Of a DNA stretch of 64,000 nucleotides, positions 1-64,000 are shown one piece after another. Below the pieces are notes generated by a model. That model had not been told where the DNA came from and ran no database searches. It worked only from the letters and a program-made list of their open reading frames with translations. Source of the DNA: Thiovibrio frasassiensis (GTDB taxonomy: Bacteria > Desulfobacterota > Desulfobulbia > Desulfobulbales > Desulfurivibrionaceae); assembly GCF_029607905.1 (NCBI RefSeq), contig NZ_JAPHEH010000001.1, positions 1,579,530-1,643,529 of the forward strand. Direction: 5' to 3'. Made by a program: the position numbers and the translations under genes. Numbering within the stretch: the first letter of the stretch is position 1; every line of letters starts with the position of its first letter.

Positions 1-2584
1 CGTAGGAGAATTCCGGATGATCGATATTGCCGCGGATGGGCACGGCGACATCGATCTTGCCCTCGCTGTCGGTGAGCAGGGCAATGGCCAGATCCAAGGG
101 CAGATCCATGGCGCTTGGGCTTTCGACCCGGTCGCCCAGGGTGAAATCTTCCAGGACCACCGAGTTCTCGCCCAGCAGTTCGCTCTCCTTGATCTTGTAG
201 CCCAGGTCGAGGTTGAGTTTGCCCGAGGCAATGGTTCGCCCGGCGAAGGTTACGCTGTATGGGGACAGGGGGGACATGGCGACATTGCGGAAGGTAACCG
301 TGATGTCGGTGAATTGCTTGGGATTGGACGGGACCAGGGAGCCCTTGGCCTTGGCCTGGCCGAACTCGCCGACCCGCCCTGCGAACTTGAGTGAGGCGCT
401 GCTGTCTGGCTTTGTGGAGAGGTCGGTGGCTGCGCCCTTAAACTGCTCAATTCGGGTAGCAAAGGGCAGGACTAGGCTGAGGTCGGCAAAATCAATCACC
501 CCGTTTTTGAGACGGATCCGTTCCACCGCAACGGGAAAAGGGGACTTCTCTGTTTCTTCCGGTTCGGGTTCGGTTGTCTGTTTACGGACCTTGGCAAGAT
601 TAACGGATTTGTCTTGGAAGATGGTGATTTTAGCCTCAGGCTTTTCAATTCGTATCTCTTTGATGGTAAGGCGGTCCGGGTTGAGGCCGAAGTCAATCCC
701 GTTGGCGGCAAGTTCCTTCCAGGCCAGAAAGCGGGCGGTGGTATGCTCCTCGTTGAGCAGCAGTTTGCCAATCGTTGCCTCGCCCGCCAAGGTGAGCGCC
801 GCAGGGGTTTCCGCCAGACCATAGAGCAGGTGCGTGTTTAGCGAGAGGTTGCCGGAAACCAGGGCCAAGGCTGCATGCTCTGTAATCAGGGAGGCAAGGG
901 GCTTGAGGTTCATCTCGGTGATCCCGATTTGGCCTTCGAGTTGGCCGAGTTGTCCGCCTGCGCCTGCTTGAGATATGGTTCCGCTCAGGCGGGCCGAGCC
1001 GCCTTGGCGTATTCCTGCCTGAGCCTCGAAGGTTACCGGTTTGTCGGTGGGACTGCCAAAATCCTTCACTTGCGCCTTCAGGTCGGTCAGATCATAGGTC
1101 AGGGGCGGTTTGTTTTTCTGGTCAGCGTACCCAAGATGGAACCCGGAAACGTCGAGCTGGTTCAGAGCCAATTTCCAGGGACTTTTTTTGCCGGAACTGG
1201 CGTCTGGTGGTGTTTGTTTCGCGCCGCCCTCGGGGCGGGCCTTTCGCCCTGCGGATGTGCTGCGGCCGCCCGGATTTCGGATATAGGACATTCCTCCGCC
1301 GACAAAAGCAAGCCGTTTGATCGAGGCTTCCTGGCGGCCAAGATCGAGGCTGCCCCCGGTCACGGAGATGGCCAAGTCCGCTTCCAGGCTGATGGGGGCG
1401 GGGCGGTTTGCCTCGCTGTAGCGCAGGCTAAGGTCGGTGGCGGTAAAAGAATTGATGTCAATCCGCCAGGGAACCGTTTGCTCTTTGGCGGGGATGGCTT
1501 TGGTTGGCGGGGGAGTAGGTGCTCTCTTGGCAAGCCTCTGCCAGTTGCCGATTCCTGCCTTGTTGATTTGGGCCGAGAGCTGTCCACCCGAGAGGATGAT
1601 GGAAGGGAAAAGTATCTTGTGGGTGACAAAGTCGATCTCTCCCTCCGAGGCGGAGAGGTTTTTTAGCTGCAAGAGCGGCTGGGGCGCGCCTTTTTCGCGG
1701 AGCGAAATATCCTGGAGCGTCAGGCTGATGGGGTTCAGGCGCAAAGCGGCTGAACCATCCTTGGAGGAGAAATTATAGCTTGCGGTGAGTTGGGCCGTCC
1801 CGGTGGGTTTCTCCAGGTTCAACCGGTCCTGGAAAAAGTTCCAGGCCGTGGCGGAGCTGAATCCCTTGATCTCGATGGTGCCGGTGGCCGAGAGCGGCTG
1901 GAGCGCCATTTTGCCCTGCCAGTCAAGGGTGCCGCCGTCAGGCAAGGTTGCGGAAACAGCGTAGGTGCCGTGATGCGCGGGAATGGTGGAGATGTCGTTG
2001 AACTTAAGGGCGATGGGTGTGATCGTGGTCTCGGTTGGTTGTGTTTTAGAAAGGTCAACGATCCGCACCGTGCCGCCGGATAGCGCCAGATGCTGCAGAA
2101 GCAAACGGGGCAAGACCTTTTTTTCCGCCGTCGGCGGCGCTTCGGACTGCGGGAGCCTCTCGAGAAGTTGTGTCAGGTTGAGGCGGCCATCCGCATCGAT
2201 CACCAGGTGCAGGGAGGGGCTTTCGATAACAAGATTCCCGAAGGTCCAGGCGCGGCGGAAAAGAGTCGTCAGCTCGAAGTCGAGGAAGAGCCGTTGTACG
2301 GAAAGGATCGGCACCTCTTCCTTAAATTGCAGGCTGAGCTCCTTTGCCTCGCAGGTGAAGAGCAAGGGATTGATCCGGACCTTGCCGAGGTGTAGCTGGA
2401 GATGAAGCTGTTTTTCCGCATATTGCGGGGCGTAGCGGGTGATGAGATAAGGTGCCAGGAAAAATCCGGCCAGGGCATAGACGGTCAGGAGCGAGGCGAG
2501 GCTGAGCCCCAGGATACCGAGACGGCGGCGCCAGACTGGCAACAGGGAAAATAGTGGTCGGCCTGTTTCGGGACTCTCGGGCAT
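1..2584 (-). CDS. AsmA-like DUF748 family protein (C-terminus cut by window edge)
   Basis: An open frame runs from an ATG at 2584 to the left edge without a stop, giving 861 visible codons. An AAGGAAC ribosome site lies just upstream. Residues about 22-46 form one hydrophobic membrane anchor after a short Arg-rich cytoplasmic start. The rest is a long beta-rich periplasmic region of the AsmA/DUF748 type. Near the edge the motif LGDRVESPSAMDLPLDLAIA is followed by a stretch reading VPIRGN and HPEFSY, which is the hallmark C-terminal DUF748 signature. Family members are thought to help outer-membrane assembly or lipid transport; no substrate can be named here. It is the last visible gene of the minus-strand run that includes pgpA and larC. 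Confidence 0.85.
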   Translation of the reverse strand, partial: MPESPETGRPLFSLLPVWRRRLGILGLSLASLLTVYALAGFFLAPYLITRYAPQYAEKQLHLQLHLGKVRINPLLFTCEAKELSLQFKEEVPILSVQRLFLDFELTTLFRRAWTFGNLVIESPSLHLVIDADGRLNLTQLLERLPQSEAPPTAEKKVLPRLLLQHLALSGGTVRIVDLSKTQPTETTITPIALKFNDISTIPAHHGTYAVSATLPDGGTLDWQGKMALQPLSATGTIEIKGFSSATAWNFFQDRLNLEKPTGTAQLTASYNFSSKDGSAALRLNPISLTLQDISLREKGAPQPLLQLKNLSASEGEIDFVTHKILFPSIILSGGQLSAQINKAGIGNWQRLAKRAPTPPPTKAIPAKEQTVPWRIDINSFTATDLSLRYSEANRPAPISLEADLAISVTGGSLDLGRQEASIKRLAFVGGGMSYIRNPGGRSTSAGRKARPEGGAKQTPPDASSGKKSPWKLALNQLDVSGFHLGYADQKNKPPLTYDLTDLKAQVKDFGSPTDKPVTFEAQAGIRQGGSARLSGTISQAGAGGQLGQLEGQIGITEMNLKPLASLITEHAALALVSGNLSLNTHLLYGLAETPAALTLAGEATIGKLLLNEEHTTARFLAWKELAANGIDFGLNPDRLTIKEIRIEKPEAKITIFQDKSVNLAKVRKQTTEPEPEETEKSPFPVAVERIRLKNGVIDFADLSLVLPFATRIEQFKGAATDLSTKPDSSASLKFAGRVGEFGQAKAKGSLVPSNPKQFTDITVTFRNVAMSPLSPYSVTFAGRTIASGKLNLDLGYKIKESELLGENSVVLEDFTLGDRVESPSAMDLPLDLAIALLTDSEGKIDVAVPIRGNIDHPEFSY

Positions 2585-2677
2585 AGCTTGTTCCTTGCAA
2601 GGCACACTTGAAGCGGCGGGAAAGTATTTTTTTTAGGCCGCACCCGTAATCTCCGGGCTCAGCGTTATTCGGTGCTT

Positions 2678-3133
2678 CTACCCGATTATAGCATAACAGA
2701 TAAGTTGCAGAACCATGAGACTGTAAACCCCGGCCAGGACATCATCCAGCACGATGCCCATGCCGCCGTTGATCCGTTGGTCGATGAGGCGGATCGGGTA
2801 GGGCTTGAAGATGTCGAAAAATCGGAAGATGAAGAACCCCAGCAGCCAGAGCAGAGGGTTGTTCGGCGCCGCGATGAGGGTGATGAGCATGCCGATGACC
2901 TCGTCGATCACCACCACGCCCGGGTCTTTGCGGTCCAGGATCTTTTCCGCCTGCCCGGCGGTGATCACGGCGATGAAAAAGATCCCTGCCAGGGCAAGGG
3001 CATAATGGTTCGGTGCCAGTTGCCGCAAGAAAAAATGCAGGGGCAGGGCCAGCAGGGAGCCCCAGGTGCCGGGGGCTTTGGGCAGATAGCCCGTGCCAAA
3101 GCCGGTGGCGATGGTCATGAAGAGTCGATCCAT
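2678..3133 (-). CDS. pgpA: Phosphatidylglycerophosphatase A
   Basis: A 151-residue inner-membrane phosphatase that removes the phosphate from phosphatidylglycerol phosphate to make phosphatidylglycerol. The N-terminus carries the family pattern ATGFGTGYLPKAPGTWGS, followed by hydrophobic segments. The acidic motif VVIDEVIGM and the conserved FRFFDIFKPYPI block are present, and the usual DDVLAG motif lies near the C-terminus. Length is normal for PgpA (about 150-170). Its ATG directly abuts the TAA of larC, so the two are probably translated from one mRNA. Confidence 0.92.
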   Translation of the reverse strand: MDRLFMTIATGFGTGYLPKAPGTWGSLLALPLHFFLRQLAPNHYALALAGIFFIAVITAGQAEKILDRKDPGVVVIDEVIGMLITLIAAPNNPLLWLLGFFIFRFFDIFKPYPIRLIDQRINGGMGIVLDDVLAGVYSLMVLQLICYAIIG

Positions 3134-4327
3134 TTAGGTATCCCCTTTAAATTCTCTGTGTTGGCTGCGTGCCACCTCACCGTACACCGCTTTGAGCGGA
3201 ACCCCGTGGGCGATGGCGACCCGTTTGCAATCCTCATATTCCGGGGTCAAGACCTCGCCGGCCGGAGTGGTCACCTTCTTCACACGCACCGCTCCCCAGC
3301 GGGTGGGTACCGTGCCGTTTTCCCGGGGCAGGGTCCAGCGCTGCTCCGTGCGAAAACGCAGACCGATGGCCGTGGTCTCGCTCAAGATGCATTCCTTGGC
3401 TGGTAAGGCGGAAGCCCGGTCGCAGATTACCCGCAGGAGAAAGCCCGGTCGTCCTTTTTTCATCTGGATGGGGATCAGGGCCACATCCAGGGCGCCCAGT
3501 CCAAAGAGCTGTTCGCTGAGATAGGGAAATGTTTCCGGCGACCAGTCGTCCAGATGGGTTTCGATCACCTCCACCTCCTGGGCTTCGGCCATAATCCGGG
3601 TGGTGCCGAGGATCAACCGGAGGAGATTGGGCTGGCCATTGCTCAGCTCCTGACTGCCGGCACCGTAGCCCACTCCGGCCATGGTCATGGCCGGCATGGG
3701 TCCATAATGGCTGGCCAGCGCCTTGACGATGGCGGCTCCGGTCGGGGTGACCAGCTCCTGGTTCAGCTCGACCCCGTAGGTCGGCACTCCTTGCAGCAGT
3801 TCGCAGACTGCGGGTGCGGGCAGGGGCAACCGGCCATGGGCGCATTGCACCCAGCCGTGGGGCATGGGCAAAGGGGCGCATTGCAGACCGGTGATCTTCA
3901 AGACCTCAAGACCGATGGCCGCGCCGACAATGTCAATGATGGAGTCGATCCCCCCCACCTCATGGAAATGGACGGTATCCACCGGCCTGCCATGCACCTT
4001 GGCCTCGGCCTCGGCCAGCAGGGAGAAGATGGACAGCGCTGTTTCCTGCACCGGCTTTGCCAGTTCGCTGGTGGAGATGAGCTGCCGGATCTCCCCCCAG
4101 GAGCGGTGGGGATGGTTCTCTTCGGTTTCGATCGTAAGGGCGGTGGCCGCGATGGAGCCGCAACTCTTTTTGGTCGCGCTCAGGGTGTAGCCGGCCAGGT
4201 CAAGCAGGGCCAATTGCCTGCGCAATTCATTCTCCGGCACTCCGGCATCAAGCAGGGCGCCAAGGAACATGTCGCCGCTGATTCCGGAAAAACAGTCGAT
4301 ATAGGCAATGGTGTGTTGGTTCGTCAT
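3134..4327 (-). CDS. larC: Nickel-pincer cofactor biosynthesis protein LarC (DUF111)
   Basis: A 397-residue LarC-family protein. LarC inserts nickel into the pyridinium bis-thiocarboxylate precursor to form the nickel-pincer nucleotide used by LarA-type racemases; it is a CTP-dependent cyclometallase. The N-terminal signature DCFSGISGDMFLGALLDAG and the internal HFHEVGGIDSIIDIVG block are diagnostic. Both halves lie in one frame, unlike Lactobacillus, where a ribosomal frameshift joins larC1 and larC2. No larA, larB or larE lies in the window. The start overlaps the stop of the upstream membrane-protein gene (ATGA). Confidence 0.92.
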   Translation of the reverse strand: MTNQHTIAYIDCFSGISGDMFLGALLDAGVPENELRRQLALLDLAGYTLSATKKSCGSIAATALTIETEENHPHRSWGEIRQLISTSELAKPVQETALSIFSLLAEAEAKVHGRPVDTVHFHEVGGIDSIIDIVGAAIGLEVLKITGLQCAPLPMPHGWVQCAHGRLPLPAPAVCELLQGVPTYGVELNQELVTPTGAAIVKALASHYGPMPAMTMAGVGYGAGSQELSNGQPNLLRLILGTTRIMAEAQEVEVIETHLDDWSPETFPYLSEQLFGLGALDVALIPIQMKKGRPGFLLRVICDRASALPAKECILSETTAIGLRFRTEQRWTLPRENGTVPTRWGAVRVKKVTTPAGEVLTPEYEDCKRVAIAHGVPLKAVYGEVARSQHREFKGDT

Positions 4328-5082
4328 TTATTCTTCGGCGGGCCAGAGCTGTTTATATCGTTAGAGGGAAAGGTCCGTCTGCTGTAGTGGGTGAGCCAGG
4401 CGAGAATCTGCTTGTGATAGAAGGCATAGGGGATGGCAATCAGGGCGGAAATCCCCAGGAGAAAGACAAGTTTGAGATAGTTGCCCTGGAAAATTTCGGC
4501 GCCCTGAAAAGAAAGGAGCAGGGTGCCTGGCATCCGGCCGACAAAGGAGATGAAGAGAAAGACCGGCAGCGGCATGTGGCTCATGCCCAAGAGATAGGAG
4601 AGGGAGTCTTTGGGGAACCCGGGCAGGAGAAAGAGAACGAAGGGGATGATGAAGTCTCCCTTGCTGATGAGATGGTTGAAGCGATGGTAGATGGCGGTGT
4701 GTTCCAGCCGCCGGCGGACCAGGTCGCTCAGCAATCGGCCGACCATGAAGGCCAGCCAGGAACCGATGGTGAGTCCAAAGGAGGAATAGGCAAAGGCCGG
4801 CAGGGCGCCGAAGAGATAGCCGCCCAAGACCCCGCTTGCCTCGCCGGGAATGGGCGCAATAACGACCTGCAGGATCTGGAGGCCTATGAAGAGAAGCGGT
4901 GCAAATCCGCCCTTGGCCAGGATGGCTGCGCGGATCTCTTCCCCGTGCTGCCGCGAATTCTGCAGATAGTGAAGGACCCTGGCAAAAAGGTTGTCCTGCT
5001 GGAAGGCGTAAAAGATAACCCCCCCGATTGCGGCAAGGATGAGCAGAAGGTAGAAGATGCGGCTTTTCAGGAATCGGGTCAT
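4324..5082 (-). CDS. TVP38/TMEM64 (DedA-like, SNARE-associated) membrane protein
   Basis: A 252-residue polytopic inner-membrane protein. A first hydrophobic helix (residues about 6-24, ILAAIGGVIFYAF) is followed by the VTT/SNARE-assoc core, with IAPIPGEASGVLGGYLFG and a later FLLPGFPKDSLSYLLG motif. These match the TVP38/TMEM64 family, which includes lipid scramblase-like DedA relatives. The start at 5082 (MTRFLK) is chosen because an earlier in-frame ATG would overlap fmt and add an unrelated tail. It is translationally coupled to larC by an ATGA overlap. The substrate is unknown. Confidence 0.85.
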   Translation of the reverse strand: MTRFLKSRIFYLLLILAAIGGVIFYAFQQDNLFARVLHYLQNSRQHGEEIRAAILAKGGFAPLLFIGLQILQVVIAPIPGEASGVLGGYLFGALPAFAYSSFGLTIGSWLAFMVGRLLSDLVRRRLEHTAIYHRFNHLISKGDFIIPFVLFLLPGFPKDSLSYLLGMSHMPLPVFLFISFVGRMPGTLLLSFQGAEIFQGNYLKLVFLLGISALIAIPYAFYHKQILAWLTHYSRRTFPSNDINSSGPPKNK

Positions 5083-5107
5083 GTGGAATGGCCTCGCAAA
5101 AAGGCCA

Positions 5108-6055
5108 TCATGTGGGGAACCTGAGGCCTGGGGCAAGAGGCCTGCCGCGGAGAAAGGCATCCGCGCTCATCCGTTTGGACCCTTCAAGCTGCACCTCGCC
5201 AATCCGCAGATACTCTTCGCCCGTAGCCACGGTTAGCCCGGTTTTGTCAGCCCGGCACAGGGTACCGGGGGCTTCGCGCACAGGCCCAGGGATAATCTGC
5301 GGGGCAAAAAGGCGAAGCCATTTGCCCTCCAGGGTGGTGTGGGCCATGGGCCATGGGTCGAGCCCCCTGATCCGGCAGCTGATTTCCCGGGCCGTTTTTT
5401 GCCAGTCGATTGCGCTTAATTCCTTGGAGAGCGGGGGCGCCAGGGTGACCAGCCTTTCGTCCTGTTTGTGCGGAGGGAGATTCCCCTCCTTGAGCCGTTC
5501 CAGGGCCTCGGTGAGCAGCCTGCCACCGAGAGCGGCCATCTTCACGGCCAGAGTGCCGGCGGTATCGTCGGGTTCGATGGCCAGGCTCCCCGGCAGGAGG
5601 ATGTCGCCGGTGTCCATGCCCTCGTCCATCTGCATGATGGTGATGCCCGTTTCCGTGTCGCCATTGAGCACTGCCCACTGGACCGGAGCCGCACCCCGGT
5701 ATTTTGGGAGGAGTGAGCCGTGCACGTTGATGGTGCCCAAAGGCGGCAGGCTCAGGAGCGGTCCCGGCAGGATGCGGCCATAGGCGGTCACCACCATAAG
5801 ATCGGGGCGGTAGGAGCGGAGTTCTTCCAAAAACTCGGGCGTCCTGACCTTGGTCGGCTGGAGAACCGGGATGCCTGCGGCCAGGGCCAGTTCCTTGACC
5901 GGCGGCGGGCTCAGCTTGCGGCCCCTTCCCTTGGGCTTGTCCGGCTGGCAGACCACGGCGACCACCTCTTCCCTATGATCAAGCAGCGCTTGCAGCGAGG
6001 GCACGGCAAATTCCGGGGTGCCCATGAAGATGATGCGGTACCTGCGGGTTGCCAC
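5108..6055 (-). CDS. fmt: Methionyl-tRNA formyltransferase
   Basis: A 315-residue enzyme that formylates the amino group of initiator Met-tRNA using 10-formyl-tetrahydrofolate. The N-terminal formyltransferase fold starts IIFMGTPEFAVPSL. The folate and catalytic region NVHGSLLPKYRGAAPVQWA contains the conserved N-x-H-x-SLLP motif, followed by MDEGMDTGDI. A C-terminal tRNA-binding domain (from about residue 200) follows. It lies 3 nt downstream of def, the classic def-fmt pair for initiator formylation and deformylation. Confidence 0.96.
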   Translation of the reverse strand: MATRRYRIIFMGTPEFAVPSLQALLDHREEVVAVVCQPDKPKGRGRKLSPPPVKELALAAGIPVLQPTKVRTPEFLEELRSYRPDLMVVTAYGRILPGPLLSLPPLGTINVHGSLLPKYRGAAPVQWAVLNGDTETGITIMQMDEGMDTGDILLPGSLAIEPDDTAGTLAVKMAALGGRLLTEALERLKEGNLPPHKQDERLVTLAPPLSKELSAIDWQKTAREISCRIRGLDPWPMAHTTLEGKWLRLFAPQIIPGPVREAPGTLCRADKTGLTVATGEEYLRIGEVQLEGSKRMSADAFLRGRPLAPGLRFPT

Positions 6056-6058
6056 CGG

Positions 6059-6574
6059 TTATTTCCCCTCTTCGGCCCTGATCATTTTTTTGATCTTCTT
6101 TTTATAGAGCGTCCGCTTGAGGGAGCTGATCCGGTCGATGAACAGGGTGCCGTTTAGGTGATCGAGTTCGTGCTGGATCACCCGGGCGTAATACCCTTCC
6201 GCTTCAAAACGCAGCGGCTGGCCGTTGATATCCTGGGCCTCCACCCAAATTTTCGCAAAGCGGACCACGTTGCTGCAATACTCGCGTACGCTGAGGCACC
6301 CCTCCTCGTCAATCTCTTGGCCTTCGCCCTTGATGATCTTCGGGTTGGCCAGCACAATCAACTCCCGGGGCGCATCCTTGGGCGAGATGTCAATGACGCA
6401 GAGCTGCAGGGGGATGTTTATCTGCGGGGCCGCTAAGCCGACGCCGGGTGCGTCGTACATGGTTTCCGCCATGTCGGCCACCAGTTTTGCAAGATCCTCG
6501 CCAAAGTCGGTGACCGGCTTGGCCGTGGTCTTGAGAATGGGAAAGGGGTAGGTGACTATCTCGCGCAGAGCCAT
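6059..6574 (-). CDS. def: Peptide deformylase
   Basis: A 171-residue metallo-hydrolase that removes the N-formyl group from nascent proteins. All three family motifs are visible: GVGLAAPQI, EEGCLSVRE (metal-ligand Cys) and QHELDHLNG (HExxH metal site with catalytic Glu). Length is typical. It sits immediately upstream of fmt in the same operon. The YPFPILKTTAKPV start matches bacterial type I deformylases. Confidence 0.96.
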   Translation of the reverse strand: MALREIVTYPFPILKTTAKPVTDFGEDLAKLVADMAETMYDAPGVGLAAPQINIPLQLCVIDISPKDAPRELIVLANPKIIKGEGQEIDEEGCLSVREYCSNVVRFAKIWVEAQDINGQPLRFEAEGYYARVIQHELDHLNGTLFIDRISSLKRTLYKKKIKKMIRAEEGK

Positions 6575-6670
6575 GGGAGGGTTCCTTGTGGGTTTTCGGG
6601 AATGTTTTGGCCTTGGTGGTGCGTTTTTTTGTGTATCGCCGGGATGAAACAGGGCGGCTGAAGAAGCAAT

Positions 6671-9124
6671 TTATAACATATTTTCCGGATCAACGTCCAC
6701 CGACAAATTCACCGCTGCTCCCAGGCGGCTCTGCTCCTGTTCGAGCTCCAGGCAAAGGCCATGCAGCTCTTCCAGATCCGGCCCCTTGAGCAGGATCTGC
6801 CAGCGGAATCTGCCCCGCAGTCTGGCAAGGGGCGCCGGTGCCGGGCCAAGGATGGCGGTTCTGCGATACCGGGGCAAGAGGGATTTCCCTTTGGCGGCCA
6901 AAAGCGAGGCCCGGCTTTGCACCCCCTCTTCCTGTTCGCCGTCAAGGACAAGGTTGATCAACCGGCTGAAGGGCGGATAACCGAGGGCTTTGCGCAACCC
7001 CATTTCTTTTGCGAAAAAGCGGGGGTAATCGTGGTCGCGGGCCGCGGCAATGGAATAATGGGTGGGCTGGTGGGTCTGGACGATGACCTTCCCCGGTTGC
7101 TCGCCCCTCCCTGCCCGCCCGGTCACCTGGGCCAGGAGCTGGAAGGTGCGCTCGCCGCCCTTGTAATCGGGCATGCCCAGCCCGGCATCGGCCCAGACAA
7201 TGCCCACCAGAGTGACATGGGGGAAATGGTGCCCCTTGGTGATCATCTGGGTCCCTACCAGAATGTCGACCTCGCGCTCATGCACCGCCCGGAGGATGCG
7301 GAGGAAATCCTGGCGGTTGCGGGTGGTGTCGTGGTCAAGGCGGGCGATCCGGGCCTTGGGAAACATCCCGGTAAGTTCCTCCTCGATGCGTTCCGTGCCG
7401 AAACCGATGGGCGCCAGGTTGAGCGAGCGGCAATTGGTGCAGACCGTGCGGCTGTTGGTGGCAAAGCCGCAGTAATGGCAAACCAGTTCGCCCCTTCCCT
7501 TATGGAGGGTCAGGGTTATCCGGCAATGGGGGCATTGCACCGCCTGGCCGCAGTCGGAGCAGAGCATGCAGCCGGCAAAGCCGCGACGGTTGAGGAAGAC
7601 GAGACTCTGTTCTCCTCGGCTCAGGGTCGCCCGCAGTGCTTGTTTGAGTTGCGGGCTGAAGAGCGGCGGCCGACCGGAGACCGTGTTTACGGCCTGGAGA
7701 TCGACCAGCTCCACCTGGGGCAGGGGCCGGTTTTCTATTCTGGCCGGCAGAGTGAGCAGGGTGTACTTGCCGCTGAGCGCATGCTGATAGCTGATCAGCG
7801 ATGGGGTGGCCGAGCCGAGCAATACCGTGGCCCCGCCCTGGCTGCCGCGGAGCAGGGCGAGATCGCGGCCCTGGTAGCGGAGGCTGTCTTCCTGCTTGTA
7901 GGCTCCGTCGTGTTCCTCGTCGACGATGATCAGCCCCGGGTCACCAAGGGGAGCGAAGATGGCGGAGCGGGCACCGATGACGATGCGCGCCTCCCCGGAA
8001 ACCACCCGCTGCCATTGGTCAAAACGCTCGCCCCTGGCCAGGCCGCTGTGCAAGAGGGCCACGGTCTCGCCGAAGCGGGAAAGAAAATGCGCCTCCAGCT
8101 GAGTGGCCAGGGCGATTTCCGGCACCAGCACCAGGACGCTGCGGCCCAGAGCCAGGGTGGTTTCCGCGGCCTGCAGGTAGACCTCGGTTTTACCGCTGCC
8201 GGTGACGCCGTGCAGGAGGAAGGCACTGTATTTTTTTTGGCGAATGGCCGGGTTCAGCTGGGCCAGGGCGTTTTCCTGATCAACGGTGAGTTGGGCGGGC
8301 CTGGGGAAAAAAGGCGGGGTTTCGCCAAAGGGATCGCGATAGACCGGGCGCTCCACCAGGGAGATGAGGCCTTTTGCGGCCAGAGCGGCAAGGGGTTTTC
8401 CCGCGCCCCGGTAGAGGGCGGTCAGCTCCCTCCGGGGAATACCCTGGGCTGCAGGGGTGCGCATCTCTTCGAGGAGGGCAAGGGTCTTCGCTTCAGAGGG
8501 CTTGAGGCTGGCGAGGGTTTCCGGACTCGCTGCTTCTTGGGCAAGGAGCACGCAGGACTCTGTTTTTTGGCCGATGGACGCCCCGGAGATAATCTGCTCC
8601 ACGGTGAGCAACCCCTGTTCCGCCCACTGTTCGATGAGCCGTCTTTCTTTGCCCCGCCAGAGTTTGCGCACCGTCGCCGCACTCAATTTTTTATTGGCGG
8701 TCAGATTGGCGAGCCAGGGGGTGTCCTGAATAAGCTGGGGCTGTTCCCGTTGAAAATAGTGCAGACCCGCCTCGGTGATCTTAAGCCGGCGGCCGCTTTG
8801 CGAGGTGAGTCCGCCGGGCAGCGCGCCCCGGATCACCTCTCCGATGGGATAATGATAGTAGCGGGCCACCCAGCGGAAAAAGGGGACCAATTTTTCCGGA
8901 AAAACCGGGAAATCGTCGAGGAGGTCGGCAATGGGCTTGAGTCGGAACTCGGGTTTTTCCTCGGAGAGGGCCAGGACATAGCCGGTGAGCAACCGTCCGG
9001 ACAAGGGGACCAGCACCCGTTGCCCAGGTTTGGCCACCCTTCCGTCGCGTAGGGCGGCGTAGGTCAGGGTCTGCGGCAGCGGAGCAGCCACGGCGACTTC
9101 AAGATAGGGGGGTGATGCGGACAT
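6671..9124 (-). CDS. priA: Primosomal replication restart helicase PriA
   Basis: An 817-residue 3'-5' superfamily 2 helicase that reloads the replisome at stalled forks. The N-terminal DNA-binding domain begins MSASPPYLEVAVAAPLPQ. The helicase core shows Walker A GVTGSGKTEVYLQA and a DEEH box (IVDEEHDGAYKQED). A Cys-rich zinc-binding insert follows (CMLCSDCGQAVQCPHC, then CHYCG and CTNC). Helicase motif V/VI regions (GTQMITKGHHFP and TGRAGRGEQPG) are intact. The start at 9124 is set by homology; the open frame continues far upstream on the opposite side of galU, but that part looks non-coding. Confidence 0.95.
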   Translation of the reverse strand: MSASPPYLEVAVAAPLPQTLTYAALRDGRVAKPGQRVLVPLSGRLLTGYVLALSEEKPEFRLKPIADLLDDFPVFPEKLVPFFRWVARYYHYPIGEVIRGALPGGLTSQSGRRLKITEAGLHYFQREQPQLIQDTPWLANLTANKKLSAATVRKLWRGKERRLIEQWAEQGLLTVEQIISGASIGQKTESCVLLAQEAASPETLASLKPSEAKTLALLEEMRTPAAQGIPRRELTALYRGAGKPLAALAAKGLISLVERPVYRDPFGETPPFFPRPAQLTVDQENALAQLNPAIRQKKYSAFLLHGVTGSGKTEVYLQAAETTLALGRSVLVLVPEIALATQLEAHFLSRFGETVALLHSGLARGERFDQWQRVVSGEARIVIGARSAIFAPLGDPGLIIVDEEHDGAYKQEDSLRYQGRDLALLRGSQGGATVLLGSATPSLISYQHALSGKYTLLTLPARIENRPLPQVELVDLQAVNTVSGRPPLFSPQLKQALRATLSRGEQSLVFLNRRGFAGCMLCSDCGQAVQCPHCRITLTLHKGRGELVCHYCGFATNSRTVCTNCRSLNLAPIGFGTERIEEELTGMFPKARIARLDHDTTRNRQDFLRILRAVHEREVDILVGTQMITKGHHFPHVTLVGIVWADAGLGMPDYKGGERTFQLLAQVTGRAGRGEQPGKVIVQTHQPTHYSIAAARDHDYPRFFAKEMGLRKALGYPPFSRLINLVLDGEQEEGVQSRASLLAAKGKSLLPRYRRTAILGPAPAPLARLRGRFRWQILLKGPDLEELHGLCLELEQEQSRLGAAVNLSVDVDPENML

Positions 9125-9183
9125 GGCACGCTGTCGGTGGATGTGAGAGGCCGCCCTCCGGCTTCGGGAAAAAGAAAACGCCT

Positions 9184-10053
9184 TTAAAAATCCGCGCAAA
9201 CTTCCTTGATGTGTTTCTTGAATTCCTTGGAGATTACCGGATGCCGCAGGGCATAGGCGACGATCGCCTTGAGGTAGCCGAGCTTGTCTCCCGCGTCGAA
9301 GCGGGTTCCGGTAAATTCGTAGGCATACATGGGCCGCTGTTTGGCAAGGGCCAGCAGGGCATCGGTGAGCTGAATCTCGCCGCCGTGGCCCGGGGTTGTT
9401 TTTTCGAGCAGGGGAAAGATCTCGGGGGTGAGGAGATAGCGGCCGATAATCGCCAGATCGGAGTCGGTGGTGCCGGGTGCGGGCTTTTCCACCATGCGGT
9501 CCACCTGATACACCCCTTCCCGGATCTGGGAGCCCTCCACGATTCCGTACTGGTTGGTTTCTGTTTGCGGTACTTTTTGGATAGCCACGATGGGTGCGTC
9601 CATTTCTTCGTGCAGGGTGAGCATCTGCTGGCAGCACGGGACCTTGCTCAACACCAGATCATCGCCCAGCAGAACCAGGAAGGGCTCGTTGCCGATGACA
9701 TTTCTCGTGGTCCAGATGGCGTGCCCCAGTCCCAATGGTTTTTTTTGGCGGACCGTGGTAATGTCGATGAGGTTTGAGATGTGGTTGATCTCTTCGCAGA
9801 GCGCATCCTTGCCCTTTTGTCTGAGGATGGTGTCGAGTTCGAAATCATAGTCAAAATGATTTTCGATGGCTGATTTTCCCTGGCTGGTGACAAAAACAAT
9901 CTCTTCGATCCCGGAGGCAACCACCTCTTCGACGATGTACTGAATGGTCGGCCGGTCAACGATGGTGAGCATTTCCTTGGGAATTGCCTTGCTGGCAGGG
10001 AGAAAGCGGGTGCCTTTGCCGGCCACCGGGATAACAGCTTTGCGTACGTTCAT
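9184..10053 (-). CDS. galU: UTP--glucose-1-phosphate uridylyltransferase
   Basis: A 289-residue nucleotidyltransferase making UDP-glucose from UTP and glucose-1-phosphate. The nucleotide-binding start KAVIPVAGKGTRFLPASKAI is followed by the conserved PKEMLTIVDRPTIQYIVEE block. Later conserved stretches include GLGHAIW and FLVLLGDDLV, and VEKPAPGT is also present. It supplies an activated sugar that can feed LPS or capsule synthesis and UDP-galactose, although it lies outside the glycan locus. It is divergent from tilS across a 159-nt spacer. Confidence 0.95.
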   Translation of the reverse strand: MNVRKAVIPVAGKGTRFLPASKAIPKEMLTIVDRPTIQYIVEEVVASGIEEIVFVTSQGKSAIENHFDYDFELDTILRQKGKDALCEEINHISNLIDITTVRQKKPLGLGHAIWTTRNVIGNEPFLVLLGDDLVLSKVPCCQQMLTLHEEMDAPIVAIQKVPQTETNQYGIVEGSQIREGVYQVDRMVEKPAPGTTDSDLAIIGRYLLTPEIFPLLEKTTPGHGGEIQLTDALLALAKQRPMYAYEFTGTRFDAGDKLGYLKAIVAYALRHPVISKEFKKHIKEVCADF

Positions 10054-10212
10054 ATAAGACCCGTTGCTGAGTGTTTTTCTGCAAAAAGAGGATACGCTTC
10101 AGTATGTTATATCACATAGCCAAAGATAGCTGCTACTTCAAGGGAAATAATGAGCCAGAGTGAAAACTCCTTGGCAACCGCTGTGCGAACTGAACCAACG
10201 TAAACGGTAGCG

Positions 10213-11688
10213 ATGCATTCTTTTATCAAAAAGGTCGGGGAAACTATCAAGCGCGAGGCGCAACTTGTTGCCGGAGAGCGCTGTGTCGTGGCGGTCTCCG
10301 GCGGTCCGGACTCCATGGCCTTGCTGTATACTTTGGCGCAGTTGGCCCCACTTCTTGAGGTTTCTCTGGTGGTTGGCCATCTGGATCATGGCCTGCGCCC
10401 CAAGGAGGCCGCGGCTGAGGCCAGTCTGGTGCAGGAAGCGGCGCAGGGGTTGGGGCTTGTCTGTGAATGCGGCAAGGTGGAGGTTGCCGCGTATGCCAAG
10501 GAGCAGGGCTTGTCCCGGGAGCATGGTGCCCGCAATCTGCGTTACGGATTTTTAGAGGAACTGGCCGCGCGTCATCGAGCCGACAAGATTGCCGTAGCCC
10601 ATACGGCGGACGATCAGGCCGAGGAGGTTCTGCTCCGGCTTGTCCGGGGGACTGGCCGGGCGGGGTTGGCCGGCATGGCAAGGGTGCGCGATGGTCTGGT
10701 TATCCGGCCTTTTTTGGGCATCGCCAAGGCGGAGATCCTCCGCTATCTGGCGGCAGAAAATATCCCCTATTGTCTCGACAGCTCCAACCGGGAACGGATC
10801 TACCTGCGCAACCGCATCAGGCTCGATTTGCTCCCGTACCTGCAGGCGCATTTTAACCCCAATATCGGCAACTCCCTGCGGGAAACGGCGACGATTTTGC
10901 AGGGGGAAGAAGAGCTCTTGGCCGGGATGGCCAGCCAGGCCTATGCCCAGGCGGTTGTGGAGGAGCAAGGCGAACCCGCGAACCTGATGATTCAGCTGGA
11001 AAATTTTTTGGCTCACCCTTTGGCCATCAGGCGGCGCATTTTGGAAACCGCGTGCTGGCGTATGGGTTGTCGGCCAACCTTCAGGCAGATTGCGCAGCTG
11101 CTCTCGCTGGCGGAAACCGGGGGGGAGGGGGCAGGTCTGCATCTGGCCCGCGGCTTGCGGGTTGTCCGGGCGGAGGGGCGGATGTTGTTTTGTTATCCGC
11201 AGGGGCGGAAACCAGTGCGCGGCAATCTTATGGCTGTCGGGAAGGAGGAGGTGTCTTTTTGTCGAGCGCTTCCCGGCCCAGGGGAATATTCCCTTGAAGG
11301 TCTGGGGGTACGGATCAAGGTTCGTCAGCTGGCAACCCTTCCCGAGGGATGGGAAGGGGAGGGGGCGAAGGTCCTCTACTGCGATGGTGAAAAGGTTTCT
11401 TTTCCGCTGCTGGTCCGTTTTGTTCGGCAGGGAGACCGGTTTCATCCCCTGGGGGCATCGGGGCGGAAAAAGGTCGGCGATTTTTTCACCGACCAGAAGA
11501 TTCCTGCGGGACAGCGGCAAAGGATCCCCATCCTGGCGGACCAGGAGGGAATCATTGCCATCCTCGGCGTGCGTCCCGACCAGCGGGCGGCCATCGGCAG
11601 TCAAACCAGAAGGATTCTGGCCGTAAGCCTGCACCCTTTGTCGCCCGGTGAAAATGGCTTTACTGAAAAAGCGATACATGGTAAGTAA
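10213..11688 (+). CDS. tilS: tRNA(Ile)-lysidine synthase
   Basis: A 491-residue enzyme that converts cytidine-34 of tRNA-Ile(CAU) to lysidine, so it reads AUA as isoleucine. The N-terminal PP-loop ATPase motif VVAVSGGPDSMALL lies at about residues 26-39, followed by the GHLDHGLRP and AHTADDQAEEVLLRL signatures. The C-terminal substrate-binding domain contains VRFVRQGDRFHPLG and the family ending KKVGDFFTDQKIP. Length is typical of the long TilS form. The ribosome site upstream is weak. tRNA-Arg follows 27 nt downstream. Confidence 0.95.
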   Translation: MHSFIKKVGETIKREAQLVAGERCVVAVSGGPDSMALLYTLAQLAPLLEVSLVVGHLDHGLRPKEAAAEASLVQEAAQGLGLVCECGKVEVAAYAKEQGLSREHGARNLRYGFLEELAARHRADKIAVAHTADDQAEEVLLRLVRGTGRAGLAGMARVRDGLVIRPFLGIAKAEILRYLAAENIPYCLDSSNRERIYLRNRIRLDLLPYLQAHFNPNIGNSLRETATILQGEEELLAGMASQAYAQAVVEEQGEPANLMIQLENFLAHPLAIRRRILETACWRMGCRPTFRQIAQLLSLAETGGEGAGLHLARGLRVVRAEGRMLFCYPQGRKPVRGNLMAVGKEEVSFCRALPGPGEYSLEGLGVRIKVRQLATLPEGWEGEGAKVLYCDGEKVSFPLLVRFVRQGDRFHPLGASGRKKVGDFFTDQKIPAGQRQRIPILADQEGIIAILGVRPDQRAAIGSQTRRILAVSLHPLSPGENGFTEKAIHGK

Positions 11689-11715
11689 GTTGCCACTGTG
11701 AAGATGAAAACCCGA

Positions 11716-11792
11716 GGGCGGGTAGCTCAGTTGGATAGAGTGTTGGCCTCCGAAGCCAAAGGTCGTGGGTTCGATCCCCGCTCCGCCCACCA
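11716..11792 (+). tRNA. tRNA-Arg (anticodon CCG)
   Basis: A 77-nt cloverleaf with encoded CCA. The acceptor GGGCGGG pairs with TCCGCCC, the anticodon stem TTGGC/GCCAA encloses the loop CTCCGAA (anticodon CCG, codon CGG), and the T arm is GTGGG-TTCGATC-CCCGC. The discriminator base is A. It follows tilS closely and is followed by a terminator. Confidence 0.96.
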
Positions 11793-11800
11793 GAAAATAT

Positions 11801-11837
11801 AAGGAATCAGTCATAACTGGCTGGTTCCTTTTTTTTT
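11801..11837 (+). terminator. Rho-independent terminator after tRNA-Arg
   Basis: The arms GGAATCAGTC (11803-11812) and GGCTGGTTCC (11819-11828) form a 10-bp stem with two G-U pairs and a 6-nt loop. Nine T residues follow (11829-11837). It would end the tilS-tRNA-Arg transcript. Confidence 0.88.
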
Positions 11838-11922
11838 ATGGGACAGTTGCTTGGTGGGGGCAGGATCTGGCTTGCGTCTTCCGTCTTATCTGCCGGAGAG
11901 GGGATTTGTTCCATGAATTGCT

Positions 11923-11950
11923 TTGCTTCCGTTTCACCCTCCGTTATACT
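11923..11950 (+). promoter_or_regulatory. Possible sigma-70 promoter for the CheY-like gene
   Basis: A strong -10-like TATACT (11945-11950) lies 16 nt after a weak -35-like TTGCTT (11923-11928). It falls between the tRNA terminator and the response-regulator gene, about 80 nt before its start. The -35 is poor, so this is tentative. Confidence 0.35.
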
Positions 11951-12028
11951 TAGAAAAATTCTGGGCATTACAGAGTTCCGCCTGCAAGATCTTCCGGCGA
12001 AAAGCTACTACCTGGCACGTGTTGTGAA

Positions 12029-12430
12029 ATGATGGAACCTGATAATGATATGAAGGTGTTGGTGGTTGATGATTCGCTGGTCATGCGGAGGATCATCACC
12101 AATCACCTGATGGCATTGGGATATTCCAAGATCCTTGAGGCGGACAGCGGGGAAAAGGCGCTGCAGATTCTGGAGAAGGAAGGGGTGGACCTTATTCTCT
12201 CCGACTGGTGCATGCGGGGAATGCACGGCATTGAGGTTTTGCGGAGTGTTCGAAAAAATGAGGCCACCAGGAGCATCCCCTTTATCATGGTAACCGCCGA
12301 GGCGCAGCCGCATCTGATGCTCGAAGCGATTCGGGCCCAGGTCAGCGATTACGTGGTCAAGCCATTCACCAGGGAGAATCTGCGGCAAAGCATCGAGAAG
12401 GTTCTTGTCTTGGGGCAGGTCGGGAGCTAG
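12029..12430 (+). CDS. CheY-like single-domain response regulator
   Basis: A 133-residue stand-alone receiver domain. It shows the acidic pair VVDDS (residues about 12-16), the phospho-acceptor Asp in LILSDWCM, the conserved Thr in FIMVTAEA and the Lys in YVVKPFT. No output domain is attached, so it probably signals by protein contact, as CheY does. There is no neighbouring histidine kinase. The first of two adjacent ATGs region is used; an internal ATG at residue 8 is also possible. Confidence 0.9.
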   Translation: MMEPDNDMKVLVVDDSLVMRRIITNHLMALGYSKILEADSGEKALQILEKEGVDLILSDWCMRGMHGIEVLRSVRKNEATRSIPFIMVTAEAQPHLMLEAIRAQVSDYVVKPFTRENLRQSIEKVLVLGQVGS

Positions 12431-12523
12431 GTCAGGTTTTGTCTTTGCCGAAAGAGATATGTCGGGTCAGGGACATCTCTCCTGTGTGATGCTTTGCCGG
12501 CAGAAGCTGCGCACGGAAACATC

Positions 12524-12829
12524 TTATTCCTCAAGCTCGGGCAAGGGTTCCCCCCAGTTGTCCTCCTCGGGATTTTCTGTCTGATGTCCTCCCTGTACCT
12601 CGTCCTCATCCTCCGCTAGATCATCGTAGAGCCCCATTTCGTCCGGGGGGGCAATGGCGGTGAGATCAGCCTCATACCAATCTTCCAGAGTGATTTCTTC
12701 TGTTGCCCCATTGTCATGCTGGAGCTCAACAAGCCCTTCGTCCTCGTCAACGGTGACGACAACGAAGCGGGTGCCATCCTCGATGGCCTCGTACCAGTTG
12801 CCTTCAATGGGTTCTGTGTCGAGGGGCAT
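12524..12829 (-). CDS. Small acidic DUF6763-like protein
   Basis: A 101-residue, highly acidic protein of unknown function. The N-terminal half (EGNWYEAIEDGTRFVVVTVD, then DEGLVELQHDNG and ITLEDWYE) matches my recollection of DUF6763 proteins, a compact beta-rich domain with paired Trp-Tyr motifs. The C-terminal 35 residues are Asp/Glu-rich and probably disordered. The start at 12829 (MPLDTEP) is favoured because the longer frame upstream overlaps the SAP gene. It lies 34 nt downstream of the SAP gene and may be co-transcribed with it. Confidence 0.65.
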   Translation of the reverse strand: MPLDTEPIEGNWYEAIEDGTRFVVVTVDEDEGLVELQHDNGATEEITLEDWYEADLTAIAPPDEMGLYDDLAEDEDEVQGGHQTENPEEDNWGEPLPELEE

Positions 12830-12863
12830 GTTTTTTTCCGTCCGGGGAGAGGGCAGGGTTGTG

Positions 12864-13046
12864 TTACACGGGGAGGCAATCCTCCCGCCAGCAGCAATCT
12901 TCCTGGCTGCAATGCTCCATGGCTGAACCAAAGCAGGGGAAGTTGCCTTCTTCTTCCTGGATGGTCCGGATGAGAGCCTCTTTTTTCATCTTGCCGGGTT
13001 TAATGCCAAGCTTCGTCGCCTTTGTTTTGATTTCGGTCATTTTCAT
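12864..13046 (-). CDS. Small SAP-domain protein with Cys-rich tail
   Basis: A 60-residue protein. Residues 1-33 form a SAP / Rho N-terminal-like helix-extended-loop-helix (MTEIKTKATKLGIKPGKMKK), a nucleic-acid binding fold. The C-terminal part, with CFG, CSQEDCCW and DC, holds five Cys residues that could bind a metal or form disulfides. I recall similar stand-alone proteins in deltaproteobacteria; their role is unknown. It probably forms an operon with the acidic protein downstream. Confidence 0.75.
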   Translation of the reverse strand: MKMTEIKTKATKLGIKPGKMKKEALIRTIQEEEGNFPCFGSAMEHCSQEDCCWREDCLPV

Positions 13047-13092
13047 GGAAAACCTCCGTGGGTGTTGGAAAGGGGAGTGGGGATACGTCTTC

Positions 13093-13539
13093 TCAAATAC
13101 AGGGATTCATACTGAGTACCGGGCAGTGGGCGGTCTTGATCACCCGCTCGGTAACACTGCCGAAAAGTGCTTTCTCTACCCCCTTGCAGGTCTGGGTGCC
13201 GATCATGATCATGTCGCACCCTTCGGCCTCGGCATGGCGGACGATCTCTGCCGCGACATTGCCCGTGAGCACCGTGCTTGCATGGGGGACGTCCTTGGCC
13301 ATATCCTCTGCGATGAACTCGGTCATCTTGCGTTTGGCCCGCTCGAGCAGTTCTTTTTCCAGATTTTCCAGGGGCAGGTGGGGCACCGCAAAACCGGCAT
13401 AGGCATCCAGGCTCTCCACCACAAAAACCACCTCGATGGCCGCATCGAATTTGCGGGCAATCATGATGGCGGCCTGCAGCACTCTGTTCGAATGAATGGA
13501 AAAATCCGTGGGAACCAGAATTTTTTTGATGTCGTTCAT
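13093..13539 (-). CDS. Universal stress protein (UspA family)
   Basis: A 148-residue cytoplasmic UspA-fold protein. It begins with KKILVPTDFS and has a C-terminal region with MIMIGTQTCKG and LFGSVTERVIKTAHCPVL. The ATP-binding pattern G-2x-G-9x-G(S/T) is only partly kept (the loop reads GTQTCKGVEKALFGSVTE). The start at 13539 is decided by an excellent AAAGGAGG ribosome site 7 nt upstream; a slightly longer in-frame start would bury that site. It is a single gene of unknown trigger. Confidence 0.9.
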   Translation of the reverse strand: MNDIKKILVPTDFSIHSNRVLQAAIMIARKFDAAIEVVFVVESLDAYAGFAVPHLPLENLEKELLERAKRKMTEFIAEDMAKDVPHASTVLTGNVAAEIVRHAEAEGCDMIMIGTQTCKGVEKALFGSVTERVIKTAHCPVLSMNPCI

Positions 13540-13797
13540 GGTCGAGCCTCCTTTGCCGAGCAATGTTGAAACAGTCAGGCGGATAGATCATGCCTTTGGG
13601 AAAAGCATGATGTGTGCCAATGGCATAACGCGCCACGGTTTTCAATGTGGGCGGTTGCTTTCTCAAGGCCCTTGGGTAAGTTTTGTGCTGCCAGTTCCCA
13701 AAAAAACGAAAAAAAATTGAAAAATCTAAACGACAGGGGGGCAACTATACATTGGGTCCCCTTTGTCTTGTCAGGGACGGAAGTTAGGAGGAGAGCC

Positions 13798-14136
13798 TCA
13801 TGGTCTGGTGCTTTCAACCACAAAGGGGGTGGAGCGTATGGCTATGCTTTTCTTCTTGATCCAGAGCCTGGCCATGGGGATAACCTCGCCGTCCATGGTG
13901 ACGAGGTTGGCCAGCTCCTCAACGTAGGAGATATCCTGGGTGTTGAATTCGTAATAAAAGGTGTTGTCGCTGTAAGGGTCGACCACCAGGAGGATCTTTT
14001 TCGGGTTGGTTGGATGTTTTTGAGGCGCGCCGGAAAAGGCGATGTGGGTGTCGCGCAGCTGTTTTTCGTCGCTGGGGCGATGATAGACCTGGAGTTCAAA
14101 ACAAACTACTGCCTGGGGAAAATTGGCGAGGGGCAT
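13798..14136 (-). CDS. Conserved protein of unknown function (112 aa)
   Basis: A 112-residue protein with a well-formed start: AGAGG lies 6 nt before the ATG at 14136 (MPLANFPQAV). The middle shows ILLVVDPYSDNTFYYEF and ISYVEELANLV; the end shows RLWIKKKS. I remember close relatives in deltaproteobacteria that are sometimes labelled as a pyrophosphatase 'Ppa', but the family I pyrophosphatase signature (DxDPxD) is absent, so I make no functional claim. It is a single gene between usp and the thioesterase, on the same strand. Confidence 0.7.
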   Translation of the reverse strand: MPLANFPQAVVCFELQVYHRPSDEKQLRDTHIAFSGAPQKHPTNPKKILLVVDPYSDNTFYYEFNTQDISYVEELANLVTMDGEVIPMARLWIKKKSIAIRSTPFVVESTRP

Positions 14137-14289
14137 GGCTAACCTCTGCACTGGGTGATAATTGCCTGGTGGGCAACAACGGAATTAAAGCTCTAATGAA
14201 TTCAGTATACAGATTCTCCGGGGTGAAGCAAAAAAAATAAAAAGGTCGTGGCGCAAATTTTCGCAATCCCTTCTGGAGCGGGGGTTGTT

Positions 14290-14676
14290 TTATTTTTTCA
14301 CCGGAATCGGGCGCATCGCATCGTCAACCGCGACAAAGGTGAAAAGCCCCTCGATCGCTTTCTCTCTGGTTTCATCGTACATCTGCTCGAGGTAAACGGT
14401 CACCCGGACCTGGATGCTGGTGTTACCGACCTTGACCACCTGGCCGACCAGTTCGACAAAGGTGCCGGCCGGGATCGGGGTCTTGAAATCGATGCGGTCC
14501 GAGCAGACCGGGACGGTTTTTTGCCGGGAAAATCGGGTTGCGGTGATAAAGGCCGCTTCGTCCATCCATTGCAGGGCGGTGCCGCCGAACAGGGTGGCGT
14601 AGTGGTTGGTGGTGTTGGGGAAAACCGCTTTGGTGATGCGGGTTTCAGCGGCTTCGATTCTCTGGGTCATGTCCAT
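14290..14676 (-). CDS. Hotdog-fold acyl-CoA thioesterase (YciA/BFIT type)
   Basis: A 128-residue single hotdog domain. TKAVFPNTTNHYATLFGGTA is followed by QWMDEAAFITATR, with the conserved N-H and the D/E of the acyl-CoA thioesterase II/YciA group. SDRIDFKTPIPAGTFVE marks the second beta layer. It would hydrolyse acyl-CoA in the cytoplasm; chain-length preference cannot be read. GAGG lies 5 nt before the ATG at 14676. Confidence 0.88.
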   Translation of the reverse strand: MDMTQRIEAAETRITKAVFPNTTNHYATLFGGTALQWMDEAAFITATRFSRQKTVPVCSDRIDFKTPIPAGTFVELVGQVVKVGNTSIQVRVTVYLEQMYDETREKAIEGLFTFVAVDDAMRPIPVKK

Positions 14677-14740
14677 GGTTGCCTCATGAAGAGTGAAAAG
14701 GTGAGAATGGAGAATGAAGAATGTTTAGAGGGCTGCTGTG

Positions 14741-14786
14741 AAAAAGGGCTGCGGGCAGGACGGGGCAAGGCCCAATCCCTGCCCGC
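14741..14786 (-). terminator. Rho-independent terminator (minus strand)
   Basis: A perfect 9-bp inverted repeat, GCGGGCAGG (14751-14759) and CCTGCCCGC (14778-14786), with an 18-nt loop. On the minus strand it is followed within 5 nt by TTTTT (14745-14741). It lies directly after the 36-residue ORF and the thioredoxin-like gene. Confidence 0.7.
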
Positions 14787-14800
14787 AAACGGTCTTCCAG

Positions 14801-14911
14801 TTAAATCGAGATCAGGTGCAACGCCGCAATAACGTAGAGGGGGAAAATGTCCACCGTGAAGCTGGCTTCCGGTTCATCATGCCCGTAGCCGTGGTGATTG
14901 TGCTCGCTCAT
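14801..14911 (-). CDS. Putative 36-residue His-rich membrane peptide
   Basis: A small ORF, ATG at 14911 and TAA at 14803, preceded by AGAAGGA about 8 nt upstream. The product begins MSEHNHHGYGHDEPEASF and ends with a hydrophobic stretch (DIFPLYVIAALHLISI). The His-rich head plus short membrane tail could bind metal at the membrane. It lies 70 nt downstream of the thioredoxin-like gene and just before a terminator, so it has the position of a real last gene. No homologue is known to me. Confidence 0.45.
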   Translation of the reverse strand: MSEHNHHGYGHDEPEASFTVDIFPLYVIAALHLISI

Positions 14912-14980
14912 GGGAAAAGTCCTTCTGGGGGAAACGGGGGATGGATATCTGAAAAACATGTTTCATTTTAAACTCTTCAC

Positions 14981-15481
14981 TCATAATTTTTCACTTTCTT
15001 CCCGTACCCACTCCTCGACCTCGGCCGGAGATGGCATCCGCCCCGCGCATTTTACCGTGTTGTTGATGATCAGGGCCGGTGTTTTGGTTACCCCGAACCG
15101 CCAGATTTCGTCCAGGTCGTGTACCGACTCCATGTCGGCGGCCAAACCGAATTTTTGCAGGGATTCAAAGAGCATGGCGCTGAGTTTGTTGCAGGTTACG
15201 CAGCCGGAACCCAGCACCCGGACGGTGAGGGTGCCGGGCTCTGTGCCCTGTAATCCCTGGCGGCGTCGGTATTCGGCGCGCAAAGCCTCGCGGTAGATCG
15301 GCTCCGCAGCCGTGGGCACGTAATTCTCCCTGGCAATGGCAGCAAAAAGAAACTCCATTGCCGCCTCTTCCTCCATCTGCTCGGTAAGCGCCTTGTTTAA
15401 GGCCTGATCAAGGCCGATCAAGCCGACATTGGCCGCGCCGATACGGATGGTGCGGGGCGCGGGTTGGTCCTGATTCTGCAT
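14981..15481 (-). CDS. Thioredoxin/glutaredoxin-like small redox protein
   Basis: A 166-residue protein with two parts. Residues 1-80 form a small alpha-rich domain (TIRIGAANVGLIGLDQALNK) that I cannot assign. Residues about 84-166 form a thioredoxin-like fold of the MTH895/TIGR00412 type, with the active site GSGCVTCNKL (CxxC) and the cis-Pro motif TKTPALIIN. It probably acts as a thiol-disulfide carrier in the cytoplasm. It is followed by the small His-rich ORF on the same strand. Confidence 0.85.
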   Translation of the reverse strand: MQNQDQPAPRTIRIGAANVGLIGLDQALNKALTEQMEEEAAMEFLFAAIARENYVPTAAEPIYREALRAEYRRRQGLQGTEPGTLTVRVLGSGCVTCNKLSAMLFESLQKFGLAADMESVHDLDEIWRFGVTKTPALIINNTVKCAGRMPSPAEVEEWVREESEKL

Positions 15482-15556
15482 GGGCTTTCTGTCCTGTGTC
15501 TGCTCTGGATTTTGCCGAAATTACGCGAAAAGTAGCGCTTTTTATACTGCTGGTTG

Positions 15557-18500
15557 CTAAAAAAGCTGCATCTGCCGTCCGCCAGCATTGCGCCGTTTGT
15601 GTCTGGGGTGGTCAACCTCGAGCACAAGGGAGGCGGGGATTTCTTGGATAAACCGGGAGGGGCGGTGGCTGCTGGTGCGATTGAAGATGGTGCGGTTTAA
15701 AGCCCCGCTCAGGATCAGGCTTTCCTGTGCTCTGGTCATCGCCACATAGAGGAGGCGGCGTTCTTCTTCCACATCGCTGTGGCGGTTGGCAATGGTACAG
15801 GGGAGGATATCCTCTTCAAGCCCGGCCAGAAAAACCACCGGGAACTCCAAGCCCTTGGCCGCATGCATGCTCATGAGGGCAACTCCTTCGGCCCGTTCGT
15901 CGTAGATGGTGGCCTGGGCGTTTTGCCGGAGGTGATCGCAAAATGCCTGGAGATCATTGCCGAAGGCATTGGCCAGCTGGAGCAACCGCTTGACCTCCAA
16001 GTCCTGCGGATTGCCGAAACCCATGCGTGGCAAAGCCTCGCTCAGGGAGTCGGTAATCCCCTGTTGCGCCGCTTTGCGGAAATTGGTGAGGGTTCCCCCT
16101 GTCTCCCGGATGATCCTTGCTGTGTTGGCAGGAAGAGGGAGAGTGGCCGCCGCGCCGGGAAAATCATGGCAACGGAGGGGGAGTTTTTGTTCAAGGAGGG
16201 AGAGGGTCGCTTCGCCGATCCCCGGAAGGTCTGCCAGTAACTGGAGATGTTCGTTCAGGGTCGCGTCCGGTGCGCTGGCCAGCAAGAAATGGGTGGCGGC
16301 CTTCAGGCCGGGCTTCAAGAAGAATGGCGTGCCGCCCACAAGCTGGAAGGGGATGCCCTTGTGGTGCAAGGCTTCGGCAATGGGTTCTGCCATCTGGCTC
16401 AACCGGTAGAGCACGGCAAAATCGGCAAAGCTCCGGGCTTGGGCCTGATTGGCACTTCGGGCTGTATGCCGGGAAAGATTACTGGTGCCGCCCAGCCCCT
16501 CTTCGATACGGTGCGCGATAAATTCTGCCTCCGCCTGGGCAGTTGGCGCCTGATGCCATTCGATGCGAGACGGGCTGGTGCTTTCGGCCAGAAGTTGGGT
16601 GTCGCCGCTCTGCTGGTTTCGGCGGATCAGGGCTGCGGCCCCATCGATAATGGCCGGGGCGGAGCGGTAGTTGCGGATCAGGGGCAGGGTGGTGACGCCT
16701 GCCCTTTCGCGAAACCGTTGAAACAGGGTGAGGTCGCTACCGCGAAATCCGTAGATGGCTTGGTTGGGGTCGCCGATGGCGAATACCCGGGCTTGTTTTC
16801 CGAGCAAGAGGACCAGCTGGTACTGAGGGTGGTTGAGATCCTGAAATTCATCAACAAAGAGATGGGTCACCCGGCCGGTGACCTCGGCGGCAAAGTCGGG
16901 GTCGTTACGAAACCGTTCCACACAGCAGGGAATGACCAGATCAAGATCAATGGCCTTGTTCGGTATCCACGAGGGAAGATAGCGCGCCAGGAGATCCGGC
17001 AGCTCGGCATCGGCGGGGAGTATGCCCCGGTTCATCTGGTCGACATAGCCGGCCAGCTGTTTCTTGAGAATATGGTGTTCGGCCCGGGAGAAGTCGGGGA
17101 AGGATTTGCGCAGGTAAAAATCCCGCTCCTCCTCGCCGACCACCACAAGGTCGGGGGTTTCTTTGCGCAACAGAGACAGGCAATAGGCATGGAAGGTGCC
17201 GACGAAGATGGGGCGGGCACCCTCGCCGAGATCACGCTCCAGACGGGCGCGCATCTCACTGGCAGCACGGTTGGTGAAGGTGATGGCCACCATCTCTTCG
17301 GGACGGGCATGCTCCTTGGTGAGCAGATGTTCGATCCTGGCCACCAGGGTAAAGGTCTTGCCGGTGCCCGGTCCGGCAGCCACCAGGATGTTTGCGGCTC
17401 TGTTGGTGATGGCTGCCAGCTGTTCCGGATTAGGTTTTCTCGGGAGCAGGGGTGTTTCTCTCGCGGAAGAGGGCTTTTCTGTGGGGGGCAGCGGGGTGCG
17501 TTCTTTTTTCGCAGCAGGGTGCTTTGCCTTTTTCCCGGTAAACAGGTTGATCTGGCCGGCCAACTCCTCCCGCTCTCCTTTTGCAAAGACGCGGATCACC
17601 CCGAATTCGCCATCGTAACCAGGGGTGCGGATCACCTTGCCCGTACGGATGCGGGCCACCGCCTCCCCCAGCACCGGGGACATGAGATTGATTTCCTCCC
17701 CCGGGGTGTTGAGCAGCAGGTTGAACTCCGAACCAAAGCGGGCAATGACCCTGGAGTAGAGGGCCATGACCCCCTTGGTGGCAGGGCCGGCGCCGAGAAT
17801 CTCGCCCAACACCTCGGGCAACGGGATCAGGCTGTGCACCGCGGGCGAGCCCGGCGGGTAGTACGGCTCTGTCCGCTCGGCCAGCTCCATGACCCGGTGC
17901 AGCACCCCCACGGTCAGGGGTTTGCCGCAGACCGGGCAGATTGCCCCGATCTTTCGGGTTTCGACGGGCTCAAGGCAGACCTGGCAGTTCCGGTGGCCGT
18001 CGCAATGGTATTTCCCCTCTTCCGGGTAGAACTCTATCGTGGCGGCAAAACCGCCGGTAAGGGGGTTTTTCAGGGCTTCGCGCAGATCGGAAAAGCTGAA
18101 GCCGGTATTGAAGATGTTGGCCTCCCTGCCCAATTTCCCGGGAGAATGGCAATCGGAATTGGAGATCAGGGCGAAGCGGTCCAGGGCAGGGATGAGCCGG
18201 TTCATGTCCGGGTCCGAGGAAAGGCCGGTTTCGAGGGCAAAGACATGCGGGCTGAGATCGCCGTAGCATTCCTCAATGGTGTTAAAGCCGGAGCGGGAGC
18301 CGAACAGGGAGAACCACGGCGTCCAGATGTGGGCGGGAACCAGGAATCCCTCCGGCGCTTTTTCGAGCAGGATTTCCAGCAGATCGCGGGAATCAAGGCC
18401 CAGGATGGGGCGGCCGTCCGACTCGATGTTGCCGATGCCTGCCAGGACGGAGTTTATCCGTTCCGCCGAGGCGAAATCCGGCACATAGAGCAGGTTGTGG

Positions 18501-18817
18501 ACCTTGCGTACCGCGCCGTGCCGTTTGTAAATGGAGCTGATCTCGGCGGTGAGCAGGAAGCGGCTGGGCAGCGCTTCCGGTGTCGCCTGCACCAGGGCCG
18601 GGGGGATCGCCTCATTCTTGAGTTTGAAGAACCCCGGTTCGGCAGGCTCAAGCTGCTCCTTGAGCTGACTGAACCAGCCGGGATGGGTGAAGTCGCCGGT
18701 GCCGAGCAGGTGGATCCCCTTGACCCTGGCCCAGGCGGCAAGGCCCTGCAGGTTTCCGGCCTTGCTGGTCGCTCGGGAGAAGGGGGAATGGATGTGGAGG
18801 TCAGCGATATAGCGCAT
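15557..18817 (-). CDS. EndoQ-like PHP nuclease fused to UvrD/PcrA-type helicase
   Basis: A 1086-residue fusion. Residues 1-430 resemble endonuclease Q: a PHP domain starts RYIADLHIHSPFSRATSK, with GTGDFTHPGW and SNSDCHSP metal motifs, and a zinc-finger region follows (GHRNCQVCLEP ... ICPVCGKPL). EndoQ cleaves 5' of deaminated bases and abasic sites. Residues about 455-1086 form a superfamily 1A helicase: AAGPGTGKTFTL (Walker A), LFVDEFQDLNH (motif II), AIGDPNQAIYGFRG (motif III), SMHAAKGLEFPVVFLAG (motif V) and LLYVAMTRAQE (motif VI). All key residues are present in both halves. It lies alone, between the thioredoxin-like gene and the fucose genes. Confidence 0.9.
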   Translation of the reverse strand: MRYIADLHIHSPFSRATSKAGNLQGLAAWARVKGIHLLGTGDFTHPGWFSQLKEQLEPAEPGFFKLKNEAIPPALVQATPEALPSRFLLTAEISSIYKRHGAVRKVHNLLYVPDFASAERINSVLAGIGNIESDGRPILGLDSRDLLEILLEKAPEGFLVPAHIWTPWFSLFGSRSGFNTIEECYGDLSPHVFALETGLSSDPDMNRLIPALDRFALISNSDCHSPGKLGREANIFNTGFSFSDLREALKNPLTGGFAATIEFYPEEGKYHCDGHRNCQVCLEPVETRKIGAICPVCGKPLTVGVLHRVMELAERTEPYYPPGSPAVHSLIPLPEVLGEILGAGPATKGVMALYSRVIARFGSEFNLLLNTPGEEINLMSPVLGEAVARIRTGKVIRTPGYDGEFGVIRVFAKGEREELAGQINLFTGKKAKHPAAKKERTPLPPTEKPSSARETPLLPRKPNPEQLAAITNRAANILVAAGPGTGKTFTLVARIEHLLTKEHARPEEMVAITFTNRAASEMRARLERDLGEGARPIFVGTFHAYCLSLLRKETPDLVVVGEEERDFYLRKSFPDFSRAEHHILKKQLAGYVDQMNRGILPADAELPDLLARYLPSWIPNKAIDLDLVIPCCVERFRNDPDFAAEVTGRVTHLFVDEFQDLNHPQYQLVLLLGKQARVFAIGDPNQAIYGFRGSDLTLFQRFRERAGVTTLPLIRNYRSAPAIIDGAAALIRRNQQSGDTQLLAESTSPSRIEWHQAPTAQAEAEFIAHRIEEGLGGTSNLSRHTARSANQAQARSFADFAVLYRLSQMAEPIAEALHHKGIPFQLVGGTPFFLKPGLKAATHFLLASAPDATLNEHLQLLADLPGIGEATLSLLEQKLPLRCHDFPGAAATLPLPANTARIIRETGGTLTNFRKAAQQGITDSLSEALPRMGFGNPQDLEVKRLLQLANAFGNDLQAFCDHLRQNAQATIYDERAEGVALMSMHAAKGLEFPVVFLAGLEEDILPCTIANRHSDVEEERRLLYVAMTRAQESLILSGALNRTIFNRTSSHRPSRFIQEIPASLVLEVDHPRHKRRNAGGRQMQLF

Positions 18818-19187
18818 TTGTTCGTTGTCTCTTGAAAAAAGAAAAATTGAGAGAAGCAGATGAATCTTACCCAGCTTCAGGATTTCTGTCTATGGCGTAT
18901 TTCCTTATTTCTTTGAGGAAAAGGGGTGGTCTTCTTGGGGGGAAATCGTTATATTGGAAAGTTATGTTTGAAACGGTGTGGAAGCGAGGAGGTTGTGGGA
19001 ATGGTTGAACGGGTCAGTGCCCTGGTTATGGCAGGTTTGTCCCGACAGAGCTGTATGCCGTGTCCCGGACCTTGATGGCTCACCGCCGGCACTTTGCGCA
19101 AATTGAGTGTACGGATGTTGCTCTGCAGGCTTAAAACCTCACTAATTATTGGCTCAGAACGCAGCAATTTATTGCAAAAGGCTTACC
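18818..19187. other. Intergenic region upstream of gmd, no gene seen
   Basis: This 370-nt stretch separates the divergent helicase gene and gmd. Short open frames here lack ribosome sites and recognisable products. It must hold the promoters of both flanking genes, but I see no convincing -35/-10 pair and no ops-like element. Confidence 0.5.
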
Positions 19188-20306
19188 ATGAAAAAAGCAC
19201 TTATTACCGGAATTACCGGCCAGGATGGCTCTTACCTTGCGGAATTTCTTCTTGAAAAGGGGTACGAGGTGCACGGGATCAAGCGGCGTGCCTCATCGTT
19301 CAACACCCAGCGAGTGGATCACATTTATCAGGACCCGCATGTGCAAGATGCCCATTTCAAGCTGCACTACGGCGATGTGACGGATTCCTCCAACCTGACC
19401 CGTATTCTGCAGGAAGTCAAGCCCGACGAGGTCTACAACCTGGCCGCGCAATCGCATGTGGCGGTAAGCTTCGAAGCCCCGGAATATACGGCGGACGTGG
19501 TTGCCATGGGCACCCTGCGGTTGCTGGAATCCATCCGCCTTCTCGGGCTGGAAAAGAAGACCCGCTTTTACCAAGCCTCGACCTCCGAGCTTTACGGCCT
19601 GGTGCAGGAAACTCCGCAGAAGGAGACCACGCCCTTCTACCCGCGCAGCCCCTACGCGGCAGCAAAACTCTATGCCTATTGGATTACAGTGAATTACCGC
19701 GAAGCCTATGGCATGTATGCCTGTAACGGCATCCTCTTCAATCACGAATCGCCGCGTCGTGGCGAAACCTTTGTGACCCGGAAAATCACCCGTGGCCTGG
19801 CCAATATGGCGCAAGGGCTGGAGCAATCTCTTTATCTGGGCAACATGGACGCTCTGCGGGACTGGGGGCATGCCAAAGATTACGTCATGATGCAGTGGTT
19901 GATGCTGCAACAGGAGCAGCCCGAAGATTATGTCATTGCCACCGGCGTGCAATACAGTGTGCGCCAGTTTGTCATCTGGTCGGCAGCAGAACTGGGTATT
20001 ACCCTTGAGTTTGTCGGCAAGGGAGTGGAGGAGCACGGTGTGGTGAAAGCTATTGTCGGAGATAAGGCTCCGGCGCTCAAGGTGGGAGACATCATCGTTC
20101 GCGTGGACCCACGCTATTTTCGGCCGGCCGAGGTGGAAACCCTGTTGGGCGACCCAAGCAAGGCGAAGGAAAAGCTCGGTTGGGTTCCGGAAATCACGGT
20201 GCAGGAGATGTGTGCAGAAATGGTGGCGCATGACCTGGAAGAAGCCCGGCGTAATGCTTTGTTGAAGGCCAGCGGCTACAGCGTTTCCATCTGCACCGAA
20301 CGGTAA
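19188..20306 (+). CDS. gmd: GDP-mannose 4,6-dehydratase
   Basis: A 372-residue extended SDR that makes GDP-4-keto-6-deoxymannose, the first step to GDP-L-fucose. The cofactor loop [19 protein letters not shown], the [12 protein letters not shown] block, the Thr-containing STSELYG motif and YxxxK (SPYAAAKLY) are all present. [19 protein letters not shown] is the family's substrate-binding signature. The start at 19188 follows an AAAGG site by 6 nt. fcl follows 91 nt downstream. Confidence 0.96.
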
Positions 20307-20397
20307 TCAGCAATGTCCGTTCGTAATCCATGCTGGACTTGTTTGTTTTTTTGTCATGCGGGTCGAGAATCAGCCAGACACAACAGGATTTGTTCCA

Positions 20398-21378
20398 ATG
20401 AGTAAACCAGCCATCGCCACCGAGGCCAAAATCTATGTCGCTGGCCACCGCGGCATGGTGGGCGGCGCCATTGTCCGGGAATTGCAATCCCAGGGGTACA
20501 GCAATATTGTTACCCGCACCCACGCCGAACTGGATTTGACCAACCAGGCCGCGGTCAACGCCTTTTTTGCAGCGGAAAAGCCAGGGTATGTTTTTTTGGC
20601 TGCCGCCAAAGTGGGAGGAATTCATGCCAATAATGTCTATCGGGGCGAATTCATCTATCAAAACCTGATGATCCAAAGCAATGTGATCCACGCCTCTTTT
20701 GTCAACGGGGTGGATCGGTTGATGTTCCTTGGCTCCAGCTGCATCTATCCCAAGGAAGCGCCACAGCCGATCAAAGAGGAATATCTGCTCACCGGGCCTC
20801 TGGAACAGACCAACCAGCCGTACGCCATTGCTAAGATCAGCGGCATTGAGATGTGCTGGAGCTATAATCGACAATACGGGACGAAATATCTGGCCGTGAT
20901 GCCCACCAACCTCTATGGCCCAGGGGACAACTATCATCCGGAAAACAGCCACGTCATTCCCGCCTTGATTCGGCGGGCGCATGAAGGCAAGCTTCGTGGC
21001 GAGCCCGAGTTCGTTGTCTGGGGTACGGGCACGCCGCGCCGGGAATTTCTTTTTTGCGAAGACATGGCGAATGCCTGTGTGTATCTGATGACGCTTGCTC
21101 AGGATGAGTACGAGTTCTTTTTGCATGATACCCGGCCACCGTTGATAAATATCGGGGCGGGGGAAGATGTTACCATTGCTGCGCTTGCCAAAACGATTTG
21201 TGAGGTGGTGGGTTACACCGGCAAGATTGTTTTTGATCAGAGCAAGCCGGACGGCACCATGCGCAAATTGCTTGATGTAGCACTGCTCAAGAGTCGGGGG
21301 TGGGTTGCTAAAACAGCACTGCACGATGGTTTGGCGGTTGCTTATGAAGATTTCAAGGCGGCGAGTTGTTCAAGGTAG
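20398..21378 (+). CDS. fcl: GDP-L-fucose synthase
   Basis: A 326-residue epimerase/reductase that turns GDP-4-keto-6-deoxymannose into GDP-L-fucose. Motifs are [16 protein letters not shown] (NADP loop), [16 protein letters not shown] and PYAIAKISG (YxxxK). Later, [20 protein letters not shown] and FCEDMANAC are typical. It works with gmd to supply the donor for the GT11 and GT10 transferases near 30-33 kb. A decayed second copy of the C-terminus lies at 24500-24700. Confidence 0.95.
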
Positions 21379-21484
21379 GGTAGTTGTAAAGAAGGTGCGG
21401 TTAAATATATATAACTTTCAAGATGATCTTTTGTGGTTTCTATAATTGCTGTAATTGCAACATATTGGGAAAATGGGGGCGGAT

Positions 21485-22408
21485 ATGGTTGAAGAGATAA
21501 CAGATGTGGTGATTATCGGCGCTGGCCCGGCAGGGCTGCAGGCCGCCGTGCATGCTGTGCGGAAAAAGGCTTCGGTGCTTGTCTTGGGCCGTCTTGAAAA
21601 CAGCAGCATTTACTCGGCCCACGTTGAGAATTATCTCTGTGTCGATGGCGTGACCGACGGGGCGGAGTTGCTGCGGATCGCCCTGGCCCAGGCCACTCGT
21701 TTTGGTGCAGAGGTATGGCCGGAGGATGTTCTGCACCTTGGCCAGGAAGGTGAGTTGTTTACGGTTAACGTGGAAAGCGGGCGGCAGGTTATGGCCCGGA
21801 CCCTGATTCTTGCCACCGGTACCTCGCGCAAAAAGCTTAAGGTGCCGGGCGAGAAGGAGCTGCTGGGCCGTGGGGTCAGTTATTGCGTGGATTGCGATGC
21901 CAATTTCTATCGCAACGCCAAGGTGGCGGTGGTGGGCAACGAATCCGCCGCGGTGGACGGGGCTCTGACCCTTACCAAATATGCCGCCGAGGTTCATCTG
22001 GTCTGCAAGGATATGGCGGTTGGCAAGGAGTTGGGCGAAAAGCTGTCCGCCAGCTCGGTGGTGGTGCATAAGGGCGTATGGGCCAAAGAGATTCTTGGTG
22101 AAAAAGCGGTGAGCGGACTCCTGTTGGACAGCGGTGAGACCCTTGCGGTGGACGGGGTCTTTGTCGAACTCGGGGCCAAGGGGGCCATGGAGCTTGCCAC
22201 CAGTATCGGTGTCCTGCTCGACACGGATACATTCTCCTTTATCGAGACCAACAAGAAGCAGGAGACCAATATCACCGGCATCTATGCGGCGGGCGACATC
22301 GCCGGACCGCCTTGGCAGATGGCCAAGGCGGTGGGCGAAGGGTGTGTGGCCGGTTGGGAGGCTGCCAACCATGCCAACCGGATCAAACGAATGTCGGAAA
22401 GTGCATAG
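21485..22408 (+). CDS. Thioredoxin-reductase-like FAD/NAD(P) oxidoreductase
   Basis: A 307-residue flavoprotein of the TrxB fold. The FAD loop VVIIGAGPAGLQAA opens the protein. The redox pair CVDC lies in GVSYCVDCDANFY, the NAD(P) loop follows as VAVVGNESAAVDGAL, and the closing FAD motif is IYAAGDIAGPP. Its divergence from classical TrxB (CVDC instead of CATC) means thioredoxin may not be the substrate. The start is uncertain; 21485 has a GGGGGCGG site just upstream, and ATGs at 21455 and 21473 are alternatives. tadA begins one base after its stop. Confidence 0.85.
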   Translation: MVEEITDVVIIGAGPAGLQAAVHAVRKKASVLVLGRLENSSIYSAHVENYLCVDGVTDGAELLRIALAQATRFGAEVWPEDVLHLGQEGELFTVNVESGRQVMARTLILATGTSRKKLKVPGEKELLGRGVSYCVDCDANFYRNAKVAVVGNESAAVDGALTLTKYAAEVHLVCKDMAVGKELGEKLSASSVVVHKGVWAKEILGEKAVSGLLLDSGETLAVDGVFVELGAKGAMELATSIGVLLDTDTFSFIETNKKQETNITGIYAAGDIAGPPWQMAKAVGEGCVAGWEAANHANRIKRMSESA

Positions 22409-22409
22409 C

Positions 22410-22892
22410 GTGGCAACTCTTTTGTCGGAGAACTCCCCCGAACAGTATATGGCAGTAGCCCTTGATCAGGCGAGGCTTGCGGCTGGGCGTGGCGAGGTGC
22501 CCATCGGTGCGGTATTGGTGGGTAGCGGTGGGGAGATCATCGCCCGAGACGGCAACCGCACCATCGAGCTGTGTGACCCGGGAGCGCACGCGGAGATGCT
22601 GGTGCTGCGGCAGGCTGGCCGTTTGCGGGGGAATTACCGATTGCTCGACACCACCCTCTATGTTACTCTGGAGCCTTGTGTCATGTGTGCCGGAGCCTTG
22701 GTGCATGCCCGGGTGAACCGTCTGGTCTATGGGGCCGTCGATCCCAAAGCTGGCGGGGTTGTCTCTCTTTTTCAGGTCGGGCAGGACACGCGGCTCAACC
22801 ACCAGTTGGCTGTGGAAGGCGGCCTGTTGGCCGAAGAGAGCGCCAACCTGCTAAAGGATTTCTTCCGGCGGAGAAGAGGCGGTGCAAGGTAA
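22410..22892 (+). CDS. tadA: tRNA-specific adenosine deaminase
   Basis: A 160-residue zinc deaminase that makes inosine-34 in tRNA-Arg(ACG). The zinc and catalytic residues are H60-A-E62 and PCVMC (Cys90 and Cys93). VPIGAVLV and NYRLLDTTLYVTLEPC are family blocks. The GTG start at 22410, one base after the TAG of the flavoprotein gene, is chosen because the internal ATG at 22449 would remove the first helix seen in E. coli TadA. Confidence 0.93.
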   Translation: MATLLSENSPEQYMAVALDQARLAAGRGEVPIGAVLVGSGGEIIARDGNRTIELCDPGAHAEMLVLRQAGRLRGNYRLLDTTLYVTLEPCVMCAGALVHARVNRLVYGAVDPKAGGVVSLFQVGQDTRLNHQLAVEGGLLAEESANLLKDFFRRRRGGAR

Positions 22893-22933
22893 CATGTAGG
22901 AGCGGATTCAGCCGTGAGAATCAGCTTGAAATG

Positions 22934-23024
22934 GAGAGGTGCCAGAGTGGCCGATCGGGAGCGACTCGAAATCGCTTGACCTGGGAGACCAGGTCCGTGG
23001 GTTCGAATCCCACCCTCTCCTCCA
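22934..23024 (+). tRNA. tRNA-Ser (anticodon CGA)
   Basis: A 91-nt class II tRNA with encoded CCA. The acceptor GGAGAGG pairs with CCTCTCC and the anticodon stem AGCGA/TCGCT encloses CTCGAAA (anticodon CGA). The long variable arm is CCTGG-GAGA-CCAGG, and the T arm is GTGGG-TTCGAAT-CCCAC. The discriminator base is T (23021), not the G usual for bacterial tRNA-Ser. Confidence 0.93.
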
Positions 23025-23030
23025 GTTCTG

Positions 23031-23060
23031 TTGACAGAAAAATCGGCAGGGCTGTTTAGG
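23031..23060 (+). promoter_or_regulatory. Possible promoter for the rfaH-like gene
   Basis: A perfect -35 hexamer TTGACA (23031-23036) is followed 18 nt later by a weak -10, TTTAGG (23055-23060). It lies directly after tRNA-Ser(CGA) and about 75 nt before the rfaH-like start. Confidence 0.35.
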
Positions 23061-23136
23061 GTAAGGTAAAAATGCAAAACTCCCCGCTATGCCGGATACT
23101 GGGCAATCTTTTGAAAGCTGTACCCGCCCATCTCGC

Positions 23137-23658
23137 ATGAAACAGAACGTATCGAAAGAATGGTTCGCTATCCGCACCAAACCCCAACAGGAACAGGTTG
23201 CCAAGCTGCATTATGAGCGGCAGGGGTATGTGGTCTATCTGTCCATGATGCGGACTATTGTCCGGCATGCCCGACGGACCGAGGAGAAACTCAAACCCTT
23301 TTTTTCCGGCTATCTCTTTCTGCATCTTGCCCCGGACGAACGGAATTGGGTGGCGATCTCTTCCACCCGTGGTGCGCTCGGGCCGATTTGCTTTGGCGAT
23401 AGCTATGTGTCGGTACCGGACTGGATCATTGCCGATCCGCAGGCTAAGGAAGATGCGAGTGGAGCAGTGCCGTTGGCGGACCTGCAGAAAAAAGGGTTGC
23501 TGCCGGGTACTGCGGTGGCGGTGCAGCTTGATGATGATACCTTGGCTCAGGGTCTGTTTTACTCGTTCTCCGGACAAGAAAATGTGGTGGTGCTTTTAAG
23601 TTTTCTCAACCGCCAGGTGAAGGCTACACTTCCACTGGACAGGGTGCAGCGGCAATAA
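23137..23658 (+). CDS. rfaH: RfaH/NusG-type transcription antiterminator
   Basis: A 173-residue NusG paralogue. Residues about 8-105 form the NGN domain that binds RNA polymerase (EWFAIRTKPQQEQVAKLHYE, RQGYVVYLSM, KPFFSGYLFLHL). The rest is a short KOW-like C-terminal domain. RfaH proteins are recruited at ops DNA and suppress pausing and Rho termination in long operons for surface polysaccharides. A good ops match lies 107 nt downstream of its stop, at the head of the polysaccharide locus. The start at 23137 is chosen by homology; an upstream ATG adds 16 unrelated residues. Confidence 0.88.
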   Translation: MKQNVSKEWFAIRTKPQQEQVAKLHYERQGYVVYLSMMRTIVRHARRTEEKLKPFFSGYLFLHLAPDERNWVAISSTRGALGPICFGDSYVSVPDWIIADPQAKEDASGAVPLADLQKKGLLPGTAVAVQLDDDTLAQGLFYSFSGQENVVVLLSFLNRQVKATLPLDRVQRQ

Positions 23659-23702
23659 GGCGTGAAGGTCGCTCCTTCATAATATGCCAAGCCCCTTTTT
23701 GT

Positions 23703-23732
23703 TTGACACTGGCTGAAAATGTCCTGTATCTC
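23703..23732 (+). promoter_or_regulatory. Candidate promoter of the polysaccharide operon
   Basis: A perfect -35 TTGACA (23703-23708) is followed 18 nt later by TATCTC (23727-23732) as a weak -10. It lies between the rfaH-like gene and cysC, about 33 nt upstream of the ops-like element, which is the arrangement expected for an RfaH-controlled leader. Confidence 0.45.
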
Positions 23733-23764
23733 TGAGCAACGATCGGACAAACGGTCACCTTAAG

Positions 23765-23777
23765 GGCGGTAGCATGC
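23765..23777 (+). promoter_or_regulatory. ops (operon polarity suppressor) element
   Basis: GGCGGTAGCATGC matches the enterobacterial ops core GGCGGTAGNNT at every fixed position. It is flanked so that GGGC and GCCC (23764-23779) can pair around the core on the non-template strand. It lies in the transcribed leader before cysC, and its cognate regulator is encoded immediately upstream. I see no other copy in the window. Confidence 0.8.
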
Positions 23778-23816
23778 CCGGAATACTTTGCTTGGCGAGA
23801 ACGGCAGCTACTTTTT

Positions 23817-24437
23817 ATGGATATAATGCACAACATTGGCTGGCATCATGCCACAGTTACCCGCGAACGGCGTGAGATGTTGAATGGGCATCGAGCCTGC
23901 GCTGTCTGGTTTACTGGGCTTTCTGGTTCCGGCAAGTCGACGCTTGCCCATGCCGTGGAAGAGCGACTGCATGGCATGGGGTGTCGCACCTTTGTCTTTG
24001 ACGGCGATAATGTGCGGCACGGGTTGTGTTCTGATCTGGGATTCAGCATCGAAGATCGGAGCGAGAACATCCGCCGGATTGCCGAAATGACCAGTCTTTT
24101 TCTTGATGCCGGGGTCATTGCCCTGTGTGCTTTCATCTCTCCCATGCGTGATGATCGCCAGAAGGTCCGTGCCCTTGTCGGGGTTGATAACTTTTTGGAA
24201 ATACACTGTGACTGCCCCTTGAAAATCTGTGAACAGCGGGATGTTAAAGGGTTATACAAAAAAGCCCGGGCCGGACTGATTAAGAACTATACCGGAATCT
24301 CTTCCCCATACGAAGCGCCGGAACACCCAGATCTCTGCTTGGAAACCGGGCAGGAAGCACTGCAGGATTGTGTCGGCAAGGTGTTGGATGTGTTGCGGGA
24401 GAGAGGAGTGGTTTCCGGGATTTCCCTTTGGCCTTGA
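23817..24437 (+). CDS. cysC: Adenylylsulfate (APS) kinase
   Basis: A 206-residue kinase that phosphorylates adenylylsulfate to PAPS, the universal sulfuryl donor. The P-loop GLSGSGKST lies at residues 34-42, followed by [17 protein letters not shown] and the [11 protein letters not shown] block. FISPMRDDR and [10 protein letters not shown] are also family motifs. It is the first intact gene after the ops site. The likely customer is the sulfotransferase at 30876. The start could also be the ATG three codons downstream (23826). Confidence 0.94.
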
Positions 24438-24499
24438 AAATGTCTGTCCAACGAAAAATTCAAGCCGTTGCTGGCCGCTGATCGCAATCATGGTTATCC

Positions 24500-24700
24500 G
24501 TCGGTGAGGATGCCAGTATTGCCGAGAAGGTGAGTGTGATGGTCGCGAGTGTTGTGGGATATGCAGGATAGATCGTCTATGACGTAAGAAAACCGGATGG
24601 CGCACCCAGACAATTACTGGATATTGGTCCTCTAGCGGGCCTGGGCTGGAAAGCCGGAGTCGGGCTGTGGACCCGAATCACTCTGGTTTGCCGCGATTAA
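24500..24700 (+). pseudogene. Remnant of a GDP-L-fucose synthase gene
   Basis: In one frame the sequence reads VGEDASIAEKVSVMVAS, then VVGYAG, a TAG stop at 24569, and IVYDVRKPDGAPRQLLDIGP followed by LAGLGWKAGVGL, ending at TAA (24698-24700). This aligns with the C-terminal 65 residues of fcl: the intact copy here has [40 protein letters not shown] and so on. The rest of the gene is missing and an in-frame stop interrupts what remains. It shows that a different fcl once sat beside cysC. Confidence 0.85.
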
Positions 24701-24758
24701 TTATCGTGAATAAACAAAACGAAATGAAAGCCGTTATCAGTCTGGCAGGGTTTGGCGC

Positions 24759-26273
24759 TTGAATGTAAACACAGAGAAATTGCCGCTAGTTCCAGTTAGT
24801 CGTAAACGCGCCACTGCCGTGCTGGCAATTGGGGGGTACGTCAACACCGGCATTCTGATTGTTCAGGGTTTGTTGATGGTGCCGTTGTATCTGCATTTTG
24901 TCGGAGCCCCTCTCTATGGATTATGGATGGCCTCTGGCGGCATACTTGGCATGTTGGGGGTGCTGAACTTCGGGGTCAGCAATATGTTAGTGCAGCGAAT
25001 TGCTAATGCGTATGGGCGGCAGGACTTTTTAAAAACGGCAGATTATTTTATTAATGGTATATTTGTCTATTTAGCAATAGTTTTAATATTTATGTCCGCT
25101 GGACTCCTTGTGTCCTTTTTTTTCTCGGAATTGTTGAAGGTCTCTGGGGGGGAAAGTGTCATGTTAAGAGGGTGTTTTCAGCTTGCTGTTGTTGCCGCGG
25201 GATTGGGAATTCTTAATGAGTGTCTGAGGAGTTTTGCCCAAGCACTTCTGCGCCCAATTTTTTCAATGGTTACGATAGCCTTATCTCGGATAGTGGGTAT
25301 TGCAGTCATAATATCTCTTCTTTTTCGAGATGCTGGGCTTTGGGCAATCCCTGTGGGGATGCTTTTTGCTGAAATATTGATCCTGTTTTTCGGACTGATT
25401 CAAACAGTAAGTCTGTTCAGAGGCTTGCGCGTAAAAATTTCAATAGATAGTACGATTATTAAGGAATACTTCCAACTTGGTGGTGCTATGTTCATTGCCA
25501 GGCTGGGTTCTGCTTTATCCAGAGAGTCAGCCCCCTTGTTAATTACTTACTTTTTGCGGCCAGAACTGACTACAGCCTACATGGTAACCCGTAGGGCCGC
25601 AGACATGGTTTCTCAGCTGCTGGCTGTGATTTATGGTGCGGCTCACAGTGCCTTTTCTCACCTTGTAGGTCATGGGGATAAAGAGAAAACTTCAGAAGTG
25701 GCAACTCGACTGCTTATCATGATCTTCGTTTTTGGACTCGTCGGATTTGTGACTTATGTTACGATGAATCATTCATTTGTGACACTTTGGGTGGGGGAAG
25801 CTTTTGCGCTTAACCAGGAAATCATTCTTATGATTGGCATAGCATTTTTCGCAAGTAGTTTGCGTAATATGGTGTGGCAAGTACTGAATGGTTTCGGAGA
25901 TTATCAATACTCCTCACGCGTTATTTTGTTTGAGGGTGTAGGGAAAATCTTACTTTCTGCGGTGTTGTTGGGTTTTCTTGGAATGCCTGGGGAGCCGCTC
26001 GCCTTGGTTGTTACAAGCATCATCGCAATGATTGCTATGTGCGTGAAATTGCAAAGGCACGTTGAGCTAAAAATTAGTAACAAGGAGATGGTCAATGCGT
26101 TGGTGATAACACTTGTTTTGTTCGTGTTTGCTGAGCTTGGGGCAAGGATGATTAATCCTTCCTCATGGGTTGTATTTGTATTGTTTCTAGGGGGAGTGGC
26201 GTCGGTGTCATCAGTGGTTATCGTGTTATCAGGCTGGACCAAGTTTAGAGGACTAATCAAAGTCCGGTGGTGA
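24759..26273 (+). CDS. wzx: Wzx-type polysaccharide flippase (first copy)
   Basis: A 504-residue integral membrane protein with about 12-14 hydrophobic helices and the polysaccharide-export (MATE/Wzx) pattern: GGYVNTGILIVQGLLMVPLY, then FVGAPLYGLWMASGGILGML. It would move undecaprenyl-linked repeat units across the inner membrane. Translation seems to start at TTG (24759), as no suitable ATG occurs before residue 39. It follows the fcl remnant. A second flippase lies at 35174. Confidence 0.85.
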   Translation: MNVNTEKLPLVPVSRKRATAVLAIGGYVNTGILIVQGLLMVPLYLHFVGAPLYGLWMASGGILGMLGVLNFGVSNMLVQRIANAYGRQDFLKTADYFINGIFVYLAIVLIFMSAGLLVSFFFSELLKVSGGESVMLRGCFQLAVVAAGLGILNECLRSFAQALLRPIFSMVTIALSRIVGIAVIISLLFRDAGLWAIPVGMLFAEILILFFGLIQTVSLFRGLRVKISIDSTIIKEYFQLGGAMFIARLGSALSRESAPLLITYFLRPELTTAYMVTRRAADMVSQLLAVIYGAAHSAFSHLVGHGDKEKTSEVATRLLIMIFVFGLVGFVTYVTMNHSFVTLWVGEAFALNQEIILMIGIAFFASSLRNMVWQVLNGFGDYQYSSRVILFEGVGKILLSAVLLGFLGMPGEPLALVVTSIIAMIAMCVKLQRHVELKISNKEMVNALVITLVLFVFAELGARMINPSSWVVFVLFLGGVASVSSVVIVLSGWTKFRGLIKVRW

Positions 26274-26814
26274 TGTAAATCAAATTATATGATTTTATTG
26301 GTCGAGATTTTTATAACTAAAATAACTCGTTTATTTCATAATAAAGATCAACCAATTGTATATAGGATGTGGTTTTTAATTATGTTGTTATTGTGCTGTG
26401 GGACATAATTGGGCTTGAGCTACATTTAATAGCCTAATATCAACGAATGATTACGCTTAAGTAAGCGTTGTGTGATGGAAACCGTCAGTTGTATGTTTAT
26501 AGTAAGACATAGTTTTGCCAATATTGAGTGTTGGGGTCACAATGGCGGGTGATGATGCATTTGGATAAATATTTCAGTTATTGTGTTTCCATAGTGTCAC
26601 TATTCATGGCGATGTCGTTGAGGTAACAGATGTGCCAGTAGATTGTCTGGTGCTGGAAGACGCAACAATTAATTGAGAAATTGGAGAAATGTGAAAAAAA
26701 GGTTGCAAAAAAACAGATAAAGAAACTATTGGTATGCTTAGAGTTAGTTACTAGGCCATTTGATTTTTTGAATGATAGTGGCAATTGATAATTAAAAATT
26801 AAGGCAATCAGCAT
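26274..26814. other. AT-rich intergenic region, no gene recognised
   Basis: This 541-nt stretch separates wzx and the first FkbM gene. No frame has both a ribosome site and a recognisable product; an 85-codon minus-strand frame overlapping the next gene looks like chance. A run near 26660-26790 reads Lys-rich on the plus strand but is broken by stops upstream. It may be decayed coding DNA. Confidence 0.4.
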
Positions 26815-27615
26815 ATGACTTACTATAGCCAACACGGTGAAGATATCATCCTCGGCGAGATGTTAAAAGACTATCAAGTTGGTTTTTTTGTTGAAGTTGG
26901 ATGTATAGATGGAAAACGATTTAGCAACACTCTGACATTTGAAGAGAAAGGATGGAAAGGGATTTGTGTAGAAGCTCATGCTGGGTATATTGATCTCTTG
27001 AAAATAAATCGTCCCAATAGTGTGATTTGTCATCATGCAGCTGGTGAAATTGATGAAGATACTGTTTTTTATGCGAACGCCCGAGGTAGTCTTTCGACGT
27101 TGGATAAAACCAAAGAAAAGGAATGGAAAAAAGGATATAATGAGTATTTTTCTGGGTTTGAGGAGCAGAAAGTTAATAAGGTTCGATTAAGTAGTCTATT
27201 TGACCGACTTGGAATTACGAAAATAGATCTCCTTTCCTTGGACATAGAAGGGTATGAAATTGAAGCACTTAAGGGCCTTGACTTGTCAAGGCATAGACCC
27301 GCGATTATGGTAATTGAGACAGATGGATTATGCCATGAAGCTAAATTGGATTTTATTCTAATTTCATCGGGGTATCACAAGGCGATGAAATTTGGCGGGA
27401 ATATTTTTTACGTGACAGATATCGCACTCTCGCAACATATTGCAGGAAAAGTCTTGAAGGGTGTGATTACCCATACGCAACATCCTTTGGATGGCACTGG
27501 GGAGCATTGCATCCCCGTAGAAATTAAAGTCTCCGAATTAGGAACAAACATTATCGCCGCTTGTGTACTTTTTCTTTGTAAATTTTTAATCAATATTGGA
27601 TTATTCAGGATATGA
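26815..27615 (+). CDS. FkbM-family methyltransferase (copy 1)
   Basis: A 266-residue SAM-dependent methyltransferase of the FkbM type. Family landmarks are SQHGEDIILGEML, FFVEVGCIDGKRFSNTL (SAM loop), GWKGICVEAH and IDLLSLDIEGYEIEALKGLD. The C-terminal 25 residues are hydrophobic (NIIAACVLFLCKFLINIGLF), suggesting a membrane tail. In this setting it probably O-methylates a sugar of the glycan; the site cannot be read. Confidence 0.85.
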   Translation: MTYYSQHGEDIILGEMLKDYQVGFFVEVGCIDGKRFSNTLTFEEKGWKGICVEAHAGYIDLLKINRPNSVICHHAAGEIDEDTVFYANARGSLSTLDKTKEKEWKKGYNEYFSGFEEQKVNKVRLSSLFDRLGITKIDLLSLDIEGYEIEALKGLDLSRHRPAIMVIETDGLCHEAKLDFILISSGYHKAMKFGGNIFYVTDIALSQHIAGKVLKGVITHTQHPLDGTGEHCIPVEIKVSELGTNIIAACVLFLCKFLINIGLFRI

Positions 27616-27681
27616 ATTTACAGTCAATATTTACTTTTAATAGTTTGTCGAAATTCTCCCCGACATCTCTCTGGAGAAAGA

Positions 27682-28227
27682 ATGAAATTACATCTTGGTT
27701 GCGGTAAGAGGCATATACATGGTTTTGTCCACATTGATGTTGTCGACTATCCGCATGTCGATCATGTTTCTTCCATAGATAGTTTGCCTTTTATCCCGGA
27801 TAATAGCGTTGATTTGATTTACAACTGTCACGTTCTGGAGCATTTTAAGCGCCGCGATGTTGAGCGTGTTTTGCAAGAGTGGTATCGTGTCCTGAGGCCA
27901 GGTGGAGTATTGCGCATTTCTGTCCCAGATTTTGCTAAGCTATGTGAAGTGTATCAGCTTTACGGTAAGATCGATTTAGTAATCGGAGCATTGTTCGGGC
28001 GACAGGATTATCTATACAACATTCATTACAATGTGTTCGATTTTCCTTACTTGGCCGATGTGTTGCAAAAAACGGGATTTGGTCATGTGCATCATTATGA
28101 TTGGAGGCAAACCGAGCATGCTGATATAGATGATTTCTCTCAGGCTTATATCCCACATATGGATAAAGAACACGGTACCCTCATTAGCTTGAATGTGGAA
28201 TGTAAGAAAATGCAGACTGTTATTTGA
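27682..28227 (+). CDS. Class I SAM-dependent methyltransferase (Methyltransf_11)
   Basis: A 181-residue methyltransferase. The SAM-binding start is MKLHLGCGKRHIHGFVHID. YNCHVLEHFKRRDVERVLQE is the usual post-motif helix, and LRPGGVLRISVPDF is motif III. GGAGAAAGA lies just upstream of the ATG. The small size, lacking an N-terminal cap, is typical of polysaccharide-locus methyltransferases of this kind. The substrate is unknown. Confidence 0.85.
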   Translation: MKLHLGCGKRHIHGFVHIDVVDYPHVDHVSSIDSLPFIPDNSVDLIYNCHVLEHFKRRDVERVLQEWYRVLRPGGVLRISVPDFAKLCEVYQLYGKIDLVIGALFGRQDYLYNIHYNVFDFPYLADVLQKTGFGHVHHYDWRQTEHADIDDFSQAYIPHMDKEHGTLISLNVECKKMQTVI

Positions 28228-28237
28228 TTATTCTTAA

Positions 28238-29194
28238 GTGCAAGAAGCCCGGTATGAATTTTACCGAGTATGTGGGAGAGATACCGTGATAAGCAGCCCT
28301 GTTTCAAAAGTTGATAAATTCGCTACATTTGCCAATAATGAGTACTCTCAATTTGGAGAGGATGGGATTATCAAAAAAATACTTGAATATCTTCCAAACA
28401 AAAATAATTGGTGCGTTGAGTTTGGGGCTTGGGATGGTATTCATCTGTCAAATACTTTTAGTCTTATTAAAAACAACGGATATCAATCTGTCTTGATAGA
28501 GGCAGATAAAAATAAGTTTGAAGAACTCAAGAAAAACCTTATGGGCTTCAACGCAGTATTGGTCAATAAGTTTGTTATGTTTGAAGGGCGTAATACGCTC
28601 GATAATATTTTGAGTAAAACCAAAATACCCGATGATTTTGATTTTTTATCTATAGATATTGATGGAAACGACTACTATATCCTGGATTCTCTAGTTCGGT
28701 ATAAACCAAAAGTTATTTGTATTGAATACAATCCAACGATTCCCAATGAGGTAAGTTACATACAACCTAAGGATTTTAATATTAAGCGAGGTTCTAGCGC
28801 CCTAGCTATATTGAATTTAGCCATTTCAAAGGGATACTTGCTTGCCGCCACAACTAAATGCAATCTGATCTTAGTGGACTCCCAATATTGGCCATATCTT
28901 AATATGGAAAAAGGGAGGCTCGATGAGTTGCGTGATGATTCTGCAATAAAAGTGTTTGCGTTTTCCGGGTATGACGGTAGCATTTTCTTGTCAAAACCTC
29001 TTGATTTGTGTTGGCATAATTTAAGAGTAAGCGAAGACGAGTTGCAGTTTTTCCCTGTTTTTTTAAGGAGATTTAGTTCAGACTATACAGCCTTACAAAA
29101 ATTTTTATTCTTAGTTTTTTTGTGGGTGAAGCGACCTGTAATTTTTATTGAACGATTGAGGAAGAAATTTATTTGTTTGTTTACTGCAAGTTAA
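28238..29194 (+). CDS. FkbM-like methyltransferase domain protein (copy 2)
   Basis: A 318-residue protein with a Rossmann methyltransferase core: EYSQFGEDGIIKKILEYL, WCVEFGAWDGIHLSNTF (SAM loop), GYQSVLIEADK and FDFLSIDIDGNDYYILDSL. It is related to copy 1 but longer at the C-terminus, which ends in a basic-hydrophobic helix (LFLVFLWVKRPVIFIERL). The start appears to be GTG (28238). The glycan substrate is unknown. Confidence 0.75.
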   Translation: MQEARYEFYRVCGRDTVISSPVSKVDKFATFANNEYSQFGEDGIIKKILEYLPNKNNWCVEFGAWDGIHLSNTFSLIKNNGYQSVLIEADKNKFEELKKNLMGFNAVLVNKFVMFEGRNTLDNILSKTKIPDDFDFLSIDIDGNDYYILDSLVRYKPKVICIEYNPTIPNEVSYIQPKDFNIKRGSSALAILNLAISKGYLLAATTKCNLILVDSQYWPYLNMEKGRLDELRDDSAIKVFAFSGYDGSIFLSKPLDLCWHNLRVSEDELQFFPVFLRRFSSDYTALQKFLFLVFLWVKRPVIFIERLRKKFICLFTAS

Positions 29195-29212
29195 ATATTA
29201 GATATCTATTTT

Positions 29213-29911
29213 ATGTCCTCATTACATAAAAAACCAGTGAAGAATTTGGTTCTTCGTATGGCCAATAAAATCGTTTATTTATATAAGCTTTATGTTTTGC
29301 GAGATTCGTTCCTCGTTAGTGTAAAGAAATGGTTTAAAGATTTTGGCTACAACACATTTCAGCTTGATTATCCACTTGATAGTAAGAGTGTTGTTTTGGA
29401 TGTGGGTGGTTATGTCGGTGATTATGCGGGAGCTATCCACCAGAAATATGGTTGTCGAGTGTATGTGTTTGAGCCTGTTCCAGCATTTTACAGAGAGTGT
29501 GTTGATCGGTTTAGTAATAATCCATCGATTATTTGTTTGAATTATGGCTTGTCATCAAACTCTGGTTGGTTTGAAATGGGCTTGGATAATAATGCCTCCA
29601 GTTTCAAAAGAATCGAGGCTGGAGATGAAACACAGCTTGCCCAGGTACGTTCTGTCACAGAAGTTTTTGCTGATCTGGGTCTTGGAAAGATTGATTTGAT
29701 TAAAATGAATATAGAAGGTGGTGAATTTGATTTATTGCCTGCAATGATTGATTCTGGCTTGATCAAGCAGGTCAGATATATTCAAATCCAATTTCACAAT
29801 TTTTTTGAGGGTGCCGTCGAAGATCGTTTGTGTATCCGCAAATTACTAGAGAAAACGCACCGCCAAATGTGGAACTACGAATTTGTCTGGGAAAGTTGGG
29901 AATTACTTTAG
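29213..29911 (+). CDS. FkbM-family methyltransferase (copy 3)
   Basis: A 232-residue FkbM methyltransferase. SVVLDVGGYVGDYAGAIHQK is the SAM loop, VYVFEPVPAFYRECVDRF follows, and KIDLIKMNIEGGEFDLLPAM is the hallmark. It lies 18 nt after copy 2 and before the GT11 gene, so it may act on the same residue of the glycan. Confidence 0.88.
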   Translation: MSSLHKKPVKNLVLRMANKIVYLYKLYVLRDSFLVSVKKWFKDFGYNTFQLDYPLDSKSVVLDVGGYVGDYAGAIHQKYGCRVYVFEPVPAFYRECVDRFSNNPSIICLNYGLSSNSGWFEMGLDNNASSFKRIEAGDETQLAQVRSVTEVFADLGLGKIDLIKMNIEGGEFDLLPAMIDSGLIKQVRYIQIQFHNFFEGAVEDRLCIRKLLEKTHRQMWNYEFVWESWELL

Positions 29912-29956
29912 TTTCATTTTCCCGCTTTTTGGCGTAATGCGAAAGGTGGAAATACG

Positions 29957-30838
29957 TTGATTATTCTGCGTCTCAGCGGCGGGCTTGGCAATCAAATGTT
30001 CCAGTATGCTTTTGGGCGAGCTACGTCAAGGCATCTGGGTGTCGAGATGCTGCTGGAGGTGTCGGATCCAACATTATCGATTCATAATGGTTTCGAGTTG
30101 GACCGGGTGTTCAATATAGATGTTCGAATTGCCACTGAATCCGATATGCGAGCTGTTCTCGGTTGGCAACGATTAGATGTTGTTCGAAAAATTATAAAAA
30201 AAATTGGCCTTGCATCCTTTTTTCTAAACCGTTGCATTGTCGAACCCCATTTTTATTATTCTCACGCGATGCGTCATGTCCCAGATGGAACCTTTCTTTG
30301 TGGATACTGGCAGAGCGAAAAATATTTCGCTGACGAATCAGAATGTATTCGCGATGAATTCAGGTTTCGTGAGCCGCCTTCAGGGGTGAATAAAGAACTG
30401 GTGCAGGAGATTGCTGCCTCGAACGGCGCTGCAATTAGCCTGCATGTCAGGCGCGGTGACTACGTGCATAATCAGGCTGTGAGCCAAGTGCATGGTAGTT
30501 GTTCGTTGGCGTATTACCGTGCGGCGATACAACGTGTGCTTGAACAAGTGCAAAACCCGTTTTTTTATGTTTTTTCCGACGATATTGAGTGGGTGCGCAC
30601 CCATTTGGAAATGCCTTTCCCTCACAGATTTATTGCGCATAATCGCGACAAATTAAGTTGTGAAGACATGCGTCTGATGAGTTTGTGCCAGCATCACATA
30701 ATCGCGAACAGTTCTTTTAGCTGGTGGGGTGCATGGCTGAATCCTGCCCCTGAAAAGATCGTCGTAGCACCAAAAAACTGGTTCGCTGATGAATGTCGCC
30801 CCCATGATTTATTTCCCTGGGGATGGGTGGTTTTGTAG
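29957..30838 (+). CDS. GT11 alpha-1,2-fucosyltransferase
   Basis: A 293-residue GDP-fucose-dependent transferase. The N-terminus RLSGGLGNQMFQYAFGRA, the donor motif HVRRGDY and IANSSFSWWGAWLNP are diagnostic for family GT11 (WbiQ/WbsJ/FutC type). Translation starts at TTG 29957 with AAAGGTGG 7 nt upstream. The donor is provided by gmd and fcl at 19-21 kb. It would add fucose in alpha-1,2 linkage to galactose or a related residue on the growing repeat unit. Confidence 0.92.
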   Translation: MIILRLSGGLGNQMFQYAFGRATSRHLGVEMLLEVSDPTLSIHNGFELDRVFNIDVRIATESDMRAVLGWQRLDVVRKIIKKIGLASFFLNRCIVEPHFYYSHAMRHVPDGTFLCGYWQSEKYFADESECIRDEFRFREPPSGVNKELVQEIAASNGAAISLHVRRGDYVHNQAVSQVHGSCSLAYYRAAIQRVLEQVQNPFFYVFSDDIEWVRTHLEMPFPHRFIAHNRDKLSCEDMRLMSLCQHHIIANSSFSWWGAWLNPAPEKIVVAPKNWFADECRPHDLFPWGWVVL

Positions 30839-30875
30839 CCAAGAGCAAAGCACGGCCCAGTCTAGAGGATATTAA

Positions 30876-31919
30876 TTGGAAAACAAAAATCACATGATCG
30901 ACGCCATTCACATTGGCGATTACAAAACTGGCACTTCATGGCTTCAGTGCCACTCCTTTCAACAGCATCCTGAATTAGTGTATGTTGATTGGCCGTCTAC
31001 ATATCCTGAAATTGCGAAACTTTTCTATGAACTTGTTGGTGCTCGCGACCTGGATTTTGACTCAATCGGTTTGCGTGATCGGTTCAAGGCAGAGATCGAC
31101 AAAATTGATCGCGCTGGGCGAAAGCTTATTGTTTCGAGAGAAGCTTTATGTGGTGAATTTGTCTCTGGTGAGCATGCCAGAAGGATTGCTGAACGATTGT
31201 TTCAGGTCTTTGGGCCAACTAAAATAGTGCTAGTAATTCGTGAGCAATTTTCGATGTTGGCGTCAATATACAGTCAATATGTCAAAATTGGTGGAACACT
31301 ATCGCTCCGAGATTTTATTTGGGATCCTTTGGAAGCCAGAAATCTCATTGCCCGTCTCCAGTATGAAAAGCAGATTCAGGCCTATGTTGAAATATATGGC
31401 ACAGAAAATGTCTCGGTCAGGTTATTCGATGAATTGCGGCATGACAAGATACGTTTCCTGAAGGAGATTTTTTCATTTATCGGCTGTCAGGATGTTGACT
31501 TCCTCCCTGTGGAAGCCGGTTTAACCAACCCGAGCCTTACAACAATAGGCGTGACATGTCAGAAGGTACTGAATCGTTTCGTTAGAACACACAACAACCC
31601 CAGTGCTAATGTATTACCATTGGATAAACTAGTGGCCCTGTTGCTGTCTTCCCGGCAGAAGGAGAGTTTGCTGAAAAGTGCTATGGTTCAATTACCATGG
31701 GCATCTGTTCAAGAGAATCCCCGGCCCTATCTGCTTTATGCCATCAATATGGCGCTGAACCTGAGATTTTCTGAGTGGTGCGAGTCGATCCGGCTTGGGA
31801 GGAAGATTGAGATTCCCGGGGATGTGCGCGAGCGTCTTCACGCCGTATTTGTTCCGGGAAACCGGATGTTGGTCAGCCGCTATGGCTTGAATCTTGAAAA
31901 GTATGGATGGGTGTTATGA
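30876..31919 (+). CDS. Carbohydrate sulfotransferase family protein
   Basis: A 347-residue PAPS-dependent sulfotransferase. The 5'-phosphosulfate loop appears as IHIGDYKTGTSWLQ near residue 12. The 3'-phosphate region reads IVLVIREQFSMLASIYSQYV, and IVSREALCGE is also typical. It is cytoplasmic, consistent with modifying lipid-linked repeat units before export. Translation starts at TTG 30876 after AGAGGAT. It lies between the GT11 and GT10 genes and ends inside the GT10 start, so a fucosylated motif is a plausible acceptor. Confidence 0.82.
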   Translation: MENKNHMIDAIHIGDYKTGTSWLQCHSFQQHPELVYVDWPSTYPEIAKLFYELVGARDLDFDSIGLRDRFKAEIDKIDRAGRKLIVSREALCGEFVSGEHARRIAERLFQVFGPTKIVLVIREQFSMLASIYSQYVKIGGTLSLRDFIWDPLEARNLIARLQYEKQIQAYVEIYGTENVSVRLFDELRHDKIRFLKEIFSFIGCQDVDFLPVEAGLTNPSLTTIGVTCQKVLNRFVRTHNNPSANVLPLDKLVALLLSSRQKESLLKSAMVQLPWASVQENPRPYLLYAINMALNLRFSEWCESIRLGRKIEIPGDVRERLHAVFVPGNRMLVSRYGLNLEKYGWVL

Positions 31920-33019
31920 CTCATGTGGCAGTAATTGCTCACGGCAATCTGCAAGCCGATCGGCTTTTTGATCCAGCTGCCACCCGCGATAATATTCTCG
32001 AGCGTTTTTATGTACTAAGGGAAACCCTCCAGTCAGCCGACATGGTTTGCCGAACTGCAGATATGTTTGAGCCGCGTGTGATTGATGTGTTAATTTTTCA
32101 CGACATTCTGCATGAATTGGGCGTGATACTGAAAACTATAAAAGCAAACCCTTTTGTGCAACTGATCTATGTGCCAAACGAACCGGTTTTTGTTACGCCA
32201 TTGCATGACGAAAGAATTCTTCCGCTGCTTCCGGTGGATGTTGTGTTGACATGGAATGATAATATCGCCGGTAAGTTTTTGCATGTTATTAAATGCAACA
32301 TAGGACAACCTGTGATCAAAAAAGCGCAAATTCCTTCTCTTCCATTCTCTGAAAAAAAATTTATTTGTAGTATTTTTGCCAATAAGCCATCAGCCGCGCC
32401 CGGTTCTCTTTTTGGGGAACGTATCTACGCTGTCGATTTTTTTAGCAGGCAACCAACCGGGATTGATTTGTATGGAATCGGTTGGGAAATATCAGCTTTT
32501 CCATTTGTCCATTTGGCCTATAGGGGGCAATGCGAAAACAAAAAAGATGTGCAACAACAATACAAGTTTTCTATTGCTTACGAAAATGTCGTAAATTTGC
32601 CGGGCCTGATCACGGAGAAAATTTTCGACTGTTTTGCTGCGGGAACTGTTCCTGTTTATCTTGGCGCCCCCAATATAGAGGATTATATCCCGGCGTCATG
32701 TTTCATTGATTTACGGCGTTTTGTGGATTATGCGCAGCTCTATAAATATCTAGTAAGTATGTCCGAGAGTGAATATCAAAAATATCTCGATGCGGCTAAA
32801 GTGTTCATCGATGGTCCGCAGTACCGCCTGTTCACCTCGACGAACTATGTAGAAATTCTGGTGGAGCAGGTGAAGGCGTTGGCTGCCCGGAAAACCGGCG
32901 CCAGATCGATTGCCAGAATGAAGTGGCAACTGTTCAGGTTGATTGCTGGGCGCTTGCAAGTACTGAGAAACTGGAGGCGCTATAAACATTTTGTGACCGC
33001 AATGGTGTTTGTGTGGTGA
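31916..33019 (+). CDS. GT10 fucosyltransferase
   Basis: A 367-residue glycosyltransferase of family GT10 (alpha-1,3/4-fucosyltransferase type). The GDP-fucose binding block is FSIAYENVVNLPGLITEKIF, followed by AGTVPVYLGAPNIEDYIP, the strongest GT10 signature. The N-terminal half is divergent, as usual. The ATG at 31916 overlaps the stop of the sulfotransferase (ATGA). The C-terminal 40 residues are basic and may contact the membrane, as in Helicobacter FucTs. Confidence 0.88.
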   Translation: MTHVAVIAHGNLQADRLFDPAATRDNILERFYVLRETLQSADMVCRTADMFEPRVIDVLIFHDILHELGVILKTIKANPFVQLIYVPNEPVFVTPLHDERILPLLPVDVVLTWNDNIAGKFLHVIKCNIGQPVIKKAQIPSLPFSEKKFICSIFANKPSAAPGSLFGERIYAVDFFSRQPTGIDLYGIGWEISAFPFVHLAYRGQCENKKDVQQQYKFSIAYENVVNLPGLITEKIFDCFAAGTVPVYLGAPNIEDYIPASCFIDLRRFVDYAQLYKYLVSMSESEYQKYLDAAKVFIDGPQYRLFTSTNYVEILVEQVKALAARKTGARSIARMKWQLFRLIAGRLQVLRNWRRYKHFVTAMVFVW

Positions 33020-33050
33020 TTGAACGCAAAATAAAAGCCATAGGATGTGA

Positions 33051-33989
33051 ATGAATATCAACACCACTCTAGTCATTGGTGGCGCAGGGTATATAGGCGC
33101 ACACCTGGTCCCCCAATTGCTTGCAACAGGTCGGCAGGTGACTGTGCTTGGGAGGAGGACGCACCCTTTACACGAACTGCCGCCTGATACCGTTTATGTG
33201 GCTGGTGATTTTTCTCAGCGGGATCTGATTGGCAGACTACTCGACACTCATGAGGAAGTGATCCATCTAGCTTATGCCACGGTTCCCAATACCTCTTTCG
33301 AAAACCCGCTAGCGGACTTGTTGCAAAACCTACCTCCAACGGAAGAGCTGTTTTCTGAGGTGGCCGTCAGGGGGCGGAAACTACTGCTTGTCTCGTCGGG
33401 TGGGACTGTCTATGGTGAGGCAAACAATCTTCCCATCCGAGAAGATCATCCCACTAAACCTATCTCTCCTTACGGCGTTACCAAGCTCACTTTGGAGAAC
33501 TATGCGTATCTTTATGCCGTAACGCATGGATTAAAGTACATTTGTGTCCGGCCCGGCAATGCTTATGGTATGGGGCAGCAGCCATTCGTTGGTCAGGGAT
33601 TTGTTTCTACCGCCATCGCCTCCGTGTTGCGTCGGCAACCCATAAAAATATTTGGTCAAACAGGAACAGTGCGTGATTATATTTATGTCAGCGATCTGGC
33701 ATCCGGGATTGTAAGTGCTTTAGATAGGGGGCGTCTTTCGGAGACCTATAATATCGGCTCGGGGATAGGGCGTTCCAATACGGATATCATCCAAGCCCTG
33801 ATTCCACTGATGCAGGAGATCGGGGTGAACGTGCAAATGGAGCATTTGCCAGAGCGTGCTTTCGATGTGAAAAGCAATATCCTTGATTCGACAAAGTTAT
33901 TCGAGCATACAGGGTGGAGGCCCGTTCACGAATTTGACGAGGGACTGCGGTGTACGCTGGAATGGTTGAGGCAACTGCTGAATGAATAA
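33051..33989 (+). CDS. GalE-like NAD-dependent epimerase/dehydratase
   Basis: A 312-residue extended SDR. TLVIGGAGYIGAHLVPQLLA is the NAD loop, LVSSGGTVYGEA holds the catalytic Ser/Thr region and SPYGVTKLTLENY the YxxxK. RDYIYVSDLASGIVSAL is typical of UDP-glucose 4-epimerase relatives. It may make UDP-Gal or UDP-GalNAc, or another 4-epimer, for this locus; the exact sugar cannot be read. It overlaps the next gene by 8 nt. Confidence 0.82.
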   Translation: MNINTTLVIGGAGYIGAHLVPQLLATGRQVTVLGRRTHPLHELPPDTVYVAGDFSQRDLIGRLLDTHEEVIHLAYATVPNTSFENPLADLLQNLPPTEELFSEVAVRGRKLLLVSSGGTVYGEANNLPIREDHPTKPISPYGVTKLTLENYAYLYAVTHGLKYICVRPGNAYGMGQQPFVGQGFVSTAIASVLRRQPIKIFGQTGTVRDYIYVSDLASGIVSALDRGRLSETYNIGSGIGRSNTDIIQALIPLMQEIGVNVQMEHLPERAFDVKSNILDSTKLFEHTGWRPVHEFDEGLRCTLEWLRQLLNE

Positions 33990-35046
33990 TCCGGCAGAGG
34001 ATCACGTCGCTGATGCGCATGTGCCGTCGATTTCAGTGGTTTTGCCGGTTTATAACGGTGAGCAATATCTTGCTGAGGCGATTGATTCGATTCTGGCGCA
34101 ATCATTCACCGATTTTGAATTGATCATGATTGATGATGGCTCGACGGATGGGTCTTTGGAAATTATGCAGCAATATCAGAAGCGAGATGCACGGATACGA
34201 CTGGTCGCGCGTGAAAACAGAAATTTGGCAACCACACTCAATGACTTGATAGGCCTTGCGCGCGGCAAATGGATCGCACGCATGGATCAGGATGACATCT
34301 CTCTACCATTTCGCTTTGAACGTCAAATGGCTTGGCTTGAGAAAACTGGTGCGGATATTTGCGGTAGTTGGGTGAGGTTTTTTGGTTCCTGGGATCATCG
34401 TGTCTGGAAAGGATATCAAACTGATCAGGCAATAAAAATGGATATGTTGTTTAGGTCACCATTTGTCCATCCGTCCGTGATGATGCGTACAGATTCAGTC
34501 ATGCGATTGCAATATGATAAAAAGTATGAGAAAGCTGAAGACTATAACTTATGGGTACAGGCTGCAATATCTGGATGGAAAATGTCTAATATCCCAGAAG
34601 TTTTGTTTTTGTATCGGAAGCACGTTTCTCAGATTTCAATAAAGTCAGCGGAAATACAGAAAAAACTTGGAGAAGATATTCAGAGAAAATATTGGGATTC
34701 ATTATCTGAATACTATGGGCTGGGATCAGTTGGTGCTGAAGAAATTTTGAACCTGGCTAATGCACGTGAGAAAACAGACATGAGCGGTGTTGAAGATATA
34801 TTTAAAAAACTCTTGCGACAGAATGTTGGGGAAGCAAGGAGGGCGATTATGGATAATGCGGCCAGGCTATATTCCAGAAGTGTACCTGATTGTCTGGGTG
34901 TAGGAGCCAGATGGAGACGGTTGAATCGCCTATTTGGGTCTGGCATCGCAATAGGTATGTCTTTGAGGCTATGGCTGATTTGTTTTTTTCGAATTCGCCA
35001 TGATGGGGCGCTGCATAACGCGTTAAGGAGATTTATTTTTCGCTAA
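33982..35046 (+). CDS. GT2 glycosyltransferase
   Basis: A 354-residue family 2 transferase with GT-A fold. SISVVLPVYNGEQYLAEAID and SFTDFELIMIDDGSTDGS form the nucleotide-sugar site, and IARMDQDDISLP carries the metal-binding DxD. FRSPFVHPSVMMR and YEKAEDYNLWVQA are acceptor-side motifs. The C-terminus is basic and hydrophobic. It is probably one of the inner-membrane enzymes that extend the repeat unit. Confidence 0.9.
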   Translation: MNNPAEDHVADAHVPSISVVLPVYNGEQYLAEAIDSILAQSFTDFELIMIDDGSTDGSLEIMQQYQKRDARIRLVARENRNLATTLNDLIGLARGKWIARMDQDDISLPFRFERQMAWLEKTGADICGSWVRFFGSWDHRVWKGYQTDQAIKMDMLFRSPFVHPSVMMRTDSVMRLQYDKKYEKAEDYNLWVQAAISGWKMSNIPEVLFLYRKHVSQISIKSAEIQKKLGEDIQRKYWDSLSEYYGLGSVGAEEILNLANAREKTDMSGVEDIFKKLLRQNVGEARRAIMDNAARLYSRSVPDCLGVGARWRRLNRLFGSGIAIGMSLRLWLICFFRIRHDGALHNALRRFIFR

Positions 35047-35173
35047 CAAATTTCATGTTTTAAGCCTTCTGCGAGCACACAACGCCATGCTATTCGTAAG
35101 TATCACACGTACTGAACCTTTGTGTTTCACAAGACCATATTTAACGTCACAACAAATAATAGAAGACTGATTA

Positions 35174-36463
35174 ATGGTTCCCTCGAAAGTAATTGCTCGA
35201 TTGCGGCCCCATGCCGCTCGAGCGTCGTGGGCTGTCGCCGAGCAAGCCGTCAGTCCTTTGCTGATGACCGCCCTGACACCTTATTTGTTAAAACAATTAG
35301 GTGTAGATCAATTTGGTCTTTGGATGTTGGTGATGGCTATTGTCGGTATGGGGCAACTCACATCGTTAGGTGCTGGAACAGCAACTATTAAACATGTCTC
35401 TGCAGATCTGGAAAATGGACTGGTCGAGGATGCAGTGGCTACGATCCGTGCGGCGGTTACTATCGTGGTGTTGGGTGGTGGTTTTGTGACTCTGGTGGCT
35501 GCGGCTACAGCCCCTCTTATTGCTCAGATATTCTTTGCGAAAATGGGGTCTTTTGCCATTGTGTCGCAGCTGCTTGTCCTTGGGATGGTATTAATGCTTA
35601 TACAGGAATTAGATAATGTATTCTCCAGTGCACTGCGTGGGGCGCAACGTTTCGACCTGTCAGCTAAGATTGAATTTTTCACACGAATCGTATGGGCCGT
35701 GGGTGTGGGCTTGTTGGCATGGCACTATCGATCCGTTGTTGCTGTCCTGAGCGGGATATTGTTACTTTCTGTGATCAAGGCGGGGTTTAAGGCGCACCAA
35801 GTTAATCGGTTGTTATCTGTCTCTATTTGTCATAAGCTTTCTTTGGATCTGCTTTATCTCAAGCGCGTGGTAACTTTTGGGAAATGGCAATGGGTTCAAA
35901 GTTTCGGCGGGATGCTTTTTTCGGTAGCTGATCGGCTCCTTATTGGCGCGGTATTTGGCGCAACAGATTTGGCTAGGTACAGTATTTGTTCGCAGTTAGC
36001 ACAGTATGTGCATGCAATCCCTGCTGTGGCGATGCAAGTAATTTTCCCTTGGTTAAGTGCAAAAAAAGAAAAGGGTGAATCGATTCAGCGACTCCCTTTA
36101 TGCAAATATGCTTTATATGCAGGGGGGGGATGTTTTTTGCTTTCTGTTGTTTTGTTCATCTCAGCGCCAGTATTGCTAAAAGTCTGGCTAGGCGAGAAGT
36201 TCTATGTTGACAATATCGAGCTAGCATTAATTTTGATTTCAGCATACGGAATTCTTGCTTTTAATGTGCCAGTGCACTATTTCTTAATGGGTTTAGGGGA
36301 AATAAGATTTCTTAGCGTAACTAATTTAGTGGCTGGACTAGTATCGGTTTCGGCATCATTAATTTTAGCACCGCTTGGATTAATATGGTTTTCTGCATCT
36401 AAATTATTATTTGGCCCGATTATTTTAATTAATTTTTTTAAGGTAAAGAAAGAATCGAAATGA
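35174..36463 (+). CDS. Wzx-type polysaccharide flippase (second copy)
   Basis: A 429-residue polytopic membrane protein of the Wzx/MurJ-like export family, only distantly similar to the first copy. It begins AARASWAVAEQAVSPLLMTA and has FGLWMLVMAIVGMGQL, the pattern seen in O-antigen flippases. A run of eight G residues (36122-36129) lies inside the coding region, encoding Gly-Gly-Gly. The stop overlaps the next ATG (ATGA). Confidence 0.85.
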   Translation: MVPSKVIARLRPHAARASWAVAEQAVSPLLMTALTPYLLKQLGVDQFGLWMLVMAIVGMGQLTSLGAGTATIKHVSADLENGLVEDAVATIRAAVTIVVLGGGFVTLVAAATAPLIAQIFFAKMGSFAIVSQLLVLGMVLMLIQELDNVFSSALRGAQRFDLSAKIEFFTRIVWAVGVGLLAWHYRSVVAVLSGILLLSVIKAGFKAHQVNRLLSVSICHKLSLDLLYLKRVVTFGKWQWVQSFGGMLFSVADRLLIGAVFGATDLARYSICSQLAQYVHAIPAVAMQVIFPWLSAKKEKGESIQRLPLCKYALYAGGGCFLLSVVLFISAPVLLKVWLGEKFYVDNIELALILISAYGILAFNVPVHYFLMGLGEIRFLSVTNLVAGLVSVSASLILAPLGLIWFSASKLLFGPIILINFFKVKKESK

Positions 36464-37293
36464 GAAATTTAGTATCGCGCCTTAGATTTGAGATGTACCG
36501 TTTTTGGTATAAGCATATTAAAAATTCTGTAGTACAAACAGAATATATGAATTGTAAAATTCTTGTTAGAGCGAATGAAGATGTCGGTCTGCAGATATTA
36601 GTTGGAAACTATGAGAAAAATGATCTCCTGTATTTGCTTTCAATGATACGAGATGGAGATACTTTTTTTGATATAGGCGCAAATATTGGGCTGTTTAGCC
36701 TTTTGGTAGCAAAAAAAAATTGTACGGTTAAAGTTCATTCTTTCGAGCCTATTCCGATTAATTCTTGTCTTTTTAAGGCATCATTATGTCTGAATGAAAT
36801 AGAATCCGTTAATTTGAATCAGTGTTGTGTCGGAGATTTTGTCGGTGACATCGAGTTTTCATTGGCAAGCGACAGCGCATATTCTTCTATTCATGACACT
36901 GGTCGTTTTCCTGAGATTAAAAAAATTAAGGCAAAAATAACAACGTTGGATGAATATTTGAAAATGAATGATTTGACGCGTATAGATATCATGAAAATCG
37001 ATGTTGAGGGAGCAGAGAAGCTTGTCTTGGATGGTGCGAGAAATATTTTATCAAATAATTTGGTAAAACCTCGTTTAGTTCTTATGGAGCTTTTCGATAA
37101 AAATTTTGATCTATTTGGCACATCTATAGATGATGTAGTAAATGTAATGAAGTTATATAAATATAAAGCTTTTGTTATTGATGGTAATGATAAATCTGTT
37201 TTTTGCCCAAGGCACTACAATAAAATTTATAACGTTTTTTTTGAGTTGGAGGGAAATGATGGTGTCAAAAAGAATTATGAAAGACATCTTTAG
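36460..37293 (+). CDS. FkbM-family methyltransferase (copy 4)
   Basis: A 277-residue FkbM methyltransferase with low GC. DTFFDIGANIGLFSLLVAKK is the SAM loop, VHSFEPIPINSCLFKASL follows, and RIDIMKIDVEGAEKLVLDGA is the family hallmark. It starts inside the stop codon of the second flippase and overlaps the start of the next methyltransferase by 35 nt, so three genes are translationally coupled. Confidence 0.88.
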   Translation: MRNLVSRLRFEMYRFWYKHIKNSVVQTEYMNCKILVRANEDVGLQILVGNYEKNDLLYLLSMIRDGDTFFDIGANIGLFSLLVAKKNCTVKVHSFEPIPINSCLFKASLCLNEIESVNLNQCCVGDFVGDIEFSLASDSAYSSIHDTGRFPEIKKIKAKITTLDEYLKMNDLTRIDIMKIDVEGAEKLVLDGARNILSNNLVKPRLVLMELFDKNFDLFGTSIDDVVNVMKLYKYKAFVIDGNDKSVFCPRHYNKIYNVFFELEGNDGVKKNYERHL

Positions 37294-37984
37294 GCGTCTA
37301 GGGTTAGAAGTACACAGATACACCGCATCTGTGTCGCCAACTGCTCAGATAGTTTCCTCTCTACATAAATTTGGGATTGATTTGATTTTGGACGTTGGCG
37401 CCAATCAAGGTCAGTTTGCTTCGGAAATACGGGGTGGCGGTTATAGGGGCAATATCATTTCATTTGAGCCTCTTTCTGAAGCCCATAGTGTTTTGCGACG
37501 AGTAAGTCAAAGAGATGCAAAATGGTATGTTCATCCGAGATGTGCATTGGGTGATTATAACGGTGAGGTAAATATCAATATCGCGGGTAATTCTGTGAGC
37601 AGTTCCATTTTACCTATGCTTGACGCTCATCAGCGTGCTGCTCCCGCGTCAATCTACCAAGGAAGGGAGGTTGTCCCTCTACAGACTCTAGATGCTGTTT
37701 CAGGTGATTATTTAGTCAATGCGCACAAGTCTTTTTTGAAGATAGATACGCAAGGTTTTGAGTGGCAAGTTTTAGATGGTGCCCGAGACACATTGCCATA
37801 TATTCGAGGGGTTCTTTTGGAGCTTTCCCTGGTGCCATTGTACGAAGGCCAGCATTTGTGGAGAGAAATTATCGATCGCCTTGAAACTGAAGGTTTTGTC
37901 CTTTGGTCGTTACTGCCTGGTTTTACCGACCCTGTTGATGGACAGACACTTCAGGTCGATGCTGTTTTTTATCGACAGCCATAA
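37259..37984 (+). CDS. FkbM-family methyltransferase (copy 5)
   Basis: A 241-residue FkbM methyltransferase. GIDLILDVGANQGQFASEIR is the SAM loop, GNIISFEPLSEAHSVLRRV follows, and SFLKIDTQGFEWQVLDGA is the hallmark (Gln replaces Glu after Asp-Thr, a known variant). GGAGG lies 6 nt before the ATG at 37259; the ATG at 37256 is too close to it. Confidence 0.88.
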   Translation: MVSKRIMKDIFRRLGLEVHRYTASVSPTAQIVSSLHKFGIDLILDVGANQGQFASEIRGGGYRGNIISFEPLSEAHSVLRRVSQRDAKWYVHPRCALGDYNGEVNINIAGNSVSSSILPMLDAHQRAAPASIYQGREVVPLQTLDAVSGDYLVNAHKSFLKIDTQGFEWQVLDGARDTLPYIRGVLLELSLVPLYEGQHLWREIIDRLETEGFVLWSLLPGFTDPVDGQTLQVDAVFYRQP

Positions 37985-38094
37985 GTTTTGAGTGAACATT
38001 CCTGCTGCTGGGAGGCATAGCCCCGAAACAGAAGTTGGCTCTCAGTGCGTTAGGCTCTACTTCTGGCATTATTTAAAAATGGGGAGACTACCTT

Positions 38095-38943
38095 GTGAGT
38101 GATAAATCGCCGCCTTTAATCTCCATTATAGTTGCCGTTTTTAACGGGGTAGATGCATTGCAACAATGTATCGACAGTGTTGCAACGCAAACTTATCTCA
38201 ACAAGGAGCTGATTGTCATTGATGGGGGGTCTGAAGACGGGACTGTCGCTATTATTGAAGCAAGTCGCGAGAAGATAGACTATTGGGTTTCTGAGGTAGA
38301 TGGGGGGGTATACAACGCTTGGAATAAGGGCCTGTCGAAGGCGAAAGGCGAGTGGATTTGTTTTCTTGGTGCAGACGATTATTTGTTGGGCACTGAAGTG
38401 TTGGCGCAGATAAGTGCGCGTTTGGAAAAAATTCCTCAAAGCATTCGCGTGGTCTATGCGCAAATCATGTTGCTCAGTGCCGGTGGGGAAGCTCTTTTCC
38501 CTGTCGGAGAGCCTTGGGAGAAAATGAAGGTACGCTTCAGGCAGGGCTTGTGCTTGCCACATCAAGGAGTGATGCACCGGCGTAGTTTGTTTGAACAGAA
38601 TGGAAAATTTGATGAGTCATTCCGTATCGGAGGTGATTACGAGCTAATGTTGCGTGAGCTTAAGACTGCCAATGCAGTGTTTATTCCTGACATCATTCCA
38701 ACCGCGATGCGCCAAGGCGGACTCAGTAGCAATCCCTCAAGTTCTATCCAGGCAATGCGTGATGTCAGGCGAGCGCAGAAGATGCATGGCCAATATTTTC
38801 CTGGTTTTTTTTGGTTGATGGCAATGATGAGAGTTTATGTGCGGTTGGTGTTATGGGATTCGATTGGCGAGAGACCAACCAGGAAGATTTTTGACTTGGG
38901 CAGGCGCATTAAGGGGTTGCCACCGTACTGGACAAGGATATAA
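38095..38943 (+). CDS. GT2 glycosyltransferase (WcaA-like)
   Basis: A 282-residue family 2 transferase. LISIIVAVFNGVDALQQCID starts the GT-A fold; KELIVIDGGSEDGTVAIIEA and WICFLGADDYLL (DD metal motif) follow. LCLPHQGVMHRRSLFEQNG is typical of colanic-acid WcaA/WcaE-type enzymes. It starts at GTG with GGGGAG 7 nt upstream. It probably adds one sugar of the repeat. Confidence 0.9.
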   Translation: MSDKSPPLISIIVAVFNGVDALQQCIDSVATQTYLNKELIVIDGGSEDGTVAIIEASREKIDYWVSEVDGGVYNAWNKGLSKAKGEWICFLGADDYLLGTEVLAQISARLEKIPQSIRVVYAQIMLLSAGGEALFPVGEPWEKMKVRFRQGLCLPHQGVMHRRSLFEQNGKFDESFRIGGDYELMLRELKTANAVFIPDIIPTAMRQGGLSSNPSSSIQAMRDVRRAQKMHGQYFPGFFWLMAMMRVYVRLVLWDSIGERPTRKIFDLGRRIKGLPPYWTRI

Positions 38944-38995
38944 TTGTTCGATGGTAGCTTCGTTCATAAGTCGTTAATCAAAGGAATTAACAAAG

Positions 38996-39706
38996 ATGGC
39001 TCACCCAACCTTGCAGTACCTTACCCGGGAATATTTTGAGCACAACCCCACTTGGGATTTGGCAGACACCCCATGGAAGGCACGTATCGTTGCCGCTGCC
39101 CTTACTCGAAATGGAATACAACCTTCTTCGGTTTGTGAAGTGGGTTGTGGGTCTGGTGGGTGTCTGGCTGAACTACGCACCATCTATCCAGAAGCGGAGC
39201 TGAGTGGGTTTGATATTGCCCCGGATGCGGCCGCATTCTGGCTTCAGTATGACGGACTAAATATCCATTTTGAGGTGGGGGACGCGCTGCGAGAATCTTC
39301 GCTCAAGTGTGATGTGTTGCTCATGTTGGACGTCGTTGAACATCTGGCTGATCCACATGACTTTTTAGAAAGACTGCTTGGTAAAGCAAACTTTTACATC
39401 TTTCATATTCCGCTTGATTTGTCTGCATTCAGTGTATATCGGGAAGCGCCTCTGTTGTATGTTCGCAATAAAGTTGGTCATATACATTATTTTACTAAAG
39501 AGCTGGCTCTATCATTGCTGAGAGAGTGTGGTTATGAAATTGTTGATGCTGCGTATACGCAAGCTGCATTTACAGCACCCTCTCATGGGTGGAAAACACT
39601 AATTGCTAAGCCGCTGAGGCGAATAATCTATGCCCTGTTTGGTAAGGATCGTGGCGTGAGGCTGATCGGGGGGGAAACGCTGATTGTCGTTGCCCAGAAG
39701 AGATAG
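38996..39706 (+). CDS. Class I SAM-dependent methyltransferase
   Basis: A 236-residue methyltransferase. SVCEVGCGSGGCLAELRTIY is the SAM loop, ELSGFDIAPDAAAFW gives the acidic ribose-binding end, and LLMLDVVEHLADPHDFLERL is motif II/III. The C-terminal cap is basic. It belongs to the large methyltransferase set of this locus; substrate unknown. Confidence 0.85.
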   Translation: MAHPTLQYLTREYFEHNPTWDLADTPWKARIVAAALTRNGIQPSSVCEVGCGSGGCLAELRTIYPEAELSGFDIAPDAAAFWLQYDGLNIHFEVGDALRESSLKCDVLLMLDVVEHLADPHDFLERLLGKANFYIFHIPLDLSAFSVYREAPLLYVRNKVGHIHYFTKELALSLLRECGYEIVDAAYTQAAFTAPSHGWKTLIAKPLRRIIYALFGKDRGVRLIGGETLIVVAQKR

Positions 39707-39743
39707 CCTGAATTAGATCACTTTAGGGGGTGGTGAAAACGAA

Positions 39744-41645
39744 ATGAATAGTTTAATAGCGCTTTTACCGGTCTTAGTAGGTATTTTGGGATACGGTTTT
39801 ACGCTGAATAGGTTTTGTAAATTCCCAATTGAATCAACCTTCTTGTTCGTTTGCGCAAGCATGGTTGCCGTGCTTTATGTAGGTGGGCTGTTCGATTTTT
39901 TACAATTAACGGCACAGGCTATATTGATAGTAGGGTTTTTTCTATTTTTGATTATTTTCTTTATTGATTACAGAAAAAATACAATTACTGATAAGCTGAC
40001 GCTAGGTTTAGGTGTTTTTTTATTTTTTGTCTGTCTACTATACTTGATTACTCAATCTGAATGCTATTCTTCAATTGTGTATGGTGATGATTTTAGTCAT
40101 TGGGGTAGGGTTTCAAAAATAGTGGCATTCAATCATGCACTGGTTGGGCCTGATGATGCTGTGCTGTGTAAAGATTATCCCCCTGGGCTGGCTCTTTTTG
40201 ACTATCTATTTTATCAATTTGTTGACTATAAAGATAGTGTCTCCTTGTTGTCGCGTGGAGTTTTTGTCAGTGCGACAGTTATTCCGCTATATGCTGCTAT
40301 TCATAAAGATGTTAATAAAATTATTTTGGTAGGTTTTACTTTTTTTATTCTTTCGATAATTTATTTTCTTGATTCAGGATTTCATACATTACAAGTTGAT
40401 CTTGTTCTTGGGCTACTTTTTGGGGTTTCATTATTCGAGTATTTCTTTTTTAAGAATTCTGGTAATTTTGTTCGTATTATTATGCTGTTACCAGTAGTTA
40501 TTGTTTTTCCTGTGATCAAGCAAATTGGAATTTTCTTTTCGTTATCGATTGCTGCCATAGTTATTTTTGATATCTGTTTCAATGCAATAAATTTTAGAAA
40601 TAAATTTAAATTAATTTCAGTTGCATTTTTGATGATATCGTTTGCTTTGTTGGCACATGCAAGTTGGAGTATTCATGTTGAGAACATCAATGTTGAAAAA
40701 ACATTTAATAATTTACAAATTTCACCATCTGATCTCCTGAACGCTTTTGATGAAAACTTGTCAACAGAAAGGCAGAAAGCGACCATCGCTAATTATCTGG
40801 ATAAGATATTCCCTGATTTTATCGGACGAGACAATAGATTAAGCACTCAGTATTTTTGGGCGCTGATATGTGTGCTGTTTATTTTCTTGATAATTCGTGA
40901 AAGTCATGTGGATAATCGAAAATGGTGGCAAGATTTAAGTGTTTTTTTTCTCATTGCCGTTTGCTTTGTCGGGTATCTTCTTCTTTTACTGTTTGTGTAT
41001 TTATTTTCTTTTGGGGCGTATGAGGGGGTAAGGCTGGCTTCGTTCGAACGTTATGTCAACACGTTCTTGGTTGGAGTGATAGTTTTTCTTTTTGGGATAT
41101 CAGTATCTCGATACTTTCATTCGGAGCGAAGTTCATTCAGGGCCGTTATGCTGGTTATTGTTTGTTTGATGGCGGCATTACCCAATTCAATAAATATGCT
41201 GAAAGATGTCGCGAGAATTATTATAGGAAAAAAATATGAGGCGGTATCGATTGTCTCTGAGTACGCGAGGGGGGTTACGAAAAATACGCCCTCTGGTGCA
41301 AAAATATTTTTTGTTTGGCAGAATAGTTCCGGGCATGAGTATCATGTTTTTAGTTATGGGATCCTTCCCAGGAGATCAAATGTTGGCAATTGGTGTTGGT
41401 CTATAGGTGCGCCATACTCTGCAGGCGATGTCTGGACATGTCAAAAATCTTCTAATGATTTCGATTCGTTGTTAATGGCGCATGATTTTTTGTTTGTTGG
41501 CCATTCTGATGAAAGATTCCGCAAGCAATATTTGGGGTCATTCGGCCTAGAAGAGATTAAGGATGGATCATTGTATAAAATAATTAACTATTCTGGAAAG
41601 CCTAGCTTGATAAACTGGCCAGTGATTAATAATGGTGCCGTTTGA
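39744..41645 (+). CDS. Large polytopic membrane protein, GT-C-like
   Basis: A 633-residue protein with about 12 hydrophobic helices and an extracytoplasmic C-terminal domain. An acidic motif YGDDFSHWGRV and KDYPPGLALFDYL lie in the first large loop. Such a D/E motif after the first helices is typical of GT-C glycosyltransferases that use lipid-linked sugars, but I cannot name a family. It lies directly before the Wzy-like gene (TGATG overlap), suggesting a joint task in the periplasm, such as side-branch addition. Confidence 0.6.
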   Translation: MNSLIALLPVLVGILGYGFTLNRFCKFPIESTFLFVCASMVAVLYVGGLFDFLQLTAQAILIVGFFLFLIIFFIDYRKNTITDKLTLGLGVFLFFVCLLYLITQSECYSSIVYGDDFSHWGRVSKIVAFNHALVGPDDAVLCKDYPPGLALFDYLFYQFVDYKDSVSLLSRGVFVSATVIPLYAAIHKDVNKIILVGFTFFILSIIYFLDSGFHTLQVDLVLGLLFGVSLFEYFFFKNSGNFVRIIMLLPVVIVFPVIKQIGIFFSLSIAAIVIFDICFNAINFRNKFKLISVAFLMISFALLAHASWSIHVENINVEKTFNNLQISPSDLLNAFDENLSTERQKATIANYLDKIFPDFIGRDNRLSTQYFWALICVLFIFLIIRESHVDNRKWWQDLSVFFLIAVCFVGYLLLLLFVYLFSFGAYEGVRLASFERYVNTFLVGVIVFLFGISVSRYFHSERSSFRAVMLVIVCLMAALPNSINMLKDVARIIIGKKYEAVSIVSEYARGVTKNTPSGAKIFFVWQNSSGHEYHVFSYGILPRRSNVGNWCWSIGAPYSAGDVWTCQKSSNDFDSLLMAHDFLFVGHSDERFRKQYLGSFGLEEIKDGSLYKIINYSGKPSLINWPVINNGAV

Positions 41646-43042
41646 TGGAAGTTAATATGATAGAGTTGTTAAATGTCGTAGTTGTGTTTTTTTTGCTTGG
41701 GGTTGTTTTCTTCTCAAAAAAGAAGAATTTAATCGCCCTTGTGTTGGTATATGGTTCGACCTGCTTTTTGTATGCGGTAATTCCATTAATTAGTGGTGCC
41801 TCTAATATTTACCTCGCTAAGTTGCATGTCCGAGGTGGCGGAATTTTAGTGAAGTTGGCAACAGTAATGTTCTTGCTTGTTATTTTTGTTTCACTCGCTA
41901 TTCGAGTTAGGAAAAATATTGTCTCTGATAGGCCTACCCTGATTTACTTTGGTGTCGCAATTGCGGCTGTGATTATAGGGTACATTCACAATGTAAGAGT
42001 TGGTGATTGGCTACAGCTGCAAAATATTTTGAGTGTTGTAGCAATGCTGGTTTTGATGTATTTGGGGCATTTGTGGTTTAGCGTAGAAGGATATCATTGG
42101 AGCATTACGAAGAACTCCATAGGATGTGCCAATGCCTTTTTGGCCATGGCGGTTTGTGTCGGCTTCTATGAAATATGTTCTAAGCGCGCTTGGGCGTATA
42201 CCGTTGAAAACTCCGGTGAGGTTGTTTGGCGAGCGAGTTCAATCTTGTTCAATCCTAACTTATTCGCATACTGGTGTTCAATGGTGTATTTAGGTTGCGT
42301 TTATGGAATGTATTGTTTCTCAGAGCATCGAAGGGCGATGATGTTAGGCATGGTGTTGTCGTCTCTTGGTATATATTCTACGGCCTCCAGAGGTGTCGTC
42401 CTTCTGCTGATCTCGGTTTTATTAATTTCTTCATTGTTACTAAAAAGCAGCAAAAAATTGAGATGGTTGCCACTGATGCTCTTGCCTTTTGTTTTTTTTG
42501 TGGCATTTTCTGCGGCTCGTTTTTTACAATCTCAAGATCATACCAATGAATCTAGCTGGCATTCATTTGTTGTAATTGGCGAGAGGTTGGCTCGTGCCCC
42601 GTTGAGCATTGCCAATTATATTTATAATTTCACGAAATATAATATTACAGACTCCGCAACCTCGTCAATAACCTCAGCAACCTCGTCAATAACCTCAGCA
42701 AACTTGTCAATTTCGCATCCATCAAAAATAAATGAATCAATAGAGGGCCGCTTTAGAGGAAAGAGGAAAGATGCAGGATTCCTCGCATTGTACGATGATG
42801 CAGGTATACTTGGTTTGGCTGCGGTTGTTTTTCTTTGGGGTGTTTTGGCTACTAGGGGTTTCCGTCGCTACATGGCAGTAAGAGATATTTCAAGCGTATA
42901 TGCTCTTGCTTTTCTAATGCTTTGTTTTTTTGTCGGGTTTGCCATGCGATTTCAGGTGTTTCCGTTATGGCTGTTTATCGGGGGGGCAATTTCTGTGTGT
43001 ATGTCTTATTGGCGCGATGATTTCACTGAAATCAATGTCTGA
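41645..43042 (+). CDS. wzy: Wzy-like O-antigen polymerase / ligase family protein
   Basis: A 465-residue membrane protein with about ten hydrophobic helices and a large loop (roughly residues 305-375), as in Wzy polymerases and WaaL ligases. YSTASRGVVLLLISVLLISS matches the Wzy_C core SRG motif, and WRASSILFNPNLFAYW precedes it. The loop carries a three-copy repeat of Ser-Ala-Thr-Ser-Ser-Ile-Thr type. Within this locus polymerase is more likely than ligase, as ligase genes usually lie elsewhere. The start overlaps the stop of the preceding gene. Confidence 0.78.
   Translation: MEVNMIELLNVVVVFFLLGVVFFSKKKNLIALVLVYGSTCFLYAVIPLISGASNIYLAKLHVRGGGILVKLATVMFLLVIFVSLAIRVRKNIVSDRPTLIYFGVAIAAVIIGYIHNVRVGDWLQLQNILSVVAMLVLMYLGHLWFSVEGYHWSITKNSIGCANAFLAMAVCVGFYEICSKRAWAYTVENSGEVVWRASSILFNPNLFAYWCSMVYLGCVYGMYCFSEHRRAMMLGMVLSSLGIYSTASRGVVLLLISVLLISSLLLKSSKKLRWLPLMLLPFVFFVAFSAARFLQSQDHTNESSWHSFVVIGERLARAPLSIANYIYNFTKYNITDSATSSITSATSSITSANLSISHPSKINESIEGRFRGKRKDAGFLALYDDAGILGLAAVVFLWGVLATRGFRRYMAVRDISSVYALAFLMLCFFVGFAMRFQVFPLWLFIGGAISVCMSYWRDDFTEINV
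42652..42714 (+). repeat. Three tandem 21-nt repeats inside the wzy-like gene
   Basis: Units lie at 42652-42672, 42673-42693 and 42694-42714. The first two differ at one base; the third is more diverged. Each encodes seven residues, so copy-number change keeps the frame and alters only loop length in the polymerase. Confidence 0.9.
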
Positions 43043-43711
43043 TACAGGAATAGCAATATTTGTACTGATTTTTTGTGTTTCTTTTGAGCTATCAATCCAG
43101 CAAATGGATTAATAGCTGGTTCTTTCTTGCGACTGGTCCAATCCTTAATGGCCTCGAGGGGGGAGATGTGCCCTGTGTTTATTTGAATGTGAGTTTTGTC
43201 CAGCGCCTAAAGTTGATTGGCCAGTATGGTAGCGAGGTTCGCAACAACAGGTAGGGTAATTTATTGTTGGGATATTTGTTGGTGTCGGCGGTTTGTAAGG
43301 CGCTTCGCAGTCTATACCTTTCATCAGCGGGCCAACGTACTTGTCGCCGACATTGAGTTCCTTCCGATTGAGCTGTTTCGAAGCAGCAGGCGGGCATTTA
43401 TGTGTAGATGCTCCAGGTATAATGCTTCAATGCGGTGTATTGTATGACACATCGCTGCCCTGACCGGCTTAAGAAAATAATATGCGCGACCTCTTTTGTT
43501 AATTGGGCCTGATAGCAGCCTAATCTTGGCATGTAAAGTCTTCAGATTGACGGGTGTTCTGTTATAGTGTCTCTGGCATGGAAATGTTAGCAACAAGGTT
43601 CACCAAACTGATGTCGCCCCGCCGTAATCTGGTTGGGATGCACTGTGGCGTACGGTGCCAATTCGGTGAGCGTATCCTTTTTGGGCGGATTTTTCTTATT
43701 CAAGAGGTTAC
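43043..43711. other. 669-nt region without a recognisable gene
   Basis: Frames on both strands of up to 90 codons are present but have no ribosome sites and no family resemblance. Base composition rises in GC compared with the neighbouring wzy gene. It may be decayed coding DNA at a junction between cassettes; no insertion-sequence ends or inverted repeats stand out. Confidence 0.4.
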
Positions 43712-44713
43712 ATGAGAAATTCTTATATTTCTGATCCTCCCCGCATCGCCGTTGTCATTCCAAGTTTTTGTGTCAAGAAGTACATCCTTGATGTCATATA
43801 TGGGATTGTGCCTGAGGTGTGGCGTATCTATGTAGTTGACGATAAGTGCCCTGAAGAGTCAGGAAGCTTTGTCGAAGTAAATTGTCGGGATCCGCGCGTC
43901 GTCGTGTTGCGGCACGAAAACAATCAAGGCGTAGGTGGTGCAGTGATGACGGGCTACCGTGCAGCTATTGCTGATGGAGCCGATGTAATCGTCAAAGTGG
44001 ACGGCGATGGTCAGATGGATCCTGCTTTGATTCCATGTTTTGTGGAACCTATTTTGGCTGGTGAGGCGGACTACACCAAAGGTAATAGGTTTTTTGACCT
44101 TGAGGAAATTCGTGTCATGCCTAGGGGGCGATTGTTCGGCAATGCATTGTTGTCCTTTATGACAAAACTTTCATCCGGTTATTGGGATTTGTTTGATCCT
44201 ACTAACGGATATACAGCAATTCACGCCGATGTAGCGCGTCATCTGCCGTTTCGGAAAATTAGTTGCGGTTATTTTTTTGAAACAGACATGTTGTTTCGGT
44301 TAAATACATTGCGCGCGGTGGTTGTGGATGTCCCAATGGATGCTAAATATGGTGATGAAGTGAGCAACTTGAATATTTTAAAAATTATTGGTGAGTTTCT
44401 CGGCAAGCATGCCAGGAATTTCATGAAGCGAATTTTTTATAATTATTATCTGCGCGACCTATCACTGGCGTCGATAGAGCTACCACTTGGGTTGGTTATG
44501 TTATTGGCTGGCACGAGTTTTGGTGTGTATCACTGGTTTGAGTCGGCACGAGAAGGTGTTGCAACACCAGCAGGTACGGTTATGCTGGCTTCCTTGCCGA
44601 TTCTCATGGGGTTACAACTTGTATTGGCATTTCTAGGTTATGACATCGCTTCAGTCCCACGTAGGCCGCGGCAAAGTGGATTTGCCGGGCGGCGCATACG
44701 GCACAAAGGGTAA
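43712..44713 (+). CDS. GT2 polyprenol-phosphate-sugar-synthase-like transferase
   Basis: A 333-residue family 2 transferase. RIAVVIPSFCVKKYILDVIY opens the GT-A fold; IYVVDDKCPEESG, NQGVGGAVMTGYRAAIADGA and VKVDGDGQMDPALIPCFVEP follow, the last carrying the DxD. Two C-terminal hydrophobic helices make it DPM1/GtrB-like. Such enzymes make polyprenyl-phosphate sugars for periplasmic GT-C transferases, which would suit the GT-C-like protein at 39744. Confidence 0.88.
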   Translation: MRNSYISDPPRIAVVIPSFCVKKYILDVIYGIVPEVWRIYVVDDKCPEESGSFVEVNCRDPRVVVLRHENNQGVGGAVMTGYRAAIADGADVIVKVDGDGQMDPALIPCFVEPILAGEADYTKGNRFFDLEEIRVMPRGRLFGNALLSFMTKLSSGYWDLFDPTNGYTAIHADVARHLPFRKISCGYFFETDMLFRLNTLRAVVVDVPMDAKYGDEVSNLNILKIIGEFLGKHARNFMKRIFYNYYLRDLSLASIELPLGLVMLLAGTSFGVYHWFESAREGVATPAGTVMLASLPILMGLQLVLAFLGYDIASVPRRPRQSGFAGRRIRHKG

Positions 44714-45042
44714 AGAAGTAAGAGGGTTGCTTGGTCTTTTGCGCGACCTGCTGCTCGACGACATGGATGTCAACGCAGCGGATTGATTCAAGCTGTATCC
44801 CAGAAGTCGTCTTGTAAATTTGAACAGGCCTATACGTCGAAAATCCTCTCGGAAAAAATAGGGGGCTGTGCAGTGCAAGTAAGTGCGTCCTGCTCCATGT
44901 CGCAGGCTTTGGGGATGGTATGAGGACGATTAACAAGCCGAGACAATAATGTTGATAGCATTGCCAATAATAGTATCATGTTAGATTTTTTTTCGGCAGT
45001 CAAGATAGATATTAATTTCATTCCTATAAAGGACAAATAACA
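44714..45042. other. 329-nt intergenic region
   Basis: No complete gene. The first 80 nt contain an open frame reading LLGLLRDLLLDDMDVNAAD before a stop, which looks like a decayed gene end but cannot be assigned. The last 20 nt provide the ribosome site (AAAGGA) of the radical SAM gene. Confidence 0.35.
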
Positions 45043-47364
45043 ATGGCAAAAATATTATTGTTATCTCCCCCCTATGTAGAGCTTTATGGTGATTTAAAAA
45101 AAGCTGCCGGAAGATATTTCCCTTTAGGTTTAGGTTATATCGCTTCTTATCTTATGAAATATGGTGGACACGAAGTCCAGTTATATGAGCCGGAAGCGCA
45201 GGGTTTAACCATGCATCGTATTCAAGAGGTTGTTCGGGAGTTCCAGCCAGATATAGTCGGAATAACCTGTTCAACCGCAAATTTTACACGGGCGATAGAG
45301 ATGGCACAACTGTGCAGAAACAACTCTCGTGCTAAAATTATCATCGGTGGGGTGCATGTGTCGGCTATTCCAGAGTATGTTATGTCGGAATATGCCGATT
45401 GGATAGATTGTGTGGTAGTTGGCGAAGGCGAGATAACAATGCTAGAACTTGTCGAGGCCTATCAGCGCAACTCCGACATTGGAGACATAGAAGGCATTGT
45501 GTATAATAAAAAGGATAAAATTGTTCGTAATGCGTGTCGGCCTTATATTGAAGATCTTGATAGTATCCCGTTTCCCGCGCGTCATCTTATCCCGCAGCAC
45601 CTTTTTTTCCCAAATATGCATAATGCTCGATATAGGAATTGTCTAACCATTCTCACCAGCAGGGGATGTCCCTTTAATTGTAGTTTTTGTGCAGCAAGGA
45701 TTGTTTCCGGAACACGATACAGAATGCATTCTGCTGAATATGTCCTAGAAGAAATGCAAATGTTGAAGAAAGATTATAATGCAAGGCAGTTGCTCATAAC
45801 AGATGACACTTTTACCATAAATCATCCCCGTCTTGAAAAAATATGCAAGGGTATGATTGATAAAAAACTTAATCTTAAGTGGTTTTGTTTCGCTCAGGTT
45901 ACCACCGTTAACCGAGAGATGCTGAGTTTAATGAAAAAAGCCGGCTGCTATAGTATAGGTTTCGGCTTAGAGTCTTCTGATGAGGAGATTTTGAGAAAGA
46001 TGGGCAAGCCGATTTCACCGGCTAGGTCAAAAGAAACCGTAAAGATCGCTAATCAAATCGGCCTTAAAACGCAGGCTTTCTATATTCTCGGTTCGTCAGG
46101 AGAAACAAGAACTCAAATGGCCGAGACAATAAAATTTTCACAGGAAGTTGATTCAACTCTTGCTTTTTACAACATGCTTGTCCCTTTCCCTGGGACAAAA
46201 GATTTTGATTTTTACTTTTCGTCGGTGCCCCTTAAAAGCATAAACTGGGAAAAATTTGTCGCTATTGGTGAAGATTGCGTGCTCAAGAATGCCGAGGTGT
46301 CTGGTCAAGAAATTGAAAACTTAATCAGTAAGGCAAATATTAAATATTATGCCAATCCTAGAAAAATTATAAATCTTCTTTTTCATATTCGGACATTATA
46401 TGAGTTTAAAAATTATTTAATGGGGGGAATTGCACTGTTTAGGCAACTTGCTAAATGGTCGCGTGAAAAGTCTGACACCAATGATAGTAATATTGTTGCG
46501 TATGAGAAAGAGAGTTGCAATATTTGTGGCAGCGACGACTACACAATTGTGTATCATTCTAATGTCGGTCTTACTAATCCTAGCATAGAAGATTATACTA
46601 GCACGGCAAACAAATACAGTGTGTACAATAATATTGTAAAATGTAAAAAATGTGGACTTGTATATATGAATCCACGTGATGTCGGGGTAATTGAACTATA
46701 TAAAGATGTAGTGGATAATGCTTATTTGGAAACTTGGCCGGAACGTGCCGAGACTTTTAATGATCACCTGAAGGTAATTGCTAAATATAAACCAGATGGG
46801 ATGCTTCTCGATATAGGATGTTATGCCGGAATTTTCTTAGACGAAGCTCAGAAAAGAGGATACCAGGTAGCTGGTATAGAGGCGTCCACCTGGGCTTCTA
46901 ATTACGCCCGGGAAAAAACAGGAGCGACGATTATTAACGCTAGTTGTAATGAAAAGCAGTTTTTCGCGACAGGGGAGTTTGATGTGGTAACTCTATGGGA
47001 TGTTGTCGAACATCTCGACAATCCATCGTTATGTTTCTCTAATATTTATAACTATCTAAAGCGTGAGGGTATAGTGGTTGTTACAACCCACGACATAGGC
47101 AGTGTTTTTGCAAGGATTATGGGTAAGCGGTATCCGTGGTTAATGAGGTTCCATCTCTACCACTTCACGCCGAAAACTTTATCGGCATTGCTATTAAAGA
47201 ATGGGTTTGAAGTTGTGCATACAGAGTTTTATTCAAAGAAATTTTCCCTTTCCTATCTTCTTAGCCGGGTGGGAATTAAAGCAAGAGGAGCATTGTTTAG
47301 GCGGATTGTTCTTCCTGTGAATACCGGAGATATGTTTATGTTAATTGCAAAAAAAATTATTTGA
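45043..47364 (+). CDS. B12-binding radical SAM protein fused to a methyltransferase
   Basis: A 773-residue fusion. Residues 1-150 form a cobalamin-binding-like domain (KILLLSPPYVELYGDLKK ... IIIGGVHVSA). Residues about 190-420 form a radical SAM barrel with CPFNCSFC (CxxxCxxC cluster site) and GFGLESSDEEILRKMG. Residues about 485-773 hold a zinc-ribbon-like pair (CNICGSDD and VKCKKCGLVYMNP), then a class I methyltransferase (MLLDIGCYAGIFLDEAQKRG, LWDVVEHLDNP, FTPKTLSALLLKNGF). The class B radical SAM half may methylate or rearrange unreactive carbons; the second half may methylate oxygen or nitrogen. No clear homologue of the whole fusion is known to me. Confidence 0.82.
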   Translation: MAKILLLSPPYVELYGDLKKAAGRYFPLGLGYIASYLMKYGGHEVQLYEPEAQGLTMHRIQEVVREFQPDIVGITCSTANFTRAIEMAQLCRNNSRAKIIIGGVHVSAIPEYVMSEYADWIDCVVVGEGEITMLELVEAYQRNSDIGDIEGIVYNKKDKIVRNACRPYIEDLDSIPFPARHLIPQHLFFPNMHNARYRNCLTILTSRGCPFNCSFCAARIVSGTRYRMHSAEYVLEEMQMLKKDYNARQLLITDDTFTINHPRLEKICKGMIDKKLNLKWFCFAQVTTVNREMLSLMKKAGCYSIGFGLESSDEEILRKMGKPISPARSKETVKIANQIGLKTQAFYILGSSGETRTQMAETIKFSQEVDSTLAFYNMLVPFPGTKDFDFYFSSVPLKSINWEKFVAIGEDCVLKNAEVSGQEIENLISKANIKYYANPRKIINLLFHIRTLYEFKNYLMGGIALFRQLAKWSREKSDTNDSNIVAYEKESCNICGSDDYTIVYHSNVGLTNPSIEDYTSTANKYSVYNNIVKCKKCGLVYMNPRDVGVIELYKDVVDNAYLETWPERAETFNDHLKVIAKYKPDGMLLDIGCYAGIFLDEAQKRGYQVAGIEASTWASNYAREKTGATIINASCNEKQFFATGEFDVVTLWDVVEHLDNPSLCFSNIYNYLKREGIVVVTTHDIGSVFARIMGKRYPWLMRFHLYHFTPKTLSALLLKNGFEVVHTEFYSKKFSLSYLLSRVGIKARGALFRRIVLPVNTGDMFMLIAKKII

Positions 47365-47814
47365 GAATGAGGCTGTTCAATAATGTGCTTTAAATTCAGC
47401 GGATTGATACCGAAACTATAAATGGAATAGGGATGGCCTAAATAATTTTATTTGAGAAAAAGTAGAGTTTTGGTTTTTATCGCGGGAAAGGGCTACCCTC
47501 ACCTGTTTGCTGGTACCCAGTAGATGAGGCTGTAGGTACCGATAAAGTTGACGAGTAAAGCACGCAACGCCGACTGTTAGAATATTTTGTTGCTAGGTGT
47601 AGTTAACCTTACTTGAGTCGGACCTCTGTTCTCTAGGTTGGATTATGTCTAAGACTGGCAGTTTCTTGGTGTGGTGGAACAAAAGCAAAGTGGCTTAACC
47701 CTTACCACCGCAAGGTGCGGAATGGACGATTAGGCCTCTGTTTTTTTCGACCGAAAACTGGAGGGGGTTGATGACGAAACAGAAGGTGAAATCTAAAACT
47801 GATAAGAGTGAAGC
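47365..47814. other. 450-nt region without a recognisable gene
   Basis: No frame with start, ribosome site and family resemblance is seen on either strand. A short palindrome, CCGCA-AGG-TGCGG, occurs near 47708. The base composition changes here from AT-rich (radical SAM gene) towards the more GC-rich genes downstream, so it may mark a recombination junction. Confidence 0.4.
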
Positions 47815-48876
47815 GTGAAATGTAAATTGTTCATCCACGCCACCAATATCCACCAAGGTGGTGGTTACTCTTTGTTGTCTGCTTTGCTTGATGCATGTCC
47901 AGGCGAACAGGAAGTTGTTGCATTGCTTGATAGGCGTATCCCGAAGCCAACCAATATCCCCGGAACTATGTTTATAAAATTTGTGCAGCCGTCTATCAGG
48001 CAACGGTTTTATGCTGAGTGGTGGCTATGGCAGAATGTGCGGTCGCAAGACACGGTGCTTTGTTTTGGGAATCTTCCGCCATTATTCAAGTTGCGTGGAC
48101 ATGTGATTGTATTTGTTCAGAATCGTTATCTGGTTGAGAGGGTGGCGCTGAGGAGTTTCTACATCAAAGCGAGGCTGCGTCTAGGCTTGGAACGTCTTTG
48201 GCTTTCTTGGAGGGCGGGCAATGTTGATGAATTTGTGGTGCAAACTCCATCCATGAGAACAGCCTTGCTGTCATCAGGTTGTGTGGTGAAACAACCTGTT
48301 CATGTTAGGCCATTTGTAAAAGTGTCAGGTGGCTACCAGCGAACAATGAGTCTGAAGCATGTCCGGCAAGATGGACACAAACGATACGATTTTTTTTACC
48401 CCGCGTCCGGTGATCCTCACAAAAATCATCGGCGGTTGGTTAAGGCTTGGTGTTTACTAGCAGAACAAGGCCTGTTTCCATCTTTGTGTCTGACGCTGGA
48501 TGCGAATGTATCATCGGAGTTGTGTATCTGGATAGACGAGCAGAAACTTCGCTATGGATTGAAATTGGAAAATGTCGGGTTTCTCCCTCATGACAAAGCT
48601 CTGTTGCTTTATGTTCAAGCGCGGGCATTGATCTATCCTTCATTATTTGAATCATTTGGATTGCCTTTGATTGAAGCAAGCCAGTCCTGCTTGCCTGTGC
48701 TGGCGGCGGAGCTTGATTATGTGCGTGATGTGCTCGACCCGGAGCAAACGTTCAACCCTGAGTCGTCCATATCCATCGTCAGGGCGGTGAAGCGTTTCTT
48801 GGGGGAGGGGGTGGGGCCTCTCCCGTTACTGGATGCTACGCAGTTTATGGCTTCTGTTTTAGGAAAGGTAGAATAG
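47815..48876 (+). CDS. GT4-type glycosyltransferase
   Basis: A 353-residue GT-B transferase. ATNIHQGGGYSLLSALLDA starts the acceptor domain. FFYPASGDPHKNHRRLVKAW and ALIYPSLFESFGLPLIEASQ (E-x7-E type motif) mark the nucleotide-sugar domain of family 4. It starts at GTG 47815 after AGAGTGA. The next gene starts two bases after its stop. Sugar specificity unknown. Confidence 0.88.
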   Translation: MKCKLFIHATNIHQGGGYSLLSALLDACPGEQEVVALLDRRIPKPTNIPGTMFIKFVQPSIRQRFYAEWWLWQNVRSQDTVLCFGNLPPLFKLRGHVIVFVQNRYLVERVALRSFYIKARLRLGLERLWLSWRAGNVDEFVVQTPSMRTALLSSGCVVKQPVHVRPFVKVSGGYQRTMSLKHVRQDGHKRYDFFYPASGDPHKNHRRLVKAWCLLAEQGLFPSLCLTLDANVSSELCIWIDEQKLRYGLKLENVGFLPHDKALLLYVQARALIYPSLFESFGLPLIEASQSCLPVLAAELDYVRDVLDPEQTFNPESSISIVRAVKRFLGEGVGPLPLLDATQFMASVLGKVE

Positions 48877-48877
48877 T

Positions 48878-50107
48878 TTGCAGGTTTTGATTGTTAGTCA
48901 ATATTTCTACCCGGAAAATTTCAGCATCAATGATGTTGCTGGCACTTTATTGGAAAAAGGCATTGAGGTTGAGGTTCTGACTGGCAAGCCGAACTATCCT
49001 TGTGGAGAAATATTCGCTGGTTACAGGGCATGGGGATGCCAACAAGATACTCATCGGGGTATTAATATCAACCGTATTCCAATATTGCCAAGAGGACGCG
49101 GAGGATGGTGGTTGGCTCTGAACTACCTGTCTTTCATTCTGGCTGGATTATTGTTCGCTCCCTGGATGTTGCGCAAAAAAAGATTCGATGTGATCTTTAT
49201 CTACGCACCTTCTCCGATACTTCAGGCAATTCCAGCGATCTTCCTTGGGTGGCTGAAGAGATGTCCGGTGGTGTTGTGGGTGCAGGACCTGTGGCCGGAA
49301 AGTCTGTCGGCGACGGGGTATGTGCGAAATAGGGCGGTACTTAAGCTGGTTGAGCGGGTGGTGCGTTTTATTTATCGCCATGTTGATTTGCTCTTGGTGC
49401 AGTCAAGGGCATTTGAGGGGCCGGTCTGTGCTTTGGCATCAGGTACACCCATCGAATATTGTCCTAACTCGGTGGGCGACACCTTTGCGATTTCCGCCAC
49501 TAATGAGACACCCTCAGTCGAGGGCCTTGGGGAAGGGTTTTCTGTGATGTTCGCCGGTAATATCGGTGCGGCGCAGGCTGTTGGGGTGATAGTTGAGGCC
49601 GCCTCCTTTTTGAGGGAATATGTGGACATTCATTTTGTTGTTTTGGGAGACGGGAGTTCTCGCGAATCGATGTTGAAGGAGGTGCGACAGCGTGGGCTGA
49701 CCAATCTTCATCTGCCAGGACGGTTCCCCGTGGAGACGATGCCTGGCTTTATGCAGAAAGCATCGGTGTTGTTGGTGACGCTCGCGGACCAGCCGATCTT
49801 TGCGGCGACTGTTCCCAACAAAGTGCAGGCATATATGGCGGCAGGTAAGCCGATCATTGCCTGTTTGAATGGCGAGGGTGCGCGTCTAGTCGTTGAAGCC
49901 AAGGCCGGATTGGCCATACCCGCAGAAGATTCGATGGCTTTGGCAGATGCGATCTTGTATCTATATAAGCATTCGCCCGAAGAACGTGCAAAAATGGGAG
50001 AGAATGGACGGAGGTATTACCAGGAGCACTTCGCCCATGATCGTTTGATTGACCAGTTAATCAGGCAGTTGTGCAGAGTGTCGCAGAGCGAAAAGGATAT
50101 TCCGTGA
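48878..50107 (+). CDS. GT4 glycosyltransferase, WbuB-like
   Basis: A 409-residue GT-B transferase. VLIVSQYFYPENFSINDVA and VLTGKPNYPCGEIFAGY match the WbuB type, which in E. coli O26 transfers L-FucNAc; WVQDLWPESL and FAGNIGAAQAVGVIVEAA are also typical. It starts at TTG 48878 and overlaps the next gene (GTGA). Directly downstream lie the genes for a UDP-6-deoxy-L-HexNAc donor, so that sugar is the likely substrate. Confidence 0.85.
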   Translation: MQVLIVSQYFYPENFSINDVAGTLLEKGIEVEVLTGKPNYPCGEIFAGYRAWGCQQDTHRGININRIPILPRGRGGWWLALNYLSFILAGLLFAPWMLRKKRFDVIFIYAPSPILQAIPAIFLGWLKRCPVVLWVQDLWPESLSATGYVRNRAVLKLVERVVRFIYRHVDLLLVQSRAFEGPVCALASGTPIEYCPNSVGDTFAISATNETPSVEGLGEGFSVMFAGNIGAAQAVGVIVEAASFLREYVDIHFVVLGDGSSRESMLKEVRQRGLTNLHLPGRFPVETMPGFMQKASVLLVTLADQPIFAATVPNKVQAYMAAGKPIIACLNGEGARLVVEAKAGLAIPAEDSMALADAILYLYKHSPEERAKMGENGRRYYQEHFAHDRLIDQLIRQLCRVSQSEKDIP

Positions 50108-50958
50108 AAGTATTGGTGATCGGCGCGAGCGGAATGATAGGCAGTACGTTCCTGCGCATCTTGAGCGAGAAAAATGATTGGAAAGTCTTCGGCACGGTTC
50201 GTGACAGAAGTGTGAAACGATTTTTTTCAGCTTTGGGCGGTGAGCGCCTGATATCGGGCGTTGATGTCCAACACCATGATTTATTGGTAAGGATTCTGGA
50301 TGAGATACGACCGGATGTGGTCGTCAATTGTGCTGGCTTGACTAAGCACAAACCGGACGCTGAAGATCCGCTGGTTTCCATTCCGATCAATACTTTGATG
50401 CCACACCGTCTTGCGGGGTTGTGCAAGCTAGTTGGTGCTCGCCTAATACATGTCAGCACGGACTGCATCTTCTCCGGAGAAAAAGGTGGATACGTCGAAA
50501 ATGATTTTGCCGATGCGCGCGATGTGTATGGGAAATCCAAGGCACTAGGCGAGGTGAATTATCCGCACGCCATTACATTGCGCACTTCGACCATAGGTCA
50601 TGAATTGCAAAGCCAATTCGGTCTGCTGGAGTGGTTCCTATTGCAAGAAAGGTGTTGTAAGGGGTATACTCGTGCCATTTTTTCCGGGTTGCCAACGGTG
50701 GTTTTTGCACAAGTCGTGCGTGATGTGGTAATCCCGCGCAAAGAGTTGTCTGGCGTTTATCATGTCGCAGCGCAGCCCATTTCCAAATACGACCTACTAA
50801 AATTGATTGCTGATGTGTATGGCAAAACGATCGATATTGTCCCGGATGAGCAGTTGGTGATTGACCGTTCACTCAATGCAGATCGTTTCCGGGATGTCAC
50901 GGGCTATGTCGCCCCAAGTTGGCCTGAATTGATCCAATTAATGCACACTTATAAATAG
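50104..50958 (+). CDS. RmlD-like UDP-sugar reductase (WbvR-like)
   Basis: A 284-residue extended SDR of the RmlD type. VLVIGASGMIGSTFLRIL is the NADPH loop, VVNCAGLTKHKPDAEDPL follows, and VSTDCIFSGEKGGYVE precedes the catalytic YGKSKALGEV (YxxxK). The start is GTG at 50104, with AAGGAT 6 nt upstream. At this length it matches the RmlD-like WbvR, rather than the longer CapF/FnlB reductase with its added cupin. That points to UDP-L-rhamnosamine and then UDP-L-quinovosamine rather than L-FucNAc. Confidence 0.8.
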   Translation: MKVLVIGASGMIGSTFLRILSEKNDWKVFGTVRDRSVKRFFSALGGERLISGVDVQHHDLLVRILDEIRPDVVVNCAGLTKHKPDAEDPLVSIPINTLMPHRLAGLCKLVGARLIHVSTDCIFSGEKGGYVENDFADARDVYGKSKALGEVNYPHAITLRTSTIGHELQSQFGLLEWFLLQERCCKGYTRAIFSGLPTVVFAQVVRDVVIPRKELSGVYHVAAQPISKYDLLKLIADVYGKTIDIVPDEQLVIDRSLNADRFRDVTGYVAPSWPELIQLMHTYK

Positions 50959-50970
50959 GTTTGACCCGTT

Positions 50971-51981
50971 ATGTTTAATGATAAAGTATTAATGATCACC
51001 GGTGGCACGGGCTCTTTCGGGAATACTGTGCTTAAGCGTTTCCTTTCGACGGATGTACGTGAGATTCGGATCTTTAGCCGCGATGAGAAGAAGCAGGAAG
51101 AGATGCGCATTGCTTTGAATGACCAGAAGTTGAAATTTTATATCGGGGATGTTCGGGATTACGACAGCATCTACCAAGCCTTGAAGGGCGTGGATTATGT
51201 GTTCCATGCGGCAGCGTTGAAGCAGGTGCCGTCATGCGAGTTCTATCCTATGGAAGCGGTGCGCACCAATGTGTTGGGCACTGAAAATGTGATGAACGCC
51301 GCGACAGCCAATGGCGTCGCGCGCCTAGTGCTGCTCAGTACGGACAAAGCGGTGTATCCCATCAACGCGATGGGGATCTCCAAAGCGATGGCAGAGAAAC
51401 TGATGGTCGCTAAAGCGCGCATGCAGCGTGAAGGGGAGACGGTATTTTGTGCGACGCGTTACGGCAATGTTATGGCTTCGCGGGGTTCGGTTATTCCCCT
51501 GTTCGTCTCACAGCTCCGGGAAGGTAAGGCGCTCACGGTCACCGATCCGAACATGACCCGGTTCTTGATGTCGCTGGAAGATTCCGTGGATCTGGTGCTG
51601 TACGCCTTTGCCCACGCGAAGCAGGGGGATATCTTCGTGCAGAAGGCCCCAGCTTCCACCGTTGCCGAACTGGCACAGGCCTTGAAAGAGATCTTCGGCA
51701 AGGGCAATCCGATCCGGGTCATCGGGACCCGCCATGGTGAAAAGTTGTATGAATCGCTCATTTCACGTGAAGAGATGGCGCATGCCAAAGACCTGGGTGG
51801 CTATTACCGAATCCCGGCTGACAACCGCGACCTCAATTACGCAAAGTATTTCAGCGAGGGGGAGGAAAATATCTCCCGTCAGGATGACTATACCTCACAC
51901 AACACGGAACGTTTGACTGTCGAGCAGGTCAAAGCCTTGTTGGTGAACCTGGATTTCATCAAGGAAGAATTCAATGTTTAA
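50971..51981 (+). CDS. UDP-GlcNAc 4,6-dehydratase/5-epimerase (WbvB/FnlA type)
   Basis: A 336-residue SDR of the FlaA1/CapE group. LMITGGTGSFGNTVLKRFL is the cofactor loop, HAAALKQVPSCEFYPMEA the substrate region, and STDKAVYPINAMGISKAMAE holds the D-K and MxxxK motif typical of this group. RYGNVMASRGSVIPLF and TRFLMSLEDSVDLV are conserved. It turns UDP-GlcNAc into 4-keto-6-deoxy-L-sugars, the first step of the L-FucNAc or L-QuiNAc branch, and is coupled to genes on both sides. Confidence 0.9.
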   Translation: MFNDKVLMITGGTGSFGNTVLKRFLSTDVREIRIFSRDEKKQEEMRIALNDQKLKFYIGDVRDYDSIYQALKGVDYVFHAAALKQVPSCEFYPMEAVRTNVLGTENVMNAATANGVARLVLLSTDKAVYPINAMGISKAMAEKLMVAKARMQREGETVFCATRYGNVMASRGSVIPLFVSQLREGKALTVTDPNMTRFLMSLEDSVDLVLYAFAHAKQGDIFVQKAPASTVAELAQALKEIFGKGNPIRVIGTRHGEKLYESLISREEMAHAKDLGGYYRIPADNRDLNYAKYFSEGEENISRQDDYTSHNTERLTVEQVKALLVNLDFIKEEFNV

Positions 51982-53101
51982 GATTATGACCATCGTCGGG
52001 ACGCGTCCTGAACTGATCAAGATGAGCCGGGTGATTGCCGAGTTCGACCGATACACCAAGCATATTTTGGTCCACACCGGACAAAACTACGATTACGAGC
52101 TGAATCAGCTGTTTTTCGAGGATTTGGATATCCGTAAGCCGGATTATTTTCTTGAGGCGGTGGGCGAGAACGTTGCACAGACCATCGCGCGGGTGATCGA
52201 GAAATCCGATGCGGTCATGGAAAAAGAAAAGCCGGATGCAGTCATGTTGTATGGCGACACCAACTCCTGCCTGGCCGTTATCGCCGCCAAGCGCCGCAAA
52301 ATTCCGGTATTCCACATGGAGGCGGGCAACCGTTGCTTCGATCAGCGCGTGCCTGAAGAACTGAACCGCAAGGTGTTGGATCACTTGAGCGACATCAATC
52401 TTGTGTTGACCGAGCATGCCCGTCGTTATTTGATCGCCGAGGGGATCCGCCCCGAAACCATCATCAAGACCGGTTCGCACATGCGTGAAGTGCTGGATTT
52501 TTACATGCCGAAGATCCAGACCTCGGATGTGTTGCAGCGAATGGGTCTGGAAGCGAACAAGTTCTTTATCGTGAGCGCGCATCGGGAAGAGAACGTTGAT
52601 ACCCCGCAGAATCTGGTGGATATGGTCGAAACGCTTAATTCGCTGGCGGAAACTTACAACTGCCCCGTTATCGTCTCCACGCATCCGCGCACTAAAAAGC
52701 GTTTGGATGCCTTGGAATTGGGGCAACTCAACCCGCAGATCAAATTCCTCAAGCCGTTCGGGTTTTGCGACTACATCAAATTGCAAATGGAGGCGTTGTG
52801 CGTTGTGTCCGACAGCGGGACGATTACTGAGGAAGGCTCGCTGCTCAACCTGCCTGCGGTCACCATCCGCAATGCACATGAACGGCCGGAGGGGATGGAC
52901 GTGGGGACGCTTATCATGAGCGGGTTAAAGAGAGAGCGGGTGTTGGATGCGGTGCGCGTCATCATCGCCCAGCATGACAAGATCAGACGCGTGATGCGGC
53001 CGGTCCAGGATTACGAGGCAGGCGTGGTGTCCAAGCAATTGCTGCGAATTGTGCTGAGTTACGTCGATTATGTAAACCGCACCGTCTGGTCACGCTGGTG
53101 A
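51974..53101 (+). CDS. UDP-HexNAc 2-epimerase (WbvD/FnlC type)
   Basis: A 375-residue non-hydrolysing 2-epimerase of the WecB family. MTIVGTRPELIKMSRVIAEF is the start signature, VHTGQNYDYELNQLFFEDL follows, and VMLYGDTNSCLAVIAAK, HMEAGNRCFDQRVPEELNRK and VSDSGTITEEGSLLNLP are all diagnostic. It completes the L-6-deoxy-HexNAc pathway after the dehydratase and the reductase. It overlaps the dehydratase gene by 8 nt. Confidence 0.92.
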   Translation: MFKIMTIVGTRPELIKMSRVIAEFDRYTKHILVHTGQNYDYELNQLFFEDLDIRKPDYFLEAVGENVAQTIARVIEKSDAVMEKEKPDAVMLYGDTNSCLAVIAAKRRKIPVFHMEAGNRCFDQRVPEELNRKVLDHLSDINLVLTEHARRYLIAEGIRPETIIKTGSHMREVLDFYMPKIQTSDVLQRMGLEANKFFIVSAHREENVDTPQNLVDMVETLNSLAETYNCPVIVSTHPRTKKRLDALELGQLNPQIKFLKPFGFCDYIKLQMEALCVVSDSGTITEEGSLLNLPAVTIRNAHERPEGMDVGTLIMSGLKRERVLDAVRVIIAQHDKIRRVMRPVQDYEAGVVSKQLLRIVLSYVDYVNRTVWSRW

Positions 53102-53165
53102 ACGCTCACCTGACGGCTATGTTGCTGACTGGAGTTAGGGTGAATCTTTATTGCGAGGTGTTATC

Positions 53166-54125
53166 TTGAGCCGAGCTCTTGTCACAGGGGCCAATGGCTT
53201 TGTTGGGCAACCATTATGCGAAGAAATGCTTCTTCGGGGATGGCAGGTTTTGGCTGCCGTCCGTTCTTCTCGTCGATTACCCCAAGACATGGAGTTGGTC
53301 ACAGTGGGGGCAATAGACGGCGAAACGAATTGGGCCGAAGCACTACGCGGGGTAGGTGCTGTCGTTCATCTCGCCGCCCGCGTCCACATTATGCGCGACA
53401 AGGCGACTGACCCGCTCACCGAGTTCCGCGCAGTCAATGTCGCCGCTGCGTTGAACCTCGCCCGTCAGGCGGCTAAGGCGGGTGTGCAGCGGTTTGTCTA
53501 CCTCAGCTCCATCAAGGTCAATGGTGAGCAGACATTGTCAGGGCAACCTTTCACCGAGGAGGATGTGTCTGTGCCGCTTGGCCCTTATAGTATTTCCAAA
53601 TGCGAAGCCGAAGAAGGGCTGCGAACTCTTGCCCAGCGAACAGGAATGGAGGTTGTGGTTATTCGGCCCCCTCTGATCTATGGGCCGGGGGTAAAAGCCA
53701 ATTTTTTGAATATGTTGCGCTGGTTGCATGCAGGGGTGCCGCTACCGCTTGGTTCGATCAATAATCGTCGAAGCATAGTCGCGCTGGATAACCTGATCGA
53801 TCTGATCATCCGCTGCCTTGATCACCCGGCTGCGGCTGATCAAACTTTTTTGGTGTCGGACGGTGAGGATCTTTCCACTACAGCACTGTTGCGGCGAATG
53901 GCACATGCGCTGGGGAGACCGGCGCGATTGATGCCGTTACCCGTTTTTTTGCTGGAAGCTGGGGCTGTGTTATTGGGCCGGCGTGATATGGCGCAACGGC
54001 TGTGCGGATCCTTGCAGGTGGATATTTCCAGGGCGCGAACCCTCTTGGGGTGGAATCCTCCCATCAGTGTGGACGAGGGGTTACGCCGGACAGCGCAATG
54101 GTTCTTGCATGAAACGACTGTTTGA
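53166..54125 (+). CDS. WbpV/WreQ-like UDP-4-keto-6-deoxy-HexNAc reductase
   Basis: A 319-residue extended SDR. RALVTGANGFVGQPLCEEML is the NAD loop, HLAARVHIMRD is typical of the WbpV/GNE-like group, and PYSISKCEAEE carries YxxxK. The TTG start at 53166 follows GAGGTG by 5 nt; a TTG at 53151 is less well placed. The pairing with a small sugar-phosphate transferase and a WbpM-type dehydratase matches the WbpM-WbpV and WreV-WreQ-WreU modules that make and use UDP-D-QuiNAc. Confidence 0.8.
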   Translation: MSRALVTGANGFVGQPLCEEMLLRGWQVLAAVRSSRRLPQDMELVTVGAIDGETNWAEALRGVGAVVHLAARVHIMRDKATDPLTEFRAVNVAAALNLARQAAKAGVQRFVYLSSIKVNGEQTLSGQPFTEEDVSVPLGPYSISKCEAEEGLRTLAQRTGMEVVVIRPPLIYGPGVKANFLNMLRWLHAGVPLPLGSINNRRSIVALDNLIDLIIRCLDHPAAADQTFLVSDGEDLSTTALLRRMAHALGRPARLMPLPVFLLEAGAVLLGRRDMAQRLCGSLQVDISRARTLLGWNPPISVDEGLRRTAQWFLHETTV

Positions 54126-54669
54126 TTTGATTCTGGCCGTTTGTGCAGTGCTTGTTCTGAGTTTGCCGCTTGTGCTGGTTGCGTTGTTGGTCAAGCTTAC
54201 TTCTAAGGGGCCTGTTTTGTATTGGTCTGACCGGGTAGGGCGTAATAACAGGATTTTCAGTATGCCAAAGTTCCGCAGTATGCGGGTGGGAACGCCCGCG
54301 CTGGCAACACATCTCCTTGCCAAACCGGCTATGTATCTTACCAGGATTGGCGGCTTTTTGCGCAAGTCCAGTCTGGACGAATTGCCTCAGCTGTGGAGTA
54401 TCCTCAATGGCGATATGAGCTTTGTTGGCCCTCGCCCGGCGTTATTCAACCAAGATGATCTGATTAAATTGCGCACCCAGTATGGTGTGCATGAGTTGAT
54501 GCCTGGATTGACCGGTTGGGCCCAGGTGAACGGGCGGGATGAGCTGCCGATTCCTGAGAAGGTCAAGTTGGATGCAGAATATTTGCAACAGCGCTCATTG
54601 GCGTTTGATGTGCTGATCTTGTGGCGCACCTTTATCAAAATAGTGGCGGGGGATGGAGTTTCGCATTGA
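54109..54669 (+). CDS. Undecaprenyl-phosphate sugar-1-phosphate transferase (PglC/WreU type)
   Basis: A 186-residue small polyprenyl-phosphate monotopic transferase. A re-entrant helix (LFDLILAVCAVLVLSLPLVL) precedes FRSMRVGT; the catalytic dyad region is FLRKSSLDELPQLWSILNGD (Asp-Glu), followed by MSFVGPRPALF and LMPGLTGWAQVNGRDELP. It would attach the first sugar phosphate to undecaprenyl phosphate. It starts 17 nt inside the preceding reductase gene. Confidence 0.92.
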   Translation: MKRLFDLILAVCAVLVLSLPLVLVALLVKLTSKGPVLYWSDRVGRNNRIFSMPKFRSMRVGTPALATHLLAKPAMYLTRIGGFLRKSSLDELPQLWSILNGDMSFVGPRPALFNQDDLIKLRTQYGVHELMPGLTGWAQVNGRDELPIPEKVKLDAEYLQQRSLAFDVLILWRTFIKIVAGDGVSH

Positions 54670-54829
54670 ACGTGTTCGCCCTCGACAGTTTATAAAAGGT
54701 GATTCTGCTCAAAATAGGCTGCGGTGTAAATGAGGTGTGCTTTACGATTTCTGCACGACAACATGGGTAATTCTGTCAAAATCAAGTAGAGTCACTTCTT
54801 GGTTTACGTCAAAGAACTTAGGAAGCCGT

Positions 54830-56728
54830 ATGAAATACCAATTTCGTAAATTGAATTTCTGGATTGTGCTTGGGGTTGACGTACTGCTGCTAGTTGCCGC
54901 GCATCTGTTGGCCTATGTAATTCGTTTCGACGGCGTTGTGCCCCAGGAACAGCAGGCCAATATCTCCGTTCTTGGGTTCCTGCTTCCGGTCAAGCTGGTG
55001 CTGTTTCATTTTTTTGGGTTGTATCGCGGGATGTGGCGGTATACTTCCCTTGCGGATTTGTTGAACATCCTTAAGGCCTGTGTGGTTGCCGGGTTTATTA
55101 CTTTGGGTGGCATTCTGTTGTTGAACCGTTTCGATGGGTTTTCCCGGGCTGTTTTCGTGCTTGATGCCTTGTTGACCTTCCTGTTCATTGCCGGATTTCG
55201 TATCAGTCTCAGGCTCTCTTGCCAAAAGGCTTTTTGTCTGCCTTTTCTCCAGGATGATGCCGGTAAGCGGCAGCGCCGCAAGCGGTTGCTCATTATCGGG
55301 GCCGGAGATGCCGCCGAAAAGGTGACGCGGGAAATTAACGACAATAAGGCCTTGCCCTACATAGTGGCAGGGTTTCTTGATGATCATCCTTCCAAGATCG
55401 GCCAGCAGATTCACGGCATTCCTGTTCTCGGCCCTATTGCTGACCTGTCGGAGTATGTGTTTAAAACCAAGGCCAATGAGGTGCTTATTGCTATTCCCTC
55501 GGCCAGCCGCGACCAAATGCAGAGGATTGTCGAACTCTGCCGCGCCTGTGGAATTCCGTTCAAGACCCTGCCCGGGCTGGGGGAGCTGATCAGTGACAGG
55601 GTTTCCATCAAGGCCATCCGCGATGTTTCGTATAAGGATCTTCTGGGCCGGCCACCGGTGCGCCTCGAGTTGGAAGAGATCGGTGAGGTCCTGGGAGGAA
55701 AGACGGTTCTGGTCACCGGGGCAGGTGGCTCCATCGGCTCGGAGCTCTGTCGCCAGATCGTTCGCTTCCACCCTGCCAATCTTATTCTCATGGATGCCAG
55801 CGAACAGAACCTCTACCAGATCGAGATGGAGCTGCTCCACGAATACGGCTTCAGGGACTATGTGGCCGTGCTGGGGAAGGTGCAGGATAAAGGGCTGCTG
55901 GAATCGTTGTTCCCGCATTATCGGCCAACCGTGGTGTTCCATGCCGCCGCCTATAAGCATGTGCCCATGGTGGAGCGTAATCCTTGGGAGGGCGTGTACA
56001 ATAATATCTTTGCCTCCAAGCGGTTGATGGAAGTTTCCGCGCGGTCTGGGGTGGAGCGTTTTATCGTGATCTCCACTGACAAGGCGGTGCGGCCCACCAA
56101 TGTCATGGGCGCCACCAAGCGGATGACCGAGATTCTCATGCAGGGCTTTTGTGAAAAGAGCAAAAGGGCCGGCTCGGGAACCCGCTTCATGGCGGTGCGT
56201 TTCGGTAATGTTCTTGGCTCCTCCGGTTCGGTTATCCCCTTGTTCCGGCGGCAGATTGAGCTGGGCGGCCCGGTGACGGTTACCCATCCGGATATGACCC
56301 GCTACTTCATGTCCATTGAGGAGGCGAGTCAGCTTATTCTCCAGGCCGCGACCATGGGCGAGGGCGGTGAGGTTTTCATCTTGGAGATGGGAACCCCGGT
56401 GCGGATCGGCCAGATGGCCCGTGACCTGATCCAGCTTTGCGGCAAGGAGCCGGATACGGAGATCGAGATCAAATATACCGGGCTCAGGCCCGGCGAAAAG
56501 ATGTACGAGGAGTTGATCACCGAGGGCGAGGGGATCGTGAAGACCGGTCATGAAAAGATCATGGTGTTGCGTGGAAACGGTGCTTCCCTGGAGGACTTGC
56601 AGGATTCGCTGGAAAGGCTCAAGCAGTTCGCGTCAAACCATGATGCAGAGGGGATCAAAGCCGAGCTCGGCAAGGTGATCCCCGAGTATACCTCCCAGGT
56701 GAGTGAATCCGTCTTGCCCAAAGGGTGA
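54830..56728 (+). CDS. wbpM: Membrane UDP-GlcNAc 4,6-dehydratase (WbpM/CapD type)
   Basis: A 632-residue protein with four N-terminal helices (residues about 8-125, FWIVLGVDVLLLVAAHLLAY onward) and a CoA-binding-like domain (RLLIIGAGDAAEKVTREI). The catalytic FlaA1-like SDR follows (VLVTGAGGSIGSELCRQIV, HAAAYKHVPMVERNPWEGV, STDKAVRPTNVMGATKRM). The MxxxK motif is that of the WbpM group. AGGAAG lies 5 nt before the ATG. It supplies UDP-4-keto-6-deoxy-GlcNAc for the reductase at 53166 and closes the locus. Confidence 0.93.
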   Translation: MKYQFRKLNFWIVLGVDVLLLVAAHLLAYVIRFDGVVPQEQQANISVLGFLLPVKLVLFHFFGLYRGMWRYTSLADLLNILKACVVAGFITLGGILLLNRFDGFSRAVFVLDALLTFLFIAGFRISLRLSCQKAFCLPFLQDDAGKRQRRKRLLIIGAGDAAEKVTREINDNKALPYIVAGFLDDHPSKIGQQIHGIPVLGPIADLSEYVFKTKANEVLIAIPSASRDQMQRIVELCRACGIPFKTLPGLGELISDRVSIKAIRDVSYKDLLGRPPVRLELEEIGEVLGGKTVLVTGAGGSIGSELCRQIVRFHPANLILMDASEQNLYQIEMELLHEYGFRDYVAVLGKVQDKGLLESLFPHYRPTVVFHAAAYKHVPMVERNPWEGVYNNIFASKRLMEVSARSGVERFIVISTDKAVRPTNVMGATKRMTEILMQGFCEKSKRAGSGTRFMAVRFGNVLGSSGSVIPLFRRQIELGGPVTVTHPDMTRYFMSIEEASQLILQAATMGEGGEVFILEMGTPVRIGQMARDLIQLCGKEPDTEIEIKYTGLRPGEKMYEELITEGEGIVKTGHEKIMVLRGNGASLEDLQDSLERLKQFASNHDAEGIKAELGKVIPEYTSQVSESVLPKG

Positions 56729-56885
56729 GTCCTGTGTTCGGAGAGGCATCTTTTTGGAATCGTTGATAAATTTTTTGGTGAAACGGCCATCTCGTCCTCT
56801 GGGGCATTTTGTTCTTTGCAAGAGGGTGCAGGTGATGTAAAGTGGTGCCCCATTGGCCAGCGTGCCAGTTTGCTTTGGAAAAGCT

Positions 56886-56973
56886 GGAGAGGTGACCGAG
56901 TGGCTTAAGGTGCACGCCTGGAACGCGTGTGTGCGGCAACGTACCGTGGGTTCGAATCCCACCTTCTCCGCCA
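56886..56973 (+). tRNA. tRNA-Ser (anticodon GGA)
   Basis: An 88-nt class II tRNA with encoded CCA. The acceptor GGAGAGG pairs with CTTCTCC (one G-U). The anticodon stem CACGC/GCGTG encloses CTGGAAC (anticodon GGA). The T arm GTGGG-TTCGAAT-CCCAC is identical to that of tRNA-Ser(CGA) at 22934. The discriminator is G. Confidence 0.95.
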
Positions 56974-56988
56974 GATATTTTCCGGTTT

Positions 56989-57090
56989 GATAGCCGGGTC
57001 CTGCGCAACAAAGACTTGCGAACCCCGCCAGGTCCGGGAGGAAGCAACGGTAGTGAGTTACTTTGTGTGCCGCAGGGGTGCCTGGCTATC
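56989..57090 (+). ncRNA. ffs: Signal recognition particle RNA (4.5S type)
   Basis: A ~102-nt RNA whose ends GATAGCC (56989-56995) and GGCTATC (57084-57090) pair. The conserved Ffh-binding domain reads CCAGGTCCGGGAGGAAGCAA, with a GNRA-like loop and the GGAAGCA internal loop. The terminal helix followed by seven T residues (57092-57098) serves as a Rho-independent terminator. It lies between tRNA-Ser(GGA) and dnaX, a position shared with several other bacteria. Confidence 0.92.
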
Positions 57091-57099
57091 ATTTTTTTG

Positions 57100-57207
57100 T
57101 AAGCGGTTGCAGGGCACCACATCTTGCAGCGATCGGTCCGTCTCACGTACCTGATGTACGCATCGCCGTCCCGCTTGCCGCAACCTGCGGCACCCTGCAA
57201 CCGCTTA
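57100..57207. repeat. 108-nt cruciform repeat (copy A)
   Basis: The ends TAAGCGGTTGCAGGG (57100-57114) and CCCTGCAACCGCTTA (57193-57207) are a perfect 15-bp inverted repeat. At the exact centre CGTAC-CTGAT-GTACG (57146-57160) forms a tip hairpin. The interior after the left arm starts ACCACATCTTGCAGCGA, which is shared with the element at 60303. Confidence 0.85.
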
Positions 57208-57281
57208 CCCCTTGTTTTCTCATTTGCAGCTCTATCTTTCGTTTTCCCCCGTTTACCGGAGCTGATCTCCGAGGGCTGAAA

Positions 57282-59024
57282 ATGTCCTACCTTGTTTTAG
57301 CCAGAAAATGGCGTCCCCAGAATTTCGATGAGGTTGTTGGCCAGCAGGCCGTGGTGCGCACCTTGCGCAACGCGCTCACCCGTAACCGGGTGGCCCATGC
57401 CATGCTTTTTTCCGGGGTGCGCGGGGTTGGCAAGACCACCCTGGCGAGACTGATGGCCAAGGCTCTCAACTGCCAACAGGGCGAGCCGGATGTGCCCTGT
57501 GACCAGTGCGAGTCATGCACCGAGATCATGGCGGGCAACGCCATTGATCTGCATGAGATCGACGGCGCCTCCAATCGCGGCATCCAGGAGATCCGCGAGC
57601 TCAAGGAAAATATCCGCTTTTTCCCCGCCAAGGGGCGCTACAAGATCATCATTATCGATGAAGTGCACATGCTCACCACCGAGGCCTTCAACGCCCTGCT
57701 GAAGACCCTGGAAGAGCCGCCGGCCCATGTCTATTTCATGTTCGCCACCACCGAACTGCACAAGATCCCGATCACCATCCTCTCCCGCTGTCAGCGCTAT
57801 GAACTCAAGCGAGTTCCCTTTGCCGAACTGGTCGCATTTTTTGCCAAAATCGCCGAAGCGGAAAAGGTTGCGATTTCTGCGCGGGCCCTGGAGATGATTG
57901 CTCGGGAGGCCGAAGGCAGCGTGCGGGACGGCTTGAGCCTTCTTGATCAGATATTTTCCTTTGGCGGGTCTGAGGTCAGCGATGGGGATGTGGCGCAGGT
58001 CTTGGGCTTGGTTGATCGCGGGATTTATGAAAATCTGGCCCGGGCGCTTCTGGTCGGGGATCTGGCAGGTTGTCTTGAGATCTTTGCCCAGAGCCAGGCC
58101 GCGGGTATGGACCTCAAGCGTTTTGCCAACGACCTGTTGGGATTTTTCCGGGGTCTGCTGATTGCCAAGGTCAAGGCCAATCCCGAGGAGTTGCTTGACC
58201 TGTCCGACCAGGAACTGGCGGCGATTAAGGATATTGCCGCAGGTGCCAGCCAGGAAACGCTGTATCATTATTTTTCTCTGCTCTTGAAGGGGACCGAAGA
58301 GATGCAGTACTCATCCCGGCCCCGGCTTGCGTTGGAGATGGCTTTTGTCCGGGCCACCCAGGCAGGGCAGATCGTGCCGACTGCCACTTTATTGGGGCGT
58401 CTTGACGGATTATTGGCCGGCGCCGTGTCTCTGCCGGTGAGAGCAGCCGGGGGCATTGCTCCGGCGATCTCCACTGCGGAACCGGAGCCAGTCGCGCCCA
58501 GACCGGCATCCCGGCCATCGGGAGCTGCTCCTTCTTCGGGGTTGCAGCCGGAACAAAAAAAAAATGAAATAGCGGATACGCCTACATCCTCGCCCGGGCA
58601 ATTCGGGCACTCCTCTCCGGTCGCGGCCTCCCCTCCGGTGCGTGAGGTGAAACGGGACTGGGAGGCGTTTGTTGGGTATGTGAAGGAGCGCAAGCGCTGG
58701 ATGGCGCCGGTGCTGCAACTGTGCGCCATGGCCCGCGATGAAGGAAACGAGCTGGTCCTGAAGTTTGACGACCCCTCGGACTGTAAGCTGTTGCAGGAAC
58801 ATGACAACCTGAAATTGTTGCAGTCCTTTGCGCTGGATTTTTTTCAGCACGATTTTCGCGTCGTTTTCAAGGTGCGCGGCGCCCCGGCAGCTGAGGATGG
58901 CGGCGGCGATGAGGCGGAGAGTCTTCTTGCCGAACGGCGGGTTCTTGCCAACGAACCCATGGTGCAGATGGCGGCCGAGATTTTTGGCGGGCAGGTCGGC
59001 AGTATCCGAACCGGCCCCAGGTAA
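57282..59024 (+). CDS. dnaX: DNA polymerase III subunits tau/gamma
   Basis: A 580-residue clamp-loader ATPase. Walker A GVRGVGKTT lies at residues 45-53, the zinc Cys set is CQQGEPDVPCDQCESC, the DExH-like box is IIIDEVHMLTTEAFNALLKT and the sensor 1 region reads ILSRCQRYELKRV. Residues about 395-440 form a Pro/Ala/Ser linker, and the C-terminal tau domain follows. An A10 run in the linker (58555-58564) is followed at once by stops in both other frames, so a gamma-like short form of about 428 residues is likely. GAGGG lies 7 nt before the ATG. ybaB and recR follow. Confidence 0.96.
   Translation: MSYLVLARKWRPQNFDEVVGQQAVVRTLRNALTRNRVAHAMLFSGVRGVGKTTLARLMAKALNCQQGEPDVPCDQCESCTEIMAGNAIDLHEIDGASNRGIQEIRELKENIRFFPAKGRYKIIIIDEVHMLTTEAFNALLKTLEEPPAHVYFMFATTELHKIPITILSRCQRYELKRVPFAELVAFFAKIAEAEKVAISARALEMIAREAEGSVRDGLSLLDQIFSFGGSEVSDGDVAQVLGLVDRGIYENLARALLVGDLAGCLEIFAQSQAAGMDLKRFANDLLGFFRGLLIAKVKANPEELLDLSDQELAAIKDIAAGASQETLYHYFSLLLKGTEEMQYSSRPRLALEMAFVRATQAGQIVPTATLLGRLDGLLAGAVSLPVRAAGGIAPAISTAEPEPVAPRPASRPSGAAPSSGLQPEQKKNEIADTPTSSPGQFGHSSPVAASPPVREVKRDWEAFVGYVKERKRWMAPVLQLCAMARDEGNELVLKFDDPSDCKLLQEHDNLKLLQSFALDFFQHDFRVVFKVRGAPAAEDGGGDEAESLLAERRVLANEPMVQMAAEIFGGQVGSIRTGPR
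58555..58564 (+). promoter_or_regulatory. A10 slippery site in dnaX
   Basis: Ten A residues encode Gln-Lys-Lys-Asn at dnaX residues 425-428. Reading in the -1 frame gives Lys then TGA at 58565-58567; reading in the +1 frame gives Met-Lys then TAG at 58570-58572. Both slips end translation at about residue 428-430, close to the length of E. coli gamma (431). Confidence 0.7.
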
Positions 59025-59122
59025 AAGTGAAAAATGAAAAGTTGAAAGTGACGGGCAACGGGGGGGGAGTTGCTCCTGCTGTCGGCGCAGTGTGCTGGAA
59101 AGTTAATGCCGGAGGTATACGG

Positions 59123-59431
59123 ATGGATATGAAACAGATGGTGAAGCAGGCGCAGCAGTTTCAGCAGCGTTTGACGGAGATGCAGGGGGAACTGGCGGGC
59201 AGGCAGGTCAGCGCCTCGGTGGGCGGCGGTATGGTGAGCGCCACGGTGAACGGCAGGCATGAACTTGTCAACTTGACCATTGATAAGGAAGTGGTGGACC
59301 CTGCGGACCCCCAGATGCTCCAAGACCTTGTCGTCTCCGCGGTAAATGAGGCCATGCGCAAGGCCCAGGCAATGATCGAGGGTGAGATGTCCAAGCTTAC
59401 CGGTGGGATGAAGATTCCGGGGATGTTTTAA
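59123..59431 (+). CDS. ybaB: YbaB/EbfC nucleoid-associated protein
   Basis: A 102-residue DNA-binding dimer of the YbaB/EbfC family. It begins MDMKQMVKQAQQFQQRLTEM; the central part VSASVGGGMVSATVNGRHEL is the family core, and it ends TGGMKIPGMF. GGAGG lies 7 nt before the ATG at 59123 and decides the start. The dnaX-ybaB-recR order is conserved in many bacteria. Confidence 0.95.
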   Translation: MDMKQMVKQAQQFQQRLTEMQGELAGRQVSASVGGGMVSATVNGRHELVNLTIDKEVVDPADPQMLQDLVVSAVNEAMRKAQAMIEGEMSKLTGGMKIPGMF

Positions 59432-59562
59432 TGGCTGGACGAACGATGTGCGGTCCCTGGGGAAAAAATGAAGTGTGACGCTTCGTCTTTGCCAAAGTTC
59501 GTTCCTTTTTTTGTTTATTGGGAGCCTTGCTCCGTGCATTGCTCATCTGTGGGTTTGTTTCT

Positions 59563-60171
59563 ATGAACGTCGTTCCTCCGGCACTGAGCCGACTCATTGC
59601 CGACCTGAACCGTCTGCCGGGGATCGGCATCAAAAGCGCGACCCGGCTGGCACTCCATATTTTGCGGCGGCCCGCCAGCGAGGCGCAGAGCCTGGCCCGG
59701 GATCTTGGGGAACTGCACCGCAGCATCCGCTTGTGCAGCGGCTGTTTTGCCTTTGCGGAAAGCGACCCCTGCGCTATCTGCAAAGATTCCGAGCGTGATG
59801 GCGGGTTGGTCTGCGTGGTCGAGGAATCCGCAGACCTTATGGCCATCGAGAAAACCGGAGTTTTCAAGGGCAAATACCATATTCTCCATGGTGTTCTCTC
59901 TCCCATGGACGGGATCGGGCCGGAGGAAATCAAGGCGGATGCCCTGGTGGAGAGGATACGCAAACAGCAGGTGCGTGAGGTCCTTATCGCCACCAGTTCC
60001 ACGGTCCCGGGGGAGGCGACGGCCGCTTATCTCATCAAGCGGTTGCAGGAGGAGGTTCAGGTCAAGGTAACCAGATTGGCTTGCGGGATTCCCATGGGGA
60101 TGGACATAAAATATGCCGATGATCTCACGCTCAGTCGGGCTATTGAAGCACGGAAAGACACCAGCAAGTGA
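59563..60171 (+). CDS. recR: Recombination mediator RecR
   Basis: A 202-residue RecR protein that helps RecF/RecO load RecA on gaps. A helix-hairpin-helix (LNRLPGIGIKSATRLALHIL) precedes a four-Cys zinc finger (CSGCFAFAESDPCAIC) and a Toprim domain (VCVVEESADLMAIE ... YHILHGVLSPMDGIGPE). The C-terminal Walker B-like ACGIPMGMDIKYADD is intact. The ATG at 59563 has a weak ribosome site. Confidence 0.95.
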   Translation: MNVVPPALSRLIADLNRLPGIGIKSATRLALHILRRPASEAQSLARDLGELHRSIRLCSGCFAFAESDPCAICKDSERDGGLVCVVEESADLMAIEKTGVFKGKYHILHGVLSPMDGIGPEEIKADALVERIRKQQVREVLIATSSTVPGEATAAYLIKRLQEEVQVKVTRLACGIPMGMDIKYADDLTLSRAIEARKDTSK

Positions 60172-60249
60172 TGGCAAGAAGGGTTTCGGCGCAGGAGATT
60201 TCCCGTACTTTTTTCGCATCGGCAGGCAGGCAAAAGAAACTATTTGTCC

Positions 60250-60278
60250 TTGACACTCGGGTGAATTGTTGGTATTTG
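60250..60278 (+). promoter_or_regulatory. Possible promoter upstream of tRNA-Val/thrS
   Basis: A perfect -35 TTGACA (60250-60255) is followed 17 nt later by TATTTG (60273-60278). It lies after recR and 200 nt before tRNA-Val, with the cruciform repeat in between. The -10 is weak. Confidence 0.3.
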
Positions 60279-60302
60279 GTTGCCGTTTGGAAGGTTTGTT
60301 GT

Positions 60303-60418
60303 AACTTCTCAGTAGCACCACATCTGCAGTGACATCGGCTTGCTCATGTGCAGTAGCACACTTCGCAGGCCTCTTCCTTGCATCTGTGGCAGTAGTGGAG
60401 CGGCGCTGCTGAAAAGTT
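60303..60418. repeat. 116-nt cruciform repeat (copy B)
   Basis: The ends AACTTCTCAGTAGC (60303-60316) and GCTGCTGAAAAGTT (60405-60418) pair over 14 bp, two of them non-Watson-Crick. Near the centre TGTGC-AGTA-GCACA (60347-60360) forms a tip hairpin. The interior begins ACCACATCTGCAGTGA, one of the stretches shared with copy A at 57100. Confidence 0.7.
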
Positions 60419-60477
60419 TGTTATGTCTTGAAAAAGAACGAGCTGTCGCCATGGGCGATGTGCTTTTTTTGTTTTTT

Positions 60478-60554
60478 AGGCGCGTAGCTCAGTTGGTTAG
60501 AGCGCTTGCCCGACACGCAAGAGGTCGGCGGTTCGAATCCGCCCGCGCCTACCA
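60478..60554 (+). tRNA. tRNA-Val (anticodon GAC) with C33
   Basis: A 77-nt cloverleaf with encoded CCA. The acceptor AGGCGCG pairs with CGCGCCT, the D stem is GCTC/GAGC, the anticodon stem CTTGC/GCAAG encloses CCGACAC, and the T arm is GGCGG-TTCGAAT-CCGCC. The anticodon is GAC (60512-60514). The base before it (60511, position 33) is C rather than the near-universal T. Confidence 0.9.
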
Positions 60555-60682
60555 GAGAAAAAACATGAAGCTTTTGTGTCGCTTGGCTTCGCAGAGAGTA
60601 AGTTGTATGGTGCAGGCAGATTGACCTGGTCAATGTGCTTGTTTTTGTTTGTGCATTTGCGGAAAGGCTGGTTCCAACAACC

Positions 60683-62623
60683 ATGATGGAAATATCCCTC
60701 ACCCTTCCTTCCGGGGAGCAGAAAAAGGTTCCTGCGGGGACCACGGTGGCCGAGGCCCTGAAAGAGCTGGTTTCCAACAAGGAGCGCAAGCAAACCATTG
60801 CCGCCCGGTTGGCTGACAGGCTGGTAGACCTTTCTACGCCTATCGATGCCGATGCATCCTTTGCGCCCATAACCGTTGACAGCCCTGAGGCTTTGGAGAT
60901 TCTCCGGCATAGTGCGGCTCATATCATGGCCGAGGCTGTTCTTGCCCTGTTCGGCACGGAGGTGCAGGTTGCCATCGGACCGGCCATTGCCGATGGATTT
61001 TACTATGATTTTGATCGTGCGGAACCGTTTACCCCCGACGATCTTGCCCGGATTGAACTGAAAATGCAGGAGCTTGCCGCTGCCGCAGCTCCTTTTAGCC
61101 GTGAGACCATGTCCTCCGCCCAGGCGATTGCGCTTTTTGAAAAGAGCGGTCAGTCCTACAAGGTTGAACTGCTTAAAGATCTGGGTGCCGAGACCGTTTC
61201 GTTGTATCGGCAGGGAGATTTTGTTGACCTTTGCCGTGGGCCGCACTTGCCGCATGCGGGTTGGCTGAAGGCAGTCAAGGTTATCAAGCAGGCCGGCGCC
61301 TATTGGCGTGGTGATGAAAAAAACCAGATGCTCCAGCGGCTTTATGGCACGGCTTTTTTTGATGCCAAGGATCTGAAAGCCTATCTGCACCAGATTGAAG
61401 AGGCGAAAAAACGCGACCACCGGAAGCTTGGCAAAGAACTTGAGTTGTTTGCCGTGTCCGATCAGGTCGGGCCGGGGTTGATTCTCTGGCAGCCCAAGGG
61501 TGCTCTCCTCCGGAAGATCATTGAGGATCACTGGCGCGAAGAACATTATCGAAACGGCTATGAGCTGCTGTTTACCCCGCATATTGCCAAGCGCGACATG
61601 TGGAAGACCAGCGGCCATCTCGATTTTTATGGGGAAAACATGTTTTCCGCCATGGACATCGAGGAGGTGAGCTATCAGCTCAAGCCGATGAATTGCCCCT
61701 TTCATATCGCCATCTATAATACGCGGAAACGCAGCTACCGGGAGTTTCCTTTGCGGTGGTGCGAGCTGGGCACCGTATACCGCTTCGAGAAAACCGGCGC
61801 CCTGCATGGGTTGATGCGGGTTCGCGGTTTTACCCAGGACGATGCCCATATCTTCTGCCGGCCCGATAACCTGGAAGAGGAAATCTTCAATATCCTAGAC
61901 CTGAACCTGCAGATCCTTAAGGCCTTTGGTTTCGAACACTACGACATCTATCTCTCCACCCGGCCCGAGAAGTATGTGGGCAACGACGAGCATTGGGAGC
62001 AGGCCACCACCGCCCTGAAGCTCGCTTTGGAGAAAAAAGGGTTGGCCTATGAGGTCGATCCCGGGGAAGGGGTCTTTTACGGCCCGAAGATTGATATCAA
62101 GATCAAGGATGTTTTGGGACGCAGCTGGCAGTGTTCCACCATCCAGGTGGATTTCAACCTGCCCGAACGTTTTGAGATGAGCTATACCGGGGAAGACGGC
62201 AAGGAGCATCAGCCGATCATGATCCATCGGGCCCTCATGGGTTCGCTGGAGCGTTTTATCGGGGTGCTTATCGAGCATTATGCCGGCGCCTTTCCGGTGT
62301 GGCTTGCGCCGACACAGGCCAGGATTATGAACATCACCGATGCGCAGATGGGCTATGCGGACGAGGTGTATGCCGAGTTGCGCCGCGCTGGGGTGCGGGT
62401 GGAAAAGGATCTTCGCAACGAAAAGCTCAATTACAAGATTCGTGAAGCCCAGATGCAGAAGATTCCTTTCATGCTGATCATCGGCGACAAGGAAGTAGAA
62501 GCCCGTCAGGTCACGGTGCGGCTGCGCAATGGCGATAATCTGCCCGGTATGTCCATCCCTGAGTTTGCGGCCATGATTGCCGATGAAAATGAAGCCGGCC
62601 GAACTGGTGCTTGCAATAGCTAG
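60683..62623 (+). CDS. thrS: Threonyl-tRNA synthetase
   Basis: A 646-residue class II synthetase. An N-terminal TGS domain (ISLTLPSGEQKKVPAGTTVA) is followed by the editing domain with HSAAHIMAEAVLALFG and DLCRGPHLPHAG. The catalytic core has PMNCPFHIAIYN, the motif 2 region LRWCELGTVYRFEKTG and motif 3 HRALMGSLERFIGVLIEHY. An anticodon-binding domain follows (AQMGYADEVYAELRRAGVRV). The ATG at 60683 or 60686 can start it. infC follows, the common thrS-infC-rpmI-rplT order. Confidence 0.96.
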   Translation: MMEISLTLPSGEQKKVPAGTTVAEALKELVSNKERKQTIAARLADRLVDLSTPIDADASFAPITVDSPEALEILRHSAAHIMAEAVLALFGTEVQVAIGPAIADGFYYDFDRAEPFTPDDLARIELKMQELAAAAAPFSRETMSSAQAIALFEKSGQSYKVELLKDLGAETVSLYRQGDFVDLCRGPHLPHAGWLKAVKVIKQAGAYWRGDEKNQMLQRLYGTAFFDAKDLKAYLHQIEEAKKRDHRKLGKELELFAVSDQVGPGLILWQPKGALLRKIIEDHWREEHYRNGYELLFTPHIAKRDMWKTSGHLDFYGENMFSAMDIEEVSYQLKPMNCPFHIAIYNTRKRSYREFPLRWCELGTVYRFEKTGALHGLMRVRGFTQDDAHIFCRPDNLEEEIFNILDLNLQILKAFGFEHYDIYLSTRPEKYVGNDEHWEQATTALKLALEKKGLAYEVDPGEGVFYGPKIDIKIKDVLGRSWQCSTIQVDFNLPERFEMSYTGEDGKEHQPIMIHRALMGSLERFIGVLIEHYAGAFPVWLAPTQARIMNITDAQMGYADEVYAELRRAGVRVEKDLRNEKLNYKIREAQMQKIPFMLIIGDKEVEARQVTVRLRNGDNLPGMSIPEFAAMIADENEAGRTGACNS

Positions 62624-62712
62624 GTGATTCAGAGTATTATGATATATTTCAGCGTGCGGATGCGTAGCATCGTGTGCGGTGGTTCAAGAATCATGTTTGC
62701 GGAGGTATGAGT

Positions 62713-63258
62713 ATCAAAGGGAAAAAAGTTGGCGATCGACCAGAGCGGGAAGTGCGGGCCAGAATCAACCATGAGATTGATTGCAAGGAAGTTCGTCTCA
62801 TTGATGAGGACGGAAGTCAGGTAGGGGTTGTGCCTGTTCGCGATGCACTGGCAAGGTCCGAAGCGGCAGGGCTTGATCTTGTTGAATTGTCGGCTGCGGC
62901 CGATCCTCCGGTTTGCCGGATTATGGATTTTGGCAAATTTCGCTACGAGCAGAGCAAGAAGCAGCAGGAAGCCAAGAAAAAACAGACGGTTATCGAGGTC
63001 AAAGAGATCAAACTCAGGCCTAAGACCGAGAAACATGATCTTGAATTCAAGATCAAGAATATCAAGAAGTTTCTGCAGCAGAAGAACAAAGTGAAGATCA
63101 CCCTGCGCTTCCGTGGCCGTGAGATCGTCTATGCCGACACTCTCGGCATGGAGGTTTTGAACAAGGTGGTCGAGGAATTGAAGGACGATGCGGTTATTCT
63201 ACAGTCCCCCAAGATGGAAGGGCGGCAGATGGCCATGTTTGTTGGGCCTAAATCATAG
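62713..63258 (+). CDS. infC: Translation initiation factor IF-3 (AUC start)
   Basis: A 181-residue IF-3 that keeps ribosomal subunits apart and checks the start codon. VRARINHEIDCKEVRLIDED opens the N-domain; VPVRDALARSEAAGLDLVEL and DPPVCRIMDFGKFRYEQSKK follow, with a Lys-rich linker, and the C-domain ends QMAMFVGPKS. GGAGGT (62701-62706) is followed by ATG AGT ATC. ATG at 62707 touches the ribosome site, whereas ATC at 62713 has 6-nt spacing and gives a product beginning (M)KGKKVG, matching E. coli (M)KGGKRV from AUU. I therefore place the start at ATC. Confidence 0.8.
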   Translation: MKGKKVGDRPEREVRARINHEIDCKEVRLIDEDGSQVGVVPVRDALARSEAAGLDLVELSAAADPPVCRIMDFGKFRYEQSKKQQEAKKKQTVIEVKEIKLRPKTEKHDLEFKIKNIKKFLQQKNKVKITLRFRGREIVYADTLGMEVLNKVVEELKDDAVILQSPKMEGRQMAMFVGPKS

Positions 63259-63325
63259 TTCTGCCAGGGTTGGCGGGTAAGCCGTTGAAAAAAAACTTTG
63301 TCGTCTGAATGGGAAGGACGGCATA

Positions 63326-63375
63326 AGGAGCCGTAACGGACAGCTTGACAAGCATGTTTGTCCCGTACGGCTCCT
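63326..63375 (+). promoter_or_regulatory. Long hairpin in the infC-rpmI spacer
   Basis: AGGAGCCGTA (63326-63335) pairs perfectly with TACGGCTCCT (63366-63375), and the stem continues inward with ACGGACA against TTGTCC after a bulge. No T-run follows, so it is not a standard terminator. Its position, about 60 nt before rpmI, suits a processing site or an L20-responsive leader. Confidence 0.5.
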
Positions 63376-63436
63376 AAACATAGAGTGCTGGCCGGGGCGT
63401 TTCTGCCGGCTAAGATATGAAATAAGGGAGAACACC

Positions 63437-63634
63437 ATGCCGAAGATGAAAACAAACAGAGGGGCTGCCAAACGGTTCAAGTGTACCGGTACCGGCAAGA
63501 TTGTCCGCCGCAAGGCCTTCACCAGCCATATCCTCACCAAGAAGAGCACCAAGCGGAAAAGAAATTTGCGACAGTCCGAGATTGTTGACGCCACCAATCT
63601 TAAGGGAATCAAACGGCTGTTGCCCTATATGTAA
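63437..63634 (+). CDS. rpmI: 50S ribosomal protein L35
   Basis: A 65-residue basic protein. [20 protein letters not shown] and [16 protein letters not shown] are the standard L35 blocks, with the usual C-terminal RLLPYM. AGGGAG precedes the ATG. It lies between infC and rplT. Confidence 0.97.
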
Positions 63635-63689
63635 AAAAAAACGGCAGGACCGACTGTCCGCCTCAGACGATTACCAAGTATAAACACTG

Positions 63690-63710
63690 CCGACGCTTTG
63701 ACAGCGTCGG
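63690..63710 (+). other. Hairpin between rpmI and rplT
   Basis: CCGACGCT (63690-63697) and AGCGTCGG (63703-63710) form an 8-bp stem with loop TTGAC, 12 nt before the rplT ribosome site. There is no T-run, so it is more likely a regulatory or stabilising element than a terminator. Confidence 0.5.
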
Positions 63711-63734
63711 AGAATGTCAATAAGGAGAAGTACG

Positions 63735-64000
63735 ATGCCTCGCGTAACACGTGGATTTAAAGCGCGCCGGAGAAGAAAAAAGGTTTTGAATCTGGCCAGT
63801 GGCTTCATTGGTGGCCGCAACCGTCTGTACCGGACGGCAACCGAAGCCGTTGACCGGGCTCTCTGCTACGCCTACCGTGATCGTCGCCAGAAAAAGCGCG
63901 ATTTCAGGAAGTTGTGGATTGTCCGGATCGGCGCTGCGTGCCATGAAAACGGCACCACCTACAGCCGGATGATGGGCAGCTTGAAAAAGGTAAATGTGGA
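63735..64000 (+). CDS. rplT: 50S ribosomal protein L20 (cut by window edge)
   Basis: The first 88 codons of L20. [20 protein letters not shown] is the family start, and [19 protein letters not shown] follows. AAGGAG lies 7 nt before the ATG. The C-terminal RNA-binding part lies beyond the window. In other bacteria L20 represses its own operon. Confidence 0.95.

Follow-up and report, generated by a model that had tools for sequence, protein, structure and literature searches.

The window, a 64,000-nucleotide stretch of the Thiovibrio frasassiensis genome, contains on its plus strand a gene for a NusG paralogue of 173 aa (23137 to 23658), which was characterized by profile searches, sequence matches in the PDB, residue comparison, structure matching and a tree. 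The product carries a PF02357 NusG domain (profile search, E = 5.8e-16), and its PDB sequence matches are to RfaH exclusively. A methionine aligns to 23137 in all eight of the closest congeners, indicating that this start is right. Against TIGR01955, the NCBIfam equivalog for RfaH, the protein scores 75.1 bits (E = 6e-21) and does not reach the curated cut-off of 144.5; therefore, judged by its sequence, it is RfaH-like and is not filed here as an RfaH equivalog. The genome encodes two PF02357 proteins, this product and one housekeeping NusG, and also encodes Rho. In the tree, the housekeeping NusG is separated with a support of 100, and placement among the RfaH-type proteins and the deeper RfaH branches is poorly resolved. 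As an NGN and KOW protein distinct from the housekeeping NusG, the product belongs with the RfaH-type NusG paralogues, in keeping with the first-pass annotation of this DNA, which had called it an RfaH-type antiterminator. An identity as ordinary NusG is ruled out by the tree, the PDB matches and the residue pattern, and an identity as the UpxY antiterminator (NF033644) is rejected on a score of 39.2 bits versus a cut-off of 100 bits. A plasmid search for this rfaH lineage returned distant homologues, of at most ~32% identity among the matches listed, and gave no sign of plasmid carriage. At two loci elsewhere (L013 in genome G042 and L011 in G039), rfaH-like genes each contain one in-frame stop, a decay that is apparently recent.

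An ops core, GGCGGTAGCATGC, starts 106 bp past the rfaH stop (23765 to 23777, plus strand) and agrees with the ops element, GGCGGTAGNNT, at all fixed bases; sequence identity among congeners collapses right after it. A pattern search of the whole 2.84-Mb genome returned a single copy of the word GGCGGTAGCNTG, at this ops. A bare ops word is expected by chance 0.28 times per 64 kb, or about twice per genome, and alone it could be a chance occurrence, but the conserved linkage to rfaH rules this out. Comparison of leaders extends the element by a flank, CACCTTAAG (23756 to 23764, plus strand), which in relatives reads CACCCRAAT. Between the gene and ops lies a promoter-like sequence (23703 to 23732, plus strand), recognized in the sequence and in an alignment of eight congeners, in which a putative -35 TTGACA (23703 to 23708) is followed after 18 nt by a weak -10, TATCTC, where congeners have TATACC. 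From it, the operon transcript is predicted to start at ~23739. The TTGACA and the fit to the ops core had already been read here; the ops is a true one, and its place behind rfaH proves conserved. The accompanying suggestion that the regulator is made independently of the operon finds some backing in this promoter, which is kept in most congeners, but not in G012, where it is lost.

Downstream, 28 codirectional open reading frames fill positions 23817 to 56728 at a GC content of 0.44, versus 0.58 upstream, which bears out the earlier description of a long, AT-rich glycan operon. The first cargo gene is cysC, for an adenylyl-sulfate (APS) kinase identified by profile search (23817 to 24437, plus strand); it is common only to congener G003, at 84%, and its presence suggests that the glycan is sulfated. 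The cysC ATG has no clear Shine-Dalgarno sequence, an arrangement that would suit RfaH-dependent ribosome loading. Profile searches of the remaining glycan cargo (24759 to 54669, plus strand) identified two flippases, glycosyltransferases of families GT2, GT4, GT10 and GT11, several FkbM methyltransferases, epimerases including a UDP-GlcNAc 2-epimerase, CapD-like enzymes and an initiating sugar transferase; going by this gene content, the cargo encodes a Wzx-type surface polysaccharide. The codirectional packing points to a single transcript for the whole operon, and four gaps of 0.3 to 0.7 kb could hold internal promoters.

The leader ...TTCACCCGAATGGCGGTAGCATGC is present after the same gene in relatives. 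Across the order, CACCNNVAKGGCGGTAG was found in 30 of 258 genomes, and an rfaH-like gene, with presence defined as E below 1e-40, in 20. CACC-N5-GGCGGTAG occurs in 17 of these 20 gene-bearing genomes, almost always just downstream of the gene (Fisher p < 1e-15 for co-occurrence of gene and leader), so that the motif, whose conservation the first-pass annotation had left to be checked, is indeed kept in relatives. Many matches to CACC-N5-GGCGGTAG in genomes that lack rfaH are chance words, in which the T-CACCCRAAT context is missing. Other families of the phylum also have the leader CACCCRAAT plus ops, and GGCGGTAGC is identical in 26 leaders. Of 395 phylum genomes, 7 contain the exact 18-mer CACCCRAATGGCGGTAGC and none contains its reversed control. 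Among the 7 are members of two families (f47 and f62) in which the rfaH-like gene again lies upstream of the leader, and of families whose second NusG paralogue sits elsewhere (G502 and G608). Orphan leaders with intact CACCCGAAT and ops were observed at position 8585 of L071 (G024) and position 2939 of L072 (G026), in genomes whose NusG is the housekeeping copy alone. At the window locus an RfaH-type gene, ops and a long glycan operon do occur together outside enterobacteria, as had been proposed. In a limited literature search we found no paper on RfaH/ops control in Desulfobacterota, the single text containing both words being a microbiome study.

Direct contacts of E. coli RfaH with ops are made by K10, H20, R23 and R73 (PMC5995543). 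When the contact residues were compared, a check suggested by the first-pass annotation, all four were found in the window protein, and Q24, T72 and G74 are kept too. In homologues from outside the genus, the contact positions are variable (Q or N for H20, I or Y for R73) despite an intact ops. The autoinhibitory pair E48-R138 is lost in the window protein, which has K and N at these positions. Two AlphaFold2 runs, with 20 and 38 sequences, gave a beta-barrel C-terminal domain (CTD; pLDDT 85 and 80), in both cases from shallow alignments and with no metamorphic RfaH control fold alongside, since viral contigs yield one E. coli-like rfaH gene, too few for a comparable control alignment. The best Foldseek match of the model, over its full length, is 8phk, the ops-bound active RfaH on an ops-paused polymerase, and autoinhibited RfaH structures match it over the N-terminal domain alone. 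The protein therefore departs from RfaH with its E48-R138 autoinhibition, by its residues, and with its alpha-hairpin CTD, by prediction. Given the absent salt bridge and the CTD modelled as a barrel, it is probably not fold-switching or only weakly autoinhibited, and this RfaH lineage appears to separate ops reading from autoinhibition. A classical metamorphic RfaH, autoinhibited as in E. coli and merely situated beside its target, would require the barrel to be an effect of the shallow alignments. This we regard as rather unlikely: in its favour, I93 and F130 are conserved and other interdomain contacts could replace E48-R138, but K, R or S occupies the E48 position in every Desulfobacterota-type relative checked, and the barrel came from both runs.

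Upstream of ops, the leader RNA is predicted to fold into a hairpin (23741 to 23756, plus strand), supported by folding, arm-swap and shuffle tests. The window has a shifted version of 5 bp; most relatives' hairpins end 3 nt before ops. The arms differ by family (CGG.UGAAC/GUUCA.CCG, UGG.UGAUCA/UGAUCA.CCA, CGGGUG/CACCCG, UGGGU.AAAAC/GUUUU.ACCCA and AGGGUGA/UCACCCU), and complementarity is kept across families while the sequence changes. MAFFT failed to align these variable arms, and covariation was tested by arm swaps and shuffles instead. The native fold was better than with shuffled upstream arms (p = 3e-8, combined over 16 representatives), native arms paired better than arms exchanged between families (p = 5e-5), and the closing pair varied among C-G, U-A and A-U (p = 0.0009), all three p values being optimistic for related sequences. 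The Rfam covariance model for JUMPstart (RF01707) had no match in the window at E up to 10 or in 19 relatives at E up to 1. The E. coli JUMPstart, which we checked against E. coli genomes, likewise folds a hairpin abutting ops, and a stem-loop has been reported there (PMC2864571). RNA polymerase pauses at ops U11 (PMC11001881); with polymerase at this position, the base of the hairpin is 14 nt from the RNA end, that is, at the exit channel, and the hairpin may hold the pause or block backtracking. The inverted repeat could instead serve as a DNA operator bound by a repressor or activator, with ops a secondary pause site, as might be suspected from the repeat of the genus, a near-perfect palindrome beside the promoter (TGAACA-N2-TGTTCA in several members). 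However, across families the sequence varies and the pairing and the distance to ops are kept, native arms are preferred over swapped ones, and the stems include G-U pairs and a recurring 1x1 loop, all of which make an operator improbable.

In this genus, the gene order around the locus is tadA, tRNA-Ser(CGA), a variable region, capD, tRNA-Ser(GGA) and dnaX. In the window, ARAGORN places the left edge of this hot spot at tRNA-Ser(CGA) (22933 to 23024), syntenic with tadA in congeners, and the right edge at tRNA-Ser(GGA) (56886 to 56973), followed by dnaX. Before the latter lies the conserved right-hand gene for a CapD-like nucleotide-sugar dehydratase (54737 to 56728), which is also present at the empty site; all three features are on the plus strand. 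The variable region measures ~34 kb in the window, 40 kb in G010, ~65 kb in G015 and 22 kb in G014, and two genomes (G009 and G011) have an empty site of 3.4 kb. In G005 and G013 (L126-L130) the hot spot holds long clusters of 33 to 46 kb without rfaH or ops, and the system is therefore not indispensable. Among congeners, the mean identity of rfaH is 0.834 versus 0.829 for tadA (Spearman 0.63). Within a few bases past ops, congener identity drops from ~0.7 to 0.24, and over 3 kb it is 0.52, equal to the alignment background; the cargo proteins are mostly unrelated or only moderately alike (25-60% in most pairs), and some pairs have a few closer genes in common. Because rfaH diverges like tadA and the cargo differs, the head has been inherited in place and the cargo exchanged: in this genus, glycan cargo is swapped behind a head that serves as a fixed socket. 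The earlier idea that control could travel with the locus is thus not what is seen in the genus, although the head has moved or doubled in some cases, lying elsewhere in the genome in G009, where the home site is empty, and occurring in G241 (L074 and L075) as two rfaH-plus-leader heads that are 93% identical with different genes behind each. That rfaH and ops are leftovers inherited at a glycan hot spot, with the operon now driven by other promoters, would account for the weakened -10 and shifted hairpin of the window, the occupied sites without rfaH and the orphan leaders in G024 and G026, but it is very unlikely given that the rfaH frame is unbroken in each of the eight main-group congeners and that the ops contacts and core are (nearly) invariant though nearby DNA has diverged.

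We consider it likely that the locus carries a dedicated, cis-encoded RfaH/ops processivity system, recruited through ops and probably not autoinhibited. Transcription would start ~25 nt upstream of ops, and the nascent RNA hairpin would stand just outside polymerase as it pauses there. The non-template ops bases G5 and T6 would be recognised by the K10/H20/R23/R73 pocket, and the RfaH-like protein would remain on polymerase, shut out NusG and hence Rho, and couple ribosomes, with transcription continuing through ~33 kb of AT-rich glycan genes. The protein would owe its specificity to ops, to the leader and to synthesis beside a single target. The first-pass interpretation is partly supported by these results; it had not noted the hairpin in the leader RNA, the absence of the autoinhibitory pair or the tRNA-bounded hot spot. 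How RfaH-like proteins are recruited outside enterobacteria has been stated as unknown, and according to a published model the ops contacts and autoinhibition emerged jointly (PMC7593976). The locus is a natural case of ops reading seemingly uncoupled from autoinhibition, and we tentatively raise the possibility that a constitutively open, cis-dedicated Desulfobacterota RfaH, with specificity residing in ops and a hairpin in the loading signal, represents an alternative or earlier state than that model describes. A control system of the E. coli type, in altered form, likely exists far outside enterobacteria, and the leader set offers a phylum-wide comparison for the ops code, with a conserved hairpin open to compensatory mutation. 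The locus also exemplifies a fixed transcription socket with surface-glycan operons exchanged behind it.

Similar to RfaH, ops and JUMPstart of E. coli (PMC5995543, PMC11001881), the window system has the ops core, K10/H20/R23/R73, long glycan targets and an RNA stem-loop immediately before ops. However, the window protein is ~25% identical to E. coli RfaH, lacks the E48-R138 pair and is encoded beside its single target, whereas E. coli RfaH serves several in trans, and the leader sequence differs, being missed by the Rfam model. Monomorphic cis-located RfaH homologues beside long operons have been reported without key ops-binding residues (PMC13015549). The window protein resembles them in its absent autoinhibitory pair, its beta CTD, taken from the AlphaFold2 models, and its adjoining long polysaccharide operon, and may be counted among them by this fold and linkage, but it keeps all direct contacts, and ops itself is retained. 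UpxY of Bacteroides and TaA of Myxococcus are likewise NusG paralogues tied to the operon that they serve, be it for a surface glycan or an antibiotic; how they are recruited is described as unknown (PMC7593976), and their genes lie inside their own operons, unlike the window rfaH, which also falls below the cut-off of the UpxY profile. As for minor features of the window, a 773-aa protein with B12-binding, radical SAM and methyltransferase domains is encoded within the glycan operon (45043 to 47364), and two very long overlapping reading frames occupy opposite strands at 15557 to 18835 (1086 aa on the minus strand, 862 aa on the plus strand). A further comparison is offered by LoaP of Bacillus, a NusG paralogue acting with a leader RNA hairpin. 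To our knowledge no ops DNA element is known for LoaP, and the two systems are alike in combining a NusG paralogue with a leader RNA hairpin. Antitermination by LoaP has been described (PMC12691694).
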